DNA of 64,000 nucleotides, taken from Lachnospiraceae bacterium (lineage in GTDB: Bacteria; Bacillota; Clostridia; Lachnospirales; Lachnospiraceae). Positions within the stretch are counted from its first letter, which is position 1. Each line of letters opens with the position of its first letter. Below the pieces are notes generated by a model. The model saw nothing but the letters and a program-made list of their open reading frames with translations. It did no database searches and had not been told where the DNA came from. Positions 1 through 64,000 of this stretch are shown here, in pieces. The DNA is taken from positions 1-64,000 of the forward strand of contig JAFWZV010000020.1 in the NCBI GenBank assembly GCA_017517305.1. The letters run 5' to 3'. The translations under genes were made by a program, and so were the position numbers.

Positions 1-110
1 CGGAAAAAACAATGCGATTTGAGAAAATTTATTTTCAAAAAGCTTCTCCATCTGTTGCGGCAAACTGTGGTCCCGGTACATTCGGATTGATATTTTGTGA
101 GAAGTACTAG
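1..110 (+). CDS. DegV family protein, C-terminal fragment
   Basis: This is the last 35 codons of a gene that begins before the window. The reading frame starting at base 3 is open and stops with TAG at 108-110. The tail contains VAANCGPGTFGLIF, which resembles the closing strand of DegV-type fatty-acid-binding proteins, where a glycine-rich GPG turn near the C-terminus helps bind the lipid head group. DegV proteins are cytosolic two-domain proteins that bind a fatty acid, in some cases for fatty acid kinase. The call rests on a short tail only, so the family is likely rather than certain. Confidence 0.55.
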   Translation, partial: EKTMRFEKIYFQKASPSVAANCGPGTFGLIFCEKY

Positions 111-304
111 AGTTTTTAGCAGGATTCTATGTAAAAAACATATAATCGGAAAAGTAATGTATATAAGTTAATAACAATGAAAATATGCAGATTTCAGCCA
201 TAAAAAGTATAGAAAATACATCGAAAAACGCTATTCATATAGCGTGAGGGTGGTAGAACAGTAGGTTCAGGAAGAGTTGCATCTATCATCGAGTAATTAA
301 CGCG

Positions 305-441
305 TTGGCATAAGCCGTGCAAATAAATAAAAAAATTATCCCGGAGAGTGCTTGCACTCTTCCGGGTATTTTTTTATTTATTTATAGGGCGTAGCCCGCG
401 AGCGAGCAGCTTTAGCTGCGAGAGGGCGCGGATTATGCCAC
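305..441 (+). other. Multi-hairpin structured intergenic element
   Basis: The gene-free stretch 111-645 has little recognisable content up to about 300, apart from a small CGCTAT/ATAGCG hairpin near 229-244. From 305 it folds strongly. TGGCATAA (306-313) pairs with TTATGCCA (433-440) and CCGTGC (315-320) with GCGCGG (426-431, one wobble). Inside lie a long hairpin (321-335 with 369-383, then CCCGGA with TCCGGG and GAGTG with CACTC), a GGGC-GTA-GCCC hairpin (387-397) and a GCAGC-TTTA-GCTGC hairpin (406-419). This is a junction with three arms inside a closing helix. The long arm followed by T-rich sequence could end transcription from the DegV-like gene. The whole may be a small RNA or a repeat. 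I do not recognise a named RNA family. Confidence 0.5.
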
Positions 442-448
442 GGTGTAA

Positions 449-485
449 CAGCCCTTCGTGCTTGCACGGATGGGCTGTTTTTATA
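449..485 (+). terminator. Rho-independent terminator
   Basis: CAGCCC (449-454) pairs with GGGCTG (472-477) around an inner arm with a GTGCTTGCAC core, followed by TTTTTAT. The same GTGCTTGCAC core caps the hairpin at 346-359, so the two stem-loops are related in sequence. It sits before the next transcription unit. Confidence 0.6.
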
Positions 486-645
486 ATTTTTTTAAACCAC
501 AGGTTAAATGATTTACCTTCCCCTATAATATATAATAAATTTGTTGAACTATATTTTGGTGAGAGGTGTATAATGAAGGTAGCAGATTTAGAAAAGATTA
601 TAGAACTAAGTGAATATAATGAATCAGGGAGGCATAGATTGGCAA

Positions 646-1398
646 ATGATTAAACTAGGCAAGAACGAAATCTTCCACGTTCACACCTTTCGTTGCAAGC
701 ATGCTGGTGAGGAACGAGATGAAGAATATATTAAGAAGGCAATTGAATTAGGGGCAGAAGCTATAGCGTTTACAGATCATGGACCTTTTCCTGGAAATAT
801 ATTTGGGAATAGAATGGGTATAGAAGAGCTGCCGGAATACATACATACTTTGAACAGTCTTAGAGATAAGTACAAGGATCAAATTAAGGTTTATGTAGGT
901 CTTGAGATAGAATATTTTAAAGGCTTTGATTGTATGGCCAATGGCGAAAGTCATTATAAGCAGCTTAAGGCCATGGAAGGATTAGATTTCCTTATGTTAG
1001 GGCAGCATATGTATGAGACAGGCATAGGAAGCTATAGCTTTTCTCTTCCCAAGGAGGATATTAAGAGATTGGAAGCGCCTGGCATGGGTCAATCTATAGT
1101 GGAGGGTATTGCTACCGGTTATTTTGATGTGGTGGCTCATCCTGATAGAACCTTTAGGAGACGTAAGGTGTGGGATGAGGAGCTGGCACAAATTGGAAGA
1201 AGCATCATAGAGCAGGCTATAAGGTATGATGTTATTTTGGAACAGAATGAAAGCTCTAGGAAACATAAGGGTCAATATTGGACAGAGTTTTGGGATATGG
1301 CTAAAGAGATATCTGATAGTAGGCCTGAGGGCAAGGAGCTTAAGGTGATTAGAGGCTTAGATGCACACGAAACTGGAGAGCTTATTGTGCTTGAGTAG
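646..1398 (+). CDS. PHP-domain phosphoesterase (histidinol-phosphatase-like)
   Basis: About 250 residues of the PHP superfamily of metal-dependent phosphoesterases, which includes histidinol phosphatases and polymerase-associated exonuclease domains. The metal-binding motifs are all visible: HVHT at residues 11-14, CKH just after it, GLEIEY, GQHMY, VVAHPDR and GLDAH near the end. They would hold two or three metal ions in a cytosolic barrel. The substrate is unknown and no other his gene is nearby. I chose ATG 646 because GGGAGG lies upstream. In-frame GTG 610 and ATG 619 are alternatives. A 26-codon open frame (573-653) with its own ribosome site overlaps the start in another frame. Two further phosphoesterase genes follow. 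Confidence 0.8.
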   Translation: MIKLGKNEIFHVHTFRCKHAGEERDEEYIKKAIELGAEAIAFTDHGPFPGNIFGNRMGIEELPEYIHTLNSLRDKYKDQIKVYVGLEIEYFKGFDCMANGESHYKQLKAMEGLDFLMLGQHMYETGIGSYSFSLPKEDIKRLEAPGMGQSIVEGIATGYFDVVAHPDRTFRRRKVWDEELAQIGRSIIEQAIRYDVILEQNESSRKHKGQYWTEFWDMAKEISDSRPEGKELKVIRGLDAHETGELIVLE

Positions 1399-1467
1399 CA
1401 AGTTTAAAATGTGCAGCAACTTATATACAAAGTCATGCCTTAGCTAGATGCAGAAAGAAGGGATAAG

Positions 1468-2019
1468 ATGATATATTATACAGCGGATTTGCATCTTGGA
1501 CATGCAAATGTAATTCGATTTGACAGTCGTCCATTTGATGATGTGGGTGAGATGGATAGATACATAATTGACTTGTGGAATGCCAGAGTGAATGAGGACG
1601 ATCATGTTTATATTGTTGGGGATATATGTTTAAACAATAGTAAGCCAGAGGAACATTATCTTGCAAAGCTTAAAGGCCATAAGCACCTAATAGTAGGCAA
1701 TCATGATGGCAAGCTGCTTAAGAATCAGAAGGCTATATCTTATCTAGATTCTATAGATGATATATTACAGATTGAAGATAATGGTAGGAGAATATGTTTG
1801 TGTCATTATCCTATGGCTGAGTGGCCTGGGTATTATAGGGGTGCTTGGCACATTTATGGGCATATTCATAATAATAAGAATGAAGCATTCTATAACATGA
1901 AGGAAAAGGAAAAGGCTCTGAATGCAGGCTGTTGTATCAATAATTATATACCAGTAACCTTTGAGGAGCTTATATTAAATAATAAAAATTTTAAAGAAAT
2001 GGAAGATGAATTACAGTAG
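1468..2019 (+). CDS. Calcineurin-like metallophosphoesterase
   Basis: A 183-residue cytosolic protein made essentially of one metallophosphoesterase domain. The five motif blocks are present in order: DLHLGH (residues 7-12), GD (51-52), GNHD (77-80), CHYP (112-115) and GHIH (131-134). These supply the ligands for a two-metal centre that hydrolyses phosphomonoesters or diesters. Small proteins of this type often occur near phage or phosphate-transfer genes, but no such context exists here and the substrate is unknown. A GAAGGGA ribosome site precedes ATG 1468. The next metallophosphoesterase starts about 18 bases downstream, so the two are probably co-transcribed. Confidence 0.8.
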   Translation: MIYYTADLHLGHANVIRFDSRPFDDVGEMDRYIIDLWNARVNEDDHVYIVGDICLNNSKPEEHYLAKLKGHKHLIVGNHDGKLLKNQKAISYLDSIDDILQIEDNGRRICLCHYPMAEWPGYYRGAWHIYGHIHNNKNEAFYNMKEKEKALNAGCCINNYIPVTFEELILNNKNFKEMEDELQ

Positions 2020-2037
2020 AGAAAAAGGTGATGAGTG

Positions 2038-2964
2038 ATGATTTATCTAACTGGAGACACACATGGAAGATTTGGTCGAATAGAAAAATTTTGCAGAATT
2101 AATAAAACCACTAAGGATGATGTTTTGATTATTCTGGGAGATGCAGGTATTAATTATTACCTTGGTCTAAAGGATGAGCTTAATAAGGCGGTTATATCTG
2201 CATTACCTATAACCTTATTTTGTGTTCATGGTAATCATGAACAGCGACCATATGCCATAGACACATATGAGGAGATGGAGTGGAGAGGTGGTATAGTTTA
2301 CGTAGAGAAGAAGTATCCTAATCTCTTATTTGCCAAGGATGGGGAGATATATGACTTTGATGGTAAAAAGGTAATGGCCATAGGTGGTGCATATAGTATA
2401 GATAAATTCCTTAGAGTAACTCAGGGCTATGCTTGGTTTGATAATGAACAGCCATCTGATGAGATAAAGGCATACGTGGAGTCTCAGCTTGAGAAGGCTA
2501 ATTGGAAGGTTGATGTTGTGCTGTCCCATACTGTACCGCTTAAATATGAGCCGGTGGAGAAGTTTATAGATGGTATAGACCAGAGCACAGTGGATAAGAC
2601 TACGGAGCGTTGGTTGGGAGAGATTGAGAAGAAGCTTACCTATGATAGATGGTATGCGGGGCATTATCATACCTGTAAAGAAGTGGACAAGCTGGTGATT
2701 ATGTTTGAGGATTATAGGGATTTGGCTACGGGAAAACAATTTCCAGATGTACCGGTAGCAGGAAAGCCTAAGTATAGGACAGAACAATATGTGTCCTTTG
2801 GTTTTAATGGTAAGATTAAGGAGGGTTACATAGAGGTTGTGGATGAGTGGGGAACAGATTACTATTACAGAGAACAACCTACCTATGATATTTCAGTGCC
2901 AGATGAAGGTGGAGCATGGTATAAGCATGTGCCTGAGGAGTTTGGGTTTGAGGTAATTGATTAA
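2038..2964 (+). CDS. Metallophosphoesterase, second of a tandem pair
   Basis: About 308 residues. The N-terminal half is a calcineurin-like phosphoesterase with GDTHG (6-10), LGDAG (33-37), GNHE (65-68), LSHTVP and GHYH. The last 90 residues are rich in aromatic and charged residues, match nothing I know, and may be a substrate-recognition tail. It is not a simple copy of the preceding 183-residue protein, because length and motif wording differ. ATG 2038 was preferred to the adjacent GTG 2035. AAAAGGTG lies upstream. It is likely in one transcript with the gene before it, and a clear terminator follows. Substrate unknown. Confidence 0.75.
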   Translation: MIYLTGDTHGRFGRIEKFCRINKTTKDDVLIILGDAGINYYLGLKDELNKAVISALPITLFCVHGNHEQRPYAIDTYEEMEWRGGIVYVEKKYPNLLFAKDGEIYDFDGKKVMAIGGAYSIDKFLRVTQGYAWFDNEQPSDEIKAYVESQLEKANWKVDVVLSHTVPLKYEPVEKFIDGIDQSTVDKTTERWLGEIEKKLTYDRWYAGHYHTCKEVDKLVIMFEDYRDLATGKQFPDVPVAGKPKYRTEQYVSFGFNGKIKEGYIEVVDEWGTDYYYREQPTYDISVPDEGGAWYKHVPEEFGFEVID

Positions 2965-2985
2965 TCCCTAAGAATTTTTATATGA

Positions 2986-3028
2986 AGCCAGAAGTATGTA
3001 ATTTAGATTATGTGCTTCTGGCTTTTAT
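2986..3028 (+). terminator. Terminator after the phosphoesterase genes
   Basis: AGCCAGAAG (2986-2994) pairs with CTTCTGGCT (3015-3023), extended inward by AT-rich pairs, and is followed by TTTTA. It lies 22 bases after the stop codon. Confidence 0.75.
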
Positions 3029-3205
3029 TAGTAATGTGGTTAGTCCTTAGATAAAATAAATAATAAGATAGTGGGATAATGCCTTTCATATATAAGACGC
3101 ATATGGTATAATATGCCATATATATGTGAGATAAATTTTCATAATTTATTATATATATTACCGAAGAAAATGATTGTTTTATACATATCAAAGGTAGGTT
3201 TTATT

Positions 3206-3433
3206 GTGAGCATCAAAGAATTCTTTTCCAAGAGAAAACAACCAGTAATTACATACAATCCTGAAACACATTATCCGGTAATTAGAAGTTCTATCTGCAC
3301 GGGGGAGCAGGTGGCAGGCTTCAAATGTAAGGAGACTGGACGTTTTACAGAGGTTATGCTTATTAAAGGGGAGAAGGATTTGAATAACTTCAAAAGTATG
3401 TATAATTTGGGAGATGTAAAGAAGGAGTATTAG
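3206..3433 (+). CDS. Small conserved protein of unknown function
   Basis: About 75 residues, soluble and charged, with a central block around ITYNPETHYPVIRSSICTG and EQVAGFKCKETGRFTEVML. I recall similar short proteins in many Clostridia, sometimes mislabelled aspartate dehydrogenase, but no enzyme motif is visible. GTG 3206 is chosen because AAGGTAGG lies six bases upstream. In-frame codons further upstream have no ribosome site. The stop overlaps the start of the next gene by one base, so the two are translationally coupled. Two cysteines are present. Function unknown. Confidence 0.6.
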   Translation: MSIKEFFSKRKQPVITYNPETHYPVIRSSICTGEQVAGFKCKETGRFTEVMLIKGEKDLNNFKSMYNLGDVKKEY

Positions 3434-4170
3434 TGGGGATGAATAAGATAAAATACGATATACGTGATAAGAAGATATACCTAATTTTAGCAGTGGTTAC
3501 TACCATTATTTTTGCTGTGTGTTTTTTAATGTTGCAGATGGATTTAGAGGTTGAGAATTTATCAGCAGCATTTTACGCAAGCTTTATGATAGTATCCACT
3601 ATATTTTTGCCTATCATTAGCTTTGCCATGTGGGTTATGTTTTTTGATAGTCTTACATATCTTAAAAGACTTGATAAATATGGCTTTGTCCTTCCTAATA
3701 ATAAAAAGGATTATGATGCCAGTTTGGAGAAGCTTCCTATTAAGGAGGATGATTATAGTATGCAAGATAAGGAGGAAAGTAATGGGAGTAAAGCACTAGC
3801 ATATATCTCCTGGTTTATATCTCTAGGTATGGCTGGATATACCATATGGTATTTCATAAGGTTTTCTCATATGTTGGAGAATGTGGGATTTTTTGGATTG
3901 GTTAGTATATTCATAACCCTTTGTTGGCTGGTGTTTGGATTTTACTTTTTCAAACAGAGAAAAACTGACAAGTATAGAGATGATGTGGATTATAAATCAA
4001 CTCTTAAGGTGAGAAAACATTTTGTGGAAGGGTTTGTGACCATAGTAGTATTGTTGGGCATAACAATAGTTGGGGCAGTAAATATGTATACTATGTCAAG
4101 ATACGTGGAACGGTCTAAGGAGAACCCAGAAGAAATTGTTGAGATAGAAAATGCTATGTTAGAAGTATAA
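3433..4170 (+). CDS. Hypothetical multi-pass membrane protein
   Basis: About 245 residues with five likely membrane helices: two near residues 12-65, then a charged cytosolic loop with DYDASLEKLPIKEDDYS, and three more near 115-140, 150-170 and 195-220. The tail is acidic. No catalytic motif is seen. GTG 3433 sits eight bases after GAAGGAG; ATG 3439 is the alternative start. It is joined to the small gene before it and separated by only 14 bases from the MoxR gene after it, so it is probably the head of that operon. Function unknown. Confidence 0.55.
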   Translation: MGMNKIKYDIRDKKIYLILAVVTTIIFAVCFLMLQMDLEVENLSAAFYASFMIVSTIFLPIISFAMWVMFFDSLTYLKRLDKYGFVLPNNKKDYDASLEKLPIKEDDYSMQDKEESNGSKALAYISWFISLGMAGYTIWYFIRFSHMLENVGFFGLVSIFITLCWLVFGFYFFKQRKTDKYRDDVDYKSTLKVRKHFVEGFVTIVVLLGITIVGAVNMYTMSRYVERSKENPEEIVEIENAMLEV

Positions 4171-4184
4171 TAAAGGAGAAATAT

Positions 4185-5117
4185 ATGGGGAACAAAGAGA
4201 TAGTAAAAAAGCTTAGAGACAATATAAATCAGGTTTTTGTAGGTAAGGAGAAAATAGTGGATAATCTGCTGATTTGTCTTCTTGCAGGGGGACATGTGCT
4301 CTTAGAGGATGTACCAGGAGTGGGTAAGACTACCTTGGCTTTGACCCTAGCTAAGAGTATGGATGCCAGCTTTGGTAGGATACAATTTACTCCTGATACC
4401 TTACCTTCTGATGTGGTTGGTGTGTCAATATATAATATGAAAACAGGAGAGTTCACATTTCAACCAGGAGTGGTTATGAACCAGATTCTTCTGGGAGATG
4501 AGATTAATAGAACCTCTCCTAAGACGCAGTCAAGCTTGCTTGAAGCTATGGCTGAGGGACAGATTACGGTAGAGGGAAGGGTAATAAAGCTTCCAGAACC
4601 ATTTCTTGTAATAGCTACTCAAAATCCTATAGAATTTATAGGCACTTATCCTTTGCCTGAGGCTCAAATGGATAGATTTATGATGCGTTTGTCAATAGGA
4701 TATCCTGAGAGGGAGCAGGAGATTCGTATGATGGAGCTGTTCCTTGAAGGAAATACTTCAGATAAGGTAAAAGCAGTCTGCAAGGCTGAGGACATATTGG
4801 CTATTAGGGAAGAGGTTAAACAGGTTACGGTTAAAGACAATATACTTGGGTACATAGAAGATATTGTAGAGCAAACTAGAAATGAGATTAGATACGCCCT
4901 TGGAGCAAGTCCTAGAGCACTTTTGGCATTGGTTAGAGCATCTCAGGCAAGAGCGTATATGGAGGAGAGAGATTTTGTAAAGCCAGATGATGTTAAGGCT
5001 GTAGTTAAGCAGGTTTTATCCCATAGATTAATGCTTACATCAGAGGCTAGAATTCAGAAGGAAGATGCGGGGGATGTTTTGGAGCAGATTATTATCAAGA
5101 CCAAGATTCCGGTATAA
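4185..5117 (+). CDS. MoxR-family AAA ATPase
   Basis: A 310-residue AAA+ ATPase of the MoxR/RavA group. The Walker A motif is GVGKTT at residues 45-50, a Walker B of the form LLGDEINR lies near residue 105, and the sensor region IATQNPIEF follows, with a C-terminal lid domain. MoxR proteins are thought to act as chaperones that mature protein complexes or insert metal cofactors, using ATP. A strong AAAGGAG precedes ATG 4185. The next two genes encode DUF58 and a membrane transglutaminase, the standard partners of this subgroup, with one-base or near-zero spacing. The exact client is unknown. Confidence 0.92.
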   Translation: MGNKEIVKKLRDNINQVFVGKEKIVDNLLICLLAGGHVLLEDVPGVGKTTLALTLAKSMDASFGRIQFTPDTLPSDVVGVSIYNMKTGEFTFQPGVVMNQILLGDEINRTSPKTQSSLLEAMAEGQITVEGRVIKLPEPFLVIATQNPIEFIGTYPLPEAQMDRFMMRLSIGYPEREQEIRMMELFLEGNTSDKVKAVCKAEDILAIREEVKQVTVKDNILGYIEDIVEQTRNEIRYALGASPRALLALVRASQARAYMEERDFVKPDDVKAVVKQVLSHRLMLTSEARIQKEDAGDVLEQIIIKTKIPV

Positions 5118-5135
5118 TTGGTGGGGACAAGATTA

Positions 5136-6323
5136 ATGAACAGCAAGAAGCAAAGCTTAAAGACTCGAAGAAGAATACTGTTTGTAATATGGATTCTATC
5201 ATTAGTTGTAATTAGCAATTATGGTGGACCTATTAGCTATGGCTTCTTTTTTGCTGTAACATTATTGCCTGTTGTATCATTTGTGTATTTGTTGTTTGTA
5301 TTTTCATTTTTCAAGATATATCAAAAGCTTGACAGTAGAGATGTGGTATGTGGAAAACCAATTCCTTATTTGTTTATTCTTAGAAATGAGGGCTATTATC
5401 CATTTACCAGTGTCAGTGTTAAGCTTTTTTCTTTTTATTCCTACGTGGAAGATATGGATGAGGATACAGAGTATGAGTTGCTTCATGGTGATGAATATAC
5501 ATTTGAAACCATGCTTACCTGTAAGTATAGAGGCGAGTATGAGGTGGGTATAAAGGAAATTGAGATAGTTGATTTCCTGAGATTGTTTAGACTTAGATAT
5601 AAGGTTCCAAGTACAATTAGAGCTCTAGTGAAACCGAAGATTACTAAAATTGGAGGTTTAAATAGTGTTGAAGCTATAAATGGATTGTTACAGAGAGATT
5701 ATGCATATGCTGATTCAGAGCCGGACGTGGTGGTTAGAAACTATATCCCTGGAGATTCTATAAAGCATATATCCTGGAAGCTAAGTGCTAGAGAGCAAGA
5801 ACTAAAGGTTAGAAAAATTGTAGGTGAAGAAAAGCAGGGCATAGTGCTTATAGGTGATACAAAAAGATATATGAAGGATATGCAGGAATATCTACCACTA
5901 GAGAGTAAGCTGCTAGAGGTAATGGCTTCACTGGGGATGTATTTGGCGGAAAATGGAATGGCTTACGATACCTATCTTAGAGAGAATCAGATTAAAAGCA
6001 TTAGAGTGGAAAATCTTAGTGGATATCAGGCCTATTATGATATGCTGGCTAAGGTTAGATTTAACCAGGCGGAGAGCTTCGCAATTACTATGAGAGAGCT
6101 TATGGATAGGGGTTTATTATGGCAAAGCAAAATAGTGTTTGGGGTACTTCATGAGATTGATGATGAGATAATGAGCATGGTTATAAAGCTGTCTGACGCA
6201 GGAGTTATAGTTGTTTTATATGTTGTATCAGAGGACGTATGTGATAGATATATGGGACAGGGGAATGAGCGTCGAATAATAGTTGTTGTTCCAGTAGAAG
6301 GAGACTTGGAGGGAAGGCTTTAG
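5136..6323 (+). CDS. DUF58 domain protein, MoxR partner
   Basis: About 395 residues. Two membrane helices occupy residues 10-60, followed by a soluble region with the DUF58 signature RNYIPGDSIKHISWKLSAR near residue 205, then a von Willebrand A-like fold. DUF58 proteins always travel with MoxR ATPases and are thought to be scaffold or substrate proteins of that system at the membrane. ATG 5136 has GGTGGGG nine bases upstream; TTG 5118 right after the previous stop is a weaker option. The stop TAG overlaps the GTG start of the transglutaminase gene by one base, showing coupled translation. Confidence 0.85.
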   Translation: MNSKKQSLKTRRRILFVIWILSLVVISNYGGPISYGFFFAVTLLPVVSFVYLLFVFSFFKIYQKLDSRDVVCGKPIPYLFILRNEGYYPFTSVSVKLFSFYSYVEDMDEDTEYELLHGDEYTFETMLTCKYRGEYEVGIKEIEIVDFLRLFRLRYKVPSTIRALVKPKITKIGGLNSVEAINGLLQRDYAYADSEPDVVVRNYIPGDSIKHISWKLSAREQELKVRKIVGEEKQGIVLIGDTKRYMKDMQEYLPLESKLLEVMASLGMYLAENGMAYDTYLRENQIKSIRVENLSGYQAYYDMLAKVRFNQAESFAITMRELMDRGLLWQSKIVFGVLHEIDDEIMSMVIKLSDAGVIVVLYVVSEDVCDRYMGQGNERRIIVVVPVEGDLEGRL

Positions 6324-8629
6324 TGAAAATAGCTTCAGATGTATTTGAGAAAACTTTATATAGAAGTATCAATACTACACTTTTGTCATGTGTAATAATA
6401 TACGACATTGGAAGAATAATTGGTATATTTGCCCCTAGGGTATGGTATATAGCTTTATGCTTTTTGCTATCTATGGTTACTTGTTTATTAGCTAGACAAC
6501 TAAAGCTGAAGAAGGGATTTACCATATTAGTGACCTTGATTGTAGCCATTGCGATGATAATGATTATTGGTATTAGAGGTGTAATTGACTTTTTTAAGAC
6601 CTATGCTAACTGGGCACTTAGTATGCCAGGCTGGAAAGCTGAATGGATGTGGGCATATCAGATTATACAGGTACTTTGGGTGGTATTGGTTGCTTATGGG
6701 GTACAGTATTTGTTTGAAAAATCCTTTAAGGTTAGAATAGGTTTTACAGGTATTATAATTTGTCTGTTAGGATATTATATGATAACAGCCTATCAGGTGA
6801 AATATGTAGGAGTGGTAATAAATGTTTGCTTTATAGCTCAAACCTTGATTGAATGGACTGAGCAGGGGTGGTCAAAGAAAAAGCGAAGAAACACTCAAGA
6901 ATATATGCTGTGGATGTTACCCTTTGTTGTTGTATATTTCTTGTTGATGATGAAGATGCCTATATCCTCAGAACCATACGATTGGAAATATGTGAAGGCA
7001 GCTTATAAATATATTCAGGAAAAGGTTACCGTTTGGGTAAATGATATATTTGGAGAAGAGGATGAGTACGATCTTGCATTAAGTGGTTTCTCTCAAGAGG
7101 GGGATATTGGTGACGGTGTAGCAGAAAACAATAAAGAAATAATGACCTTGGAAACTAATCGAAAGATGCAAACCAATGTGTACCTTACAGGTAAAATATT
7201 TAATACCTTTGAGGGCTTATCTTGGAAAGCATATCAGGAAGAAAAACCTAAGGATAGATATATAGATACAATAGAAACCTTGTATGCTGCTATGCAATAT
7301 GATCCTGGATATCTGTATAACTATGCTATAAAATCACGAATTAAAATCAGCTACAAGGATTTGAATACAGATTATTTATTTGCACCGTTGAAATCAAGTA
7401 GCGTGGAAGGTCAGTGGGAGCAGATAGATTTTCAGACAAGGGATGGAAGTACATATTTTAATGAGAATTATAAATATGGCTCTTGGTATAATGTGTACTT
7501 TTATCAGGTCAATGCTGATGCGGACCTTTTTTATGATTTTCTGGATGCAGATGTAAAATATGATGTGGAACTATGGAACAAGGTGTTGTCGGATTTTAAA
7601 GCGGCTACAGGAATAGACCTTACCTACGAGGAGATAGTTGCAAATAGGGAGAAATATTACCAATACTATATGGAACAACCAAAGCTGTCTAATAAGGTAA
7701 TGGAACGGTTAGACTTTATCACAAAGGATGCTGAAACAGACATAGAGGTTCTTAGAGCTATTGAGAAGGAGCTGGCATCTTATACTTATACCAAGACTCC
7801 AGGAAAGCTTCCAGAAAATGTAGTTGATGACAGTACATTTCTAGATTATTTTATGTTTGAGAGTAAACAGGGATATTGCACTCATTATGCTACTGCATTT
7901 ACTCTGCTTGCAAGAGCAAAGGGATATCCTGCTAGGTATGTACAGGGATATTGTGTACCGATGCTAGGAGAGAAAACCGCTACAGTTACAGGTTCTATGG
8001 CTCATGCATGGCCAGAGGTATACATCGAAGATGTAGGTTGGATAGCTTTTGAGCCAACTCCAGGATATGGAGAAATTAGATACACACCATGGACTACAAA
8101 AAGGATAACCAACACAGATAATTATTTTGGCGAGGATTTCTACAGTGAGGAGGAGACATATTTTTCTACACCTACAGATGTGGAGGATATAGATAAGGAG
8201 GAATCTGATAGCAAGCTTGATAAAGCTCTAGATGTGGTTAAGAAGCTAATAATTATAATACCAATAGGCTTTATTCTTATAGTGTTTGTAGTAAGACTTG
8301 TTGGAAAACTACAGAATATGAAGAAAACTGAAAAGGAGAGATATTACTGGAAAGTAAAACGTAATCTTAGATTGTTGGAGATTATGGGATATGTAATGGA
8401 AGATACAGAAACCTTAGCAGAGTTTCTGTATAGAATCCAAAGAGAACAAAAGCTTGATTTGAAACTAAACTTTATACGGACCTACGAAGAAATTATTTAT
8501 GGGGATAAAGAAATTGACGAGGGTATAATGTCAGAGCTTGATAATGAATATACAAATATCCTAGCAATATATAAGGATAAATCAAAACCAAGGTATATCT
8601 GGTATGTTTTCTGGAATGATGTAGGATGA
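6323..8629 (+). CDS. Membrane-anchored transglutaminase-like protein
   Basis: A 768-residue protein. About six membrane helices fill residues 15-220. A long extracellular region follows with a transglutaminase core, then one more helix near 640-660 and a cytosolic tail. The catalytic Cys is residue 519 in GYCTHYA, His is 561 in AHAWPEVY, and the third triad position is Glu577 in FEPTPG, where many families have Asp but a Glu variant is common. Such proteins act as extracellular proteases or crosslinking enzymes in MoxR-DUF58 operons. GTG 6323 overlaps the preceding stop, and GGAGGG lies upstream. It is the last gene before a bidirectional terminator. Confidence 0.88.
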   Translation: MKIASDVFEKTLYRSINTTLLSCVIIYDIGRIIGIFAPRVWYIALCFLLSMVTCLLARQLKLKKGFTILVTLIVAIAMIMIIGIRGVIDFFKTYANWALSMPGWKAEWMWAYQIIQVLWVVLVAYGVQYLFEKSFKVRIGFTGIIICLLGYYMITAYQVKYVGVVINVCFIAQTLIEWTEQGWSKKKRRNTQEYMLWMLPFVVVYFLLMMKMPISSEPYDWKYVKAAYKYIQEKVTVWVNDIFGEEDEYDLALSGFSQEGDIGDGVAENNKEIMTLETNRKMQTNVYLTGKIFNTFEGLSWKAYQEEKPKDRYIDTIETLYAAMQYDPGYLYNYAIKSRIKISYKDLNTDYLFAPLKSSSVEGQWEQIDFQTRDGSTYFNENYKYGSWYNVYFYQVNADADLFYDFLDADVKYDVELWNKVLSDFKAATGIDLTYEEIVANREKYYQYYMEQPKLSNKVMERLDFITKDAETDIEVLRAIEKELASYTYTKTPGKLPENVVDDSTFLDYFMFESKQGYCTHYATAFTLLARAKGYPARYVQGYCVPMLGEKTATVTGSMAHAWPEVYIEDVGWIAFEPTPGYGEIRYTPWTTKRITNTDNYFGEDFYSEEETYFSTPTDVEDIDKEESDSKLDKALDVVKKLIIIIPIGFILIVFVVRLVGKLQNMKKTEKERYYWKVKRNLRLLEIMGYVMEDTETLAEFLYRIQREQKLDLKLNFIRTYEEIIYGDKEIDEGIMSELDNEYTNILAIYKDKSKPRYIWYVFWNDVG

Positions 8630-8656
8630 AGATTGACATGAACTGTAGAAAACCTA

Positions 8657-8694
8657 AAAGAACCCGAAGGGAGGGCTATTCCTTCGGGTTCTTT
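8657..8694. terminator. Bidirectional terminator between convergent genes
   Basis: AAGAACCCGAAGG (8658-8670) pairs perfectly with CCTTCGGGTTCTT (8681-8693) around a ten-base loop, with T-runs on both strands. It serves the transglutaminase operon on plus and can also serve fbp on minus. Confidence 0.85.
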
Positions 8695-8723
8695 ATTACA
8701 CACATTTATATTTTAAGAGGGGA

Positions 8724-10661
8724 TTATTTTTCCCTAATTAAACCTAGCTTGTAGCATTCAAGTAATTCTCGTAAATCACTTATTTGCTGTTTTATTTTCT
8801 TACCTTCATCAGTATCCTTGACCATAAGTCTATGGTCCATAACCTCTGTAATCTGAATCTCTGGAGTGTTCTCACCATCTCTTGTATATTCCTTGTGCTC
8901 TGCTAAAGCTAAGTGGTGAGAATTAAATATTAAGGTGTAGCCTGCGATACCAGTTTTACTATGGTAGACTTTTGAAAGTCCTCCATCTATGATGTAGAGC
9001 TTTCCATCTGCCTTTACAGGTCTTTCTCCATTTACAACCTTAACAGGTACATGACCATTGATTATATGGGCACCCTTCTTATCCATACCGAAAGCATCGA
9101 ATATCTTATCGCAATATTTCGCCTCTTTGGAAAATTCGTAATATGGATTATAGTGTTCCTTTGTAATCTCTTTATCACCGATAAAGAGATTTTCAAAGGT
9201 TGTCATTTGATCTTTGCCGAACAAAGGGGAGTCCGGACCAGACCATAGGTACCACATAAGATCAAGTGCTTTAAGCTTCTTCTCTGGTTCCTCAGAACCA
9301 TTTAAGTAATAAGCGTCTATGATTTTCTTTTCCAGATAATCCATAAGCTCTTTGCCGGATAATCTGCCAATAGAAGTGTTCCATGCTACAAATTCTCCTT
9401 GATCATCCATTGGAATACATCCATGGAAGAGAAGATTATTGTTACATATTTTATACATAGAACCATGTGAATACAAAAAGCGAATATGCTTATGTAATCT
9501 GCTTGAGTGAAGGAAGGAGTATCTTAATGCAGATATTAATCCTTGCTCTTCAGGAGTGAGAGAGTAGGGATCCTTTGGATTAATGGTTGGGAAATTGGTA
9601 TCCTTTAATTTATATTCCTTATCATTAATAGTGATTGTTCCCGTCTCATAATTTATCTTATCTAAAAATAGTCTGTTGTCTAATTTGTATTCTGGATGTC
9701 TCTTGATAAGCTGACCTTCAAGCTTAAGCTCAATAATTGTAATGGCCTTGCACATCTTAGCTGTTAGGTCCTCCTCCACAGAATCGTACTTGTTATGGTA
9801 CAATGTGTGTGGTCTAAAAATAAGGCACTCATCATCTTGATATGTGGCTGTTGCGAACATGGAAAGTGGTCTAAGATTGATTCCGTATCCATCCTCAAGT
9901 ACATCGAAGGAATTATAGCTTGTTGCAATTCTAAGTAGTGTTGCTATGCAAGCAGTATTTCCAGCAGCTGCACCCATCCAATTAATATCATGATTACCCC
10001 ACTGAATATCTACATTGTGAAAGGATGTAAGCTCATCCATAACATAATCCGCACGAGGACCCCTGTCGAATATGTCACCGATTATATGTAGATTGTCAAC
10101 CAGCAGGTTTTGTATAAGCTCTGATAAAGCTATTATAAAATCATCAGCAACCCTTGCATTAGTAACTGCATTGATTATTTCCTGGTAATATAATTTTTTA
10201 TTTTCTTCATTTTCATCAATATGTAATAGTTCTTCTATTGCGTAATCAAAGTATTTTGGTAGCTTCTTTCGAACCTTAGATCTTGTGTATTTTGAACCAA
10301 CCTCTCTGCAGATGGCAATCAGTCTATGAATAGTAAGTCGGTACCACTCATCATCTAGCTGTCCCGTATGTCTTCTATCAGCTAAAGCTTGATGTGGGTA
10401 GTAGATTAGGTTGGCTAGAGCAAGCTGTTCACTCTTAGGAAGCATATTTCCAAAGGTGTCATTAATCTTTGCTCGTATCACACCGGAAGCACTACGAAGG
10501 AAATGAATAAAGCTTTTGTATTCTCCGTGGATGTCAGAGAAAAAGTATTCATTTCCCTTTGGAAGCTCGAGGATTGCACTAAGGTTAATGATTTCAGCAG
10601 CACAACTATTTCCGTTGGGGAATTCGTGGCTTAATAACCTCAAGTAATCTAAATCTCTCAC
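8724..10661 (-). CDS. fbp: Fructose-1,6-bisphosphatase class III
   Basis: A 645-residue class III fructose-1,6-bisphosphatase, the gluconeogenic enzyme typical of Firmicutes, which removes the C1 phosphate of fructose 1,6-bisphosphate. The calcineurin-type metal motifs are clear: FFSDIHGEYKSF near residue 40, GDIFDRGPRADYVMD near 195, WGNHDINWMGAA near 220, and NGHVPVKVVNGE near the C-terminus. Length and motifs match the family over the full protein. GTG 10661 has AGGAGG seven bases upstream. It is a single-gene unit with a TTGCCA/TAATAT promoter and a perfect cre-like palindrome at about +7, which fits carbon catabolite repression of gluconeogenesis. Confidence 0.95.
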   Translation of the reverse strand: MRDLDYLRLLSHEFPNGNSCAAEIINLSAILELPKGNEYFFSDIHGEYKSFIHFLRSASGVIRAKINDTFGNMLPKSEQLALANLIYYPHQALADRRHTGQLDDEWYRLTIHRLIAICREVGSKYTRSKVRKKLPKYFDYAIEELLHIDENEENKKLYYQEIINAVTNARVADDFIIALSELIQNLLVDNLHIIGDIFDRGPRADYVMDELTSFHNVDIQWGNHDINWMGAAAGNTACIATLLRIATSYNSFDVLEDGYGINLRPLSMFATATYQDDECLIFRPHTLYHNKYDSVEEDLTAKMCKAITIIELKLEGQLIKRHPEYKLDNRLFLDKINYETGTITINDKEYKLKDTNFPTINPKDPYSLTPEEQGLISALRYSFLHSSRLHKHIRFLYSHGSMYKICNNNLLFHGCIPMDDQGEFVAWNTSIGRLSGKELMDYLEKKIIDAYYLNGSEEPEKKLKALDLMWYLWSGPDSPLFGKDQMTTFENLFIGDKEITKEHYNPYYEFSKEAKYCDKIFDAFGMDKKGAHIINGHVPVKVVNGERPVKADGKLYIIDGGLSKVYHSKTGIAGYTLIFNSHHLALAEHKEYTRDGENTPEIQITEVMDHRLMVKDTDEGKKIKQQISDLRELLECYKLGLIREK

Positions 10662-10732
10662 TTCCTGGCCTCCTGACTCATGTGTGTAGCTTTCGCTACG
10701 ATGTGTAAATAAAAAGAAAGTAGTTGTTATGA

Positions 10733-10746
10733 AATGTAAGCGCTTA
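10733..10746. promoter_or_regulatory. cre-like operator upstream of fbp
   Basis: TGTAAGCGCTTACA is a perfect 14-bp palindrome matching the catabolite-responsive element consensus bound by CcpA and related LacI-family repressors. The symmetry extends to 20 bp (10730-10749). It lies just downstream of the predicted -10 box, where bound protein would block initiation or early elongation. Which regulator binds it cannot be told from this window. Confidence 0.8.
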
Positions 10747-10759
10747 CATTTCTATAGTC

Positions 10760-10788
10760 ACATATTAACACTAGAATCATAATATGGC
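10760..10788 (-). promoter_or_regulatory. Promoter of fbp
   Basis: On the minus strand TTGCCA (10788-10783) is spaced 17 bases from TAATAT (10765-10760). Transcription would start near 10753, leaving a leader of about 90 bases. The interval 10662-10972 otherwise holds the operator and the terminator of the next gene; nothing else is recognised. Confidence 0.65.
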
Positions 10789-10920
10789 AAGAATTTTTTT
10801 TGAAAAAACATAAATTAGATAATATTTAAGTGTTTTTGGCGTCGAATGACAAAAATTATGTATTTATAGCTCGCCATTTTTTAGTTTTATAGAAGCAAAG
10901 CATAGTAATTTGACAAAGAA

Positions 10921-10964
10921 AAAGCCTAGCAACTAGTTTGTTTTAAAACTAGCTGATAGGCTTT
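10921..10964 (-). terminator. Terminator after the NTF2-like gene
   Basis: AAAGCCTA (10921-10928) pairs with TAGGCTTT (10957-10964) with an inner AACTAG-type arm. On the minus strand it is followed by TTTTTCTTT, as expected for the SDR/NTF2-like transcript. Confidence 0.75.
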
Positions 10965-10972
10965 AGATATCA

Positions 10973-11305
10973 TTATTTTGGTCTTACGGTAAGTCTTGTA
11001 ATAAGTCCATTCTCATCAACACGTCTAACTGTGGCTATACACATTACGTAGTACCCACCAATTGATGCAATGAATTCTGCCTGTTCATCATTAACTATCT
11101 CTGCCTCAGAGATTAAATACTGGCGGAATGTGAATTTGTTCTTGAAGAACATATCAATTGCTTCACGTCCATATACATGATACTCCTGACGACCTGTTGC
11201 GTTAGGGCAGTAGTCACGTAAGGTTCCATCCTCAGCAAAGCACATGGAAAGTGCTTTATTATCACAATTCTTTAATGCTTCTACATATTTTTCTATAGCT
11301 TTCAT
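10973..11305 (-). CDS. NTF2/SnoaL-like protein
   Basis: A 110-residue cytosolic protein with the NTF2-like cone fold pattern: an N-terminal helix (AIEKYVEALKNCDNKALSMCF), a loop with DGTLRDYCP, then YGREAIDMFF and a set of beta strands to the C-terminus. The family includes dehydratases, isomerases, cyclases and pure binding proteins; no catalytic Asp-His pair can be assigned with confidence. It begins 11 bases after the SDR gene ends, with TAGGAGG before its ATG, so it is in the same operon and probably acts on the same small molecule. Its 110 residues are shorter than bile acid dehydratase BaiE. Confidence 0.7.
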   Translation of the reverse strand: MKAIEKYVEALKNCDNKALSMCFAEDGTLRDYCPNATGRQEYHVYGREAIDMFFKNKFTFRQYLISEAEIVNDEQAEFIASIGGYYVMCIATVRRVDENGLITRLTVRPK

Positions 11306-11316
11306 ATTCGCACCTC

Positions 11317-12105
11317 CTAATATACCTTCTCTGAGTTAAGTAATGCATCTGTTCCGCCATCTGTAAAGAGAATGATTCCGTTTATTCCTCTTGCTCTATT
11401 TGACAGAAGGAAACGCATAGATTCTGCTATTTCTTCAGGATCCATAAGTGCATCTGAACCATATCTTACAGGTATAGGTAATGCACTAACTGCAAATTTT
11501 GCAGCGTCACTTAGGGAATCGGTCATAGCAGTACGTACATTTCCAGGTGCAACAGCATTGACGCGAACACCTCTTGCTGCCCATGATGTAGAGATTCTTC
11601 TTACCCAACGGGCTAATGCATATTTTGTTGCCATATAGATTGACTGACCAACAGTCTGGTTTGTGGCATCCATAGTTTTCACGATGTTACAGATACGCTG
11701 CTCGTCACCTACATTGTTAAGTAAGTCTACGATGTCCATACGTCCTGTACCCTGTGAGATAGTATTTGAAACAGTTACTACAACACTTCCGTTCTTCTTC
11801 TGTAGTAAATCGAATAAGCCTCTTGCAAGCTTAACTGTTCCAAAGTAGTTTAGAGATATAACCAATTCCAGATTTCCACAATTACCTGATACACCTGCGT
11901 TGCAGATTATGCCATCGATACCATCAGGACATTTTTCTATTATACCTTCTATAGCAGTGTCACGTCCCTCCTGAGTGGCAAGGTTGGCGCAGATATCCCC
12001 ACCGCGCAAATCTACATTGATTACCTCGTGACCATCACTCTTAAGTAGTTCAACAGCAGCAGCACCGATTCCGCTGGAACCACCTGTTACAACATAAGTT
12101 CCCAT
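11317..12105 (-). CDS. SDR oxidoreductase, 3-alpha-hydroxysteroid dehydrogenase-like
   Basis: A 262-residue classical short-chain dehydrogenase. The cofactor motif TGGSSGIG is at residues 7-14, NAG at 69-71, a catalytic Ser near 113, and YMATK with Tyr157 and Lys161. NVDLRG (30-35) puts Asp after the second strand, which favours NAD over NADP. The overall wording, including LATQEGRDTAI, SLNYFG and the DGG-containing tail, resembles the 3-alpha-hydroxysteroid dehydrogenase/carbonyl reductase group. Such enzymes oxidise or reduce hydroxy/keto groups of steroids or other ring compounds; the real substrate is unknown. AGGGAGG precedes ATG 12105. A NTF2-like gene follows in the same operon. Confidence 0.85.
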   Translation of the reverse strand: MGTYVVTGGSSGIGAAAVELLKSDGHEVINVDLRGGDICANLATQEGRDTAIEGIIEKCPDGIDGIICNAGVSGNCGNLELVISLNYFGTVKLARGLFDLLQKKNGSVVVTVSNTISQGTGRMDIVDLLNNVGDEQRICNIVKTMDATNQTVGQSIYMATKYALARWVRRISTSWAARGVRVNAVAPGNVRTAMTDSLSDAAKFAVSALPIPVRYGSDALMDPEEIAESMRFLLSNRARGINGIILFTDGGTDALLNSEKVY

Positions 12106-12162
12106 AGTTAATTCCTCCCTAATGTCATAGCTGATACCTCAGCTGTTTTTTATAATTTAGGA

Positions 12163-12190
12163 ATTATAATCAAAGAAAAAATTTTGTCAA
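12163..12190 (-). promoter_or_regulatory. Promoter of the SDR/NTF2-like operon
   Basis: On the minus strand TTGACA (12190-12185) is followed after 16 bases by TATAAT (12168-12163), near-perfect for the housekeeping sigma factor. A small AGCTGA/TCAGCT hairpin lies in the leader at 12129-12144, just before the ribosome site. Confidence 0.75.
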
Positions 12191-12251
12191 TAGGGCAAAA
12201 ATGACGAAAAGCCTTAAAATACAAGGGAGAACAGGCGAAAAACCTAGGAAA

Positions 12252-12265
12252 TGTAAGCGCTTACA
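12252..12265. promoter_or_regulatory. cre-like operator upstream of the SDR operon
   Basis: The same TGTAAGCGCTTACA palindrome as in front of fbp. Here it lies about 60 bases upstream of the -35 box, a position at which CcpA-type regulators more often activate than repress. This is inference from position only. Confidence 0.65.
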
Positions 12266-12266
12266 C

Positions 12267-12319
12267 AAAAATTCAATCTAATAAAAAATTTTTGTATTTT
12301 TTTATTAGATTGAATTTTT
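12267..12319. repeat. Long AT-only inverted repeat
   Basis: A 22-base arm beginning AAAAATTCAATCTAATAA (from 12267) is the reverse complement of the segment ending at 12319, around a short T/A loop. It abuts the cre-like palindrome. It has almost no G or C, so it is a poor terminator stem, although T-runs flank it. It may be a regulator site, a weak bidirectional terminator or a cruciform. Confidence 0.6.
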
Positions 12320-12337
12320 TGAAATTAATAAAGACAA

Positions 12338-12380
12338 AAAGAGGATGAAGGCTTCTGATTACAGTACCTTCATCCTCTTT
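12338..12380 (-). terminator. Terminator of the GntR/ABC operon
   Basis: AAAGAGGATGAAGG (12338-12351) pairs perfectly with CCTTCATCCTCTTT (12367-12380), followed on the minus strand by T-rich sequence. It lies 16 bases after the permease stop. Confidence 0.8.
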
Positions 12381-12395
12381 AACTATGGTTTTATT

Positions 12396-13076
12396 TTAGT
12401 ATTCCTTCTTCATCATAATCTTATATGAAAATACATATGAGATAGCAAGGATAATAACTAATACTAAGAGGAATGCACCTGCGATTATTGCATCTTGTGC
12501 TACCTGGCTTGAAGGAAGCTTTGCGAGTACATCCATAGCCATACCTTTTAAATCAATATGGAAAACCTCTGTTAAAAGCTTATAACCACCTACGATAATA
12601 ACCGCTATGGCTGCAACAGATAGGAAGATAGCAGTTCTGCTTTTCTCTACACCAAACTTAAGCTCCAAAGGAATATTTACAGCTAACATAAGTCCAACAC
12701 CAACTGTAGAGCCTGTAGTAGAAGCGATTACTGTGCTGGTGTTAACATCGATGCCAAAGAGCTGACCTAATAGCATACAAATGACTATTGATGCAACACA
12801 TGAGCAAAGAAGATTTAATGCAGTGAATACGTACTTTTCTATAACATACAGCTTTCTTGTTGTAGGTAGTGAAAGTATGAATAACATACCACCGTTAATA
12901 TCATCGTAAGAAATAGTTGTAAGCGCAAGCATAGACATTAAAATTACTATATATGTTGCGGCAAATGTAACATCCTTATTTGTGTATGCAAAGAATGCAC
13001 CGAAAAAAATTGCTACTAAAAATAGCTTTTTCTGATTTAATATTATCTTTAAGTCCTTAATTAATAATCCCTTCAT
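12396..13076 (-). CDS. ABC-2 type transporter permease
   Basis: About 226 residues with six predicted membrane helices, beginning MKGLLIKDLKIILNQKKLF, which is the usual opening of ABC-2 type permeases. It should form the membrane part of an exporter with the ATPase encoded just before it. The start ATG at 13076 overlaps the ATPase stop (TAATG), so translation is coupled; a longer frame extending upstream lies inside the ATPase gene and is not used. The GntR regulator at the operon head suggests a YtrA-type system responding to cell-envelope stress or a cationic peptide. Substrate unknown. Confidence 0.8.
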   Translation of the reverse strand: MKGLLIKDLKIILNQKKLFLVAIFFGAFFAYTNKDVTFAATYIVILMSMLALTTISYDDINGGMLFILSLPTTRKLYVIEKYVFTALNLLCSCVASIVICMLLGQLFGIDVNTSTVIASTTGSTVGVGLMLAVNIPLELKFGVEKSRTAIFLSVAAIAVIIVGGYKLLTEVFHIDLKGMAMDVLAKLPSSQVAQDAIIAGAFLLVLVIILAISYVFSYKIMMKKEY

Positions 13077-13927
13077 TATTTTCTCTCCCCCTGTACCATT
13101 AAAATTATAAAGTCGTCGATATTTCCCTTTTCGATAGCTACCTGTGGATAATTCTCCTGATAGAAGTCCTTCTGGTTTGTAAGGCAAAGGTAGCCAAATT
13201 TCTCCCTCTTTGTAGCAATGATGTATTGCTTATCTATAGTGTCATACTGGTTATCAGTAAGCTTTAATATTCCGTATTCTGATAGAAGAACGTCAGTCTC
13301 CTCGTGGATGATAATCTCTCCGTTAGATATCATATAAAAGTCATCACAAAGCCCCTCTAAGTCAGTTGAGATATGAGAGCTTATAAGTATGCCTCGTCTG
13401 TCATCCTCCATATATTCTCTAAGCATATCAAGAAGCTCATTTCTCATAATAACATCAAGACCTGCAGTTGGCTCATCTAAGATAAGTAGCTCTGCATCGT
13501 GAGACAATGCAATGATTAGCTTAAGCTTAGCCTTCATACCTGTTGAGAAATCCTTGATGGTTTTATCAAGAGGTATCTTATACTGGTGGCATTTTGCAAT
13601 GTAATCAGTTTCTGAAAAGCTCTTGTACATAGCCTTCAGTATATTTACAAGATCCTTAGCTCTTAAGTAATCAAATGTGTTTGCCTCTGTTAAGACAACT
13701 CCTAGCTTCTCCTTATCCTTTGGTGTTATCTCGTTAAGCTTCTTTCCGAACATTTCTATATCCCCACTGTCTGGAAAGATAAGACCTAAGATGGATTTGA
13801 AGGTAGTACTTTTTCCCGCACCGTTGCTACCTACAAGACCTGTAACCTGTCCCCTTTTTACTTCGATGGAACAATCAAGCTTAAATGTTCCGTAATCCTT
13901 TTTTACATTCTCCAATTTTAATAACAT
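13076..13927 (-). CDS. ABC transporter ATP-binding protein
   Basis: About 283 residues. Walker A is GSNGAGKST at residues 33-41, the signature is FSTGMKAKL (a degenerate form of LSGGQ common in exporters), and Walker B is ELLILDEPTAGLD. A C-terminal extension of about 80 residues follows the ATPase core, as in many GntR-linked exporters. It would power the ABC-2 permease encoded downstream. ATG 13927 is chosen because GGAGG lies eight bases upstream; the TTG at 13942 is part of that ribosome site. The distance to the GntR gene is about 33 bases, so the three genes form one operon. Confidence 0.88.
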   Translation of the reverse strand: MLLKLENVKKDYGTFKLDCSIEVKRGQVTGLVGSNGAGKSTTFKSILGLIFPDSGDIEMFGKKLNEITPKDKEKLGVVLTEANTFDYLRAKDLVNILKAMYKSFSETDYIAKCHQYKIPLDKTIKDFSTGMKAKLKLIIALSHDAELLILDEPTAGLDVIMRNELLDMLREYMEDDRRGILISSHISTDLEGLCDDFYMISNGEIIIHEETDVLLSEYGILKLTDNQYDTIDKQYIIATKREKFGYLCLTNQKDFYQENYPQVAIEKGNIDDFIILMVQGERK

Positions 13928-13960
13928 AGATTTTTCCTCCAAGATTCATAAAGTGTTTTT

Positions 13961-14338
13961 TTACTGGAAGTCACTTAACACTACCTCAAAAAGGTTTTGT
14001 GTATCTTCATTAGACATTCCACATTCTCTGGCCTTTCGAATTCCCTGTTCAAAAAGCTTTTCTACTTCTTTTTGCTTCTCCTCCATAGCAATATTAGGAT
14101 TAATGTTAGCTACGAAGCTTCCCTTGCCATGAACTGTTACTATGTAACCCTCTTGTTCCATAGCGTCGTAGGCTTTCTTAACTGTTAGAGCGCTTATCCT
14201 AAGATCCTTCGATAGAGTTCTTACAGAAGGAAGCATGACGTCCGGTTTTAATTGTCCGGATATGATTTTGTCTTTCATCTGCATGACTATCTGTTCGTAG
14301 ATAGGAGTCATAGATGAGTTGTTAATTATTAAATTCAT
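13961..14338 (-). CDS. GntR-family regulator, YtrA subfamily
   Basis: A 125-residue DNA-binding protein. The winged helix covers residues 10-75 (PIYEQIVMQMKDKIISG, LPSVRTLSKDLRISALTVKKAYDAMEQEGYI, HGKGSFVA), followed by a short 50-residue helical tail rather than a large effector domain, which defines the YtrA group. These proteins usually repress their own operon, here with an ABC exporter. AGGAGG lies 11 bases before ATG 14338. The promoter immediately upstream is bracketed by an inverted repeat that is the obvious operator. Confidence 0.88.
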   Translation of the reverse strand: MNLIINNSSMTPIYEQIVMQMKDKIISGQLKPDVMLPSVRTLSKDLRISALTVKKAYDAMEQEGYIVTVHGKGSFVANINPNIAMEEKQKEVEKLFEQGIRKARECGMSNEDTQNLFEVVLSDFQ

Positions 14339-14360
14339 AGGTTGATCATCCTCCTGATGT

Positions 14361-14409
14361 AAACAGTATATAACAGTTTATATCTGTTGTCAACTGTTTT
14401 ATACTGTTT
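14361..14409 (-). promoter_or_regulatory. Promoter and GntR operator
   Basis: On the minus strand TTGACA (14393-14388) is spaced 17 bases from TATACT (14370-14365). Two inverted half-sites of the type AAACAGTATAWAACAG lie at 14361-14376 and 14394-14409; 15 of 16 positions match after reverse complementing. One covers the -10 box and the other abuts the -35 box, an arrangement that fits autorepression by the GntR protein. Confidence 0.75.
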
Positions 14410-14437
14410 ATTTCGATTTTTTTCAAAATAATAAAAA

Positions 14438-14500
14438 TGTGCCTAAAAAGCCTTTATTTTCACCATTCTTGGTGAATTACAATATGGCATAATAAGCACA
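14438..14500. terminator. Probable terminator downstream of the HD-GYP gene
   Basis: TGTGC (14438-14442) pairs with GCACA (14496-14500) around an inner TTCACCA-TTCT-TGGTGAA hairpin (14459-14476), with T-runs on both outer sides. The stem is interrupted, so termination may be weak. Confidence 0.4.
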
Positions 14501-14534
14501 TTTTTCATAATTATAATGATATTTATAAAGATTT

Positions 14535-15578
14535 TTATAATATTTCTTCTATGAATACAGTTCGTTCTTTGCCAAGATCTATTATTTTATCTTCACTGAT
14601 AGGGCGGTTTACTCTGTTGTAATATATCTTAACAATAGGACGAGGACCTTCATTTTTTCGAATATTTGACACAATACCAATTTCCTTAGTGGATAATCGG
14701 ACCATCTCACCTAGAGGATAGATAGGGATGTTGTTAACAAAGGCCTTAACTACACATGGATCATAATATATTCCGCTGGTTCCGTAGAGTTCCTCTACAG
14801 CCATATATGGTTGGATGCCCTTAGTTAAGGAATCTGCATAGCTTGCACAAACACTTACTATTCTGGCAAGAATAGGGATGTCCTCACCAACAAGCTGCTT
14901 AGGGTAACCGGAACCATTCCATCTTTCATGATGGTATTGGATAGTATTGGCTATCATTTTAGGGATGTTATGCTGCAGGGCAAAATAGTAACCATAGGTT
15001 GGATGCTCTAACCAAAGCTTTTCTTGTTGTGGGGTAAATTCATCCATCTTAACTAGGCTAGGCATTTCGGCTAGGCCGATATCATGAAGCAATCCACCTA
15101 TAACAGCAGAGATTATCTCTTCGTTGCTAAGCCTCATAGCTCCTGCAACAAGGCCGCTTAAGACCGCTGTGTATATGCTGGCATCATAAAGCCTAGTTTT
15201 GTCTATAATTCTAAGCTGCACTAGAAAATCAAGAACATATTCACTTTTTGCTATTTGTACTATGAATTTCTCGAGGTTTGCTGCAACATTTACCACATTG
15301 TCGTTCTTGTTTGCCTCAGGACTTTTAGGCGCAGTTTCCCTTAGCTTCTTAATGTAGTCATTAATCAGCATTTTTTGCATTTTGTCAAAGGGGGATACAA
15401 ATATAGAATTTCTGTCCTTTATTCCTACTTGAGTAATGTTTAGCTCTTTAAGCTTTTCGATGTTGCGAAGATTTAAGATTGAACCTGCTTTTAAGAGACA
15501 CTGACCATTTTCTGGAGAAATAATAGCCTGCTCTAATTCCATACCTGCTTTAACGTCAAGTATATTTAAAATACCCAT
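14535..15578 (-). CDS. HD-GYP domain protein, probably degenerate
   Basis: A 347-residue soluble protein. The N-terminal 110 residues resemble the leader domain often found before HD-GYP domains. The HD-GYP domain follows, with HD at 165-166, HH at 216-217 and GYP at 224-226. HD-GYP enzymes break down cyclic di-GMP using two or three metals. Some expected residues differ here: the first metal His aligns with Ala133 (YDASIY), HDxGK reads HDIGL, and the usual ADxYDA reads CASYADS, replacing a metal-binding Asp. It may have lost activity or changed to a binding role. GAGGT precedes the ATG. A chemoreceptor gene is divergent. Confidence 0.8.
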   Translation of the reverse strand: MGILNILDVKAGMELEQAIISPENGQCLLKAGSILNLRNIEKLKELNITQVGIKDRNSIFVSPFDKMQKMLINDYIKKLRETAPKSPEANKNDNVVNVAANLEKFIVQIAKSEYVLDFLVQLRIIDKTRLYDASIYTAVLSGLVAGAMRLSNEEIISAVIGGLLHDIGLAEMPSLVKMDEFTPQQEKLWLEHPTYGYYFALQHNIPKMIANTIQYHHERWNGSGYPKQLVGEDIPILARIVSVCASYADSLTKGIQPYMAVEELYGTSGIYYDPCVVKAFVNNIPIYPLGEMVRLSTKEIGIVSNIRKNEGPRPIVKIYYNRVNRPISEDKIIDLGKERTVFIEEIL

Positions 15579-15696
15579 AATAATACCTCACTTGGTGATA
15601 AAACAATGGTTACATAAATATTATACATTATGTATATATGCTGTGGCAATGATAAGTTTTACTTTAAACCTTATTGCTATGATTTTAGGTTTTTCG

Positions 15697-15726
15697 TTGA
15701 TGAAAATACTTATATTATGATATAAT
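15697..15726 (+). promoter_or_regulatory. Promoter of the chemoreceptor gene
   Basis: TTGATG (15697-15702) is followed after 18 bases by TATAAT (15721-15726). The form is that of the housekeeping sigma factor; I found no flagellar-sigma type motif. The start codon is about 50 bases downstream. Confidence 0.5.
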
Positions 15727-15777
15727 TTACATTAGTAAGTTTTCTTATGATTAAGGTAAAAGATAAGGGGTGTTAGT

Positions 15778-17766
15778 ATGCAAAAGAAGGGTATGAGTTT
15801 AAAGCTTAAGCTTATATGTATCGTGATTCCTATAGTGTTAGCTATGATTATTTCATATTTTGCCTTGGCAAGAAATATGGTTTATAAGATGGCTAAGGAG
15901 GAGTTACAATCGGAGGCGTTGGGGTACACAGAGCAGATTAGTGGTTGGACTAATCAGATATTTGGAGAGCTTCAGGTGTATCAGGATACCATAGAGTCGG
16001 GAATATTTGAAAATGATGATGAGATTCTGAAATATATGGAGGGCTCAGTAGAAAAAAATGATGCTTATCCCGTTGGTCTATACATGGGAGATGATTCAGG
16101 TGTTTATCTGGATGGCTCAGGCTGGGTTCCTGGGGAAGATTGGATTCTTACAGAGAGAGACTGGTATGTAGATGGCAAGGATAATGAAACACTTGCCTTT
16201 GGCGAGCCATATTATGATTCTATGACTGGTCAGGTTTGTGTTAGCGCATCTGTTTTAGTTGATTATGATAAGGCTGTAAGAGTTCTTGCAACTGATGTAT
16301 ATCTTGATTATGTATCTGGACTTGTAAAAGAAATATCAGAGACTAGTGATGTAGAAGCGTTACTAGTTACAAAAAATACTCAGACAGTTATAGCCCATAT
16401 TGACACTGATATGATGGCAGTAACTCTTGATACAGATGGGATTGATTCTATGTATTCTGAGATAAGCAAGGCTATATCTGATGGTAAGACAGGTTTTGTT
16501 AAGGTTGAGGGAAGTGATGATACATACTATGTTTGTATTAACCCTGTAGACCAAACAGATTGGTATTTGGTTACATATGTAACAGATAAAACTGTGTTAG
16601 CAGGTCTTTACAGTATGGAAACCTGGATGGTTGTAATAGCCATAGTTGCTACTATAATTCTTATCTTGGTAATTATTTCAATTATGAATAAGGTAGTTAA
16701 GCCTGTAAAGGAGATGACTCATGTTATTGATAAGATTGCTAAAGGAGATTTCTCACAGAATCTTGATACAAGCAGCAATGATGAAATTGGTAGAATGAGT
16801 AGCAATATGCAGGAATTCATCTCACAGATGAGAGGAACTATTGGAGAGATTAGTCAGATGGCCAGCTTCCTTGAGCAACAGTCTGTTCAAAACGGTGAAA
16901 TCTCAGAATCTCTTAAGGTTTCCTCTGAGAGCCAGGTTGAGCAGATGAATAACTTAGAAGAAATGGTTGAACAGCTTTCTATAGCAGCTCAGGATGCTTC
17001 TGCTCAGATGGAACAGCTTGCAGAATTAATACAGAAAACTCATATAGAGGGTGAAGCTGCAGAGTCTATGATGCAGGAAAGTGTTGAGATGTCCCAGAAT
17101 GGAAAGAGGGATATGGATCAGATTATAGAGGGTATGGATAATATCGATAAGAATATTGACACCCTTTCAAAGCATATGAATAATGTTGGCGATATAATCT
17201 CAAGAATTGGCAATATGGTTAATATGATTATTGAGATTGCAGAGGAGACAAATCTTCTATCTCTTAATGCATCTATCGAGGCTGCCCGTGCAGGTGAAGC
17301 AGGTAAGGGCTTTGCAGTAGTTGCCGAGCAGATTGGAAAGCTTGCTATAAGCAGTAGTAATGCAACTGATGAGATTTCAAAGCTTACAGCAGAGATAGAT
17401 GAGACAGTATGTAATGCTATAGAGTATATGAACTACAGTATGGCAGAGGTACAGTCCAATGTTCAGATGGTAGCCATCGCAAGCTCAACATTTGAGAATT
17501 TATATGAAATAATTAATCAGACCGGCAAGAGAGTTAAGGAGATGATTAAGCTTGTAACTAAGGTTGATACTGTATCTCAGCAGGTAGAGGAGATTTTTGG
17601 GAGTCAGGCAGAGGCCACAGAACATATCGTTAACTCCACAGAAGAGCTTAACAACCATACTGAAAATGTATCTGCAGGCACATATACTGTTGCAGAGAAT
17701 GCAGGAGAACTTCAAAGAGAGTCTAAGGAGCTTATGGATAAGATTAGTAAGTTTAGAGTGGAATAA
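15778..17766 (+). CDS. Methyl-accepting chemotaxis protein
   Basis: A 662-residue transmembrane chemoreceptor. The first membrane helix is about residues 9-31, an extracellular Cache-type sensor domain runs to about 280, the second helix is about 283-305, a HAMP domain follows to about 360, and the long coiled-coil signalling domain ends the protein. Its hairpin tip, [19 protein letters not shown] with [12 protein letters not shown], contacts CheA and CheW. The ligand is unknown; Cache domains often bind amino acids or carboxylates. AAGGGG precedes ATG 15778. The next gene, about 60 bases on, carries a GGDEF domain, so chemotaxis and cyclic di-GMP signalling may be linked here. Confidence 0.93.
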
Positions 17767-17823
17767 TGTGCAAGAGTTAATATAGTAGTTACCAATGATA
17801 AAAATGTAAAGAGGGTGATACGA

Positions 17824-19728
17824 ATGATTTGTAAAAATATAGCTGTTCTTATGACTGGGCTAGATTCAGATGCCCAGGCAGAAACACTTAAGGGAATTGA
17901 AGAGTATGGAAAAGCCAGAGGCTATAATATAGCAACCTTTGTTTGGTTTACCGGTGCGTTAGAGAAGGATAAGCACAACATGGGTGAGATAAACCTGGTG
18001 AATCTTGCAGATTTTAATTTGTTTGATGGTGTGATTGTGTTCTCTAACGCAATGCATAGAGAGGATAATAAAAGGTACGTTGAAGAAATATTAAAGGATG
18101 TAAGTTGTCCTGTAGTTGGTATGGGATGCAATCCTAATGGAGCTCCTGGTGTATATACTGACTGTTATACTGCCATGAAGAATGTGGTAGAACACTTTAT
18201 AGTAGAACACAAGATGACTAAGATACATTTTGTGAAGGGTGTGGAAGGGAATCCTGACGGTGAGGCTAGATTTAAAGGTTACTTAGATGCATTAGAGGAG
18301 CATGGAATACCTTATAATGAGGATAGAGTAAGTCATGGAGATTTCTATGTAACAGGAGCTGAGCTTGCAGTTAATGAGATATTAGCTTCTGATTTGGAGT
18401 TTCCTGAGGCTATAGTTTGTGCTAATGATATTATGGCTCTTACTGTATGTGATTTACTAACCCAGCATGGATACAAAATACCAGAGGATGTAGCAGTATC
18501 CGGTTATGATTACACTAATGAGAGCAGATTCCATAATCCTACACTTATGACTGTAAAGAGTAACTTTGTAGAGTTAGGAATAAAAACCTGTGCTACCTTG
18601 GTTGATATAATAGAAGGTAAGGAAGTTGAGCACAAGATGTTGCTTCCGGATGAGGTTGTTCTAGCTGAGAGCTGTGGCTGTAAGAAAGAAGCTAACTCAT
18701 CTGAAAATGAGCATGATAGGTTAAGGTTTAGCGCTGATATAACCTATAGAAGAATGCAACATCAAATTATTCTTCTAGAGAAGGATATAGTTGAGGGTGA
18801 AGGCTATGAGAATTGGCTTCAGGCTATGAAAAAATTTGTGGAAATGATTAATCCCACAGAGTTTTATTGTTGCCTTGATAGTGATTTTGTGGAAGGATTG
18901 TCGGATACTAGTATTTTATCACAGCAGGAGCAAAGTGTAGAAGAAATGCTGGAGTTTTCAGAGGAGTCAAAGGTTGTTATAGCTTACCATGATAAGAAGT
19001 TTAAAAATAAAAATGATTTTCCTTCTAAGTATGTTCTTGATAACATGTTCAAGGATTCTAAGGGACCAAGGTCATATATTATTTCCGGAATACATTTTCA
19101 AGAGAGAATGTTTGGTTACTTTGTTTTTGTTGATAGCTCATATCCTATAGCTAATCCTATGTTTATTTATCTTATGATTAGTATGGGACATGCCTTTGAA
19201 GATATTAGAAAGCACACCATAATTAATAATGTAATGGCTCATATGGATGAGCTATATATTACTGATTCATTGACAGGTGCTTATAATCGTTTTGGTATGA
19301 AGAGGTTCTTCCAGGACATAAAGAAAAAATGCGTTATGGCTAAGCTTAAGATGCAGCTTTCATTTGTTGACTTAGATAATCTTAAGAAGATTAATGATGA
19401 GTTTGGTCATGAAGAAGGGGATAGAGTAATCAATCAAGCTGCAAAAATACTTAGGGATAATGCAGGCAAGTTCTACGTTATAAGATATGGTGGGGACGAA
19501 TTTATTGTGTTAGGTAATGTTAAGTCCGAAAAAGAAATTGAAAATTATTGGGCTAAGGTTGAAAAAGATATGGAAGCCTATAATGAAAGTAGCCGAAGAA
19601 GAGCAAAGCTATCCTTAACAGCAGGCTATGAGGTGTTTAATGTAGGACCAGAAACATCCCTTGAAGAGTGTATAAGTGTGGCAGATAATCTTATGTACGA
19701 AAAGAAAAAAGCTAAGAAAAATAGTTAA
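17824..19728 (+). CDS. LacI-type sensor domain fused to a GGDEF diguanylate cyclase
   Basis: About 634 residues, with no membrane helix and no DNA-binding domain. Residues 1-290 match the periplasmic-binding fold of LacI/GalR regulators (NIAVLMTGLDSDAQAE, VCANDIMAL, VAVSGYDYT). A GAF-like linker spans about 300-475, and a GGDEF domain starts at about 478 with DSLTGAYNRFG, FVDLDNLKKINDEFGHEEGD and an intact GGDEF near 556. It probably makes cyclic di-GMP in response to a sugar or nucleoside in the cytosol. The RxxD inhibitory site normally a few residues before GGDEF is absent, so product feedback may be missing. ATG 17824 follows GAGGGTG; GTG 17815 falls inside that ribosome site. Confidence 0.88.
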   Translation: MICKNIAVLMTGLDSDAQAETLKGIEEYGKARGYNIATFVWFTGALEKDKHNMGEINLVNLADFNLFDGVIVFSNAMHREDNKRYVEEILKDVSCPVVGMGCNPNGAPGVYTDCYTAMKNVVEHFIVEHKMTKIHFVKGVEGNPDGEARFKGYLDALEEHGIPYNEDRVSHGDFYVTGAELAVNEILASDLEFPEAIVCANDIMALTVCDLLTQHGYKIPEDVAVSGYDYTNESRFHNPTLMTVKSNFVELGIKTCATLVDIIEGKEVEHKMLLPDEVVLAESCGCKKEANSSENEHDRLRFSADITYRRMQHQIILLEKDIVEGEGYENWLQAMKKFVEMINPTEFYCCLDSDFVEGLSDTSILSQQEQSVEEMLEFSEESKVVIAYHDKKFKNKNDFPSKYVLDNMFKDSKGPRSYIISGIHFQERMFGYFVFVDSSYPIANPMFIYLMISMGHAFEDIRKHTIINNVMAHMDELYITDSLTGAYNRFGMKRFFQDIKKKCVMAKLKMQLSFVDLDNLKKINDEFGHEEGDRVINQAAKILRDNAGKFYVIRYGGDEFIVLGNVKSEKEIENYWAKVEKDMEAYNESSRRRAKLSLTAGYEVFNVGPETSLEECISVADNLMYEKKKAKKNS

Positions 19729-19746
19729 AGAGTTTTTGGGATGCTG

Positions 19747-19776
19747 AAAGCACTAGCTAAAATGCTAGTGCTTTTT
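19747..19776 (+). terminator. Terminator after the GGDEF gene
   Basis: AAAGCACTAGC (19747-19757) pairs perfectly with GCTAGTGCTTT (19764-19774), followed by TTCTTC. It lies 18 bases after the stop. Confidence 0.85.
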
Positions 19777-19890
19777 CTTCTAATAAAGGTAAAATTGTTA
19801 AAGTTACATATAGCATTATTGGGATATATTTGATATACTACTTTAAATGCTGAAAATTAGGGAGAAAATAAAGAAGATGGAGGTAACCAA

Positions 19891-21177
19891 ATGAAAGCAT
19901 ACAAGGATATGAGTAAGGAAGAGCTCCTTACGTTAAAGGCTGCCTTAGAGGAAGAATTTAAAGAGGAAGAGGCGAAAGGTCACAACCTCAATATGGCTAG
20001 AGGTAAGCCAGGATTTTCACAGCTTGATTTAGCTATGCCTATGTTAGATGTGGTAAATAGCACTTCAGATATGAGAACTGTGCTTGGTAATGATACCCGT
20101 AACTACGGTGATTTAGATGGTATCGGTGAGTGCAGAAGACTTATGGCTGATATGATGGGAGTAAAAAAGGATAACGTGGTTGTCTGCGGAAACTCTAGTC
20201 TTAATATTATGTACGATACAGTATCTCGTTCTATGACTAAGGGTGTAAATGGTTCAACACCTTGGTGCAAGCTTGACAAGGTAAAGTTCCTTTGCCCTGT
20301 ACCAGGCTATGACAGACACTTTGCTATAACAGAGTTCTTCGGAATTGAGATGATTAATATACCACTTAATGATGACGGTCCAGATATGGATTTAGTTGAG
20401 AAGTACGTAAGCGAGGATGCTGCTATTAAGGGTATCTGGTGTGTACCTAAGTATTCAAATCCAACAGGTATTTCTTATTCAGATGAGGTGGTTAAGAGAT
20501 TTGCAAATCTTAAGCCGGCAGCTGAGGATTTTAGAATTTATTGGGATAACGCATACTGTATCCACCATCTCTATGATGATGTGCAGGATGAGATATTAAA
20601 TATACTTGATGAGTGTGAGAAGGCTGGTAATCCAGATATGGTTTATATGTTCTCATCTACATCAAAGATCAGCTTCCCAGGCTCAGGTGTGTCTGCAGTG
20701 GCATCATCAAAGGCAAACATTGATTTTATCGAGGCGCAGATGACTATCCAGACTATCGGTCACGATAAGATTAACCAGCTTAGACATTCAAGATTCTTTA
20801 AGAATATAGATGGATTAAAGGCTCATATGAAGCTTCACGCTGAACTTCTTAGACCTAAGTTTGAGGCAGTTTTAACTACATTGGAGTCAGAGCTTGCCGA
20901 ACTTGAAATCGGTACATGGGTAAAGCCAAGAGGTGGTTACTTTGTATCTTTCGATGCACTTCCTGGTACTGCTAAGAACATAGTGGCTAAGTGTAAGGCT
21001 CTTGGAGTAGTGCTTACAGGTGCAGGAGCAACCTTCCCATATGGCAAGGACCCACAGGATTCAAATATCCGTATAGCACCATCCTTCCCAACACCAGAGG
21101 AGATGCTGGCTGCGTCAAAGGTATTCGTGCTTTGTGTAAAGCTTGCAAGTGTGGAGAAATTATTAGAAGACATGTAA
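19891..21177 (+). CDS. PLP-dependent aminotransferase, aspartate type
   Basis: A 428-residue cytosolic aminotransferase of fold type I, in the group that Pfam places apart from classical AspAT and that is known as an aspartate aminotransferase in Corynebacterium. It would exchange amino groups between an amino acid, probably aspartate or alanine, and 2-oxoglutarate. The PLP lysine lies in SSTSKISFPGSG near residue 260; VPKYSNPTGISYS, WDNAY and RIAPSFPT (arginine for the carboxylate) are the other hallmarks. ATG 19891 has GGAGG nearby. It is a single-gene unit facing the LuxC-like gene, with a structured repeat in the gap. Confidence 0.88.
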   Translation: MKAYKDMSKEELLTLKAALEEEFKEEEAKGHNLNMARGKPGFSQLDLAMPMLDVVNSTSDMRTVLGNDTRNYGDLDGIGECRRLMADMMGVKKDNVVVCGNSSLNIMYDTVSRSMTKGVNGSTPWCKLDKVKFLCPVPGYDRHFAITEFFGIEMINIPLNDDGPDMDLVEKYVSEDAAIKGIWCVPKYSNPTGISYSDEVVKRFANLKPAAEDFRIYWDNAYCIHHLYDDVQDEILNILDECEKAGNPDMVYMFSSTSKISFPGSGVSAVASSKANIDFIEAQMTIQTIGHDKINQLRHSRFFKNIDGLKAHMKLHAELLRPKFEAVLTTLESELAELEIGTWVKPRGGYFVSFDALPGTAKNIVAKCKALGVVLTGAGATFPYGKDPQDSNIRIAPSFPTPEEMLAASKVFVLCVKLASVEKLLEDM

Positions 21178-21190
21178 TTTAATATAAAGC

Positions 21191-21313
21191 AAAGGGCTGT
21201 GCAATAAACGTATCGGCCGACCTGCCTAGGGATTCGACATCGCTGACACTTGAAACGGTCAGCTCAGTCGAACCCTGTCGCGGTCGGAATGAGGTTTGTT
21301 GGCACAGCCCTTT
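21191..21313 (-). repeat. Structured repeat element, copy A
   Basis: This copy lies between two convergent genes. AAAGGGCTGTGC (21191-21202) pairs perfectly with GCACAGCCCTTT (21302-21313), extended by AATAAAC/GTTTGTT. Inside, CCGACC pairs with GGTCGG, an internal loop TGCCTA/TGTCGC follows, then GGG/CCC, TTCGAC/GTCGAA (21233-21238 with 21267-21272) and the apical GCTGAC/GTCAGC hairpin. Read on the minus strand it has the same order of conserved blocks as the copies at 47018 and 49401. It lies where a terminator would be, but neither side has a strong T-run. I know of no matching family. Confidence 0.85.
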
Positions 21314-21342
21314 GTATATAGTTGATTAATACTTTCTAATAT

Positions 21343-22617
21343 TTATTTCTCCACACTTGCCTCTCTTTCTACGATACGAGAGTATTCTCTTAATGCGTAG
21401 GTTCCGTCGTGGGCTTCGCCACATACGGTACGGTTCATATTGCCGGCGGAGGTGATTCGCACAACTCCTACTAAGGCAAGCTTTTCGGATATTTCTTCTT
21501 GCTTTGAAGTGTCTGTGGTTAAGACGGCAGCAGTTTGAAGATAGTTTTTGTATTTGATTAGAGTGTGAATTTGGGCTATTGGAAGTCTTTTTACCCACAC
21601 ATTTCTGTACATATAGGATAGTTCTAAAGATGAGTCATCCTTAGCTATAACACTTATTCCATCACTGCTTAATATGGTGTTACCAGTGGTATGTTTTTCT
21701 AATCTTTCGTTGTAGATATTAATTGCATTCTTTGCCTTCATTCCGTAGTCCACAGCAGTGGATAAAGAGTTTACCTCACACAATATTTTAAAGAATCGAT
21801 TTGCAAATTCAAGCTGTTCATCCTTAGAATCAGTATCTACAAATATTCCCTGACAGGATGAGCATAGTAGCTGGTTTGTATCACATATTGACTGTGCAAG
21901 GTCTTTAAGCTGTTCATCGCTTGCATCTTTTTCGGCATAGGCAAAGGACAGCTTATGTCCCCAGACAATTATCTTGGTATCTACATTTACCATATTTCTT
22001 GCAGCTTTAACAGCTGCATCTCCACCCCAAACTACAACTCCATTACATAGCTTTGCAAGCTTAGTAAGAGTCACTGTCTCCGTGGATGGAACATCGAATA
22101 CATATATGTAATCTGATAATTCTGGCTCTATCTGAATTAACTCATAGAGAAGCTTTACTGATAGTCCTGAGTCTCCCATAGGAAGCTTTAATATATTGAT
22201 ATTACCACTTAGTAGTCCTTCTACAACGCTATAGGCAGGGAGGATGTCAACATTTCCTGCAGCGATGTGAAGCAGCACACCTAAAGGATAACGCTTTCTA
22301 AGTATTTTACCATCGATAGTTCTTTCTTCGTCACTAAGCTCTATGGAACATTTGTATTCAAGGCCTTCTCTGGTAAATAGTCTCACCATATCCTGGAATT
22401 GGTTTTCACTAATATTAAATAATGATAAGAAAGGTTTAACTATATCATCATAATCTCCATTTTTAATTTTTGCTGCAAGTTGGTCACAGGCATTAATAAC
22501 TGTGTCTGTGGAGAGCGTCATTCCACTTTCAATAGGTTTATATAGGTCATCTTTAATTGTCTCTATTAATTCATCTTGATGATGATTTTCTAAAATTTGT
22601 CCATTATATAAAATCAT
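21343..22617 (-). CDS. LuxC-like acyl-CoA/acyl-protein reductase
   Basis: About 424 residues of the LuxC family, which reduces an activated fatty acyl group (acyl-CoA or acyl-enzyme) to the aldehyde with NADPH, through an acyl-Cys intermediate. The catalytic region LLCSSCQGIFV is near the middle, in an aldehyde-dehydrogenase-like fold; GVLLHIAAGNVDILPAY is also typical. ATG 22617 is chosen because CTAGGAGG lies just upstream, trimming 17 codons from the longest open frame. It follows the LuxE-like gene after 95 bases containing a TTACTGAT/ATCAGTAA hairpin (22682-22706), so the two are likely one operon. No luciferase gene is near. Confidence 0.85.
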   Translation of the reverse strand: MILYNGQILENHHQDELIETIKDDLYKPIESGMTLSTDTVINACDQLAAKIKNGDYDDIVKPFLSLFNISENQFQDMVRLFTREGLEYKCSIELSDEERTIDGKILRKRYPLGVLLHIAAGNVDILPAYSVVEGLLSGNINILKLPMGDSGLSVKLLYELIQIEPELSDYIYVFDVPSTETVTLTKLAKLCNGVVVWGGDAAVKAARNMVNVDTKIIVWGHKLSFAYAEKDASDEQLKDLAQSICDTNQLLCSSCQGIFVDTDSKDEQLEFANRFFKILCEVNSLSTAVDYGMKAKNAINIYNERLEKHTTGNTILSSDGISVIAKDDSSLELSYMYRNVWVKRLPIAQIHTLIKYKNYLQTAAVLTTDTSKQEEISEKLALVGVVRITSAGNMNRTVCGEAHDGTYALREYSRIVEREASVEK

Positions 22618-22712
22618 ATGATTCCTCCTAGATATGTGGTGCGAAAATAAGAATGGAACTTGTTGCAAATGTGAGAGGCAGTTACTGATATTTTCTGCAT
22701 CAGTAAGGCAAG

Positions 22713-23822
22713 CTATTTATTTAGGTATTCATCTGCACCTGCGGCACAGGTAACAATGTCGCTGACTCCCACACGGCCTATAATCTCAAGCCAAGGCGAG
22801 CTGGCACCACAAGGGCACTTTTCCTTATGTAGAATGCCTAAGTCATCAGTCATTACACTAAGTAAAGGTGCGCTATGTATCATAGGCGACATAAGATTTA
22901 CTAGGCCTATTTTGCCATGCTCTACAGGAGAAAAATCATCAGGATTACGGATTATAACCCTACTGTAGATAGGTACATGGAAATGATGACATTTGCAGTC
23001 TGTGTATAGAATAGGGTGTTCAACAGCACCGAAGAATTCTACTATGTGATCCTCATCTATATCTAAAACCTCTTTGACTAAGGCGTAGAAGTCCTGTTTA
23101 TCAACCTTCTCAGCATAGAATTGCTTCCATCCACCGCCTAAGGTAATCATACTGCCCTTAGGCATCTTGTACCGTATACCCTTTTCCTTTAAATCTCTTA
23201 GGAAGAAATATGTATAGGCAGGAAAGCCAATGGTTCGCATAGGTAGCTTAGATTTTGAATATTTGTCAAGCGCCTTAAGAACCTTGTCCCACAGTAGCTT
23301 GTAACCGTTATCGGTCATCTCAAGTGCAAAGGTTCTGCTTTTGGCCGGAGCAAAAAGTGTAAATCCGTAGGCGGTTTTGCTTACGGCTGTTTTATTTGTC
23401 TTAGTAGGCTGGTAGCCAAATACGATATAGTTAGTAGGTTTTATGGACCATAACTTATGATATTTGCCAACCTGAATAACCATATCAAGACCACGCAAAA
23501 GACTCTTCAAATCAAAGCCTATCTTGGACATAGAGCCACTGGTACCTGATGAAGTTGCTTTGATAACCTGCTTATTAGCAGGTATACTTTGTAGATGATG
23601 ATGCTTAAAGTAAAGTGTGGGGATAAATGGAAGTCTGGCTAAGTGGGAAGTAGTATCCAAAGCTTCAGGATTAAAGCTAAAATCATCTAATATGCGCTTG
23701 TAATCTGCGCAATTATTATACTGAAATGTAGCATTTTCCTTCATCGCCTTTACAAAAAGCTCATCAGTTTTCTCTAGGTTATATATATCTTTTTTTCTAA
23801 ATAGTTTCTTAGTGTAGTTCAA
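22713..23822 (-). CDS. LuxE-like acyl-protein synthetase
   Basis: About 369 residues of the LuxE/acyl-protein synthetase family, relatives of adenylate-forming enzymes that activate a fatty acid with ATP and hand it to the LuxC reductase. The nucleotide loop ATSSGTSGSMSK lies near residue 90, with GGGWK and HIVEFFGAVEHPILY later; a CKCHHFH and CPCG pair suggests a bound metal. The predicted start is TTG 23822 with GAGGTGA upstream; an extended -10 (TGCTAGAAT) lies just before it. With the LuxC-like gene it makes a two-part carboxylic acid reductase. The acid is unknown. Related pairs occur in surface-glycan and secondary-metabolite clusters. Confidence 0.85.
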   Translation of the reverse strand: MNYTKKLFRKKDIYNLEKTDELFVKAMKENATFQYNNCADYKRILDDFSFNPEALDTTSHLARLPFIPTLYFKHHHLQSIPANKQVIKATSSGTSGSMSKIGFDLKSLLRGLDMVIQVGKYHKLWSIKPTNYIVFGYQPTKTNKTAVSKTAYGFTLFAPAKSRTFALEMTDNGYKLLWDKVLKALDKYSKSKLPMRTIGFPAYTYFFLRDLKEKGIRYKMPKGSMITLGGGWKQFYAEKVDKQDFYALVKEVLDIDEDHIVEFFGAVEHPILYTDCKCHHFHVPIYSRVIIRNPDDFSPVEHGKIGLVNLMSPMIHSAPLLSVMTDDLGILHKEKCPCGASSPWLEIIGRVGVSDIVTCAAGADEYLNK

Positions 23823-23960
23823 AATATCACCTCATTTTTATTCTAGCATAATTTGTGGTGGCTGTATATTATATATAATAATTGATTATTTAAGCAGGTA
23901 AAGCTTAGAAAGAAGTGGTATAATTTTGCTAGATAATTTGCCATTTTGAGGCTTTTTTCA

Positions 23961-23989
23961 TTGACAATATTTGACATATAGTTTAGAAT
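23961..23989 (+). promoter_or_regulatory. Promoter of the 24040 gene
   Basis: TTGACA (23961-23966), 17 bases, then TAGAAT (23984-23989). A leader of about 45 bases contains AGGAGG before ATG 24040. No flagellar-sigma motif is seen. Confidence 0.65.
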
Positions 23990-24039
23990 TAAAGTACAAG
24001 TAGACTACTGTCTAACTATGTTCACAGGAGGTTAAGTAT

Positions 24040-24687
24040 ATGGCGAATATCATATCCAATTATTTGAATAACAATTCCATATATTCTACTTTTACATCAT
24101 CTGCTAAGCAGGCTGATAGTGTCAGTAAGGTTACTCCTGTTAAGAAGGTAGCGCCAGTTGATTCTAATGCAGCTGCTATATATGTAAAGTCAGCGGAAGA
24201 ACCAGAGAAGAAGGCTACATATTCTATTAATAAGATGTCTAAGGAAGATAGAGTAGCTATCGTAGAACAGCTTAAAGCTGATCAGGCATATAGACAGCAG
24301 CAGTTAACTGATATAGTTTCTAAGACACTAACAGGACAGTCAAAGTCATTTTCTATGGCAACAAACAGTGATGAGTTCTGGAGAATGTTCGCAGATGGCA
24401 AGGTTACTGTAGATGCAGCAGCTAAGGCCAAGGCCCAGGAGGATATCTCAGAGGATGGCTACTGGGGCGTTAAGCAGACATCAGAGAGATTGTTTGATTT
24501 TGCATCAGCTCTTGCAGGTGATAATGTTGAGATGATGGAGAAGATGCAGAAGGCTATGGATAAGGGCTTCGGACAGGCAACTAAGACCTGGGGCAAGGAG
24601 CTTCCAAGCATAAGCAAGGATACATACGATGCAGCTAATAAGCTTTTCGAAGAGTATTATGCATCTAAGAAGCAGGTAGAGGAATAA
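24040..24687 (+). CDS. Hypothetical protein, DUF5610-like
   Basis: A 215-residue soluble, Ala/Lys/Asp-rich protein with no signal peptide. The N-terminal 60 residues are low in structure (Ser, Asn, Val, Lys). The C-terminal part, from DGYWGVKQTSERLFDFASAL to KLFEEY, looks like the helical domain Pfam calls DUF5610, which I know mostly from motile bacteria. A flagellar or chemotaxis link is therefore possible but unproven; the nearest chemotaxis gene is 8 kb away. AGGAGG lies upstream of ATG 24040. It has its own promoter and terminator and stands alone. Confidence 0.55.
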   Translation: MANIISNYLNNNSIYSTFTSSAKQADSVSKVTPVKKVAPVDSNAAAIYVKSAEEPEKKATYSINKMSKEDRVAIVEQLKADQAYRQQQLTDIVSKTLTGQSKSFSMATNSDEFWRMFADGKVTVDAAAKAKAQEDISEDGYWGVKQTSERLFDFASALAGDNVEMMEKMQKAMDKGFGQATKTWGKELPSISKDTYDAANKLFEEYYASKKQVEE

Positions 24688-24713
24688 CAGATAATTTTAT
24701 TATATTAAGCATT

Positions 24714-24740
24714 AAGGGGACTTAAGATAAGTCCCCTTTT
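24714..24740 (+). terminator. Terminator after the 24040 gene
   Basis: AAGGGGACTTA (24714-24724) pairs with TAAGTCCCCTT (24728-24738), followed by TT and AC. Clear rho-independent form. Confidence 0.8.
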
Positions 24741-24867
24741 ACTATGTATTTTATCAAGTGATGATTTGTGTTGATATGGTGTGAAAAATATGCTAAAAGT
24801 AGTTTAGTGATATTAAAAAGACAATAGAATTCACAACAGTTTTTATAACAAAAAGGAGACAATAAAT

Positions 24868-25791
24868 TTGGATACACTTATGATAGTTGCACCTGTTCTG
24901 GTGATGATAATAATAGGAATGGCCTGCGACAAATGGCAGATTATAAGTCAGGCTGGAGTGGACAATATCAAGAAGTTTATAACTACTATTGCGTTACCTG
25001 TGTGCGTATTTCATGCAGTGTCAACAGCTACCTATAATAAGAATGTGGTAGTAGTTTTACTTCTCATGCTAATAGTTGCGGTTGTAGGCTTTGTGGCTGG
25101 CTTTACCCTAAAGGGCTTGGTTAAAGAGCCTTATAGAAAATATTTCCCATATCTTATGACCATATATGAGGGTGGTATGATGGCATATCCTTTGTATCAA
25201 AGTCTTATGGGTGTGGAAAATATGTCTAATATTGCACTTATTGATGTATCCTGTGGAATATTTGCCTTTGGTATATATTTTGGTATGCTTACTATGACAG
25301 ACCAGGGCATAAAGCCTAGTGGAAAGCAGCTTGCTAAAAATGCATTTAGTTCACCTATATTTGTAGCCCTTTTGGTAGGCCTTTTAGTAGGAGTAATAGG
25401 AATTATGAATTCCTTTGTGTCCACAGATGTTGGACAGATTTATGTGTCCATAAAGGATATGGTAACAGCACCTGTTAGTGCAATGATACTCCTGTGCGTA
25501 GGTTATGAGTTTAAGCTGGAAAAGGGAAATATAGGAGTATGTATAAAGACAGTAATTATAAGGTTTGTGGTTCAGGCAATTATGCTGGTTGGAGTATTAT
25601 TTGTAGCTAAAGCCTTCGAGTTTGACAAGCCTATGGTTATTGGACTTGCTCTTTATATGATGACTATACCTAGTCTTTGCTTGAGTAGCTTTGTAAAGGA
25701 TAAGGAGGCTGGCAAATATTTTTCCACAACCTCATCTTTGTATTTAATTGTGAATTTAGTGGCATATGTTGTGTTGGCAGGGATGGTGTAA
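24868..25791 (+). CDS. AEC family transporter (auxin efflux carrier type)
   Basis: A 307-residue integral membrane protein with about ten helices in two inverted halves of five, as in the AEC family. Bacterial members carry organic acids such as malate, malonate or lactate; the substrate is unknown. The opening LMIVAPVLVMIIIGM and the mid-protein break with SLMGVENMSNIALIDVS are typical. The start is TTG 24868, nine bases after GGAGA; ATG 24880 is the alternative. It is directly joined to the DUF4186 gene, whose ATG follows the stop at once, so they form an operon. Confidence 0.85.
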   Translation: MDTLMIVAPVLVMIIIGMACDKWQIISQAGVDNIKKFITTIALPVCVFHAVSTATYNKNVVVVLLLMLIVAVVGFVAGFTLKGLVKEPYRKYFPYLMTIYEGGMMAYPLYQSLMGVENMSNIALIDVSCGIFAFGIYFGMLTMTDQGIKPSGKQLAKNAFSSPIFVALLVGLLVGVIGIMNSFVSTDVGQIYVSIKDMVTAPVSAMILLCVGYEFKLEKGNIGVCIKTVIIRFVVQAIMLVGVLFVAKAFEFDKPMVIGLALYMMTIPSLCLSSFVKDKEAGKYFSTTSSLYLIVNLVAYVVLAGMV

Positions 25792-26169
25792 ATGATGGAG
25801 AAGCCTACAGAAGAACAATGGTTTGAAGATTTGTTTCTTAGATTGTCTAAGTCTAAGTTTCGCAGTAGATTTAAGCTTAGCGTAAGTGATAGGGATTACA
25901 TATCAGATAAAGGTATGGATACCATAGAGTCCCATGCCAAGGATTTTATAGCAAAGAGATTGGCACCGGAAAATCCTCACAATGATGGAAAACAAACACC
26001 TATGAAGGGTCATCCTGTTTTTGTGGCACAACATGCTACTGCTACCTGCTGTAGAGGGTGCATTGAGAAATGGCATAAAATTGCTCAAGGTAAAGAGTTA
26101 AGTGATAGGCAACAAGAGTATATTGTTAAGGTTATAATGACCTGGATAGAGCAAAAATATAATAATTAA
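25792..26169 (+). CDS. DUF4186 family protein
   Basis: A 125-residue soluble protein of the DUF4186 family. The conserved core reads TPMKGHPVFVAQHATATCCRGCIEKWH near residues 67-95, where three cysteines and nearby histidines suggest a metal site. The function of the family is unknown. ATG 25792 directly follows the stop of the transporter gene; ATG 25795 is next to it. A weak hairpin follows (GTCCAGTA at 26176 with TACTGGAC at 26189). Confidence 0.75.
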   Translation: MMEKPTEEQWFEDLFLRLSKSKFRSRFKLSVSDRDYISDKGMDTIESHAKDFIAKRLAPENPHNDGKQTPMKGHPVFVAQHATATCCRGCIEKWHKIAQGKELSDRQQEYIVKVIMTWIEQKYNN

Positions 26170-26175
26170 AATATG

Positions 26176-26200
26176 GTCCAGTAGATTCTACTGGACTATT
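26176..26200 (+). terminator. Probable terminator
   Basis: GTCCAGTA (26176-26183) pairs with TACTGGAC (26189-26196), followed by TATTTGTG. The T-run is weak. The rest of the gap up to 26345 holds no feature I recognise. Confidence 0.45.
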
Positions 26201-26345
26201 TGTGTTATCAATGAGCCAAGTGGATTGGAGTAGGATTTAGCCTACTTGATTTGTAAATTTGATGATATGGTTTTGAATAATCAAGTGATAATAGGTTAAT
26301 AATCATTATGTATAAAGATTCTAATATAAAAAGGAGATAACCCAT

Positions 26346-26804
26346 ATGGTATTAAAGGAAAAAGAAATCACAGTAATTCAGGACCTTCAGACTCAGGAGA
26401 AGTCTTGCATCGAAAAGTACAGTAAGTACGCGCAGCAGGCAAAGGACCCTGAGCTTAAGAAATTATTTGAGACCTTATCAAGTAAGGAGCAGGAGCATTA
26501 CAATTCACTTCAGCAGGTATTGGATGGTAATGTACCTGATGTTGACTGTAACTCTTCAGAGGGAGCTAATTACAATCCAACACCTACTTATGATGCTGCT
26601 ACTGATTCAGAGGACAAGAAGTCAGATTGCTTCTTAGCAACAGATTGTATTGGTACAGAGAAGCTTGTTTCTACAGAATATAACTCAGATGTATTTGTAT
26701 TCGGCAATACAAAGATTAGAAAGCTTTTAGCTGATATCCAGATTGAAGAGCAGAATCACGCAGAGATGCTTTGGAAGTACAAAACTGCAAATGGAATGGC
26801 ATAA
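26346..26804 (+). CDS. CotF-like spore coat family protein
   Basis: A 152-residue protein of the CotF family with a four-helix, ferritin-like pattern. The ExxH-type segments KEQEHYNSL near residue 50 and EEQNHAEML near 135 lie about 85 residues apart, with a Cys-bearing linker (VDCNSSEGANYNPTP, CFLATDCIG) between. CotF is an inner coat protein of Bacillus spores, but family members also occur in Lachnospiraceae that are not seen to sporulate, where the role is unknown. The strong ribosome site AAAAAGGAG precedes ATG 26346. It is a single-gene unit closed by a strong terminator. Confidence 0.75.
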   Translation: MVLKEKEITVIQDLQTQEKSCIEKYSKYAQQAKDPELKKLFETLSSKEQEHYNSLQQVLDGNVPDVDCNSSEGANYNPTPTYDAATDSEDKKSDCFLATDCIGTEKLVSTEYNSDVFVFGNTKIRKLLADIQIEEQNHAEMLWKYKTANGMA

Positions 26805-26842
26805 AAATGTGTAAAATAGAATAAAATCAATGATTTGCAACC

Positions 26843-26892
26843 GGCAGTTGACAATTTTCCAAGCGCACTTGGTAGTTGTCAACTGCCATTTT
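26843..26892 (+). terminator. Terminator after the CotF-like gene
   Basis: GGCAGTTGACAA (26843-26854) pairs with TTGTCAACTGCC (26876-26887), with an inner CCAAG-CGCA-CTTGG hairpin, followed by ATTTTTG. Confidence 0.85.
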
Positions 26893-26955
26893 TGCTATGC
26901 TAAGCCTAAGTTAGATAGAGCCGGCAACACTATTTGACAAGATTTGATTAAAATG

Positions 26956-26984
26956 TTGAACAAATAATTCATAGGTAGTAAAAT
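26956..26984 (+). promoter_or_regulatory. Promoter of the XRE regulator gene
   Basis: TTGAAC (26956-26961), 17 bases, then TAAAAT (26979-26984), close to the ribosome site GGAGG at 26992. A TTGACA at 26936 without a well-placed -10 is an alternative. Confidence 0.45.
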
Positions 26985-27005
26985 AGCATATGGAGGATGA
27001 AAATT

Positions 27006-28010
27006 ATGATTTTAGCAGACAAGATTATGAATTTAAGAAAACAGCAGGGCATGTCTCAGGAGGAGCTTGCACATCAGCTTGACATAAGCAGACAGTCAGT
27101 GTCTAAATGGGAGTCAGGAGCATCTATTCCTGATTTAGATAAGATACTTAAGCTTAGTGATTTGTTCGGAGTTAGTACAGATTACTTATTAAAGGATGAG
27201 ATAGAGGAGATTTCATATTCAGAATCAAGTGCTTCATTAGATGAAAACAATGATTCGGAAATTGTGAAAAGTGTAAGTATAGAAGAGGCTAACGCCTTTA
27301 TGGATTTGTATGAAAGGGTGTCAAAGAAGATAGCTTTGGGAGTAACTCTTTGTGTGTTATCACCTATTTTTATTATCCTAGCCGGAGGCCTTTGTTCCTT
27401 TGCAGGTATGGAGGATACTGCATCAGAGGATTTCTTAAGTGGTATAGGTGTTGCCATATTGCTTTCTATAATTGCAGTTGCAGTAAGCTTTTTTATAAGA
27501 TATGGTATGCAGCTTGATAAGTATGAGTATATGGAGAAGGAAAAGCTTTCTCTCCAGTACGGTGTTCAGGGCATTGTAGAGAAGAAAAAGGAAGAATATG
27601 AGGAAACCTTTAGGGATACTATGGTGAGAAGTACCCTTATGTGTATATTTGGCATTATACCACTTATAGTAGGTGGAGCTCTTAACCTAGATGGCTTTAT
27701 TCTTGTATTATTAGTGGATTTACTTCTTGTTCTTATAGCTATAGCATGTTATGGTTTTGTTAGAGCAGGTATGATTTATTCCAGCTATCAGATGTTATTA
27801 CAGCAGGGAGATTATGATGTTAAAACCAAGAGAGGTAATAAGAAGGCTGAAGCTTGGTCAGGAGCTTACTGGTGTTTAGTAACTGCAATTTTCCTTGGGG
27901 TATCATTTATTACAAAGGCTTGGGATATGACTTGGATTATCTGGGCAGTGGCAGGAGTATTATATGCGGGACTTTGCTGCGTATTTAGTGCTGTAAGCAA
28001 GGAAAAATAA
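27006..28010 (+). CDS. XRE-family regulator with C-terminal membrane domain
   Basis: About 334 residues. Residues 1-65 are a helix-turn-helix of the Cro/CI type (MNLRKQQGMSQEELAHQLDISRQSVSKWES and IPDLDKILKLSDLFGVS), followed by a polar linker to about 100 and six predicted membrane helices. Such membrane-tethered regulators are common in Firmicutes and sense membrane or envelope conditions; the target genes are unknown and no adjacent operon suggests one. ATG 27006 is nine bases after GGAGG; ATG 26997 overlaps that site. Own promoter and terminator. Confidence 0.85.
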   Translation: MILADKIMNLRKQQGMSQEELAHQLDISRQSVSKWESGASIPDLDKILKLSDLFGVSTDYLLKDEIEEISYSESSASLDENNDSEIVKSVSIEEANAFMDLYERVSKKIALGVTLCVLSPIFIILAGGLCSFAGMEDTASEDFLSGIGVAILLSIIAVAVSFFIRYGMQLDKYEYMEKEKLSLQYGVQGIVEKKKEEYEETFRDTMVRSTLMCIFGIIPLIVGGALNLDGFILVLLVDLLLVLIAIACYGFVRAGMIYSSYQMLLQQGDYDVKTKRGNKKAEAWSGAYWCLVTAIFLGVSFITKAWDMTWIIWAVAGVLYAGLCCVFSAVSKEK

Positions 28011-28021
28011 TTATGTAAACT

Positions 28022-28054
28022 AAAAAGAGTAGTTTTGATGAACTACTCTTTTTT
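28022..28054 (+). terminator. Terminator after the XRE regulator
   Basis: AAAAAGAGTAGTT pairs with AACTACTCTTTTTT around a TTGATG loop (28022-28054). Confidence 0.85.
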
Positions 28055-28154
28055 AGTTAAGAATTGCATATTAATCATATTTGCTATTATAATTTTGGGT
28101 ATAATATGGTAAAATAATAATGCTATATAATATAAGATCTGAAAGGGGAAAATT

Positions 28155-28529
28155 ATGGAACAGAAATTTTTAAAGTGTAATGTTTGTGGTAACTTAGTGG
28201 AGCAGATTAATACAACTGCAGTTCCTATTATGTGCTGTGGTCAGCCTATGATGGAGCTTAAGGCTGGAACAACTGACGGAGCAGCAGAAAAGCATGTGCC
28301 AGTTTATGAGGTAAATGGTAATGTTGTTACTGTTAAGGTTGGCAGTGTAGAGCATCCTATGACACCTGAGCATTATATTCAGTGGATTGATATTCAGACT
28401 ACAGGTGGTATTCAGAGAGTAAATCTTACACCAAGTGATAAGCCTGAGGCTACATTTACCATTAATGAAGGTGAAGAGGTTGTAGCAGTATATGAGTATT
28501 GTAATCTTCATGGCTTGTGGAAGGCATAA
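28155..28529 (+). CDS. dfx: Desulfoferrodoxin (superoxide reductase)
   Basis: A 124-residue superoxide reductase with two iron centres. Cys8, Cys11, Cys27 and Cys28 (KCNVCGN and MCCGQPM) form the desulforedoxin-like centre I. Centre II ligands are His47, His67, His73, His119 and Cys116, with the conserved Lys46 in EKHVPVYE near the open coordination site. It reduces superoxide to peroxide without making oxygen, as expected for a strict anaerobe, and needs an electron donor such as rubredoxin. A ribosome site AAAGGGG precedes ATG 28155. A thioredoxin gene follows after about 55 bases with no clear terminator between, so they are probably one oxidative-stress operon. Confidence 0.95.
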   Translation: MEQKFLKCNVCGNLVEQINTTAVPIMCCGQPMMELKAGTTDGAAEKHVPVYEVNGNVVTVKVGSVEHPMTPEHYIQWIDIQTTGGIQRVNLTPSDKPEATFTINEGEEVVAVYEYCNLHGLWKA

Positions 28530-28584
28530 ACAATGCTTATAACAGCCATACTTAGAATATGCTTAATTAATGGAGGTGATGGAT

Positions 28585-28893
28585 ATGGCAGCTATATTTG
28601 TAAGTAATGAGAACTTCGAAAGTGAAGTATTAAAAAGTGATGTGCCTGTTTTGGTTGATTTTTGGGCACCATGGTGTGGACCATGTCAGATGCTTGGACC
28701 AATAGTAGAGGACGTTGCTGAGGAAAATACAGACATTAAGGTTTGTAAGATTAATATCGACGAAAATCCTGACCTTGCCATGCAGTTTAAGATTATGAGT
28801 ATACCTACCCTTGTTGTATTTAAGAATGGAGAAGTATATAAGAAATCTGTAGGCGTTATCTCAAAGTCAGAGATATTAGAGTTAGTAAAATAA
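28585..28893 (+). CDS. trxA: Thioredoxin
   Basis: About 102 residues, a complete thioredoxin fold with the redox motif WCGPC (Trp30, Cys31, Cys34), preceded by the buried Asp in LVDFWAPW, and the cis-proline in SIPTLVVF near residue 75. It reduces protein disulfides in the cytosol; no thioredoxin reductase is in the window. ATG 28585 is chosen because GGAGG lies eight bases upstream; earlier in-frame starts lie within that site. It sits downstream of desulfoferrodoxin, so a redox-stress role is likely. Confidence 0.95.
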   Translation: MAAIFVSNENFESEVLKSDVPVLVDFWAPWCGPCQMLGPIVEDVAEENTDIKVCKINIDENPDLAMQFKIMSIPTLVVFKNGEVYKKSVGVISKSEILELVK

Positions 28894-28894
28894 A

Positions 28895-28950
28895 AATAAG
28901 TGCCAGGATTAGGAATCTCAGATGAGAAACAGTTAATCCTGGCACTTATT
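28895..28950. terminator. Bidirectional terminator between thioredoxin and lipoprotein genes
   Basis: AATAAGTGCCAGGATTA (28895-28911) pairs with TTAATCCTGGCACTTATT (28933-28950) with a loop of about 21 bases. T-rich and A-rich flanks suit both strands, serving the two convergent genes. Confidence 0.85.
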
Positions 28951-28970
28951 TTATATATAATAATTTTAGA

Positions 28971-29678
28971 TTAGTTTACTTCTATAAATGAATCAAGGAA
29001 TGCTTGCATTTCGCCCTCAAGCTCAGGGAGATAAGTTAATGTGATAATAACCATATAACCATTTTCCTTCTTAAGAAGCATCTTCTGATTATAACCCTGA
29101 TCTGTCTCAGCAGTAATACATACATAATCGTCTCCACCGCAAGTTTCATGTGTAGTCTCCTTGAAGGAATACTTTGGTGTAGACATAGCCTCTAACTGAG
29201 AAATTGAAAGTTCAGCATAATCCTCTGTTGGAAGAGTAGCATACTGTGCAAGTCTGTTTAAGCTTGTAAGTGTGATGTTAGCATTTGACTGCATATCTGA
29301 GAAATAGAATACACAATCATATACAGTTCCTGAAGTTGCAGCCTCGAACTGCTCAACAGTCATAGAACTATTCTCGTCAAGATTATCTGCTGTGAAACCA
29401 ATAATCTGAGCTATCTCAGCATCATTACATACATACCAATCCTCAGCTATTGGGAAAGAAATCTTGAATGCTTCGTTAGTATATACGCCATTTTCTACAA
29501 CACCTCTCTCAGCAGGTACAGTCTGCTCTGAGATATCCTGAGCCTCAGTAGTAGCTTCAGTTGTTGCTTCTGTAGTAACCTCTTCTTTAGCATCATTCTT
29601 TGAATCCTTAGAATCACATCCACAAAGGGCAAATGCTAATGTAGCAATTGTTGAAAACAAAAGTAATTTTCTCTTCAT
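28971..29678 (-). CDS. Hypothetical lipoprotein with Thr-Glu-Ala linker
   Basis: A 235-residue predicted lipoprotein. A signal peptide (MKRKLLLFSTIATLAF) ends in the lipobox LCGC, so Cys20 would be lipidated and the protein tethered outside the membrane. Next is a low-complexity linker with repeated TTEA, then a folded domain of about 180 residues with no motif I recognise (KISFPIAEDWYVCND, ETDQGYNQKMLLKK). The linker resembles that of the lipoprotein at 53043, but the folded parts do not look alike. AGGAG precedes ATG 29678. It is a single-gene unit, function unknown. Confidence 0.6.
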   Translation of the reverse strand: MKRKLLLFSTIATLAFALCGCDSKDSKNDAKEEVTTEATTEATTEAQDISEQTVPAERGVVENGVYTNEAFKISFPIAEDWYVCNDAEIAQIIGFTADNLDENSSMTVEQFEAATSGTVYDCVFYFSDMQSNANITLTSLNRLAQYATLPTEDYAELSISQLEAMSTPKYSFKETTHETCGGDDYVCITAETDQGYNQKMLLKKENGYMVIITLTYLPELEGEMQAFLDSFIEVN

Positions 29679-29788
29679 AATATTTCTCCTTTTTGTATTA
29701 TTTTAAAATAAATGCACAAAAGATAAAATACAACATTATTTGACTTTTGTAAATAGTAAAAGCTTAAAAAGCATAATGAAAAATTGAT

Positions 29789-29817
29789 TTGACAAATGCT
29801 TTTACCTGTTGTACATT
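29789..29817 (+). promoter_or_regulatory. Promoter of the TPP-controlled operon
   Basis: TTGACA (29789-29794), 17 bases, then TACATT (29812-29817). Transcription would begin about 10 bases before the riboswitch. Confidence 0.65.
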
Positions 29818-29831
29818 TACTATGACAATTA

Positions 29832-29924
29832 AATGGGGTGCTGGTAATTCAGCCGGCTGAGATGCAGTGTGGTCACTGTGGACCCTTATAACCTGATCCG
29901 GATAATGCCGGCGTAGGAATTATT
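29832..29924 (+). promoter_or_regulatory. TPP riboswitch (THI element)
   Basis: The thiamine pyrophosphate aptamer is seen clearly: GGGGTGCTGG near the start, GGCTGAGATG in the middle (29855-29864), then ACCCTTATAACCTGATC (29882-29898) and GGATAATGCCGGCGTAGGAA. These are the invariant pyrimidine- and pyrophosphate-binding segments. It controls the ABC transporter genes downstream, ending transcription when TPP is abundant, through the terminator at 29955. Confidence 0.97.
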
Positions 29925-29954
29925 TTATATTTACGTATAAAGTGTATTTGTATG

Positions 29955-29978
29955 CTCGGTTTTATGACCGAGTTTTTC
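29955..29978 (+). terminator. Riboswitch-controlled terminator
   Basis: CTCGGT (29955-29960) pairs with ACCGAG (29967-29972), followed by TTTTTC. It sits 30 bases after the aptamer and is the likely expression platform. Confidence 0.8.
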
Positions 29979-30100
29979 TTATGTCCATCTTAAGTTTAGC
30001 GCGCATTGGATATATAGAAAGTCTGCGTCAAGTTATCCTTTCAATTAATAATATATAGGAAAGGAGAGTGTGGATTTTGTCACCCCACACGAGAGTAAAA

Positions 30101-30397
30101 ATGAATGCAAGTGTAGCGATTCAAGTGTTACCAAAATGCGAAAGTGATGAGGAGTTAATTAGAATAGTAGATGAGGTTATCGACTATATTAAAGGTACAG
30201 GACTTAACTACTATGTGGGACCATGTGAAACCTCTATAGAGGGAGATTATGATAAGCTTATGGATATAATTAAGGAATGTCAGCATATTGCAATAAGAGC
30301 AGGTGCAGCTGAGGTTTCAGCCTACGTAAAGATAAGCTATAGACCAGAGGGAGAGGTACTTACAATTGAGAGAAAGGTTACAAAGCATCACAAATAA
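30101..30397 (+). CDS. Thiamine-binding protein (MTH1187/YkoF type)
   Basis: About 98 residues, a ferredoxin-like fold of the Thiamine_BP family, with the hallmark VDEVIDYIKGTGLNYYVGPCET and IEGDYDKLMDIIKECQ. Members bind thiamine or its HMP part in the cytosol. The gene heads the TPP-riboswitch operon with ThiX, ThiY and ThiZ-type genes, which supports the role. ATG 30101 is preferred because homologues start at MNASVAIQVLP. A GTG at 30068 and TTG at 30077 are alternatives, and the leader holds a GTGTGG/CCACAC hairpin (30068-30090) between them that may affect initiation. Its end overlaps the permease start. Confidence 0.8.
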   Translation: MNASVAIQVLPKCESDEELIRIVDEVIDYIKGTGLNYYVGPCETSIEGDYDKLMDIIKECQHIAIRAGAAEVSAYVKISYRPEGEVLTIERKVTKHHK

Positions 30398-31130
30398 AAT
30401 ATGGTCAATATCAGCAATTGTATTCTTAATTCTTATCTGGCAGCTGGTATGTAGTCTGGGTTTGGTGGAAAGCTATATGCTTCCGTCTCCTCTAGCTGTG
30501 GTGGAGGCCTTTGTGGAAGAATTTGATGAGCTTATGCTTCATCTTAGAGTTACCCTTACTGAGGCAGTAGTGGGACTTGCGGTAGGAGTATTGTTAGGCT
30601 TTGTTCTGGCCGTAGCCATGGATGCCTGTCAGGTACTATATAAAGCCTTTTATCCAGTTATTATTCTTACTCAAACAGTGCCTACAGTGGCTATTGCACC
30701 ACTTTTAGTGTTGTGGTTTGGATACGAGATGCTTCCCAAGGTAATACTTGTTGTGTTAACAACATTTTTCCCTATAGCTGTGGGACTAATTAATGGCTTT
30801 AAATCAGTGGATACAGATGAGATAAAGTTACTTCAGGCTATGGGAGCAAGCAAGCTACAGATATTTATTCACATAAAGCTTCCTGGTGCTTTGGGACAGT
30901 TTTTTGCAGGACTTAAAATCTCAGCATCCTATGCTGTGGTTGGAGCGGTTATCTCAGAGTGGCTTGGAGGCTTTGAGGGACTGGGAGTATATATGACAAG
31001 AGTTAAGAAAGCATTTGCCTTTGACAAGATGTTTGCAGTAATATTTCTTATTTCAATAGTAAGTCTTCTGCTTATGAAGCTGGTAGAGCTTTTGCAGAAG
31101 AAATTCATGCCTTGGATGGAAAAAGAATAA
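30366..31130 (+). CDS. ABC transporter permease for a thiamine precursor (ThiX-like)
   Basis: A 254-residue permease with about six membrane helices, of the SsuC/TauC type. Residues 60-240 contain the binding-protein-dependent transport signature (EAVVGLAVGVLLG, LQAMGASKLQIFIHIKLPGALGQFFAG). It should pass a pyrimidine precursor of thiamine through the membrane with the ThiY-like binding lipoprotein and ThiZ-like ATPase that follow. The start is TTG 30366, overlapping the previous gene by 32 bases, with GGGAGAGG upstream; no ATG lies nearby, and a start at 30474 would remove the first helix. Confidence 0.85.
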   Translation: MRERLQSITNKIWSISAIVFLILIWQLVCSLGLVESYMLPSPLAVVEAFVEEFDELMLHLRVTLTEAVVGLAVGVLLGFVLAVAMDACQVLYKAFYPVIILTQTVPTVAIAPLLVLWFGYEMLPKVILVVLTTFFPIAVGLINGFKSVDTDEIKLLQAMGASKLQIFIHIKLPGALGQFFAGLKISASYAVVGAVISEWLGGFEGLGVYMTRVKKAFAFDKMFAVIFLISIVSLLLMKLVELLQKKFMPWMEKE

Positions 31131-31157
31131 TAAATACGTTAGTCGGAGGATATAATA

Positions 31158-32174
31158 ATGTTTAATAATAGAAGAATTAAAGCCCTTGTATTGGTGCTTG
31201 TAATGATGATAAATTGTCTTGCTTTTGCTGGTTGTAGTAAGAAGGACAGTGACTTAAATAGTGATAAAGCAAGGAAGCTTACCCTAGTGTTGGACTGGAC
31301 TCCAAATACTAATCATACAGGAATTTATGTGGCTATGGAAAAGGGATATTTTGCTGAGGAAGGTATTGAAGTTTCCGTAGTCCAGCCACCAGAGGGTGGA
31401 GCTGAGGTTTTAGTTGCTTCAGGTAAGGCAGAGTTTGGAATATCATTTCAGGATACTATGGCACCTGCTATAATAGGAGAGGAGGCCTTAGATATAACTG
31501 CAGTGGCAGCACTGGTTCAGCATAATACTTCAGGAATCATATCTAGAAAAGGTGAAGGAATGGACAGACCTAGGGGTATGGAGGGAAAAAGCTATTCCAC
31601 ATGGAATGGTTCTATAGAGATAGCAATGCTTGATAATGTAGTCACAGCAGATGGAGGAGATTTTTCTAAGGTGGAGCTTATTCCTAGCACTGTTACAGAT
31701 GAGGTTAGTGCTCTTACTACTAAGTCTACGGATTCAATCTGGATATTCTATGGCTGGGCTGGAGTTAAGATGGAGCTTGAGGGAATAGAGACAGATTACT
31801 TTGCCTTCAAGGATATTAACCCAGTGTTTGATTATTATAGCCCTGTTGTAATAGCTAATAATGATTTCCTAGCTGAAGAATCAGAATGTGCCAAAGGATT
31901 TCTTAGAGCACTTAAGAAGGGCTATGAATATGCTATAGATAATCCTGAAGAGGCAGCAAAGATTCTCTGTGACAATGCCAGTGAGTTAGATTATGACTTA
32001 GTTGTAGCCAGCCAAAAGTATCTTGCCAAAGAGTACAAGGCAGAGGTAGAGCAGTGGGGATATATAGATCCTGTAAGATGGAATGGATTTTATAACTGGT
32101 TAAATGATGAAGGCTTAGTGGAAGAAGCCATTCCAGAGAATACGGGATTTTCTAATGAATATTTGTCAGAATAA
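31158..32174 (+). CDS. NMT1/THI5-like substrate-binding lipoprotein (ThiY-like)
   Basis: A 338-residue lipoprotein; the signal peptide ends in FAGC with Cys26. The mature part is a two-lobed binding protein of the NMT1/THI5 family, with VLDWTPNTNHTGIYVAMEKGYF, ASGKAEFGISF and DTMAPAI, the core that holds a pyrimidine such as N-formyl-4-amino-5-aminomethyl-2-methylpyrimidine in ThiY. The TPP riboswitch upstream confirms a thiamine-related ligand. TCGGAGG precedes ATG 31158. Precise ligand unproven. Confidence 0.87.
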   Translation: MFNNRRIKALVLVLVMMINCLAFAGCSKKDSDLNSDKARKLTLVLDWTPNTNHTGIYVAMEKGYFAEEGIEVSVVQPPEGGAEVLVASGKAEFGISFQDTMAPAIIGEEALDITAVAALVQHNTSGIISRKGEGMDRPRGMEGKSYSTWNGSIEIAMLDNVVTADGGDFSKVELIPSTVTDEVSALTTKSTDSIWIFYGWAGVKMELEGIETDYFAFKDINPVFDYYSPVVIANNDFLAEESECAKGFLRALKKGYEYAIDNPEEAAKILCDNASELDYDLVVASQKYLAKEYKAEVEQWGYIDPVRWNGFYNWLNDEGLVEEAIPENTGFSNEYLSE

Positions 32175-32213
32175 TTAATTTTATTTAAACCTATTATGAA
32201 GGTGTGGTAATAT

Positions 32214-32954
32214 ATGTCAGTTCTAATTGTAAAAAATGTTTCGAAAGCATTTGACCAAAATAAAATAATTGATAATATAGATATAGAGTTACATGAGGGT
32301 GAGATAGTATCCCTTCTTGGAGTAAGTGGAGGAGGTAAGACTACTCTATTTAACATTATAGCTGGTATATCAAAGCCAGATTCCGGAAAGGTTTATCTGG
32401 ATGGTGAGGATATTACAGGTCGCTCAGGCTTAGTTAGTTATATGCTACAGAAGGATATGCTTCTTCCTTATAAGACAGTTCTTGATAATGTGGCTTTGCC
32501 CCTTGTTATTAAGGGTATGAAGAAGAGGGAAGCCAGAGAGAAGGCTATGAAATATTTTGACCAATTTGGACTTTCTGGATATGAGAACAAATATCCTAAG
32601 GCATTGTCTGGAGGTATGAGGCAGAGGGCAGCATTTCTTAGAACCTATCTTTTTTCAGGAAAGGTGGCAATTCTTGATGAACCATTTTCTGCTCTTGATA
32701 TGTTAACCAAGGGGGAAATTCATCGTTGGTATATGGATATTATGCAGGAATTAAGAATGTCTACACTATTTGTAACTCACGATATGGATGAGGCAATTAT
32801 GCTATCAGATAGAATTTACATACTGACAGGGACACCGGGAACTATAACAAAGGAAATAATTATAACCGAAGGAAAATTCAAACCTAAGGATTTTAATTTA
32901 ACTAAGGAATTCTTAGTCTATAAACAGGAAATAGTGTCTACCTTAAGTAATTAG
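32214..32954 (+). CDS. ABC transporter ATPase for a thiamine precursor (ThiZ-like)
   Basis: A 246-residue ABC ATPase of the SsuB/TauB class. Walker A is GVSGGGKTT near residue 38, Q-loop MLQKDMLLPY, signature LSGGMRQR and Walker B VAILDEPFSALD, with the H-loop VTHDMDEA. It powers import through the ThiX-like permease. A GAAGGTG-type ribosome site is upstream of ATG 32214. It is the last gene of the riboswitch operon; no strong terminator separates it from the polymerase gene 30 bases on, so some readthrough may occur. Confidence 0.88.
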   Translation: MSVLIVKNVSKAFDQNKIIDNIDIELHEGEIVSLLGVSGGGKTTLFNIIAGISKPDSGKVYLDGEDITGRSGLVSYMLQKDMLLPYKTVLDNVALPLVIKGMKKREAREKAMKYFDQFGLSGYENKYPKALSGGMRQRAAFLRTYLFSGKVAILDEPFSALDMLTKGEIHRWYMDIMQELRMSTLFVTHDMDEAIMLSDRIYILTGTPGTITKEIIITEGKFKPKDFNLTKEFLVYKQEIVSTLSN

Positions 32955-32986
32955 ATTGCCTCGAAAAATGTGTAAAAGGTGAGAGA

Positions 32987-34255
32987 ATGGCCAAGGAAAG
33001 AGTGTACATTTGCATAGATTTAAAATCCTTCTTCGCATCAGTGGAATGCGTGGAAAGAGGATTAGATCCTATGACCACTAATCTTGTGGTGGCAGATCCA
33101 GATAGAAGCGAGAAGACTATATGTCTGGCAGTAACTCCAGCTATGAAGAAGCTGGGAGTGAAGAATCGCTGTAGGGTATTTCAGATTCCGGATAGTATAG
33201 ATTATATTATGGCTATACCAAGAATGCAGTATTACATTGATTACTCTGCCAGAATATATGGAGTGTATTTAAAGTACATTGCTAAGGAGGATATACATGT
33301 TTATTCCATAGATGAGGTATTTATGGATGTAACTAATTATCTAAAGCTCTATCAGCTAACTCCTAAGGAGCTGGCTGTTAAGATAATGAAGGATGTGTAT
33401 GATACCACTGGAATTACTGCTACCTGTGGAATAGGTACGAATTTGTATCTGGCTAAGATTGCTTTAGATATAACTGCTAAGCATGTGGCAGACAATATAG
33501 GAATACTAGATGAAAAGTCCTATCAGGAAAATCTTTGGGGACACAGACCCATAACGGATTTTTGGAGAGTAGGCCACGGTACTGCCAAGAGGCTTGATAA
33601 GTACGGGATATATACTATGGGAGACATTGCCAAAACTGATGAGGATTTCTTATATAAGCTTTTTGGCATAGATGCGGAGCTTCTTATAGACCATGCTTGG
33701 GGGAGAGAGACCACCACTATTGCAGATATCAAAAAATACAAATCAAGTACACATTCTCTATCAAGTGGGCAGGTGCTTATGCGTGATTATGGATATGATG
33801 AGGGAAGGCTTATAGCCAAGGAGATGGCAGATCTGCTTTGTCTAGAGTTGGTGGACAAGGAGCTTGTTACAGATTCCATAACTATGCATATAGGATATTC
33901 TGCCAGATATGAGATAGATGGTTCTAGAGGAAGTGTTAGACTTGACTTTCCAACTTCCTCAGCTAAGGTGATATTAGAGTATATTGAAAAACTTTATGAT
34001 GAGATAGCAGATAAGAATTTAAGTATTCGTAGATTCAATATATCCTTTAACAATGTTGTTCATGAAGCCTATCACCAGTATGATATATTTTCTAATCCAG
34101 AGGAATTAAAGAGGGAGCATGACCTGCAGAAGGCTATGATAGATATAAAGAATAAATTCGGTAAAAATGCAATCCTAAAGGGTATGAACCTAAGTAAGGA
34201 AGGCACCACCATGGAGCGTAACAGACAGATTGGAGGGCATAGAAGTGGCAACTAG
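32987..34255 (+). CDS. Y-family DNA polymerase (UvrX/UmuC-like)
   Basis: A 422-residue translesion polymerase of the Y family. The catalytic region starts with CIDLKSFFASVECVE (Asp11) and SIDEVFMD (107-114) carries the second carboxylates; helix-hairpin-helix repeats lie near residues 180-215, and the little-finger domain follows. It bypasses DNA lesions with low fidelity. The next gene encodes a YolD-like protein, the usual partner of UvrX in Firmicutes, which favours UvrX over DinB. AGGTGAG precedes ATG 32987. Its 3' end overlaps the YolD-like gene by 11 bases. I see no clear LexA box before it. Confidence 0.88.
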   Translation: MAKERVYICIDLKSFFASVECVERGLDPMTTNLVVADPDRSEKTICLAVTPAMKKLGVKNRCRVFQIPDSIDYIMAIPRMQYYIDYSARIYGVYLKYIAKEDIHVYSIDEVFMDVTNYLKLYQLTPKELAVKIMKDVYDTTGITATCGIGTNLYLAKIALDITAKHVADNIGILDEKSYQENLWGHRPITDFWRVGHGTAKRLDKYGIYTMGDIAKTDEDFLYKLFGIDAELLIDHAWGRETTTIADIKKYKSSTHSLSSGQVLMRDYGYDEGRLIAKEMADLLCLELVDKELVTDSITMHIGYSARYEIDGSRGSVRLDFPTSSAKVILEYIEKLYDEIADKNLSIRRFNISFNNVVHEAYHQYDIFSNPEELKREHDLQKAMIDIKNKFGKNAILKGMNLSKEGTTMERNRQIGGHRSGN

Positions 34256-34427
34256 AATAAAGATGAGTAGAGAGGATAGAGCCAAGCAGTTTATGCCCTT
34301 TGCTGCATTAAAGGGATTTGATGAGGCCATAAAGCGAATGGAAGAGGAATGTGCCAAAAACAATGCAGGACTTATGTATGATCCAGAAAAGCTAAATCAT
34401 AACGAGGATGATTACGAAGATGAGTAA
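34245..34427 (+). CDS. YolD-like protein, short clostridial form
   Basis: A 60-residue protein with the conserved start MSREDRAKQFMPFAALKGFDEAI, the clostridial form of the YolD motif, and an acidic tail (NEDDYEDE). YolD proteins pair with UvrX-type polymerases and are thought to modulate them, as UmuD does for UmuC. The GTG start at 34245 lies seven bases after GGAGGG and inside the polymerase gene, so translation is coupled. Its stop codon overlaps the next gene. Confidence 0.75.
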   Translation: MATRIKMSREDRAKQFMPFAALKGFDEAIKRMEEECAKNNAGLMYDPEKLNHNEDDYEDE

Positions 34428-35127
34428 TATGAATGAAATATTTGCCAGAACTAGAAATTTAATAGGTGATACCGCCATGGAAAAGCTTGCTAGCGCAAGG
34501 GTAGCAGTATTTGGAATCGGTGGTGTAGGTGGACACGTGGTGGAAGCCTTAGCCAGAAGTGGGGTTGGAGCACTGGATTTAATAGACAGGGATGTGGTTT
34601 CAGAGAGTAATATAAATCGTCAGATTATAGCCCTTCATAGCACTATAGGAAAATACAAGGTGGAGGCAATGAAGGAACGTATTGCAGATATAAACCCTGC
34701 ATGTAAGGTGGAAGTCTACAATTGCTTTTATCTACCGGAAACCAAAGATCAGTTTGATTTTTCTAAGTATGACTATGTGGTAGATGCAGTAGATACAGTG
34801 ACAGCCAAGCTTACCTTAGTATGCGAGGCTAAGGAGAAAAATGTTCCTATCATAAGTAGTATGGGCGCGGGAAATAAACTAAACCCAGCTATGTTTGAGG
34901 TGGCAGATATCTACAAAACTTCAGTATGTCCTCTTGCCAAGGTTATGCGACGTGAATTAAAAAAACGAGGAATACAAAAGCTTAAGGTGGTTTACTCCAA
35001 GGAGGAAGCAATTAAGCCAACAAACTCAGCTAATGAGGAACGAGTGCCAGGATCTACAGCCTTTGTCCCATCTGTAGCTGGATTGATAATAGCATCTGAG
35101 GTAATTAAGGACCTGATTAATATGTAG
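34420..35127 (+). CDS. tcdA: tRNA threonylcarbamoyladenosine dehydratase TcdA
   Basis: About 235 residues, an E1-like ThiF/MoeB fold. The nucleotide loop GIGGVGG is at 32-38, with RSGVGALDLIDRDVV, SNINRQ (adenylation arginine) and YVVDAVDTVTAK following, and a Cys-bearing segment around SVCPLAKVMRRELKKRG. TcdA uses ATP to cyclise N6-threonylcarbamoyladenosine at tRNA position 37. ATG 34420 overlaps the YolD-like stop, so the gene is coupled to it; ATG 34408 and 34429 are alternatives. The strong terminator downstream ends this unit. Confidence 0.9.
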   Translation: MSNMNEIFARTRNLIGDTAMEKLASARVAVFGIGGVGGHVVEALARSGVGALDLIDRDVVSESNINRQIIALHSTIGKYKVEAMKERIADINPACKVEVYNCFYLPETKDQFDFSKYDYVVDAVDTVTAKLTLVCEAKEKNVPIISSMGAGNKLNPAMFEVADIYKTSVCPLAKVMRRELKKRGIQKLKVVYSKEEAIKPTNSANEERVPGSTAFVPSVAGLIIASEVIKDLINM

Positions 35128-35131
35128 GAAG

Positions 35132-35168
35132 GAAATAATTCCGGGTGCTTTGCACCCGGAATTATTTC
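35132..35168. terminator. Bidirectional terminator
   Basis: A 17-base arm GAAATAATTCCGGGTGC (35132-35148) pairs perfectly with 35152-35168 around a TTT loop, and T-runs flank it. It ends the tcdA transcript and the convergent DUF378 gene. Confidence 0.88.
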
Positions 35169-35183
35169 TTTCCTTTAATAGTT

Positions 35184-35387
35184 TTAGGCATCTCTTTTGG
35201 CAAGTAAGCCATAGAATGAGATAAGATACAAACCACAGATACCAACTAAATCATATACTAGTCTTGTGAATACTGTACCTTCTCCAAAGAGAGCTGAAAC
35301 AAGATTAAAATCAAAGAATCCTATGAGTCCCCAGTTGATGGCACCGATAATGGTGACAGTAAGGGCAATATAATTTATTAATCTCAT
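35184..35387 (-). CDS. DUF378 small membrane protein
   Basis: A 67-residue protein with two membrane helices, MRLINYIALTVTIIGAINWG and LVYDLVGICGLYLISFY, separated by a short loop with GIGF-like IGFFDFNLVSALFG. The pattern INWGLIG is the hallmark of DUF378, whose role is unknown. ATG 35387 is chosen because TGGAGG lies just upstream; a longer frame starting further out lacks a ribosome site. Single-gene unit, divergent from the PurF-like gene. Confidence 0.75.
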   Translation of the reverse strand: MRLINYIALTVTIIGAINWGLIGFFDFNLVSALFGEGTVFTRLVYDLVGICGLYLISFYGLLAKRDA

Positions 35388-35588
35388 AACATACCTCCAT
35401 AAACACTTTTTGTGCTTATAACTAGGGTTGCCAAAATACACAATAATATGCAAAATTAAAAAATATTTTTGTTAAATTTTTAGCTTATGCATAAGTCCTG
35501 AAAATATTGAATTATTTTATTATTATGTTATAATCAAACTTGCGAAAAAAGTAGCTGATTGCGAAAGCAATATATGGAGGAAATAACA

Positions 35589-36995
35589 ATGGGCGGATAT
35601 TTTGGAGTTGCCTCAAGAGAGGATTGTGTATTCGATTTATTTTTTGGAACAGATTATCATTCACATCTTGGAACAAGACGAGCAGGTATGGCTGTCTATG
35701 GTGAGGAGAATGGTTTTGATAAAGCTATCCATAATATAGAGAATTCACCATTTAGAACAAAGTTTACCAAGGAAGCTAATTCTATGAAGGGGAATTATGG
35801 AATTGGTTGTATATCAGATTTTGAGGCGCAGCCTATATTCGTGCGTTCACATCATGGTTCATTTGCAATAACAACAGTTGGCAAGATAAACAATGATGAT
35901 GAAATTATAGAGAAGATATTAAAGGACAGAGTACATTTCTTTGAGATGTCTAATGGTGAGATTAATGCTACAGAGCTTGTGGCAGCAATTATTAACCAGA
36001 AGGACAATTTTATTGATGGAATAAAGTATGCTCAGGAAATTATAGATGGTTCCATATCTATGCTGATACTTACTCCTAAGGGAGTTTACTGTGCTAGAGA
36101 CAAATATGGCAAAACACCTATTGTTATAGGTAAGAAGGATGGTGCTTATTGTGCTAGCTTTGAATTTTTCGCATTTGTAAATCTTGGATATGAGAAGGAA
36201 AAGGAGCTTGGCCCTGGAGAGATAGCTGTTATAACTCCAGATGCCTGTAAGACTTTAGTTGCTCCTGGAGATAAGATGAAGATATGTACCTTCCTTTGGG
36301 TATATTATGGATATCCTTCATCAGCTTACGAGGGAGTAAGCGTAGAGGAGATGCGTTACAGATGTGGAGAGATGCTTGCTAAGAGAGATTCTGAGGAGAT
36401 AGATATTGTAGCAGGAGTACCTGATTCAGGAACTGCACATGCTATAGGCTATTCACATGCTTCAGGTAAGCCATTTACCAGACCATTTATTAAATATACA
36501 CCAGCGTGGGCTAGATCATTTATGCCAACTATTCAGAGTAAGCGTAACCTTATAGCTAAGATGAAGCTTATTCCTGTTGAGGATATAATTAGAGGCAAAA
36601 GAATGCTTCTTATCGATGATTCAATTGTAAGAGGAACTCAGCTTAGAGAAACATCAGAATTTTTATACGAGAAGGGGGCCAAGGAGGTTCATATTAGACC
36701 TGCATGTCCACCTATTATGTACGGCTGTAAGTACCTTAATTTCTCTAGATCTAATTCAGAGATGGATTTAATCTCAAGAAGAGTGATAGCTGAGCTTGAA
36801 GGGGATAATGTATCACAGGAGACACTTGATAAGTATTGTGATCCAGAGACTGCAGAGTATAATAATATGGTAGAGAAGATAAGAGAGAAGCTTGGTTTTA
36901 CATCTCTTCGCTTCCAGAGACTTGATGATATGCTTGAGTCAGTAGGAATAGATACATGTAAGCTTTGTACTTACTGTTGGAACGGAAAAGAATGA
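35589..36995 (+). CDS. PurF-like amidophosphoribosyltransferase paralogue without the catalytic Cys
   Basis: About 468 residues with the two domains of PurF: an N-terminal Ntn-type glutaminase (residues 1-240) and a C-terminal phosphoribosyltransferase with the PRPP loop MLLIDDSIVRGTQ near 338. PurF makes phosphoribosylamine from PRPP and glutamine, the first step of purine synthesis. In true PurF the residue after Met is the nucleophilic Cys (MCGIFGI); here it reads MGGYFGV, so glutaminase activity is unlikely unless free ammonia is used. ATG 35589 has a GGAGG site and the motif is unmistakable. The C-terminal CKLCTYC resembles the iron-sulfur cysteines of some PurFs. No other pur gene is near, so its role is open. 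Confidence 0.85.
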   Translation: MGGYFGVASREDCVFDLFFGTDYHSHLGTRRAGMAVYGEENGFDKAIHNIENSPFRTKFTKEANSMKGNYGIGCISDFEAQPIFVRSHHGSFAITTVGKINNDDEIIEKILKDRVHFFEMSNGEINATELVAAIINQKDNFIDGIKYAQEIIDGSISMLILTPKGVYCARDKYGKTPIVIGKKDGAYCASFEFFAFVNLGYEKEKELGPGEIAVITPDACKTLVAPGDKMKICTFLWVYYGYPSSAYEGVSVEEMRYRCGEMLAKRDSEEIDIVAGVPDSGTAHAIGYSHASGKPFTRPFIKYTPAWARSFMPTIQSKRNLIAKMKLIPVEDIIRGKRMLLIDDSIVRGTQLRETSEFLYEKGAKEVHIRPACPPIMYGCKYLNFSRSNSEMDLISRRVIAELEGDNVSQETLDKYCDPETAEYNNMVEKIREKLGFTSLRFQRLDDMLESVGIDTCKLCTYCWNGKE

Positions 36996-37016
36996 TATAA
37001 AAGGAAATAATTCCTG

Positions 37017-38150
37017 ATGTTGAAACATATGAGTAAAAAAGTACGAAAGTATAAATTGTATATGATAACAGGAATATTTTTTGTTGCTGTGATAAACATT
37101 TTAGCCTGGCTTAGTCCAGGCTTTTGTGATTGGCATACCAATTACGTTACCCAAATAATAGTTAATATATTTGGCAGAATTTCAAACCTATTTCCATTCT
37201 CTGTGGGAGAGATAATGATAGTTCTTGGAATTATTTTGGTACTAGTAGCAGTGGTTATAGCTATAGCACTAATATTTCTTAGAAATAAGCCTAAGTATGT
37301 TAAGTTCACTAAAATGTTCTACAAGGCATTTGCAGGAATTCTTGTGGGTGTGTGCATTGTAATGACTACCAATTGTACTATACTGTATCATTGCACACCT
37401 ATAGATGCTAATACTAAGGTGGCTTATAGGGATTATACAGTGGAGGAGATGGAGATTCTAAGGAATTATATAGTGGAACAATGTAACCACTATATGAAGC
37501 TTATGCCTAGAGACGAGAATGGGAATATAGTTTTTGAGGGAGATATGCAGGAAGAGGCCAAGAAGGCATTATGGAGTATATCAGATGAATTCCCAAAGCT
37601 AAAGGGATATTATCCTGATGTGAAGAATTTGATGTCTTCAGATCTAATGAGTCAGGCATACATAGGAGGATATTATTTCCCGTTTTCTATGGAGGCAAAT
37701 GCTAATGGTAATATGTATATAGCTAATTATCCTGCGGTGTATTGCCATGAGTTAAGCCATCTTCATGGCTATATCTACGAGGATGAGGCAAATTATCTGG
37801 CATATCAGGCATGTATAAACAGTGAGTCGGATTTCTTCAAGTATTCAGGATATTTAAGCGTTTTGATATATATAGATAATGCATACTTTCACGCTATAGG
37901 AGATGATTATTTCTATTATATAACTCAGCCTGAGGTGGAAGAACAGGTATGGATAGATAGTGCATTTTTAACTGAGGAAGCTTGGAAAGATGTGGAGGAG
38001 GATGCAATTCTTTCTACAGACACTGTGGATGAGATATCAGATGAGTTTACGGAGACAACTCTTAATCTTAATGGAGTTGAGGAGGGTATGATAAGCTATA
38101 GCCTTGTGGTTGATCTAATGCTGCAGTACTATGACGGTATATTGTATTAA
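37017..38150 (+). CDS. DUF3810 protein, putative membrane zinc metalloprotease
   Basis: About 377 residues with three N-terminal helices (about residues 15-35, 60-90 and 105-125) and a long extracytoplasmic domain. This contains YCHELSHLHG near residue 245, an HExxH zinc motif, and EDEANYLAY just after it, where a Glu could be the third ligand. The family is DUF3810; activity is inferred from the motif and is unproven. AAGGAAATAATT lies upstream of ATG 37017, which begins 21 bases after the PurF-like stop, so they may be one operon. Function unknown. Confidence 0.75.
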   Translation: MLKHMSKKVRKYKLYMITGIFFVAVINILAWLSPGFCDWHTNYVTQIIVNIFGRISNLFPFSVGEIMIVLGIILVLVAVVIAIALIFLRNKPKYVKFTKMFYKAFAGILVGVCIVMTTNCTILYHCTPIDANTKVAYRDYTVEEMEILRNYIVEQCNHYMKLMPRDENGNIVFEGDMQEEAKKALWSISDEFPKLKGYYPDVKNLMSSDLMSQAYIGGYYFPFSMEANANGNMYIANYPAVYCHELSHLHGYIYEDEANYLAYQACINSESDFFKYSGYLSVLIYIDNAYFHAIGDDYFYYITQPEVEEQVWIDSAFLTEEAWKDVEEDAILSTDTVDEISDEFTETTLNLNGVEEGMISYSLVVDLMLQYYDGILY

Positions 38151-38199
38151 TGTTAGATAAAAAGAAAAAAATACAAAAAATAATACAAAATAATAAAAA

Positions 38200-38236
38200 T
38201 AACCTAGGGTAAGCTATTGCTTGTGACCCTAGGTTA
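38200..38236 (+). terminator. Terminator after DUF3810
   Basis: TAACCTAGGGT (38200-38210) pairs with ACCCTAGGTTA (38226-38236), with an inner AAGC-TATT-GCTT hairpin; AT-rich flanks (AATAATACAA with TTGTATTATT) extend the helix. Confidence 0.75.
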
Positions 38237-38293
38237 TATTGTATTATTGGGGTAAATATTATAGAATTACCATATCTATAGGGAGGATAAGTC

Positions 38294-39016
38294 ATGCTAA
38301 AAATTCATAATCTAACAAAATGCTATAAGGGTAGTGACAAGGGCGTTCATCAGTTAAATATGCATATTAATAAAGGTGACATCTATGCTTTTATTGGTCA
38401 TAACGGTGCAGGTAAGACAACAACCCTAAAATGTGTAACTGGCATTCATGACTTTGATGAAGGCGAGATAATTATAGACGGGATTAACATTAGGGAGAAT
38501 CCGTTAGAATGTAAGAAACATTTTGCATATATTCCTGACAATCCTGATTTGTATGAGTATCTGACAGGTATACAGTACCTTAACTTTGTAGCTGATATAT
38601 TTCAGGTGGAAGCTAAGGAGAGAAGAGACAAGATAGAAAAGTATGCAGATGCTTTCGAGATAACTGAGTCGCTAGGGGATTTAATCTCAACCTATTCACA
38701 TGGTATGAAGCAGAAGCTTGCCATAATATCAGCCTTGGTTCATGAACCTAAGCTACTTATATTGGACGAGCCATTTGTTGGACTTGATCCTAAGGCAGCA
38801 GTAATACTTAAAGACATGATGAGAGAAATATGTGCCAATGGGGGAGCAGTTTTCTTCTCCACCCATGTACTTGAAGTGGCTGAAAAGCTTTGTAACAAGG
38901 TGGCTATTATTAAGGATGGAAGACTCCTTTCCAGTGGAAATATGGAGGATATAGTAAGAGATGGACAATCCTTAGAGGACATATTCATGGAGGCGATAGA
39001 TGATGTGGCAGATTAA
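38294..39016 (+). CDS. ABC-2 type exporter ATPase
   Basis: A 240-residue ABC ATPase. Walker A GHNGAGKTT near residue 36, signature YSHGMKQKL, Walker B LLILDEPFVGLD, H-loop STHVLEVAEKL. The ATPase core is complete and has no C-terminal extension. With the large permease that overlaps its end it would form an exporter of unknown substrate. TAGGGAGG precedes ATG 38294. The stop overlaps the start of the permease by 17 bases. Confidence 0.88.
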   Translation: MLKIHNLTKCYKGSDKGVHQLNMHINKGDIYAFIGHNGAGKTTTLKCVTGIHDFDEGEIIIDGINIRENPLECKKHFAYIPDNPDLYEYLTGIQYLNFVADIFQVEAKERRDKIEKYADAFEITESLGDLISTYSHGMKQKLAIISALVHEPKLLILDEPFVGLDPKAAVILKDMMREICANGGAVFFSTHVLEVAEKLCNKVAIIKDGRLLSSGNMEDIVRDGQSLEDIFMEAIDDVAD

Positions 39017-40592
39017 AGTTTTAACCAAATTAGAGCTAGCCAATATGTTCTCCTTAAATGTGTTACGTCACACCAAGGACAAGAAGGCAAGAAATACGGG
39101 GATTGCTCTTGGGATTACCATAGGTTTTCTTATGATGCTTGTTATAGCATATGTGGGTGGTAAGAGCTATGGATTTATAAAGCTGGGAGCGGAAGAAATA
39201 GTGCCAGCATATATAGTCTTTATGAGCAGTATATTTGGACTAATTTTCTGTGCATTTAAAGCAGGGAAGATAATATTTAAAGATAATTGCTATGATATTT
39301 TGGCATCTATGCCTATAGGAAAGACTTCCATAGTAGTGAGCAGATATATTAGACTTTATGCAGAGGGCTTAGTGGTGTCATGCTTGGTTATGATACCAGG
39401 AATAGCTGTGTATGGTGCTATGGTACGACCGGGAATATTGGCTATTGTTCTAGGGTTAGCATCAGTGATGGTGGTGCCTATTATTCCGATTTCCCTATCA
39501 GTATTGTTAGGTGTATTAATTACAGGCATATCCTCAAGGATGAAGAATAAGGTATTATTTGAAACTGTGTTTGTGGTGGCGATAGTTGTAGCTGTATTCG
39601 CCATTAGTGGGGTTGTGCCAGAGGAAGATTTGGAAAACTTCGATTTACAAGCTTTAGGAGATATAGCTAAAAAGTTAAGTGATATACTCCACAAGGTTTA
39701 TCCACCTACTATATGGTTTGGAAATGCAATTGGTGGAGGAAGTATACTAAAGTTTGCAATGGGCACTATTGTTTCAGTGGGAATATTATTTATAGTAATT
39801 TCAATTACTGCTATAAATTTCGAGAAGATTAATAGAGGGCTTCGTGTTAATACAGCAAAGCATAATTACAAGATGGGTAAGCTTGAGAATAGAACTATAA
39901 TGAAGGCTCTTGTGGTTAGAGAGGCAAAGAGGTATTTTTCTTCGGGAGTCTATGTTACAAATACTATAATAGGACCTGTTATGGCGGTAATATTTGCAGT
40001 CAGTCTGTTCTTTGTGGATATGAATGAGACGTTAGGGGGATTACCAATTAACATAGATTTGAATGGTATTATCCCAGTGTTATTCGCGGGAATATTGGGG
40101 ATGAATTCACCCATAGCAACATCAGTGTCTATGGAGGGTAAGGAGTTTTGGATTATAAGGACCCTACCTGTGCCTTGGAAAGATGTTCTTAAAAGTAAAC
40201 TTTTATTCAGTATAATGTTACTTTTGCCATTTTATGTAGTGGGGGAAGTGGTTATGGTAATCGCTTTAAAACCATCCATTGAAAAGCTTGTGTGGATGAT
40301 AATATTGCCTGCAACTATAATAATATGTATCTTGGTGGTAGGTCTTGCAGTTAATCTTAAGTTCCCTAAGTTAAAGTGGGATAGCGAGGTTGAGGTGGTA
40401 AAGCAAAGCGCGTCAGCAATGATAGGCGGATTAGGAGGAGTGTTGATAGCACTTGTAGCTGTTATTCCTCTTGCCTTGGTTCCGGAAAACTATTATGGGT
40501 TAGTTGCCTGTATGGTTTGCATCATTGTATTAACTATCGCTATTATTACAAATCATATGAATAACAAGATTGATTTAAAAATGTTGGATTAA
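39000..40592 (+). CDS. Large ABC-2 type exporter permease
   Basis: A 530-residue membrane protein with about 12 helices in two sets separated by the cytosolic segment RGLRVNTAKHNYKMGKLENR. The opening has an N-terminal cytosolic stretch with VLRHTKDKKARNTGIALGI. This length fits double-size ABC-2 permeases that act as one chain. The partner is the ATPase encoded upstream, whose gene it overlaps. ATG 39000 and 39003 are adjacent; the first has the better position. Substrate unknown. Confidence 0.75.
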   Translation: MMWQIKVLTKLELANMFSLNVLRHTKDKKARNTGIALGITIGFLMMLVIAYVGGKSYGFIKLGAEEIVPAYIVFMSSIFGLIFCAFKAGKIIFKDNCYDILASMPIGKTSIVVSRYIRLYAEGLVVSCLVMIPGIAVYGAMVRPGILAIVLGLASVMVVPIIPISLSVLLGVLITGISSRMKNKVLFETVFVVAIVVAVFAISGVVPEEDLENFDLQALGDIAKKLSDILHKVYPPTIWFGNAIGGGSILKFAMGTIVSVGILFIVISITAINFEKINRGLRVNTAKHNYKMGKLENRTIMKALVVREAKRYFSSGVYVTNTIIGPVMAVIFAVSLFFVDMNETLGGLPINIDLNGIIPVLFAGILGMNSPIATSVSMEGKEFWIIRTLPVPWKDVLKSKLLFSIMLLLPFYVVGEVVMVIALKPSIEKLVWMIILPATIIICILVVGLAVNLKFPKLKWDSEVEVVKQSASAMIGGLGGVLIALVAVIPLALVPENYYGLVACMVCIIVLTIAIITNHMNNKIDLKMLD

Positions 40593-40695
40593 ACAAATTA
40601 TTGAGAGAAGTATGAAAAATTTGTTGATGATAATTTGAATTTGATATATCATACCAAGTGGACTGTTTTCAAGAAACTGAGAAAGGAACACTAAT

Positions 40696-42231
40696 ATGAA
40701 AATCGGAAATATATCAAGGCAAAGTAAAATTGGTTTTTGGAGTACCATAATATTTGGCATAATAGCTCATATTAATATGATGACCAATAAAATATCCTGG
40801 CAGGATGATATACAAGAATGGTTTGGCATAGGACATACCTATACATCTGGCCGTTGGATGCTGGGAATTATGCAGAAGCTAGAAGAGACATTTCTTGGCA
40901 CATCTATGTTTAGTACACCGTTCTTTAATTGTTTGGTTTCTATATTATGTATCGCCATAGTGGTTGGGTTGCTTATAGATTTATTTGAGATAAAGAGTGA
41001 GGTGCTTAGTATTATTCTTGGCGGGTTAATGGTGACATTTCCTGTTGTAACTAGTATTTTTGCGTATGTGTATACAGCGCCTGCTTACATGATAGGTCTG
41101 TTAATGGGAGTAGTAGGTGCGTATTTAATGTGCAAATATGACAAATGGTACATATATGTGGTTGCATTGATGCTATGTAGTTGTTGTGTTGGTACATATC
41201 AAGCATTTATTCCTGTAATAATAAGTATTTTTCTTATCTATATGATCAAGAGTAATATGCTTAGTTCAGATACCACCAAGTTGGGTATATTAAAGGAAAT
41301 AGTTTATTATGCCATTACCAGTCTTAGTTTTATGATATGTTATTTTATTATTAATAAGTTATTTTTAATGTACTTTGATGTTAAATTGGCGTCTTATAGA
41401 GGGATAAGTAAGATGGGAGTAACCTCTGTAAAGGGGTATATATATAGAATTTTTTTAACATATAAGGAATTTATTAGTCCTGATGAGTCTTCATTAACAA
41501 ATATGTATCCTGCTGGACTTGGAAATATATATAAGATAGTATTATTGATAATTGGAATAGGCACTATTATTTGTTTGATTAATACATATAAGGCAAATTC
41601 CCTGAGAGGATTTTATGTTACAGTATTGGTTGCTGCAATACCACTAACCACAAATTTTATATTTGTTATGTGTGAGACCGAGGTTATACATTCTTTGATG
41701 GTATATGGAAAGGCGTTCGTGCTAGTATATCTTGTTTTTATAATAGATTATTTGTGCGTGGAAGCTAACAAGTGGAAAAATCTTGTAAGTAAAATAGGAA
41801 TATTATTATTGTGCATGATAACAATTTTTTATGTGAAATTTGATAATATGTGTTACATGAAAGCAGAGATTGTGCAAACCCAGACTATACAATATTTTTC
41901 AACCATGGTTACTAGAATAAAAAGCGTAGAAGGCTATTCAGATGAATTACCAGTTGCATTTATTAATAAAAAAAATATAGATGATTTGTCAATTACAGAA
42001 AATCCTGAGTTCGAGGTGATTAATATTATGCCATATCATAAGGAATCAGATGATTTAATAAATAATTATTCATGGATACCATATATGGAAAATTGGCTAA
42101 ATTATAGTCCTGAAATATTGGATGAAGAGATTGTAAATGGGTGGGAAGAGATTGAAATAATGCCTGCATATCCAGATGACGGTTCTATTGCTGTAATACA
42201 TGGAATAGTTGTAATTAAGCTAGGTGAGTGA
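40696..42231 (+). CDS. Glucosyltransferase II-like membrane protein
   Basis: A 511-residue protein with about ten membrane helices and a large C-terminal extracellular loop, of the Glucos_trans_II family that includes phage serotype-converting glucosyltransferases (GtrC type). The start WQDDIQEWFGIGHTYTSGRWMLG holds an acidic pair typical of the GT-C fold, where an extracellular loop accepts a lipid-linked sugar. It probably adds a sugar to a surface glycan; the sugar is unknown. A ribosome site (GAAAGGA) precedes ATG 40696. It has its own promoter region of about 100 bases and a strong terminator. The coding sequence is particularly AT-rich, which may hint at transfer. Confidence 0.75.
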   Translation: MKIGNISRQSKIGFWSTIIFGIIAHINMMTNKISWQDDIQEWFGIGHTYTSGRWMLGIMQKLEETFLGTSMFSTPFFNCLVSILCIAIVVGLLIDLFEIKSEVLSIILGGLMVTFPVVTSIFAYVYTAPAYMIGLLMGVVGAYLMCKYDKWYIYVVALMLCSCCVGTYQAFIPVIISIFLIYMIKSNMLSSDTTKLGILKEIVYYAITSLSFMICYFIINKLFLMYFDVKLASYRGISKMGVTSVKGYIYRIFLTYKEFISPDESSLTNMYPAGLGNIYKIVLLIIGIGTIICLINTYKANSLRGFYVTVLVAAIPLTTNFIFVMCETEVIHSLMVYGKAFVLVYLVFIIDYLCVEANKWKNLVSKIGILLLCMITIFYVKFDNMCYMKAEIVQTQTIQYFSTMVTRIKSVEGYSDELPVAFINKKNIDDLSITENPEFEVINIMPYHKESDDLINNYSWIPYMENWLNYSPEILDEEIVNGWEEIEIMPAYPDDGSIAVIHGIVVIKLGE

Positions 42232-42236
42232 CAATA

Positions 42237-42287
42237 TATAACAAAGAAGTGGATGTGCCATTATGGCATATCCACTTCTTTGTTATA
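42237..42287. terminator. Bidirectional terminator overlapping a stop codon
   Basis: A 24-base arm starting at 42237 pairs perfectly with its partner ending at 42287 around TTA; it contains GAAGTGGATGTGCCA. The left gene ends just before it and the minus-strand DUF202 gene's stop codon lies inside it. Confidence 0.85.
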
Positions 42288-42741
42288 CATCCCCATTTAA
42301 CTTATATGTACTGTTTTCGGCTTTTTTAGCAAGCTCGCTTGCCTCCTGCTCCATAGCTGTTAGATGCTTCTTCATAGTAGGATATGTGGTTACATCCTTG
42401 TAGATAAAATATATGGCAGCTATAAACAGGAAGGTTGATATTCCTATGGTAAATGCCATAGATATTCCAAACAGTGGCAATGCCTTAATAAGTGTAGCAC
42501 CTGTACCTATAAGTGAAACTATGGTTCTAAGATAGGAGAGATGAGTCTGTTCCACTGCCAGCTTGCTGTTGGTAAATGCAAGGTCTGTTCTAATCTTAGA
42601 TAGCTCAGTTCTCTCTACGGCTAATGCATTCTGGTTGTGGGCATAAGCCTGCTTTGGTTTCATCTTATCAGGAAGCTCTCTTGGTTCTCCTGATGCAATC
42701 TCAGCTGTAAATTCTATTCTATCCTTTGTTTTACTTCCCAT
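42283..42741 (-). CDS. DUF202 (YidH-type) membrane protein
   Basis: A 152-residue protein. An N-terminal soluble part of about 60 residues is followed by the DUF202 core AVERTELSKIRTDLAFTNSKLAVEQTHLSYLRTIVSLIGTG and two membrane helices near residues 85-130, with a helical tail. The function of the family is unknown. Its stop is inside the terminator hairpin. GGAGG lies upstream of ATG 42741. It is close to, but oriented like, the following amino acid transporter operon (50 bases), so it may be its last gene. Confidence 0.75.
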   Translation of the reverse strand: MGSKTKDRIEFTAEIASGEPRELPDKMKPKQAYAHNQNALAVERTELSKIRTDLAFTNSKLAVEQTHLSYLRTIVSLIGTGATLIKALPLFGISMAFTIGISTFLFIAAIYFIYKDVTTYPTMKKHLTAMEQEASELAKKAENSTYKLNGDV

Positions 42742-42790
42742 AGGCCTACCTCCATATAATATATAGAGACTGTTAATTCAGTCTATGCTT

Positions 42791-43582
42791 TTAATGTGAT
42801 ACCTTTCCTAAGAATTCTCTCATACGCTCATTATCAGAGCCGAATACCTCCTCAGGACTTCCACTTAATGCTACCACACCCTTATCCATAAATACAACCC
42901 TATCGGATATATTTTTGGCGAAATTCATCTCATGGGTAACTATAACCATAGTCATATGCTGTTCTGCCAACGACTTAATAACCTTAAGTACCTCGCCTGT
43001 AAGCTCTGGATCCAAAGCTGAGGTTGGTTCATCGAAGAACAAAACATTTGGCTTTAGGGCAAGTGCTCTTGCGATGGCAACTCTTTGCTGCTGACCACCG
43101 GAAAGCTGTGAAGGATAAGCGTCTGCTTTATCCTCTAAGCCCATCTTTCTAAGAAGCTCCATAGCCTCTGCCTCAACTTCAGTCTTATCTCTTTTTTGAA
43201 CTGAGATAGGAGCGTCAGTAATATTTTTCAAAACAGTGTAATGTGGGAATAGATTAAAGTTCTGGAATACCAGACCGAAATTCTTCTTAATCTCCTTTAG
43301 CCTTGCAGGCTTAGCGTATACAGACTTTCCATCCACAACACTGACTGCCTTTTCACCCATATAACTCATATCACCATAATCCATGGTTTCAAGCATAGTA
43401 GCGATTCTAAGTAGGGTGGATTTTCCTGAACCGGAAGGACCGATTATGGAAAGCACATCGCCCTCCTGAACGCTGATTGAAATATCATTTAATACCTGAA
43501 GGTCACCAAATGATTTCTTGATATTATTCATCTCAAAGTACACCCTTTGCTGGATGCTTGAAGTATTTGCTTCAGAACTCAT
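42791..43582 (-). CDS. Polar amino acid ABC transporter ATPase
   Basis: A 263-residue ATPase of the GlnQ/TcyC group. After a 16-residue extension it has Walker [10 protein letters not shown] near residue 42, LSGGQQQR, and [11 protein letters not shown], with VTHEMNFA as the H-loop. It drives import through the permease encoded just upstream (12 bases). TAGGAGG precedes ATG 43582. A neighbour on the 5' side supplies the binding lipoprotein. Substrate probably a polar amino acid such as cystine or glutamine. Confidence 0.88.
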
Positions 43583-43594
43583 CTTATGGACCTC

Positions 43595-44242
43595 CTAACT
43601 GTAATAGCTCATTTTCTTCTCTAAGCGACCCATTACAAAGGCCACGATAGCGTTGAAAATGTAGTAGAATACTGCAGAAATTACAAATGGCATCATGCTA
43701 GTTTCTGAGGCAGCAATCTGCTTTGCCAAAGTAAACATCTCTATATATGTAATAGAGAATGCAAGGGATGTATCCTTAACCAGTGTAATAACCTCATTGG
43801 TTATAGATGGAAGGATAATCTTGATAACCTGAGGGAGAATAATCTTAAAGAAGCTTTGAACCTTGGAATAACCAAGAATCTGACCTGCCTCATACTGTCC
43901 CTTTGGAATAGCCTCTATACCTGAACGGTAAATCTCTGCAAAGTATGCAGCGTAATTAATAGAAAATCCAACTATAACTGCAGGAAATCTCCATCCACTT
44001 ATGGACCATCCGAAAAGATAAAATGGGAAGAAATACCATACCATAAGCTGGAGCATGAGAGGGGTACCTCTAAGTATAGAAATTATAACGCTAATAAAAC
44101 CACTTATTATTTTGTTCTTTGACATTCTTCCAAATGCTATAAGTAAGCCTAGTGGTAATGAGAATAAAAGTGTTAAAAAGAATATTCCCATAGTATTAAG
44201 CATTCCTGAAGAAAGCTGCTGTAGCATAACCTGAAAACTCAT
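43595..44242 (-). CDS. Polar amino acid ABC transporter permease
   Basis: A 215-residue permease of the HisMQ type with five membrane helices and the EAA loop (YEAGQILGYSKVQSFFKIILPQVIKI). It is short and complete, beginning MSFQVMLQQLSSGMLNTMGIF. It couples the ATPase to the binding lipoprotein in the same operon. AGGAG precedes ATG 44242. The gap to the binding protein gene holds a hairpin that may lower expression of this and the ATPase gene. Confidence 0.87.
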   Translation of the reverse strand: MSFQVMLQQLSSGMLNTMGIFFLTLLFSLPLGLLIAFGRMSKNKIISGFISVIISILRGTPLMLQLMVWYFFPFYLFGWSISGWRFPAVIVGFSINYAAYFAEIYRSGIEAIPKGQYEAGQILGYSKVQSFFKIILPQVIKIILPSITNEVITLVKDTSLAFSITYIEMFTLAKQIAASETSMMPFVISAVFYYIFNAIVAFVMGRLEKKMSYYS

Positions 44243-44291
44243 ATCCTATGTAACTCCTATAATTCTAATAAGCAAAACCATTCGTATTATT

Positions 44292-44324
44292 AAATCAACT
44301 GGAGATATAATCCCCAGTTGATTT
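44292..44324 (-). terminator. Intercistronic hairpin, possible attenuator
   Basis: AAATCAACTGG (44292-44302) pairs with CCAGTTGATTT (44314-44324), between the binding-protein gene and the permease gene. The T-run is short, so partial termination is likely. Such a site gives excess binding protein over membrane parts, a common layout in ABC importers. Confidence 0.5.
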
Positions 44325-44338
44325 ATTGTAAATATATA

Positions 44339-45142
44339 TTACTCAAATGAAAGACAAGTCATATCCTCTAAGCCGTACTTTGCAGCAAGCTCGTCGAACT
44401 TACCATTCTCCTTAAGTGTCTTAAGTGCAGCTTCAACCTCGTTCTTTAACTCAGTGTTACCCTTCTTAAAGCCGATACCGTACTGCTCAGCGTTAAGGTG
44501 CTCATCAAGGATGATGAACTTTCCATCTCCACGGCTCTCAATCTGATACTGTGCTACACCGATATCCATAGCGATAGCATCAACAGCGCCAGCCTCAAGC
44601 TCAAGGAATGCAGTGTTGTAATCGCTGAACTCATTTAACTCAGCAAATGTATCTGCTAGTGCCTTCTGACCTTCTTCATCCTGAAGCACTGAAAGGGCAG
44701 CAGATGCAGCCTGAACACCAACCTTCTTGCCATTAAGACCTGCAAAATCAGTGATACCTGAATCTACAGCAACAACTATAACCTGGCTGTTATCAACATA
44801 AGGACGTGACCACTCGTACTCATCCTCACGTCCATTAATTGTAAAACCATTCCAGATACAATCGATAGAACCAGAATTAAGCTCGTTATCCTTGTTATCC
44901 CAAGCGATAGGCTGCTTTACAAGCTCCCATCCATTAATCTTACAAACCTCTTCAGCGAGCTCAAGGTCAAACCCAGTGTACTCACCGTTCTCGTCCATAT
45001 AGCCATATGGTGGGTACTCAGCGTCAAAGCCTACTGTAAATGTATCCTTCTTCTTCTCGCCACAGCCTGTAAGTGTAGTTGCCATCATAGCTACAGCAAC
45101 AAGACCTACGCTAAGCTTCTTAACAAATTTCTTGAATTTCAT
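44339..45142 (-). CDS. Polar amino acid-binding lipoprotein
   Basis: A 267-residue lipoprotein, signal peptide with lipobox LTGC (Cys near 27). The mature domain is a standard SBP_bac_3 fold in its normal order: TVGFDAEYPPYGYMDENGEYTGFDLELAEEV, then a lobe around WNGFTINGREDEY, and a closing helix KNEVEAALKTLKENGKFDELAAKYG. The arrangement suggests cystine or another polar amino acid, but the ligand is not proven. Ribosome site GGAG precedes ATG 45142. Its normal order contrasts with the permuted relative at 51034-51888. Confidence 0.88.
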   Translation of the reverse strand: MKFKKFVKKLSVGLVAVAMMATTLTGCGEKKKDTFTVGFDAEYPPYGYMDENGEYTGFDLELAEEVCKINGWELVKQPIAWDNKDNELNSGSIDCIWNGFTINGREDEYEWSRPYVDNSQVIVVAVDSGITDFAGLNGKKVGVQAASAALSVLQDEEGQKALADTFAELNEFSDYNTAFLELEAGAVDAIAMDIGVAQYQIESRGDGKFIILDEHLNAEQYGIGFKKGNTELKNEVEAALKTLKENGKFDELAAKYGLEDMTCLSFE

Positions 45143-45174
45143 GATTAAAATCTCCTTTATGTAAAATTGTGTTT

Positions 45175-45201
45175 CTTTAGTAATATGCTAACATACTAAA
45201 G
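45175..45201. promoter_or_regulatory. Palindrome in the leader of the amino acid operon
   Basis: CTTTAGTA (45175-45182) and TACTAAAG (45194-45201) form a perfect inverted repeat with an ATATGCTAACA spacer between. It lies within the transcribed leader, downstream of the predicted -10, where a repressor could act. Confidence 0.45.
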
Positions 45202-45218
45202 CGCTTAAATCCTTTGGT

Positions 45219-45247
45219 ATCGTACCATATTCGACATAGTTAGTCAA
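45219..45247 (-). promoter_or_regulatory. Promoter of the amino acid ABC operon
   Basis: On the minus strand TTGACT (45247-45242), 17 bases, TACGAT (45224-45219). The divergent gap 45143-45452 also holds the plus-strand promoter; nothing else is recognised in it. Confidence 0.55.
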
Positions 45248-45370
45248 TTAAAGATAGTTATTAGTAGGCATAAATTGATCAATAAGATAATACACTATAT
45301 TGATTTCAATTATAAATGTGGAAACCATAACAAACGGCTAAGATTTAGTTAAGAAAAAAGAAAAATCTGT

Positions 45371-45399
45371 TTGTATATGTCAATTTAATGTGTTAAACT
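45371..45399 (+). promoter_or_regulatory. Promoter of the symporter gene
   Basis: TTGTAT (45371-45376), 17 bases, TAAACT (45394-45399). About 54 bases lie before the start codon with AAAGGA as ribosome site. Confidence 0.45.
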
Positions 45400-45452
45400 A
45401 ATAAAGGTTTAAATTATAACAATCATAACAAAAGAAAGGACAAGAGAATTTT

Positions 45453-46883
45453 ATGGAAAAGTTTAATGAAATCCTGACGGCAATAGACGATTTTGTCTGG
45501 GGAGTACCTCTTATGGTTCTCATTATGGCTGGTGGTCTTTTGCTTACCATCAGAGTTGGTTTACTTCAGGTTAGAAAGCTTCCGCTGGCGCTTAAGTGGA
45601 TGGTTAAGAACGAGGAAGGTGGAGAAGGAGAGGTTTCATCCTTCGCAGCCCTTTGTACAGCGCTTTCAGCTACCATAGGAACTGGAAATATCGTAGGTGT
45701 TGCTACTGCCATAGTTGCAGGTGGTCCTGGAGCACTTTTCTGGATGGTAGTTGCTGCTTTTCTTGGAATGGCTACAAAATACGCAGAGGGTCTTCTTGCA
45801 GTTAAGTATCGTGTGGTTGATGAATCAGGTCACTCATTAGGTGGACCTTTCTATTACATAGAAAAAGGTATGGGAGACAAGTGGAAGTGGCTTGCTAAGA
45901 TGTTTGCCTTCTTCGGAGTATGTGCCGGACTTCTTGGTATAGGTACATTTACTCAGGTAAATGGAATCTCATCAGCAGTTAAGGGCTTCTTTGATCCAAA
46001 TGGAGCACATACCATAGATATTCCTGTATTAGGTGAGTACTCTATAGCAGTAGTTGTTGCATCGTTTGTACTTGCAATTGTAGTTGCGCTTGTTCTTATC
46101 GGGGGAATTAAGAGAATATCAAGTGTATCACAGATTATTGTACCATTTATGGCTATAATTTATGTTATTGCAGCACTTATCCTTATTATTAGAAATATTA
46201 CTGAGGTACCTGATGCTATCGTAACAATCGTTAAGGGAGCATTTAACCCACAGGCAGTTGCCGGTGGTGTGGCAGGTACATTTATCATAGCAATGCAAAA
46301 GGGTGTTGCCAGAGGTATCTTCTCAAATGAGGCTGGTCTTGGTTCTGCACCTATTGCAGCTGCAGCGGCTCAAACTAAGGAGCCTGTACGTCAGGGCCTT
46401 GTATCTATGACAGGAACATTCCTTGATACAATCATTATCTGTTCTATGACAGGTATCTCAATAGTACTTACAGGTGCTAATGAGTATGCCCAGGCCAATG
46501 GTCTTGAGGGAGTAGATGTTACTACATATGCATTTAAGCAGGGATTGCCATTCCCAGAACAGGTATCAGCTGCTATCCTTATGCTTTGTCTTGTGTTCTT
46601 TGCATTTACCACAATCCTTGGATGGGATTACTATTCAGAGAGATGTCTTGAGTACTTAAATGGTGGAAACAAGAAAGGCATTATGGCATTCAGATGGTTA
46701 TACATAATCGCAGTATTTATCGGACCATACATGACAGTATCAGCAGTATGGACTATAGCTGATATCTTCAACGGAATGATGGCACTTCCTAACATGATAG
46801 CCCTCTTCGCACTTAGTGGAGTAGTCGCTAAGGAAACAAAGAACTTCTTCGCAAGACGTAAAGCAGGCGAAACAGAAGAGTAA
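45453..46883 (+). CDS. Sodium:alanine (glycine) symporter
   Basis: A 476-residue transporter of the AGCS family with about 11 helices. The conserved segments SATIGTGNIVGVATAI and MATKYAEGLLAVKYR are present, as is the cytoplasmic region with GVARGIFSNEAGLGSAPIAAAAAQT, which mark alanine/glycine and sodium co-transport. It imports these amino acids. AAAGGA lies upstream of ATG 45453. Single-gene unit followed by a long stem-loop terminator. It is divergent from an amino acid ABC operon. Confidence 0.92.
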   Translation: MEKFNEILTAIDDFVWGVPLMVLIMAGGLLLTIRVGLLQVRKLPLALKWMVKNEEGGEGEVSSFAALCTALSATIGTGNIVGVATAIVAGGPGALFWMVVAAFLGMATKYAEGLLAVKYRVVDESGHSLGGPFYYIEKGMGDKWKWLAKMFAFFGVCAGLLGIGTFTQVNGISSAVKGFFDPNGAHTIDIPVLGEYSIAVVVASFVLAIVVALVLIGGIKRISSVSQIIVPFMAIIYVIAALILIIRNITEVPDAIVTIVKGAFNPQAVAGGVAGTFIIAMQKGVARGIFSNEAGLGSAPIAAAAAQTKEPVRQGLVSMTGTFLDTIIICSMTGISIVLTGANEYAQANGLEGVDVTTYAFKQGLPFPEQVSAAILMLCLVFFAFTTILGWDYYSERCLEYLNGGNKKGIMAFRWLYIIAVFIGPYMTVSAVWTIADIFNGMMALPNMIALFALSGVVAKETKNFFARRKAGETEE

Positions 46884-46950
46884 TGTTTCCATAAGGTAAG
46901 GCTATCTACAACATCTGTACAACACAAAAATTTTATATTGATGAATTATA

Positions 46951-47002
46951 AAGGCATTAATCGTACAAAATATTCTTAAATATTGTATGATTAGTGCCTT
47001 TT
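46951..47002. terminator. Terminator after the symporter gene
   Basis: AAGGCATTAATCGTACA (46951-46967) pairs with 46984-47000 with two wobble pairs, followed by TTGAATTATA. It isolates the symporter transcript from the structured element at 47018. Confidence 0.7.
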
Positions 47003-47017
47003 GAATTATACGTAAGG

Positions 47018-47137
47018 CAGGCTGCGCCAAAAAGATTATTCCGGCCGCGACAGGGTCCCACTAAGCTGACCGTTTTAAGTGTCAGCGCGGTGGGAACCCT
47101 AGGCAGGCCGGCCAATATAGTATATCTGCGCAGCCTG
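47018..47137 (+). repeat. Structured repeat element, copy B
   Basis: CAGGCTGCGC (47018-47027) pairs with GCGCAGCCTG (47128-47137). Inside are CCGGCC/GGCCGG (47041-47046 with 47106-47111), the conserved loop GCGACA against TAGGCA, GGG/CCC, TCCCAC/GTGGGA (47056-47061 with 47090-47095), and the apical GCTGAC/GTCAGC hairpin. It lies in the 5' leader region of the PTS gene, 43 bases before its start codon, unlike copies A and C, which are at gene ends. It has no T-run. Confidence 0.85.
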
Positions 47138-47179
47138 TTGAATATGGTATATGTCATACTTGCAAAAAAGGAGAATGAT

Positions 47180-49384
47180 ATGAAAGATAAAATTTTTGGA
47201 GTTCTACAGCGTGTGGGAAGATCCTTCATGCTTCCTATAGCCATCCTACCCGTTGCCGGATTACTCTTGGGTATAGGTGGCTCTCTTACCAACCTTACCA
47301 TGCTAGAAACCTACGGACTGATGGGGATTATGGGACCAGGAACAGCTCTTAACGCAGCATTCCAGGTTATGAGTAAGGCGGGAGACATAGTATTTGCCAA
47401 CCTTCCTATAATATTCGCTATAGGTGTTGCTATTGGTATGGCAAAGAAGGAAAAGGAGGTTGCAGCTTTAGCTGCTGTAATCGCATTTCTTATAATGCAT
47501 GCATCCATAAGTGCGCTTATAACTATCAACGGTGGCTCAGACAATCTGCTTGAAGGAGCAGTAACCTCAGTGGTAGGAATCGAGTCACTTCAGATGGGTG
47601 TATTCGGTGGTATTATTGTAGGTCTTGGAGTAGCGGCCCTTCACAATAGATTCTATAAGATAGAACTTCCTCAGGTGTTATCCTTCTTCGGAGGAACTAG
47701 ATTTGTGCCAATAATAAGCGCATTGGTATTTACCTTTGTGGGAATTCTTATGTATTTTATTTGGCCTCCTATACAGGCGGGAATATACGCAGTAGGGGAC
47801 ATTGTTTTACGTTCAGGATACGCTGGAACATGGGTGTACGGACTTATGGAGAGAGCTCTCATCCCATTTGGTCTTCATCATGTGTTCTACCTACCGTTTT
47901 GGCAGACGGCAGTAGGTGGAACCCTAGAGGTTGGAGGACAGATAATCGAGGGTGCACAGAACATCTTTTTTGCACAGCTGGCTGATCCTAACACAACCCA
48001 GTTTGCAGTATCTGCTACCAGATTTATGTCCGGTAAATTCCCTCTTATGATATTCGGTCTTCCGGGAGCTGCTTACGCCATGTACAGATGCGCCATACCT
48101 GAAAATAGAAAGAAGGTAGGTGGACTTCTGCTATCTGCAGCCTTAACCTCTATGCTGACAGGTATAACTGAACCTATTGAGTTTACCTTCCTGTTCGTAG
48201 CACCGCTTTTATATGTGATTCACTGTGTATTTGCTGGTCTTGCCTATATGCTTATGCACGTGTTTAACGTAGGTGTTGGTATGACCTTCTCCGGAGGACT
48301 TATAGATTTGTTCCTCTTCGGAATACTTCAGGGAAATGATAAGACTAACTGGATATGGGTTGTAATAGTAGGTGTATTCTACTTTATAGTTTACTACCTG
48401 TTATTCTCATTCCTGATAAAAAGATTCAATTACAAGACACCGGGAAGAGGTGAGGAAGAGGAGGTTAAGTTATATACCAGAAGTGATGTGGATGCAAGGA
48501 AGGCGACAAATGGTAACACAACAGCCATTGATGCATCCGATGGAACCATCAATGCAACAAGCTTAAAACAACAGATGTCAGAAACTGACCGAGTATCAGC
48601 CGGAATTTTAATAGGCTTAGGTGGACGAGATAACATCTCTGACATTGATTGTTGCGCTACTAGACTTAGGTGTACAGTGTTTAATCCTGACCTTGTAAAT
48701 CAGGAGAGATTAAGCGCTACAGGTGCATCAGGAGTGATAAAGAAGGGACAGGGTGTACAGATAATTTACGGTCCGAGAGTATCGGTTATAAAGTCAAATC
48801 TTGAGGACTATATGGATAGAAATATCTCAGATGATTTAGATGATATCACAGAGTTAAGTTCGCTAGATAAGAATATGAACCTTCGTGAAGTAGATGATAA
48901 TAAGCCAGAAGATAAAGATGATAAGATTCACAGGGTAGTGACAATTTCATCTCCAATGAATGGATTGGTGAGAAAAATTGAGGATGCTCCTGATGAGGTG
49001 TTCTCACGAAGGATGTTAGGAGATGGAGTAATCATAGAACCAATGGACGGCGTGGTGTATGCTCCTGAGGACGGAACAGTAAGCATGTTATTTGACACAA
49101 AACACGCTGTGGGCTTTGAGACAGATTCTGGTATAGAACTTCTTATTCATGTGGGAATTGATACGGTAAATCTTGGCGGTAAAGGCTTTAACCCAGTAGT
49201 TAAAGTAGGTCAGCATCTTAAAAAGGGTGAAGTAATAATGAACTTTGACCTAGAACAGATACGCTCCACAGCCAAGGCTATGTCAACACCGATCATATGT
49301 ACAAGCCTTACCGAAGACCAGAGGATAACTGTTTTAAAATACGGTGATATAAAAGCAGGAGAACCACTGCTGAAGGTTAATTAA
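47180..49384 (+). CDS. Glucose-type PTS transporter, IICBA fusion
   Basis: About 734 residues. The IIC domain (1-400) begins RVGRSFMLPIAILPVAGLLLG and ends with the SGGLIDLFLFGIL region; about ten helices form the sugar path. IIB follows with NISDIDCCATRLRC, whose Cys near residue 490 takes the phosphate, and IIA is at about 590-734 with ELLIHVGIDTVN, His near 657. It imports and phosphorylates a glucose- or N-acetylglucosamine-type sugar. Start ATG 47180 follows AAAAGGAG. An open frame continues upstream through copy B of the structured repeat, but that stretch is an unlikely coding sequence. The sugar is not certain. Confidence 0.92.
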   Translation: MKDKIFGVLQRVGRSFMLPIAILPVAGLLLGIGGSLTNLTMLETYGLMGIMGPGTALNAAFQVMSKAGDIVFANLPIIFAIGVAIGMAKKEKEVAALAAVIAFLIMHASISALITINGGSDNLLEGAVTSVVGIESLQMGVFGGIIVGLGVAALHNRFYKIELPQVLSFFGGTRFVPIISALVFTFVGILMYFIWPPIQAGIYAVGDIVLRSGYAGTWVYGLMERALIPFGLHHVFYLPFWQTAVGGTLEVGGQIIEGAQNIFFAQLADPNTTQFAVSATRFMSGKFPLMIFGLPGAAYAMYRCAIPENRKKVGGLLLSAALTSMLTGITEPIEFTFLFVAPLLYVIHCVFAGLAYMLMHVFNVGVGMTFSGGLIDLFLFGILQGNDKTNWIWVVIVGVFYFIVYYLLFSFLIKRFNYKTPGRGEEEEVKLYTRSDVDARKATNGNTTAIDASDGTINATSLKQQMSETDRVSAGILIGLGGRDNISDIDCCATRLRCTVFNPDLVNQERLSATGASGVIKKGQGVQIIYGPRVSVIKSNLEDYMDRNISDDLDDITELSSLDKNMNLREVDDNKPEDKDDKIHRVVTISSPMNGLVRKIEDAPDEVFSRRMLGDGVIIEPMDGVVYAPEDGTVSMLFDTKHAVGFETDSGIELLIHVGIDTVNLGGKGFNPVVKVGQHLKKGEVIMNFDLEQIRSTAKAMSTPIICTSLTEDQRITVLKYGDIKAGEPLLKVN

Positions 49385-49400
49385 AAGAAAGCTTATAAAT

Positions 49401-49535
49401 TAATAAGGGGCTGTGTGCCTATATATTACCTTCCGACCGCGCCAGGGTAATGCGCAGCTGACCGTGTTAGTGTCAGCGAAGCATTATCCCTAGGCAGGTC
49501 GGCCGGTAAAGTAAATTGCACACAGCCCTTTATTA
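49401..49535 (+). repeat. Structured repeat element, copy C
   Basis: The 18-base outer helix pairs 49401-49418 with 49518-49535 and includes GGGCTGTGTGC/GCACACAGCCC. CCGACC/GGTCGG follow (49433-49438 with 49497-49502), then GCGCCA against TAGGCA, GGG/CCC, TAATGC/GCATTA (49448-49453 with 49481-49486) and the apical GCTGAC/GTCAGC. It lies between the PTS gene and the convergent amino acid transporter operon. The 6-bp helix TAATGC/GCATTA has nothing in common with those of A and B in sequence, but pairs equally well. Confidence 0.88.
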
Positions 49536-49542
49536 AATTCAT

Positions 49543-50331
49543 TTATAAAACTTTAGACAAAAACTCCTTAAGTCTAGGATGCTTTGGATTACTGAAGAAC
49601 TCTTCAGGTGTGCCACTTTCAAGAATCTTACCCTCGTCTATGAATAAAATCTTGTTAGCCACCTCTCGGGCAAATCCCATCTCATGAGTTACGATAATCA
49701 TAGTCATGCCTTCTTCAGCCAGAGATTTCATAAGGTCTAAAACCTCACCAACCATCTCAGGGTCAAGAGCACTTGTAGGCTCATCGAAGAGAATAACATC
49801 TGGGTTCATGGCAAGAGCACGAACTATTGCAACTCTTTGCTTCTGACCACCAGAAAGGGTAGAAGGATAAACATCTGCCTTATCAGCCAGGCCTATACGC
49901 TCTAGAAGCTTTATAGCATTCTCTCTAGCGTTCTTAATAATTTCAGCCTTAGTAGTATTATAGGCAGGGTCATCTTTAAGCTTCTTTCTCTTAGCTTTCT
50001 TCATATCCTTAACCTGAACGTGAACAGGAGCAAGCATAATATTTTCTATAACTGTCTTATTATTAAATAGATTAAAATGCTGGAACACCATACCCATCTT
50101 ACGACGATGAATATTAATATCAACCTTTGTGTCAGCTATGTCTACACCATTGAAGATAATCTGACCACCAGTAGGGTCCTCCATACAATTTAAGCATCTA
50201 AGGAAGGTACTTTTGCCTGAGCCGGATGGTCCGATTACACAAATGATATCTCCCTTATTAATCTTCACGTCGATACCATTTAAGACATCAATATCTCCAA
50301 ATTTTTTAGTAAGATTAATTACGTCTATCAC
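49543..50331 (-). CDS. Polar amino acid ABC transporter ATPase with helical insertion
   Basis: A 262-residue ATPase of the GlnQ class with Walker [10 protein letters not shown] near residue 34, LSGGQKQR, Walker [12 protein letters not shown] and VTHEMGFA. Between Q-loop and signature there is a Lys-rich insertion of about 30 residues ([17 protein letters not shown]), seen in other clostridial members. GTG 50331 is preceded by GGAG; it overlaps the permease gene by 17 bases. Partner of the permease and the permuted binding lipoprotein. Confidence 0.87.
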
Positions 50332-51025
50332 TTTTTCTCAGGCTCCTTTCCATAAGCTTAATACCTAAGCTAATTAATAATACAAGGACAATGTAAATTA
50401 TTGCCATTACAAGGTAAGGTACCATGAATTCGTAGCTGTTGCTTCCAATATAATTAAAGGCGACATAAAGGTCAGCAGCACCTACAAAGCTTACAACTGA
50501 GGTCTCCTTGATAAGGGCGATGAACTCATTACCTAAGGTAGGAAGAATATTCTTAACTGCCTGAGGGATTACTATCTTCATCATAGTTGTCCCGAAGCTT
50601 AAGCCTACTGCACGTCCAGCCTCCATTTGTCCTGAATCTACAGAAAGGATACCGCTTCGCATAATCTCAGAAATGTATGCTCCTGAATTAAGTCCGAATA
50701 CCCAGATAGCAACCTGTACACCGGTCATGTGTAGTCCCATAAGTGGAAGCGCAACATAGTAAAACACCAAAAGCTGAACTACTATAGGGGTACCTCTAAA
50801 TAAGCCTACATAGAAGCTACAGATACCATTTAGTATTCTAGGTAACACCTTGTATTTTGGGATAACTCTTATGGTTGCGATGATAGTGCCTATTATGATA
50901 CCGATAACAAGTCCAAGAACAGCTATAATTATAGTGTTTTTAAGACCCTCTAGCACCTTTACATAACCATTTTGCTCTATGAAAATTTCTAAGAACCTGT
51001 TTAGCTTTTGTTCGAAATTACCCAT
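50315..51025 (-). CDS. Polar amino acid ABC transporter permease
   Basis: A 236-residue permease of the HisMQ type with five helices and an EAA loop ([27 protein letters not shown]). The N-terminal 30 residues with [11 protein letters not shown] are longer than in the other permease at 43595. AGAGG precedes ATG 51025. It overlaps the ATPase gene after it and starts 8 bases after the binding lipoprotein gene, so the three make one operon. Confidence 0.87.
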
Positions 51026-51033
51026 ATATACCT

Positions 51034-51888
51034 CTACTGCATTTCATTAATAGATTCTGTAATACACTTAGCTGGAGCTGAGTCAATAATTACATAGTCG
51101 ATGTTCTTATTTAATAAATCCTGAACTGCCAATGCGCCGTTTTTGTATCCAACAGTCTCGCACTTAAAACCAGCGAAGCCCCAATCAGCATCACCCTCAC
51201 AGTAGAACTGACCAGTAGTACCAGTCTGAACACCTATCTTAGTTGATGAGTCCTTAGCATTTAAGATTGCCTCAACATCCTCTACAGTCTTACAAGCATC
51301 AAACTCAGTGTCAGTTGAATTAACAATAAGCTTCTGTGAAGCACTGTAGTATGAGTCTGTAAATGTTACGTATTCCTCACGCTCTGGCTTAACAGTAAGA
51401 CCAGCCATAGCTATATCGCACTTGTGCTGTCCAACTGATAGACAAACTGCATCGAAATCCATATTCTGGATAACAAGTTCAACACCAAGATACTCAGCGA
51501 ACTTAGCAGCAATTTCCATATCAATTCCGTAGTAATCCTCGCCTTGCATATACTCGAATGGCTCGAACGCAGCATTAGTAGCAACTACAAGCTGATCCTT
51601 GCTCTCGTCATACTTAGCAGACTTAACAGCTACAGGAGTTCCATCACCGAAGTAGTTGTTACAAATCTCATCAAATGTTCCGTTAGACTTAATCTCAGCG
51701 ATAAATGCATTAGCCTTCTCTAAAAGCTCAGGCTGATCCTTATCTACACCAAATGCATACTCCTCGCTAGTAAGGTCAATCTCAATAACCTTTGCTGTGA
51801 TTGCCTCTGTTTCCTTCTTTTCGCCACAACCTGTAAGACAAGTTAATGCCATAACAAGTGTAAGCATCATTACTAATAGCTTCTTCAT
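51034..51888 (-). CDS. Amino acid-binding lipoprotein, apparently circularly permuted
   Basis: A 284-residue lipoprotein with lipobox LTGC. The usual SBP_bac_3 domain ends with a strand and helix of the form YGIAV-KGN-ELLEKIN-LK-DGT--KI---WFG. Here that segment, EEYAFGVDKDQPELLEKAN plus NGTFDEICNNYFGDG, comes first (about residues 40-85). It is followed by a linker and then by the normal domain start LVVATNAAFEPFEYMQGE at about 100; the protein stops at DYVIIDSAPAKCITESINEMQ, just where the moved segment would otherwise follow. This is the order expected of a circular permutation. The fold and ligand type should be unchanged. AGGAGG precedes ATG 51888. Confidence 0.85.
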   Translation of the reverse strand: MKKLLVMMLTLVMALTCLTGCGEKKETEAITAKVIEIDLTSEEYAFGVDKDQPELLEKANAFIAEIKSNGTFDEICNNYFGDGTPVAVKSAKYDESKDQLVVATNAAFEPFEYMQGEDYYGIDMEIAAKFAEYLGVELVIQNMDFDAVCLSVGQHKCDIAMAGLTVKPEREEYVTFTDSYYSASQKLIVNSTDTEFDACKTVEDVEAILNAKDSSTKIGVQTGTTGQFYCEGDADWGFAGFKCETVGYKNGALAVQDLLNKNIDYVIIDSAPAKCITESINEMQ

Positions 51889-51936
51889 TTTTAATAATCC
51901 TCCTAAATGTTTTCTATAAATAAGCGTCATTTGCAT

Positions 51937-51965
51937 AATATACCACGAAAGTGAGTAAAATGCAA
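51937..51965 (-). promoter_or_regulatory. Promoter of the second amino acid ABC operon
   Basis: On the minus strand TTGCAT (51965-51960), 17 bases, TATATT (51942-51937). About 40 bases of leader with AGGAGG follow. Confidence 0.6.
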
Positions 51966-52137
51966 TGAAATCCTTTATTTTCAAGGGCTTTTGCAGAGGG
52001 AATATGCATATTTATACTTTGATAATAAGAAACATAAACAAATGTTGAGAATATAGTTTGAAATAATACTTTATTAATTAAAATGGTCTGTGTTAAAATG
52101 TGGTGTATTGAATAAAGTCGAAATATGGAGGGGAAGT

Positions 52138-52899
52138 ATGTTAAGATTTTATTTTGTGATTTTAGTATCTGTTCCATATATTATACTTTTGTATGCTAAG
52201 GCATCATATATGGATAAGTATAATGATAGATTTACAGAGGAAGAGAGATATGATTTTGCCAAGCTAATAGTTGACAAGATAATGAAGCATTCTTTTATAG
52301 AGACAGAGGTTTATGGTAAGGAGAATCTTCCTGCTCAAGGAGGATATGTAATGTATTCCAACCATCAGGGAAAGTACGATATGGTAGGAATCATGTACGG
52401 ACACGAGAAGCCATGTACTGTAGTTATGGATGAGGTTAGGTCTAATCTTCCAGTTATGAAGCCATTTTTAGCAGTTGTACAAGGTAGCACCTTAGATAGA
52501 AGCGATATGAGAAGCCAAGCTAAGACCATTAAAAAGCTTATTGAAGAAGTAAATGAGGGTAGAAGATACGTTATCTTCCCTGAAGGTGGATATGATCATA
52601 ATGGTAATAATCTTCAGGAATTTAAGTCAGGAAGCTTTAAGATTTCTATGAGAACTAAGACGCCTATAGTGCCTGTGGCACTGGTGGATTCCTATGTGCC
52701 TTATTCCTATAATTCTCTTAGAAAAGTTATAACCCAGGTTCATTATCTAGAGCCTATAGAGTATGAGGAGTATAAGGATATGAAAACTGAGGAGATAGCC
52801 CTTATGGTCAGAGATAGAATAGAGGCCAAGGTGAAGGAACAGCTTAGTATTAAGAAGAGACGTCATTTCTATGATAAGAGAATACGTCAGGCGGCTTAA
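52138..52899 (+). CDS. 1-acyl-glycerol-3-phosphate acyltransferase (PlsC-like)
   Basis: About 253 residues with an N-terminal membrane helix, then the acyltransferase domain. The catalytic NHxxxxD box reads SNHQGKYD near residue 73, and block III is FPEGGYD near 150; PIVPVALVDSY follows. PlsC-type enzymes add the second acyl chain in phospholipid synthesis, using acyl-ACP or acyl-CoA at the cytosolic membrane face; other acceptors are possible. ATG 52138 follows GGAGGGG. Single-gene unit with a terminator at 52924. Confidence 0.88.
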   Translation: MLRFYFVILVSVPYIILLYAKASYMDKYNDRFTEEERYDFAKLIVDKIMKHSFIETEVYGKENLPAQGGYVMYSNHQGKYDMVGIMYGHEKPCTVVMDEVRSNLPVMKPFLAVVQGSTLDRSDMRSQAKTIKKLIEEVNEGRRYVIFPEGGYDHNGNNLQEFKSGSFKISMRTKTPIVPVALVDSYVPYSYNSLRKVITQVHYLEPIEYEEYKDMKTEEIALMVRDRIEAKVKEQLSIKKRRHFYDKRIRQAA

Positions 52900-52923
52900 A
52901 ATAGTTTACATAATGTTAAATGT

Positions 52924-52959
52924 AGTGGTAAGTTACACAATGTGACTTACCACTTTTTT
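52924..52959 (+). terminator. Terminator after the acyltransferase
   Basis: AGTGGTAAGT (52924-52933) pairs with ACTTACCACT (52945-52954) with an inner ACA/TGT pair, followed by TTTTTA. Confidence 0.85.
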
Positions 52960-53042
52960 ATACTAGGAATAATTTGATAAATATTGTATAATAATATAGT
53001 TAATGTAAAAAAGACTCAAAACATTAGGAGGAAAATTATGAT

Positions 53043-53651
53043 ATGAAGAAATTAGGCGTTTTAGGACTTTCAATTATAATGGTAATGGGACTGGCTGCCT
53101 GTGGCAAGGACAAGACTTCGGATAAGGACCAAACAACGGTTGCAACTACCGAAGCTACTACAGAGGCTGCAGTGGAGATTACAGACTCATTGGAGATATT
53201 TAATACAGTTTGGGCAACCTATGGAGAGGATGAGAAATTCTCCATAGCAGGAGGAGATTATAATAATTCAGTTATGGACGCTCCTGGTAAATTCAATGTT
53301 ACAGACGTAGAAAGCTTAGATGCTATGTTGGGCGTTCCAGCAACTGCTGCAGCTTATATAGATGATGCGGCATCTGTGATGCATATGATGAATGCTAATA
53401 CATTTACTGCAGGAGCATATCGTGTAACAGATTCTGCTAATCAGCAGGCATTTTGTGATAGCCTAAAGGACAATATTATGAACAGACAGTGGATGTGTGG
53501 ATTCCCAGACACACTTATTATAGTTTCTATAGGTGAGAATTATGTGGTATCAGCTTTTGGCAATGGGGAGATTATAGAAACCTTTAAGACTAAGGTTACC
53601 GCTGAGTATCCTATGGCTACAGTGGTATATGAGGAAAGTTTAGCGCAATAG
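53043..53651 (+). CDS. Hypothetical lipoprotein with Thr-Glu-Ala linker
   Basis: A 202-residue lipoprotein; signal peptide MKKLGVLGLSIIMVMGL with lipobox LAAC. After the Cys there is a linker with TTVATTEATTEA, then a domain of about 150 residues with GGDYNNSVMDAPGKFNV and LIIVSIGENYVVSAFGNGE that I do not recognise. ATG 53043 is 12 bases after GGAGG; a nearer ATG at 53038 reads only Met-Ile-stop, whose stop codon overlaps the start codon of this gene. Function unknown. Confidence 0.6.
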   Translation: MKKLGVLGLSIIMVMGLAACGKDKTSDKDQTTVATTEATTEAAVEITDSLEIFNTVWATYGEDEKFSIAGGDYNNSVMDAPGKFNVTDVESLDAMLGVPATAAAYIDDAASVMHMMNANTFTAGAYRVTDSANQQAFCDSLKDNIMNRQWMCGFPDTLIIVSIGENYVVSAFGNGEIIETFKTKVTAEYPMATVVYEESLAQ

Positions 53652-53693
53652 GATTTCAATTAAAGTTATGTAAACTAATAATAGGAGCATATT

Positions 53694-55043
53694 ATGGTAT
53701 TTTCCAGTATGACATTTTTATATTATTTTCTTCCGGTGGTGCTACTTACGTATTTTGTGGCACCTAAGAAGGCGAAGAATGGAGTGTTGCTTTTAGCCAG
53801 TCTGTTCTTCTATGCCTGGGGAGAGCCTAAATATCTTATACTTATTGTGGGAACCATACTTATAGGATATGTTAGCGCACTAATAATTGAGAAGAACAAA
53901 GATAAGATGTCAGGCAGGATAGCACTATATGTTGCTCTTTTTTGTTGCCTTGGTTTTCTTATAGTATTTAAGTATACAAGCTTTCTTCCTCTACCTATAG
54001 GAATTAGCTTCTATACCTTTCAGCTTATAAGCTATGTAGTGGATGTACACAGAGGTAAGGTTAAGGCACAGAAGAATCTAATTAATCTATTCACCTATGT
54101 GGTTATGTTCCCACAGCTTATAGCAGGACCAATAGTTAGGTATGAGAATGTGGAAAAGGAGCTTAACCACAGAACTCATAGCATACCTATGATTAGAGAG
54201 GGAATATCAAGATTCGTTATAGGTTTGGGTAAAAAGGTGCTTATAGCCAACCAGTTAGGAGAACTAGCGGATGTGTATTACAAGGTGGAGGAAAACTCTG
54301 TAGTATTCGCCTGGGTATGGGCTATAGCTTCTGCATTGCAGATATACTATGATTTCTCAGGCTACAGTGATATGGCTATAGGTCTTGGAAGGATACTTGG
54401 TTTTAGATTCCCAGAGAACTTTGATTATCCATACATTTCTAAGAGTATAACTGAATTTTGGAGACGCTGGCATATGACTCTTGGAGGTTGGTTTAGAGAC
54501 TATGTATATATACCTATGGGAGGTAGCAGAGTAGGTACAGGCAGATTAGTGATTAATCTTCTGGTTGTTTGGACTCTTACAGGCATGTGGCACGGAGCCT
54601 CATGGAACTTTGCCATATGGGGACTATATTTTGGCATACTTCTTATTATAGAGAAGCTATATATGCTTAGATATATTCAGAATGCAAAGGGAATAAATCA
54701 TATATATGTAATATTCGCAACAGTGATAAGCTTTGTAATATTCAGTAGCGATACCTTAAGGGATATAGGTGTAAATCTATCTAATATGTTTGGTCTTACA
54801 AGACTTAAAGGCATAACCGAGGAAACCTTGTACTATACAGTAAGCTATGGCTTTACATTGTTTGTGTCTATAATAGGAGCTACACCTTTGGTTAAGATGC
54901 TTGGAACTAAAGCTATGAAGGCTGCTGAGAGATACAAGCTTGATTCGGTAATGGAATCAGTGGTATTAGCACTGATACTCATATTATGTACAGCACATTT
55001 GGTGGATGGGTCCTTTAATCCCTTCCTGTATTTTAGATTCTAA
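53694..55043 (+). CDS. MBOAT O-acyltransferase (AlgI/DltB type)
   Basis: A 449-residue integral membrane protein with about 11 helices of the MBOAT family. Hallmarks are SITEFWRRWHMTLGGWFRDYVYIPMGGSR around residue 256 and the catalytic His in GMWHGASWNF around 298. AlgI-type members move an acetyl group across the membrane to acylate an exopolysaccharide or wall polymer. The next gene encodes a DHHW protein, the standard extracellular partner, so together they form an O-acylation cassette. TAGGAGC precedes ATG 53694. The polymer is unknown; the exopolysaccharide cluster begins 3 kb downstream. Confidence 0.9.
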   Translation: MVFSSMTFLYYFLPVVLLTYFVAPKKAKNGVLLLASLFFYAWGEPKYLILIVGTILIGYVSALIIEKNKDKMSGRIALYVALFCCLGFLIVFKYTSFLPLPIGISFYTFQLISYVVDVHRGKVKAQKNLINLFTYVVMFPQLIAGPIVRYENVEKELNHRTHSIPMIREGISRFVIGLGKKVLIANQLGELADVYYKVEENSVVFAWVWAIASALQIYYDFSGYSDMAIGLGRILGFRFPENFDYPYISKSITEFWRRWHMTLGGWFRDYVYIPMGGSRVGTGRLVINLLVVWTLTGMWHGASWNFAIWGLYFGILLIIEKLYMLRYIQNAKGINHIYVIFATVISFVIFSSDTLRDIGVNLSNMFGLTRLKGITEETLYYTVSYGFTLFVSIIGATPLVKMLGTKAMKAAERYKLDSVMESVVLALILILCTAHLVDGSFNPFLYFRF

Positions 55044-55055
55044 GGAGGTATGGGA

Positions 55056-56159
55056 ATGGAAGAAGGAAGAAAGACTAAGGGAATATTAACAGTTATAATC
55101 ATAGGAGTTATGTTCTACGGCTATGCCATCCTGTGCTATATAAAGCCGGCTCAGGATATATCAGAGGCAGAAAGAAGACCTTTAGCTCAAAGACCTGCCA
55201 TAAGCGTAGAAAGGTTGTTAAGTGGTGAATATATGGATGAATTTGAGGAATATGCCGTGGATCAAGCGCCATATAGGCAGCAACTTAGAAGCACAAAGGT
55301 AATGTATCAGTCTATTGCTATGCGTAAGCTTGATAATAATGGAATGTACTTTAGTAATGGATATATTTCTAAGTTGGATTATCCATTGAATGAGAGCTCA
55401 GTGGACTATGCTACAGAAAAATTCAGATATATTTATGATAATTATTTGGTGGATACAGATGTAACCATATACATGTCCATAATTCCAGATAAGAATTACT
55501 ATAATGAAAAGCTATTTTATCCATCATATGACTACAATGAATTGGTTGTAAAAATGTGTGAAAGCATGGAATATGCTGATTATATTGATGTGTTTAATCA
55601 GTTGGAGTTGGAGGATTATTATGAGACGGATACACATTTTAGACAGGAAAAAATAGTTGATATGGCTGTGTACATGGGTGAAGAAATGAATGTAACCTTA
55701 GACACAGAATACGATGAAATTAAGGTGTCAGATGATTTTAAGGGTGTATACTACAGGCAACTGGGAATGCCAATGAAGGGTGAAGAGTTGTATTGTCTTA
55801 CGAACTCAACATTAGAGCTATGCAAAGTATATGATCACGAGAATGGAAAGTCTATATCTATGTATGACTTGAATGCTTTAGAGGGAGCTGATCCTTATGA
55901 GATGTATCTTCATGGATCATTGTCTTTGATTACTATTGAAAATCCAGTGGCGACCACTGCAAAGGAGCTTATAGTGTTTAGAGATTCCTTTGGTAGTAGC
56001 ATAGCACCTTTGCTTGCTACAGGTTATTCCAAGGTGACTTTGGTTGACATAAGATATCTGCCAAGTAATAGGATTGGACAGTTTGTGGATTTTGACAATC
56101 AGGATGTTCTGTTTTTATATAGCTCATCTGTTCTTAACAATAGTGAAACATTGAAATAA
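55056..56159 (+). CDS. DHHW-family protein, partner of the MBOAT
   Basis: About 367 residues with an N-terminal signal anchor and a DHHW (AlgX/AlgJ-like SGNH-type) extracellular domain. The typical DxHW box appears as YYETDTHFRQ near 191, and the serine motif as VFRDSFGSS near 307, in a fold related to SGNH hydrolases. It would receive the acetyl group from the MBOAT and transfer it to a glycan outside the cell. ATG 56056-type alternatives were rejected; ATG 55056 is seven bases after AAGGAGG. It starts 12 bases after the MBOAT stop, hence one operon. Confidence 0.82.
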   Translation: MEEGRKTKGILTVIIIGVMFYGYAILCYIKPAQDISEAERRPLAQRPAISVERLLSGEYMDEFEEYAVDQAPYRQQLRSTKVMYQSIAMRKLDNNGMYFSNGYISKLDYPLNESSVDYATEKFRYIYDNYLVDTDVTIYMSIIPDKNYYNEKLFYPSYDYNELVVKMCESMEYADYIDVFNQLELEDYYETDTHFRQEKIVDMAVYMGEEMNVTLDTEYDEIKVSDDFKGVYYRQLGMPMKGEELYCLTNSTLELCKVYDHENGKSISMYDLNALEGADPYEMYLHGSLSLITIENPVATTAKELIVFRDSFGSSIAPLLATGYSKVTLVDIRYLPSNRIGQFVDFDNQDVLFLYSSSVLNNSETLK

Positions 56160-56212
56160 ATTAGAAAAATGTTAATTTCGTATCTTTAATGTAGAAACAA
56201 GTGAGGATAATT

Positions 56213-56863
56213 ATGAAAAACTTTAAAGCTGTAGTATTTGATATGGATGGAGTAATATTTGACTCTGAGAAAAGGGTGGTTGAGTGCTGGCAGGTTATAG
56301 CTGATAAGTACCAAATTCCAGATATAGAAGCGGCCTGTAGAGAATGCTTTGGCTGTAATCAAACGGTAGCCAAGGAGCGTTTTTTAAAGCGCTATGGGGA
56401 GGATTTTCCCTATGTGGAGTATAAGAAGGAAATGTCTGATTTATTTCACGATAGGTATGATAATGGTAACCTACCTATGTTACCAGGAGTGGTGGAGATT
56501 TTAGAATTTCTTAAAAACAATGGGAAAAAGATTGCCTTAGCCTCCTCCACTAGAAGAGTGTCTGTTGAAAATGGTCTTACTTGGGCAGGGATTATACATT
56601 ATTTTGATGCTATTATCTGTGGTGATATGGTAAGTCGTAGTAAGCCGGAACCAGATATATTTTTAAAGGCTTGTCAGGAGCTTAAGGTTAATCCAGAGGA
56701 GGCCTATGCTATAGAGGATTCTTATAATGGAATTAGAGCGGCAAAAAGAGGTGGTTTAATGCCTATTATGGTGCCGGATATGATGGAGCCGGATGAGGAA
56801 ATGGAAAGACTTTGTGTGACAATTGAAGAATCATTATTAAAAGTAATAGAATATTTGAATTAG
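56213..56863 (+). CDS. HAD-family phosphatase, beta-phosphoglucomutase-like
   Basis: About 217 residues of the HAD superfamily, subfamily IA. Motif I is DMDGVIFDS (Asp10 nucleophile, Asp12), motif II ALASST, motif III near KPEPDIFLKAC, and motif IV IEDSYNGIRAA. A four-helix cap sits after motif I. Substrates may be sugar phosphates; a beta-phosphoglucomutase would also fit, but the specific residues are not certain. ATG 56213 is preferred to GTG 56201, because GTGAGG serves as ribosome site. Confidence 0.85.
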   Translation: MKNFKAVVFDMDGVIFDSEKRVVECWQVIADKYQIPDIEAACRECFGCNQTVAKERFLKRYGEDFPYVEYKKEMSDLFHDRYDNGNLPMLPGVVEILEFLKNNGKKIALASSTRRVSVENGLTWAGIIHYFDAIICGDMVSRSKPEPDIFLKACQELKVNPEEAYAIEDSYNGIRAAKRGGLMPIMVPDMMEPDEEMERLCVTIEESLLKVIEYLN

Positions 56864-56910
56864 AATTGTGGAAAACCTTTGCTTTACAAGGTAATGCAGA
56901 CTACTTTTTA

Positions 56911-56939
56911 TTGACACAAATATTAGGCAAAGGTATAAT
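56911..56939 (+). promoter_or_regulatory. Promoter of the exopolysaccharide cluster
   Basis: TTGACA (56911-56916), 17 bases, TATAAT (56934-56939): perfect consensus, about 48 bases before the priming transferase. It likely drives the long operon to the window end. Confidence 0.8.
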
Positions 56940-56986
56940 TTACGTAGACATTAATTGACATAATGTTGTGATAAGGTGGGGATTTC

Positions 56987-58390
56987 GTGGCTATGAACGG
57001 TAAAAGGTTAAGCAATATTAAACATATTGATTTTGTTCTCCTCGATTTAATCTGTATTGAGGTTTCTTTTTTTGTTGCATACTATATCAGATTAGGTGAT
57101 ATAAGATACATCCCTGATGATTACATATTAATGAATATAATAGTACTGCTTACACATATTTCTGTGGTTTTCTTCATGGAAGTTTATTCGGGTATACTTC
57201 ATAGAGGTTATTTTATGGAGGCCAAGGTAGTATTTCTACAGAATCTAGCTTTAGCTGCTATAATATTTGCTATATTATTCTTGGTTAAGCAGGGAGCTAC
57301 CTATTCTCGAATCATGTTTGTACTTTTCTTTGTTATAAATACGATTTTGATTTATCTAATTAGAACCATTAGGAAAAACATACTTTTGAAAAGTAATGTA
57401 AGCATAAGCAGAAAGAGTAAAATGCTGGTGGTGGCTTATGAAAATGAGGTGGCTCAGGTTATAAAGGAACTGAAGCAGTACCAATATACAGGATATTCAA
57501 TCGTAGGAGCAGTTGTGTTAGACAGCGACAAAGAAGATTTAGAAATTGACGGTGTAAAAATAGTAGCTAATGCTGATGAAATAATAGAATACGTTAGGAC
57601 CAATGTAGTGGATGAGGTATTCTTAAAATGTATGGATCAGGCAGACAAATACGCTGATAGATTGATTGCTATGGGAGTCAAGGTTCATATTAGTGTAGAA
57701 AGCTATATGAATCGAATGCCTAATGCTGTGATAGATACTGTTAGCAATTATACAGTAATATCATCTAGTATTAACAGTCCATCCTTTAGACAAACGGTTA
57801 TAAAAAGGTTTATGGACATAGTTGGAGCAATACTTGGATTGATAATTACAGCTATACTATTTGTGATATTTGCACCAATTATATACATACAATCACCGGG
57901 ACCAGTGTTCTTTTCTCAAAATAGAGTAGGTAAGAATGGTAGAATATTTAGGATATACAAATTCAGGTCTATGTATGTTGATGCGGAGGAACGCAAGAAA
58001 GAGCTTATGGCGCAGAATAAGATGTCAGGCCATATGTTTAAGATGGACAACGATCCTCGAATAACACCTATAGGTCATTTTATTAGAAGAACAAGTATAG
58101 ATGAGTTTCCACAATTTTGGAATGTGCTTAAGGGCGATATGAGCTTAGTAGGTACAAGACCACCAACAGTGGATGAGTACGAGAAGTACGAGCTCCATCA
58201 TAATAGTAGACTAGCCATTAAGCCAGGCATTACCGGTATGTGGCAAACCTCAGGAAGAAGTAATATAACTGATTTTGAGGAAGTGGTTAGGCTAGATAAC
58301 GAGTACATAAAGAATTTCAGCTTAGGTTTGGATGTAAAGCTATTGTGGAAGACTGTCTGGATTGTGTTGGGAAGAAAAGGATCTGTGTAA
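56987..58390 (+). CDS. Polyprenyl glycosylphosphotransferase (exopolysaccharide priming enzyme)
   Basis: A 467-residue membrane enzyme. Four helices fill residues 15-130, a CoA-binding-like domain follows to about 260, and the bacterial sugar transferase domain covers 270-467 (KRFMDIVGA, SPGPVFFSQNRVGKNG, YKFRSM, SIDEFPQFWNVLKGDMSLVGTRPP and KPGITGMWQ). It transfers a sugar-1-phosphate from UDP-sugar to undecaprenyl phosphate, the first step of the repeat unit. GTG 56987 follows AAGGTGGGG; ATG 56993 is the alternative. Perfect promoter upstream; the following glycan genes are in line. Confidence 0.92.
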   Translation: MAMNGKRLSNIKHIDFVLLDLICIEVSFFVAYYIRLGDIRYIPDDYILMNIIVLLTHISVVFFMEVYSGILHRGYFMEAKVVFLQNLALAAIIFAILFLVKQGATYSRIMFVLFFVINTILIYLIRTIRKNILLKSNVSISRKSKMLVVAYENEVAQVIKELKQYQYTGYSIVGAVVLDSDKEDLEIDGVKIVANADEIIEYVRTNVVDEVFLKCMDQADKYADRLIAMGVKVHISVESYMNRMPNAVIDTVSNYTVISSSINSPSFRQTVIKRFMDIVGAILGLIITAILFVIFAPIIYIQSPGPVFFSQNRVGKNGRIFRIYKFRSMYVDAEERKKELMAQNKMSGHMFKMDNDPRITPIGHFIRRTSIDEFPQFWNVLKGDMSLVGTRPPTVDEYEKYELHHNSRLAIKPGITGMWQTSGRSNITDFEEVVRLDNEYIKNFSLGLDVKLLWKTVWIVLGRKGSV

Positions 58391-58418
58391 GATAGATTGA
58401 CTACTTGGGAGATGAATT

Positions 58419-59402
58419 ATGAATTATATTATATTTGGAGGTTCTGGTTTTATAGGAACCCACCTCATTCATATGCTGAAAAAAACTAAACCAGATGCCA
58501 ACATATATGATTTGGATATTGTTATGCCTGGAGAAGAGGGTGTTGTGCCTGGGATAGTGGAGAAGAATGATGGAGTAAATTATATTCGTTGTGATGTCCG
58601 AAGTCAGATACAACTAGATATAAAAACAACGCCAGAAGATGTAGTGTTTAATCTGGCTGCAGTACATAGAACTCCTGGACATGAGGATAAGGAGTATTTT
58701 GAGACAAATATTCGTGGCGCTGAAAATGTTACAAGATGGTGTGAGAAAAAGTCTATTAAGAAGATGATTTTTACTTCCTCAATAGCACCATATGGTGCCT
58801 CCGAGGAACTGAAGACAGAGGATACCTTGCCTACACCCAATACACCATATGGCATATCAAAATTAGTGGCTGAGAAGATTCACGAAAGCTGGGCTGCTAA
58901 GAATAGTGGTCAATTAATAATTGTTCGACCAGGTATAGTATATGGTAAGGGTGAACATGGGAATATGACACGCCTTTATTCAGGAATCAAGAAGAGATAT
59001 TTCTTCTATACAAGGAAGGATACCATAAAGGCATGTATATATGTTAAGGAGCTGGTTAGCTTTTTAATGTGGGCATTAGAACAGGAAAAGACTGGTATAT
59101 GGAATTGTACTTTTGAACCAGCATATACTATTTTGCAGATTTGTGAGGCTATGAAGAAGGCTACTAATATGAAGAGATTTATTCCTTCTATGCCAGGTAA
59201 GCTTTTGGTGGGAATAGCTACTGTGGTAGGTCCCTTAGGGGGCAAGCTAGTTGGTATACATCCAGCTAGAGTTAAGAAGCTAATGATAAGTACTAACATA
59301 TGTGGTAAAAAGCTAAAGGACAGTGGGTATGAATTTCATTGGAACCTAGAAGAGAGCTTTAGGGATTGGTTTTCTGACTGTGAGAGAAAGTGTTTGAAGT
59401 AG
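58419..59402 (+). CDS. NAD-dependent sugar epimerase/dehydratase
   Basis: A 327-residue extended SDR enzyme. GGSGFIG at 7-13 binds NAD, SSIAPYG lies near 120 with the catalytic Ser, and PYGISK supplies Tyr and Lys near 143-147. It would modify a nucleotide sugar for the glycan. The tail differs from GalE, and the substrate is unknown. Next to DUF4422 and UDP-galactopyranose mutase. A GGAG is in front of ATG 58419. Confidence 0.85.
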   Translation: MNYIIFGGSGFIGTHLIHMLKKTKPDANIYDLDIVMPGEEGVVPGIVEKNDGVNYIRCDVRSQIQLDIKTTPEDVVFNLAAVHRTPGHEDKEYFETNIRGAENVTRWCEKKSIKKMIFTSSIAPYGASEELKTEDTLPTPNTPYGISKLVAEKIHESWAAKNSGQLIIVRPGIVYGKGEHGNMTRLYSGIKKRYFFYTRKDTIKACIYVKELVSFLMWALEQEKTGIWNCTFEPAYTILQICEAMKKATNMKRFIPSMPGKLLVGIATVVGPLGGKLVGIHPARVKKLMISTNICGKKLKDSGYEFHWNLEESFRDWFSDCERKCLK

Positions 59403-59447
59403 CAGATAATGTTAGATGTATAAAGCTTTAGATGGAGATATAAAGAT

Positions 59448-60227
59448 ATGAAAATCAAAATAATTATAGCTACTCATAAGAAATATTGGATGCCGGAGGA
59501 TTCCGTATATTTACCTGTACATGTAGGTGCAGAAGGAAAGTATCGGGAAGATGGCTCTGCATTGGATTTGGGATATGTAAAGGATAATACAGGGGAGAAT
59601 ATTAGTGATAAAAATGCTAATTATTGCGAACTAACTGGTTTGTACTGGGCATGGAAAAATCTTGATGCAGAATACATAGGCTTAGCTCATTATAGAAGAC
59701 ATTTTTGTGCTAAGAGTGTTAAGGGTAATAAACAAGATTGTGTTTTGACGTATAATCAGGCCAAAGAACTACTTGGAGAATCAGATATACTGCTTCCCAA
59801 GAAGAGAAATTATTTTATAGAGACCAACTATAGTCAATATGCACATGCACATCATGCCATAGATTTAGATACAACTAGAGAAATAATTAAGGAGAAATGT
59901 CCAGAGTATTTAAAAGCCTTTGATAAAAGCATGAAGAAAACCACAGGTCATAGATTCAACATGTTTATCATGAGTAAGACCAAGCTGGATGAGTATTGCA
60001 AATGGCTTTTTGATATTTTGTTTGAGCTTGAAAAAAGGCTGGATATATCAGAATATAGCGCAAATGATTCAAGAGTATTTGGCTTTGTAAGTGAAAGATT
60101 GTTAGATGTGTGGCTTGATACAAAGGGATATGGATATAAGGATATTCCTTATGTGTTTATGGAGAAGCAAAATTGGATTATTAAAGGAACTAATTTCCTG
60201 AAGAGAAAATTGGGTTTAAAGGGGTAA
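59448..60227 (+). CDS. DUF4422 glycosyltransferase
   Basis: A 259-residue protein of the DUF4422 family (also called capsular polysaccharide glycosyltransferase). Conserved segments are IIIATHKKYWMPED, NANYCELTGLYWAWKN and IGLAHYRRHF. The family is found in capsule and EPS clusters and transfers a sugar, often a galactofuranose in clusters with glf; this link is suggested by the next gene. GGAG before ATG 59448. The gap to glf is four bases. Confidence 0.85.
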   Translation: MKIKIIIATHKKYWMPEDSVYLPVHVGAEGKYREDGSALDLGYVKDNTGENISDKNANYCELTGLYWAWKNLDAEYIGLAHYRRHFCAKSVKGNKQDCVLTYNQAKELLGESDILLPKKRNYFIETNYSQYAHAHHAIDLDTTREIIKEKCPEYLKAFDKSMKKTTGHRFNMFIMSKTKLDEYCKWLFDILFELEKRLDISEYSANDSRVFGFVSERLLDVWLDTKGYGYKDIPYVFMEKQNWIIKGTNFLKRKLGLKG

Positions 60228-60230
60228 GGT

Positions 60231-61349
60231 ATGTACGATTATTTAGTTGTAGGAGCAGGCTTGTACGGAGCAGTGTTTGCACAGCAGGCTAAAGCACGTG
60301 GGAAAAGTGTATTAGTTCTAGACCGTAGAAATCATATAGCTGGAAATGTTTATACAAGGAAAGAGGAGGGCATTAATGTTCATCAATATGGTGCACATAT
60401 CTTTCACACAAACAACAAGAAGGTTTGGAACTATGTAAATAAATTTATAGAGTTTAACAGATTTACAAATTCTCCTGTTGCAAATTACAAGGGAGAATTG
60501 TATTCCTTACCATTTAATATGTATACATTTAACAAAATGTGGGGAGTTGTAACTCCTGAAGAGGCAAGGGCTAAGATAGATGAGCAAAGAGGAGAGATAG
60601 TAGGAGAACCACAAAACCTAGAGGAGCAGGCTATTTCCCTGGTTGGACGAGATATCTATGAGAAGCTGGTAAAGGGATACACTGAGAAGCAATGGGGGAG
60701 AGAATGTAAGGAGCTTCCAGCATTTATAATTAAGAGATTGCCGGTACGAATGACCTTTGATAACAATTATTTCAATGCTTTGTATCAGGGAATTCCTATA
60801 GGTGGATATACAAAGCTTGTAGAGGCTATGTTAGAAGGCATAGAGGTTAAGCTTAATGTGGACTATCTTAAGGATAAAGAAACTTGGGATACTATGGCTA
60901 AAAGAGTAGTTTATACAGGAGCTATAGATGAGTATTTTGGTTTTTCATTGGGTAATTTAGAGTATAGATCAGTAAGCTTTGAAAATGAGGTGCTTAACAT
61001 ACCTAATTTCCAAGGAAATGCAGCTGTGAATTATACCGACAGTGAGACTCCATGGACAAGAATTATCGAGCACAAATGGTTTGAGTTTGGTAAGGATGAA
61101 GAAGGTAACGATATTCCAAAAACCATAATAAGTAGGGAGTATTCCTCTGAGTGGAAGCCTGGTGATGAGCCTTATTATCCTGTAAATGACGACAAGAATA
61201 GTAAACTCTATGATGCATACAAAGAATTGGCAGATAGAGAGGAAAAGGTAATATTTGGTGGCAGACTGGGTCAATATAAATATTATGATATGGATCAGGT
61301 AATCGAGGTAGCTTTAGAAAAAGCCCAAGAGGAATTTGGAGAGATATAA
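60231..61349 (+). CDS. glf: UDP-galactopyranose mutase
   Basis: A 372-residue flavoenzyme that converts UDP-galactopyranose to UDP-galactofuranose. The FAD loop GAGLYG at 8-13, HIAGNVYTR, VHQYGAHIFHTNN (His near 60) and GYTEKQWG are the clear hallmarks, and the C-terminal GRLGQYKYYDMDQ closes the fold. So galactofuranose is likely part of the glycan made by this cluster. AAAGGGGTAAGGT precedes ATG 60231. The next gene starts one base after its stop, showing coupling. Confidence 0.95.
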   Translation: MYDYLVVGAGLYGAVFAQQAKARGKSVLVLDRRNHIAGNVYTRKEEGINVHQYGAHIFHTNNKKVWNYVNKFIEFNRFTNSPVANYKGELYSLPFNMYTFNKMWGVVTPEEARAKIDEQRGEIVGEPQNLEEQAISLVGRDIYEKLVKGYTEKQWGRECKELPAFIIKRLPVRMTFDNNYFNALYQGIPIGGYTKLVEAMLEGIEVKLNVDYLKDKETWDTMAKRVVYTGAIDEYFGFSLGNLEYRSVSFENEVLNIPNFQGNAAVNYTDSETPWTRIIEHKWFEFGKDEEGNDIPKTIISREYSSEWKPGDEPYYPVNDDKNSKLYDAYKELADREEKVIFGGRLGQYKYYDMDQVIEVALEKAQEEFGEI

Positions 61350-61350
61350 C

Positions 61351-63231
61351 ATGGCTAAAATTTTCAACAAAAAATTAAAGAGAGCTATAGACTCACATAG
61401 TGTTATATCCTTTGATGTATTTGATACATTGATAAAGAGGAATTGTCTAGAGCCTAAGGATATATTTTTAATTGTTGAAAATGAATACAATAAAATTCAC
61501 GAAGAGAAAATAGCTGATTTTCAAACTAAAAGAATAAAGGCAGAGGAAAAGGCAAGGCTGGTACATAGTAATTCTCAGGATGTGACTTTAGAGCAAATAT
61601 ATGAGCAACTTGAACTTGATGAGGAAATATCCTTCGAACTAAAAAATATAGAAGTAAAAACAGAGTTAGACTTTTGTGTGATAAACAAGAACATAAAAGA
61701 GGTATATGAATATTGTGTAAAGGCTGGCAAAACTGTGATTTGTGTATCAGATATGTATTTGGAAGAGTCAGTCATCAAGCAAATTTTATTCAATGCAGGA
61801 TACAATTATATAGATAAGCTATACGTATCCTCAGAACTGAATAAGACAAAGTATACAGGCAGCTTATATGATTATGTAGTAAAGGATTTGAATATAAAAA
61901 AGAATGATTTACTTCATATAGGTGATAGTAAACGTGCAGACTATCTTATGCCTAAGCTAAAAATGATATCCTCATACAAAATCAAGAGGACAGTTAATAA
62001 TTGTAAATATATAAAACCAGGTGTTAATGATAGCATAGATGCCAACATATTATACTCATTTATTAATAATAGTGTGGATGGTTCTGAGGATGATTATTAC
62101 AGACTGGGATATGAATTATTGGGGCCATTGGTAGTGGCATTTTGCAAATGGTTATATGAGAATGTAAAATGTCAGCCTAATTGTAAATTGTTCTTCTGTG
62201 CTAGAGATATGCAATTTACTCAGAAGGTATTTAATCAGCTTTTTAAGGACCAGATTGCGAATGAGTACTTATATATTTCAAGGACAAGCGTAGGAAAGCC
62301 TATGCTGTATAAAAACAATACCTTCGACTACTTTATGAGTACCCTTACTCCTAAAAACTTACTAATTTCTGAGATGTTAGAAAACAAAGGAATTAACATC
62401 TCCAATTTAGATGAATTACTAGAGAAATATGGAATAAATCCTAAGCAGGAATATAATAATAGCACTCTTAAAAATGAAGCCTTTAATAGGTTTTATAATG
62501 AGTATGTGTCAAAATATATTGAAGAGAATTTCAAGACAGAGTATGAGAATTTCTTAAAGTATATGGATTCCATAGGCTTTGTTCCAGGAGAAGCCGTTGT
62601 GGTGGATTTGGGATGGAATGGAACTATACAGTATTGTCTTCAGAAAATCTATAATAAAGCTGTAAAGGGCTATTATTTAGGTGTTGAAACAGGATTATAT
62701 AATAATATGCAAGATAGTATGTCTGGTTATCTCTTTGATGGCAATAGGAATCAAGAAATTTCAAAAAAAGTATATTCTTTCAAATCCTTGTTTGAAGTAT
62801 TTTTTTCAGCTACACATGGAACTACCCTTGGATACTCTGCTGACCAAACAAATCCAGTGATATTGGGAGAATATGAGAATTTGAATTCTAATATAATTGA
62901 CACAATACAAAAGGGCACAAAGGATTTTGCAGATGGATTTAAATTATATGAGAAGCTTTATGATGAGATAGATATACAGTCTATTCTAGAAGGATTAATT
63001 AATCTGGGAACTAGACCAACCTATGAACAGGCTTGCGATTTTGGGGATCTTAATTTTGATAATTTAACTAAGGGTAAATTCGCAGCACCTAGGAAACTAA
63101 GGTTTTATTTGTTTCACCCCCAAATGCTTAAGAAAGATATGTTTGCTAGTGAATGGAAGATTGGGTTTATGAAGAGATTGCTAAAAATCAAATTGCCGTA
63201 TTATAGTATATATACATGTTTAAAAAGGTGA
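61351..63231 (+). CDS. Large HAD-type protein of exopolysaccharide clusters (COG5610-like)
   Basis: About 626 residues. The N-terminal half is a HAD domain with SFDVFDTLIKR (Asp22, Asp25), CVSDMYL and HIGDSKRADYLMPK as motifs I, II and III/IV. The C-terminal half (from about 240) is a separate domain with FFCARDMQFTQKVFNQL, VVVDLGWNGTIQYCL and a large alpha-helical region; it may be a second enzyme or binding domain. Such proteins are frequent in polysaccharide loci, yet their role is unknown. ATG 61351 has GGAGAG upstream, trimming the longest frame by five codons. Confidence 0.75.
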   Translation: MAKIFNKKLKRAIDSHSVISFDVFDTLIKRNCLEPKDIFLIVENEYNKIHEEKIADFQTKRIKAEEKARLVHSNSQDVTLEQIYEQLELDEEISFELKNIEVKTELDFCVINKNIKEVYEYCVKAGKTVICVSDMYLEESVIKQILFNAGYNYIDKLYVSSELNKTKYTGSLYDYVVKDLNIKKNDLLHIGDSKRADYLMPKLKMISSYKIKRTVNNCKYIKPGVNDSIDANILYSFINNSVDGSEDDYYRLGYELLGPLVVAFCKWLYENVKCQPNCKLFFCARDMQFTQKVFNQLFKDQIANEYLYISRTSVGKPMLYKNNTFDYFMSTLTPKNLLISEMLENKGINISNLDELLEKYGINPKQEYNNSTLKNEAFNRFYNEYVSKYIEENFKTEYENFLKYMDSIGFVPGEAVVVDLGWNGTIQYCLQKIYNKAVKGYYLGVETGLYNNMQDSMSGYLFDGNRNQEISKKVYSFKSLFEVFFSATHGTTLGYSADQTNPVILGEYENLNSNIIDTIQKGTKDFADGFKLYEKLYDEIDIQSILEGLINLGTRPTYEQACDFGDLNFDNLTKGKFAAPRKLRFYLFHPQMLKKDMFASEWKIGFMKRLLKIKLPYYSIYTCLKR

Positions 63232-63239
63232 AGTGTGTA

Positions 63240-64000
63240 ATGAAAAATATTTTGATTGTGGGTATGTCGTCTGTATTAGGAGGCGTAGAGACATATATAT
63301 ATAATTTAATTAAATATATTGATAAGGATGGTCTATCCTTTGATTTCCTAGTTGTGGGAGAAAAGTCGGTTTTTGAAGATGAAATCAACGCAATGTTTGA
63401 TGATGGGAGAAATCATTTCATCTATGTTCAAAATATGAAAAAACATTATTTTAGTACTAACAAAAAACTTAAGGAAATGTTTAACAGCCGTAGATATGAT
63501 TTGATATATATAAATACTGTTACAGCAGCAAGAACAATTTATTGTAAATATGGTATAGAGAAACAGAATATTCCATTGATTGTACATAGTCATTCCAGCC
63601 AGGGTAATTTTTTTAGAAATATAAACAATAATTTATATAAAAGGTACGTTAATAAGCATAGTTGCTTCAAACTGGCATGTTCTGATTTGGCGGGGGAAAA
63701 AGTGTTTGGCAAAAACAAAGAGGAGATTGTGATAGTTCCCAATGGTATAGATGCTTCTCGTTTTAGTTATTCTTCATTATGGAGAGAGGAAATTAGAAAA
63801 GAGCACGGTATAAGTGATAATAAAATTGTAATAGGTCATGTGGGAAGATTTTCCGCAGAAAAGAATCAACAGTTTTTTATAGAGCTGTGCAAAAAATTAA
63901 ATGATGATTATGTTTTTATGTGTATAGGTGATGGTGACACAAAAGAAAATGTAATTAAAATGATTAATGATAATAATCTATCAAATAGATTTATAATACT
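63240..64000 (+). CDS. GT4-type glycosyltransferase, cut by the window end
   Basis: The first 253 codons of a glycosyltransferase family 4 (GT-B) gene that runs past 64000. The N-terminal Rossmann domain has GGVETYIYNLIKYI at 14-27, and VHSHSSQGNFF and VPNGIDASRF follow. Next the second domain opens with IGHVGRFSAEKNQQFFIEL and CIGDGDTKENV. It transfers a sugar from an activated donor to the growing repeat unit. AGGTGAAG precedes ATG 63240, 9 bases after the preceding stop. Confidence 0.88.
   Translation, partial: MKNILIVGMSSVLGGVETYIYNLIKYIDKDGLSFDFLVVGEKSVFEDEINAMFDDGRNHFIYVQNMKKHYFSTNKKLKEMFNSRRYDLIYINTVTAARTIYCKYGIEKQNIPLIVHSHSSQGNFFRNINNNLYKRYVNKHSCFKLACSDLAGEKVFGKNKEEIVIVPNGIDASRFSYSSLWREEIRKEHGISDNKIVIGHVGRFSAEKNQQFFIELCKKLNDDYVFMCIGDGDTKENVIKMINDNNLSNRFII

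What the first reader, a model, noticed from the sequence alone, without database searches (positions are those of the whole stretch)
49401..49535. Three-copy structured element with perfect compensatory base changes
Elements at 21191-21313 (minus), 47018-47137 and 49401-49535 (plus) share the order CCGRCC - GCGMCA - GGG - 6-bp helix - GCTGAC hairpin GTCAGC - CCC - TAGGCA - GGYCGG and an outer helix with GGCTGYG/CRCAGCC. The 6-bp helix is TTCGAC/GTCGAA in one, TCCCAC/GTGGGA in the next and TAATGC/GCATTA in the third: sequence changes completely but pairing is perfect. The CCGRCC/GGYCGG helix also changes by a compensatory pair. The loop GCGMCA/TAGGCA and the apical hairpin stay fixed. This is the pattern of a conserved RNA (or structured DNA) rather than of a plain terminator. 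I know of no named family that fits; a published Firmicute RNA motif is possible and was not checked.
Basis: partly seen in the sequence, partly recalled or inferred. Interest (0 to 1): 0.88.

Follow-up and report, generated by a model that had tools for sequence, protein, structure and literature searches.

The report
Hairpin repeats nested in terminator loops
A roughly 100-base folded DNA repeat occurs about 41 times in this bacterial genome and in a few related species, mostly inside the loops of hairpins that look like transcript terminators; it is swapped and flipped between species and matches no catalogued RNA family, and what moves it is unknown.

Summary
The three window elements belong to a dispersed family: 41 copies in this genome, 10-43 model matches in four related species, a diverged form in two more genomes of the genus, none detected in the other 30 sampled, no Rfam match. 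Pairing holds in 98.3% of cells over 97 distinct copies (215 double changes; shuffles 57). The fixed part is an asymmetric internal loop, GCGMCA/YAGGCA.

The RNA reading is only partly supported. Of 136 copies placed, 78 lie between convergent genes and orientation is mixed. In 133 of 143, linkers and core sit inside an outer stem that is often terminator-like. At the same place related species may have a plain terminator (once with the identical stem and a 3-nt loop, usually with another stem), a different core in the same stem, or the insert flipped. Apical loops are genome-specific.

Best reading: a miniature, non-autonomous DNA repeat lodged in intrinsic-terminator loops, spread or homogenised within each genome by an unidentified mechanism. 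No Y1 transposase, reverse transcriptase or IS110 transposase was found in this genome. Gain versus loss, target duplication, termination and present activity are unproven.

The parts
49400..49418 (+). E1 outer stem, 5' arm TTAATAAGGGGCTGTGTGC (terminator-like, A-rich 5' side)
   Evidence: stem search; fold
49419..49432 (+). E1 left linker (14 nt)
49433..49502 (+). E1 core: CCGACC helix, GCGCCA/TAGGCA internal loop, TAATGC/GCATTA variable helix, GCTGAC apical hairpin
49503..49517 (+). E1 right linker (15 nt) CCGGTAAAGTAAATT
49518..49536 (+). E1 outer stem, 3' arm GCACACAGCCCTTTATTAA
   Evidence: G009 has a plain terminator-like hairpin at this site
47016..47027 (+). E2 outer stem, 5' arm GGCAGGCTGCGC
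47041..47111 (+). E2 core, in the leader of the PTS EIICBA gene; TCCCAC/GTGGGA helix
47128..47139 (+). E2 outer stem, 3' arm GCGCAGCCTGTT
21302..21314 (-). E3 outer stem, 5' arm CAAAGGGCTGTGC (read on minus strand)
21217..21287 (-). E3 core, between convergent LuxC-like and aspartate aminotransferase genes; TTCGAC/GTCGAA helix
21190..21202 (-). E3 outer stem, 3' arm GCACAGCCCTTTG (read on minus strand)

Best explanation
The element is a ~100-nt non-autonomous dispersed DNA repeat (about 14-nt linker + 71-nt hairpin core + 15-nt linker, the linkers forming a weak terminal inverted repeat). It lives in the apical loop of intrinsic-terminator-like hairpins, mainly between convergent genes. The single strand folds; the conserved asymmetric internal loop (GMCA/YAG with a bulged A), set in freely changing helices, is the likely recognition site of a lineage-specific DNA-processing protein. 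Because the element is itself a hairpin, putting it at the tip of a terminator leaves a longer hairpin, so the terminator can keep working and the insertion is tolerated. Copies occur in either orientation, are replaced or flipped in situ, and are homogenised within each genome. Shown: copy number, structure, position, exchange and flipping between species, one element-free terminator with the identical stem. Inferred: transposition (rather than recombination alone) as the cause, the protein, retained termination.
For: Family: 41 copies in G000. In 61 genomes the model hits 7, all of one genus; matches (antisense shadows included): G000 45, G018 43, G003 41, G009 28, G031 10, G032 4, G012 2; none in the other 30 genomes of the genus nor in 24 of other families. 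Position: of 144 parsed copies, the 136 with >=500 nt on both sides lie in convergent gaps 78, tandem sense 31, tandem antisense 21, divergent 6; in 435.6 kb of G000, element gaps are 12 of 31 convergent, 7 of 135 tandem, 0 of 34 divergent. Outer stem above the 95th percentile of mismatched flanks in 133 of 143 copies; outside the stem 4.2 A and 3.5 T per 8 nt, background 2.6 and 2.4. Element-free site: G018 AAAAGACCAGG-TAT-CCTGGTCTTTT where G000 has the element between AAAAGACCAGG and CCTGGTCTTTT (L362). G031 has the same arms 17 nt apart at a second site (L374) and, with one pair changed, 15 nt apart at a third (L358). Insert inverted inside a largely conserved stem: G000 C24/G018 C74, G000 C19/G003 C11, G003 C27/G018 C5. 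Of 87 orthologous pairs 16 are inverted, 3 of these through doublets whose other member is in the same orientation. Apical loops are genome-specific: CGTTTTAAGT in 28 of 39 G000 copies, CGTTTTAGT 17 and CGTGTTAGT 9 of 40 in G018, CGTCTTAAGT 9 of 38 in G003 (loops the regex could not read are not counted).
Against: No mover found: no Y1, RVT_1 or full IS110 match in G000, G003 or G009, and no copy with an intact left half encloses a gene. No target-site duplication could be defined. Of 38 relative loci compared at 14 sites, 30 were readable: by my reading of the folds 21 have a plain hairpin, but only one with the identical stem and a trivial loop and two nearly so; the other stems differ more; 7 have no clear hairpin, one a half element, one another nested hairpin. 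So gain and loss are not polarised. Element-bearing stems are a special class: the innermost six bases contain TGYGC in at least 56 of 133, but 0 of 65 plain terminator-like gaps scored so and 4 of 160, nested variants counted apart, in a looser scan; a few unscored plain hairpins do resemble them (e.g. CAAAAGGATGTGT/GCACATCCTTTTG). Part of the stem may thus belong to the element or be a target preference. The five main carriers have the most similar PTS protein (86-97%, G018 partly 77%; others 80% or less), so many sites may simply be inherited.
Confidence: 0.56

Rival explanations
1. A structured RNA element at transcript 3' ends (and a few leaders): a lineage-specific protein binds the internal loop in the RNA to modulate termination or protect 3' ends; copies spread by recombination because they are useful.
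For: Strong covariation, conserved internal loop, many copies 30-50 nt after a stop codon, E2 in the leader of the PTS gene, G-U 26 above A-C 14 cells, more tandem copies sense than antisense, 31 to 21.
Against: The sense excess is small; flips inside the same stem; G-U and A-C occur in 10 and 9 columns; neighbours in the window are unrelated genes (5 proteins).
Confidence: 0.23
2. Not mobile at all: an inherited set of about 40 terminators whose inner hairpins are homogenised by gene conversion and template switching between copies, with loss in some species.
For: 65 site groups from 144 copies, 38 with at least two copies; genome-specific apical loops; replacement of cores inside conserved stems.
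Against: 27 of 65 groups hold one copy only (incomplete sets); a plain 3-nt-loop terminator with the identical stem in G018; copies with the same core type sit in different stems and flanks.
Confidence: 0.16
3. REPIN/REP-type element moved by a REP-associated tyrosine (Y1) transposase.
For: Extragenic, palindromic, repetitive, inverted doublets in places (G009 C80, G018 C32).
Against: No Y1_Tnp match in G000, G003, G009, G018, G012 and G032 (assemblies 80-99% complete); one 43-aa fragment in G031.
Confidence: 0.03

Closest known systems
REPINs / REP sequences with RAYT (TnpA-REP) transposases (PMC3116915, abstract and outline seen)
   Same: Extragenic, hairpin-forming, non-autonomous, dispersed, occasional inverted doublets.
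   Different: ~100 nt rather than 20-40 bp REPs (size from the abstract start of PMC3733652); sits inside terminator-like loops; no Y1 transposase found in six of seven carriers.
MITE-like and ERIC/bcr1-type structured repeats of bacteria (features recalled; PMC2267715, a survey of stem-loop repeat families, passages seen)
   Same: Short, imperfectly palindromic, intergenic, conserved fold, copy number of tens.
   Different: Internal-loop signature with freely changing helices; exchangeable and flippable inside conserved stems; no target duplication defined.
Intrinsic (Rho-independent) terminators
   Same: Outer stem, often with A/T tracts, position after stop codons and between convergent genes.
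   Different: A second, sequence-constrained ~100-nt hairpin occupies the loop.
Hairpin elements of sponge and fungal mitochondria (PMC2800124, search listing with start of abstract only; fungal double-hairpin elements recalled)
   Same: Small hairpin-forming elements described as repeated invaders; nesting recalled from memory.
   Different: Other genomes, other sequences; no link tested.

Membership tests
Any Rfam 15 family | Score at or above the family's gathering threshold | tested here: not met
   Only a TPP riboswitch in the window; for 49300-49650 at E<=10 one sub-threshold hit (6A RNA, 49345-49401, outside the core)
REP/REPIN with RAYT | Y1 (HUH) transposase in the genome | tested here: not met
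   PF01797 not found in 6 of 7 carriers, 43-aa fragment in G031
REP/REPIN with RAYT | Extragenic palindromic repeat in many copies | tested here: met
Group II intron or other retroelement | Reverse transcriptase in the genome | tested here: not met
   PF00078 not found in G000, G003, G009, G018, G012, G032; two matches in G031
IS110-moved element | IS110 transposase in the genome | tested here: not met
   No full match in G000, G003, G009, G012 (only a 65-66-position match in a frame of about 1300-1430 aa, found in nearly all genomes); full matches in G018, G031, G032
MITE of a DDE transposon | Terminal inverted repeats | tested here: inconclusive
   Linker consensus CAATAAAtTacATT and CCAATAAAgTAAATT, partly complementary
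MITE of a DDE transposon | Target-site duplication | tested here: inconclusive
   Best empty site has a 3-nt loop; no duplication readable
MITE of a DDE transposon | A DDE transposase with matching ends in the genome | not tested
Intrinsic terminator | G+C stem followed by a T tract at gene ends | tested here: inconclusive
   133 of 143 copies have an outer stem; T enrichment is moderate: 31 of 133 with >=5 T in the 8 nt after the stem, 54 of 133 with >=4 A before and >=4 T after; termination itself not testable here
Riboswitch or gene-specific leader | Constant orientation to the gene it serves | tested here: not met
   Mixed orientation, mostly convergent gaps; gene identity looked at only for five window proteins

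The most novel reading that the evidence does not exclude
A class of mobile DNA hairpins whose target is the tip of other hairpins: it enters the loops of terminators in either orientation, can itself be entered at its own tip by a second hairpin element (G000 C21:88070, one case), and is recognised through an asymmetric internal loop by an enzyme that is not a Y1 transposase, reverse transcriptase or IS110 transposase.
Probability: 0.32. Interest if true: 0.78.

Novelty: new variant of a known kind. Interest (0 to 1): 0.6.

Why it matters
If right, terminator loops are a safe harbour for mobile DNA: a hairpin put into a hairpin's tip can spread without breaking gene expression. The family offers a natural series of full, empty, flipped and replaced sites with which to find the enzyme and ask how paired arms change together. 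It also warns that strong covariation in bacterial intergenic repeats need not mean a functional RNA.

Tried and rejected
Rejected: (1) a named RNA family; five nested or related loci gave only five hits far below gathering score, in L164, four microRNA-type and one histone-type. (2) Phage, plasmid or virus origin: no exact match of the strict pattern in IMG/VR, no blastn match of element E2 in PLSDB or INPHARED. (3) A widespread order-level family: in 295 genomes of the order the looser pattern gives 26 hits in the own genome; in the other 294, by my count, 40 hits in 32 genomes and 47 hits of the reversed control. Of 29 such loci none reaches 5 of 6 lower pairs; of 23 hits in carrier loci 23 have 5 or 6 lower pairs. 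Single hits in G001, G006, G014 and G035 and two in G032 also look like chance: the five loci tested do not pair (the second G032 hit, C71, was not tested). An Aminobacter genome has 5 hits against 0 controls, but none of 6 loci reaches 5 lower pairs. (4) Y1, RT and IS110 as mover. (5) An autonomous copy: of 40 left halves, 39 have a full-length model match and C21:88070 has its right half beyond a nested hairpin, not a gene.

Led nowhere: paper searches gave nothing on repeats inside terminator loops; 64 and 65 led to the REP and stem-loop repeat papers (limited library and terms, so no claim that it is unpublished). Of 40 loci fetched for empty sites L383 and L390 were not analysed, and 8 of the 38 analysed failed because one flank did not align (L381, L382, L384, L385, L387, L388, L389, L391); L379 and L386 aligned weakly on one side. 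G330 (the MAG with L127) showed no second copy in 307 kb of 4.0 Mb. Rows dropped: 144 copies passed the regex (G000 39, G018 40, G003 38, G009 21, G031 6), so some truncated or diverged copies, including G000 C8:14864 and C21:88070, are not; one search used 136 and 143 of 144; one search used 100 copies. The 87 pairs include doublets and one duplicated contig region of G018. The ORF caller is crude, and the regions were chosen partly because they hold elements. Model hits used stricter filters and at most 75 scored candidates a genome, so weak copies may be missed.

Full report
OBSERVATION. The three elements are present at the stated coordinates. Each folds into one long interrupted hairpin with z-scores of -10.3, -8.7 and -7.5. 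Rfam 15 has no match above threshold; the E1 region at E<=10 gives only a sub-threshold hit beside the core. The window is G000:C20:1-64000 of a 2.72 Mb, 98.7% complete assembly.

FAMILY. The left half of the core occurs 40 times in the genome with up to two mismatches, the reversed control once. A covariance model from 30 copies finds 46 matches, six of them antisense shadows, so 40 places; with C21:88070, seen only by pattern, 41. Among 61 genomes the model hits 7, all in this genus of 37 sampled: 45 matches in G000 (shadows included), 43 G018, 41 G003, 28 G009, 10 G031, and weak ones in G032 (4) and G012 (2). The first five have the most similar PTS protein (86-97% identity, in G018 97% over 554 residues and 77% over the rest; next 80% over part of the protein, then 75% and 74%), so they may be a clade. 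Outside the genus one locus (L127, a Bacillota MAG) has the loop signature with 6 of 6 lower and 5 of 6 inner pairs; no second copy was found in 307 kb of it. Looser-pattern hits in the rest of the order number 40, against 47 for the reversed control (my count), and do not pair (0 of 29 with 5 or more lower pairs).

STRUCTURE. On 100 copies, 97 distinct, 98.3% of cells pair, 10 of 23 pairs change on both sides, 215 cells show double changes (shuffled mean 57), and sliding the partner by 1-3 columns drops pairing to at most 43.4%. This alignment is fitted to the model. A MAFFT alignment of 30 own copies with outer stems has 35 predicted pairs, 19 with double changes. What stays nearly fixed is GCGMCAGG and CCYAGGCA. 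In the diverged G032/G012 copies the helices have other sequences but these letters remain: 5 of 6 copies read have 6 of 6 lower and 6 of 6 inner pairs, the sixth 5 and 6 (a further row, L285, is chance). One-sided wobbles are few: G-U 26 and A-C 14 of 2226 cells, in 10 and 9 columns. That is not a strong excess of G-U, though G-U is the larger number.

PLACE. Of 136 copies with enough flank, 78 lie between convergent genes, 31 tandem sense, 21 tandem antisense, 6 divergent; many cores start 30-50 nt after a stop codon (crude ORF calls). In 435.6 kb of G000, chosen partly for containing elements, the element is in 12 of 31 convergent gaps, 7 of 135 tandem and 0 of 34 divergent. E1 and E3 are convergent; E2 lies in the leader of a PTS EIICBA gene.

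TERMINATOR LOOPS. In 133 of 143 copies the flanks form an outer stem stronger than the 95th percentile of mismatched flanks, median 14 bp, with linkers of 14 and 15 nt to the core. The T tract is moderate: 31 of 133 have 5 or more T in the 8 nt after the stem. Fourteen sites were looked up in six relatives; of 38 loci compared 30 were readable. By my reading of the folds 21 have a plain hairpin, 7 none that is clear (L365-L369, L371, L379), one a half-deleted element (L357) and one a different nested hairpin (L355). Clearest case: G000 C8:129023 has the element between AAAAGACCAGG and CCTGGTCTTTT; G018 has AAAAGACCAGG-TAT-CCTGGTCTTTT (L362). At G000 C24:6117 the stem GGACAAGGGAATC/GATTCCCTTGTCC is shared with G018 (insert flipped) and G031 (arms 17 nt apart, no element, L374). 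At C6:74742 G031 keeps the stem with one pair changed and 15 nt between the arms (L358), and G003 has another plain terminator. At C10:152450, G018, G003 and G031 have plain terminators with other stems. At E1 G009 has a plain terminator-like hairpin; at E2 G031 has an 18-nt hairpin. So most plain hairpins at these places have other stems than the G000 copy; only one is a clean empty counterpart.

TURNOVER. The 144 copies fall into 65 site groups, 38 with more than one copy; one group of 20 chains several places. Of 87 orthologous pairs with both flanks aligned, 71 have the same and 16 the opposite orientation (3 of the 16 are doublets with a same-orientation member). Core identity averages 0.84, against 0.79 between random copies of different genomes. 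Window element E3 and its G031 counterpart have 95.8% identical flanks but cores 75% identical. Apical loops are typical of each genome.

MOVER. Not found. Y1_Tnp, RVT_1 and full IS110 matches are all missing from G000, G003 and G009; DDE families were not searched. The short PF01548 matches in ~1400-aa frames in nearly every genome are probably PolC (recalled, not tested).

MECHANISM. I commit to a miniature, non-autonomous DNA hairpin that enters terminator loops or is exchanged there. Shown: repetition, structure, place, flips, replacements, one clean empty site. Inferred: an enzyme reading the internal loop, insertion as the main direction, terminators that still work. Against it: no mover, no target duplication, gain and loss not polarised, and a biased set of outer stems (TGYGC innermost in at least 56 of 133; 0 of 65 plain ones; 4 of 160), so part of the stem may travel with the element.

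KNOWN THINGS. It works most like REPINs (PMC3116915, abstract and outline seen) and MITE/ERIC/bcr1-type repeats (recalled), but the Y1 test fails, so I do not file it as a REPIN. Eight paper searches listed nothing on repeats lodged in terminator loops; the library is partial and only listings, one abstract and passages of PMC2267715 were seen.

Noticed in passing
L164 (G000:C21:87000-89200), around 1071-1300: A copy whose apical loop holds a second, ~140-nt folded element (GAGTCGTGC...GCACGACTT); the 301-nt stretch folds as DNA at -68.7 kcal/mol, z -9.05. A similar GAGTCGTGC...GCACGACT arrangement is in L355 (G009).
   Followed up: partly
L127, 7014-7082: Single relative with the same internal-loop signature in a Bacillota MAG outside the genus.
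   Followed up: partly
G009 C80:20948/21086, G018 C32:229/388, G009 C29:482/832: Closely spaced inverted pairs of the element, like BIME doublets.
   Followed up: no
G000 C8:14864, G018 C8:1803 and C89:18701, G031 C340:9484: Recurrent variant right half reading TAGGCTTAC instead of TAGGCAGG, disturbing the lower helix in a similar way in three genomes.
   Followed up: no
orthologues of G000 C10:152450 (L352, L353, L354): Plain terminators at the same place have quite different stems in related species although flanking sequence aligns: terminators seem to turn over fast here.
   Followed up: no
window 29824-29936: TPP riboswitch, the only Rfam hit of the window.
   Followed up: no
window about 46952-46998: Plain hairpin GGCATTAATCGTACAA...TTGTATGATTAGTGCC followed by TTTT between the Na/Ala symporter gene and E2, probably that gene's own terminator.
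   Followed up: no
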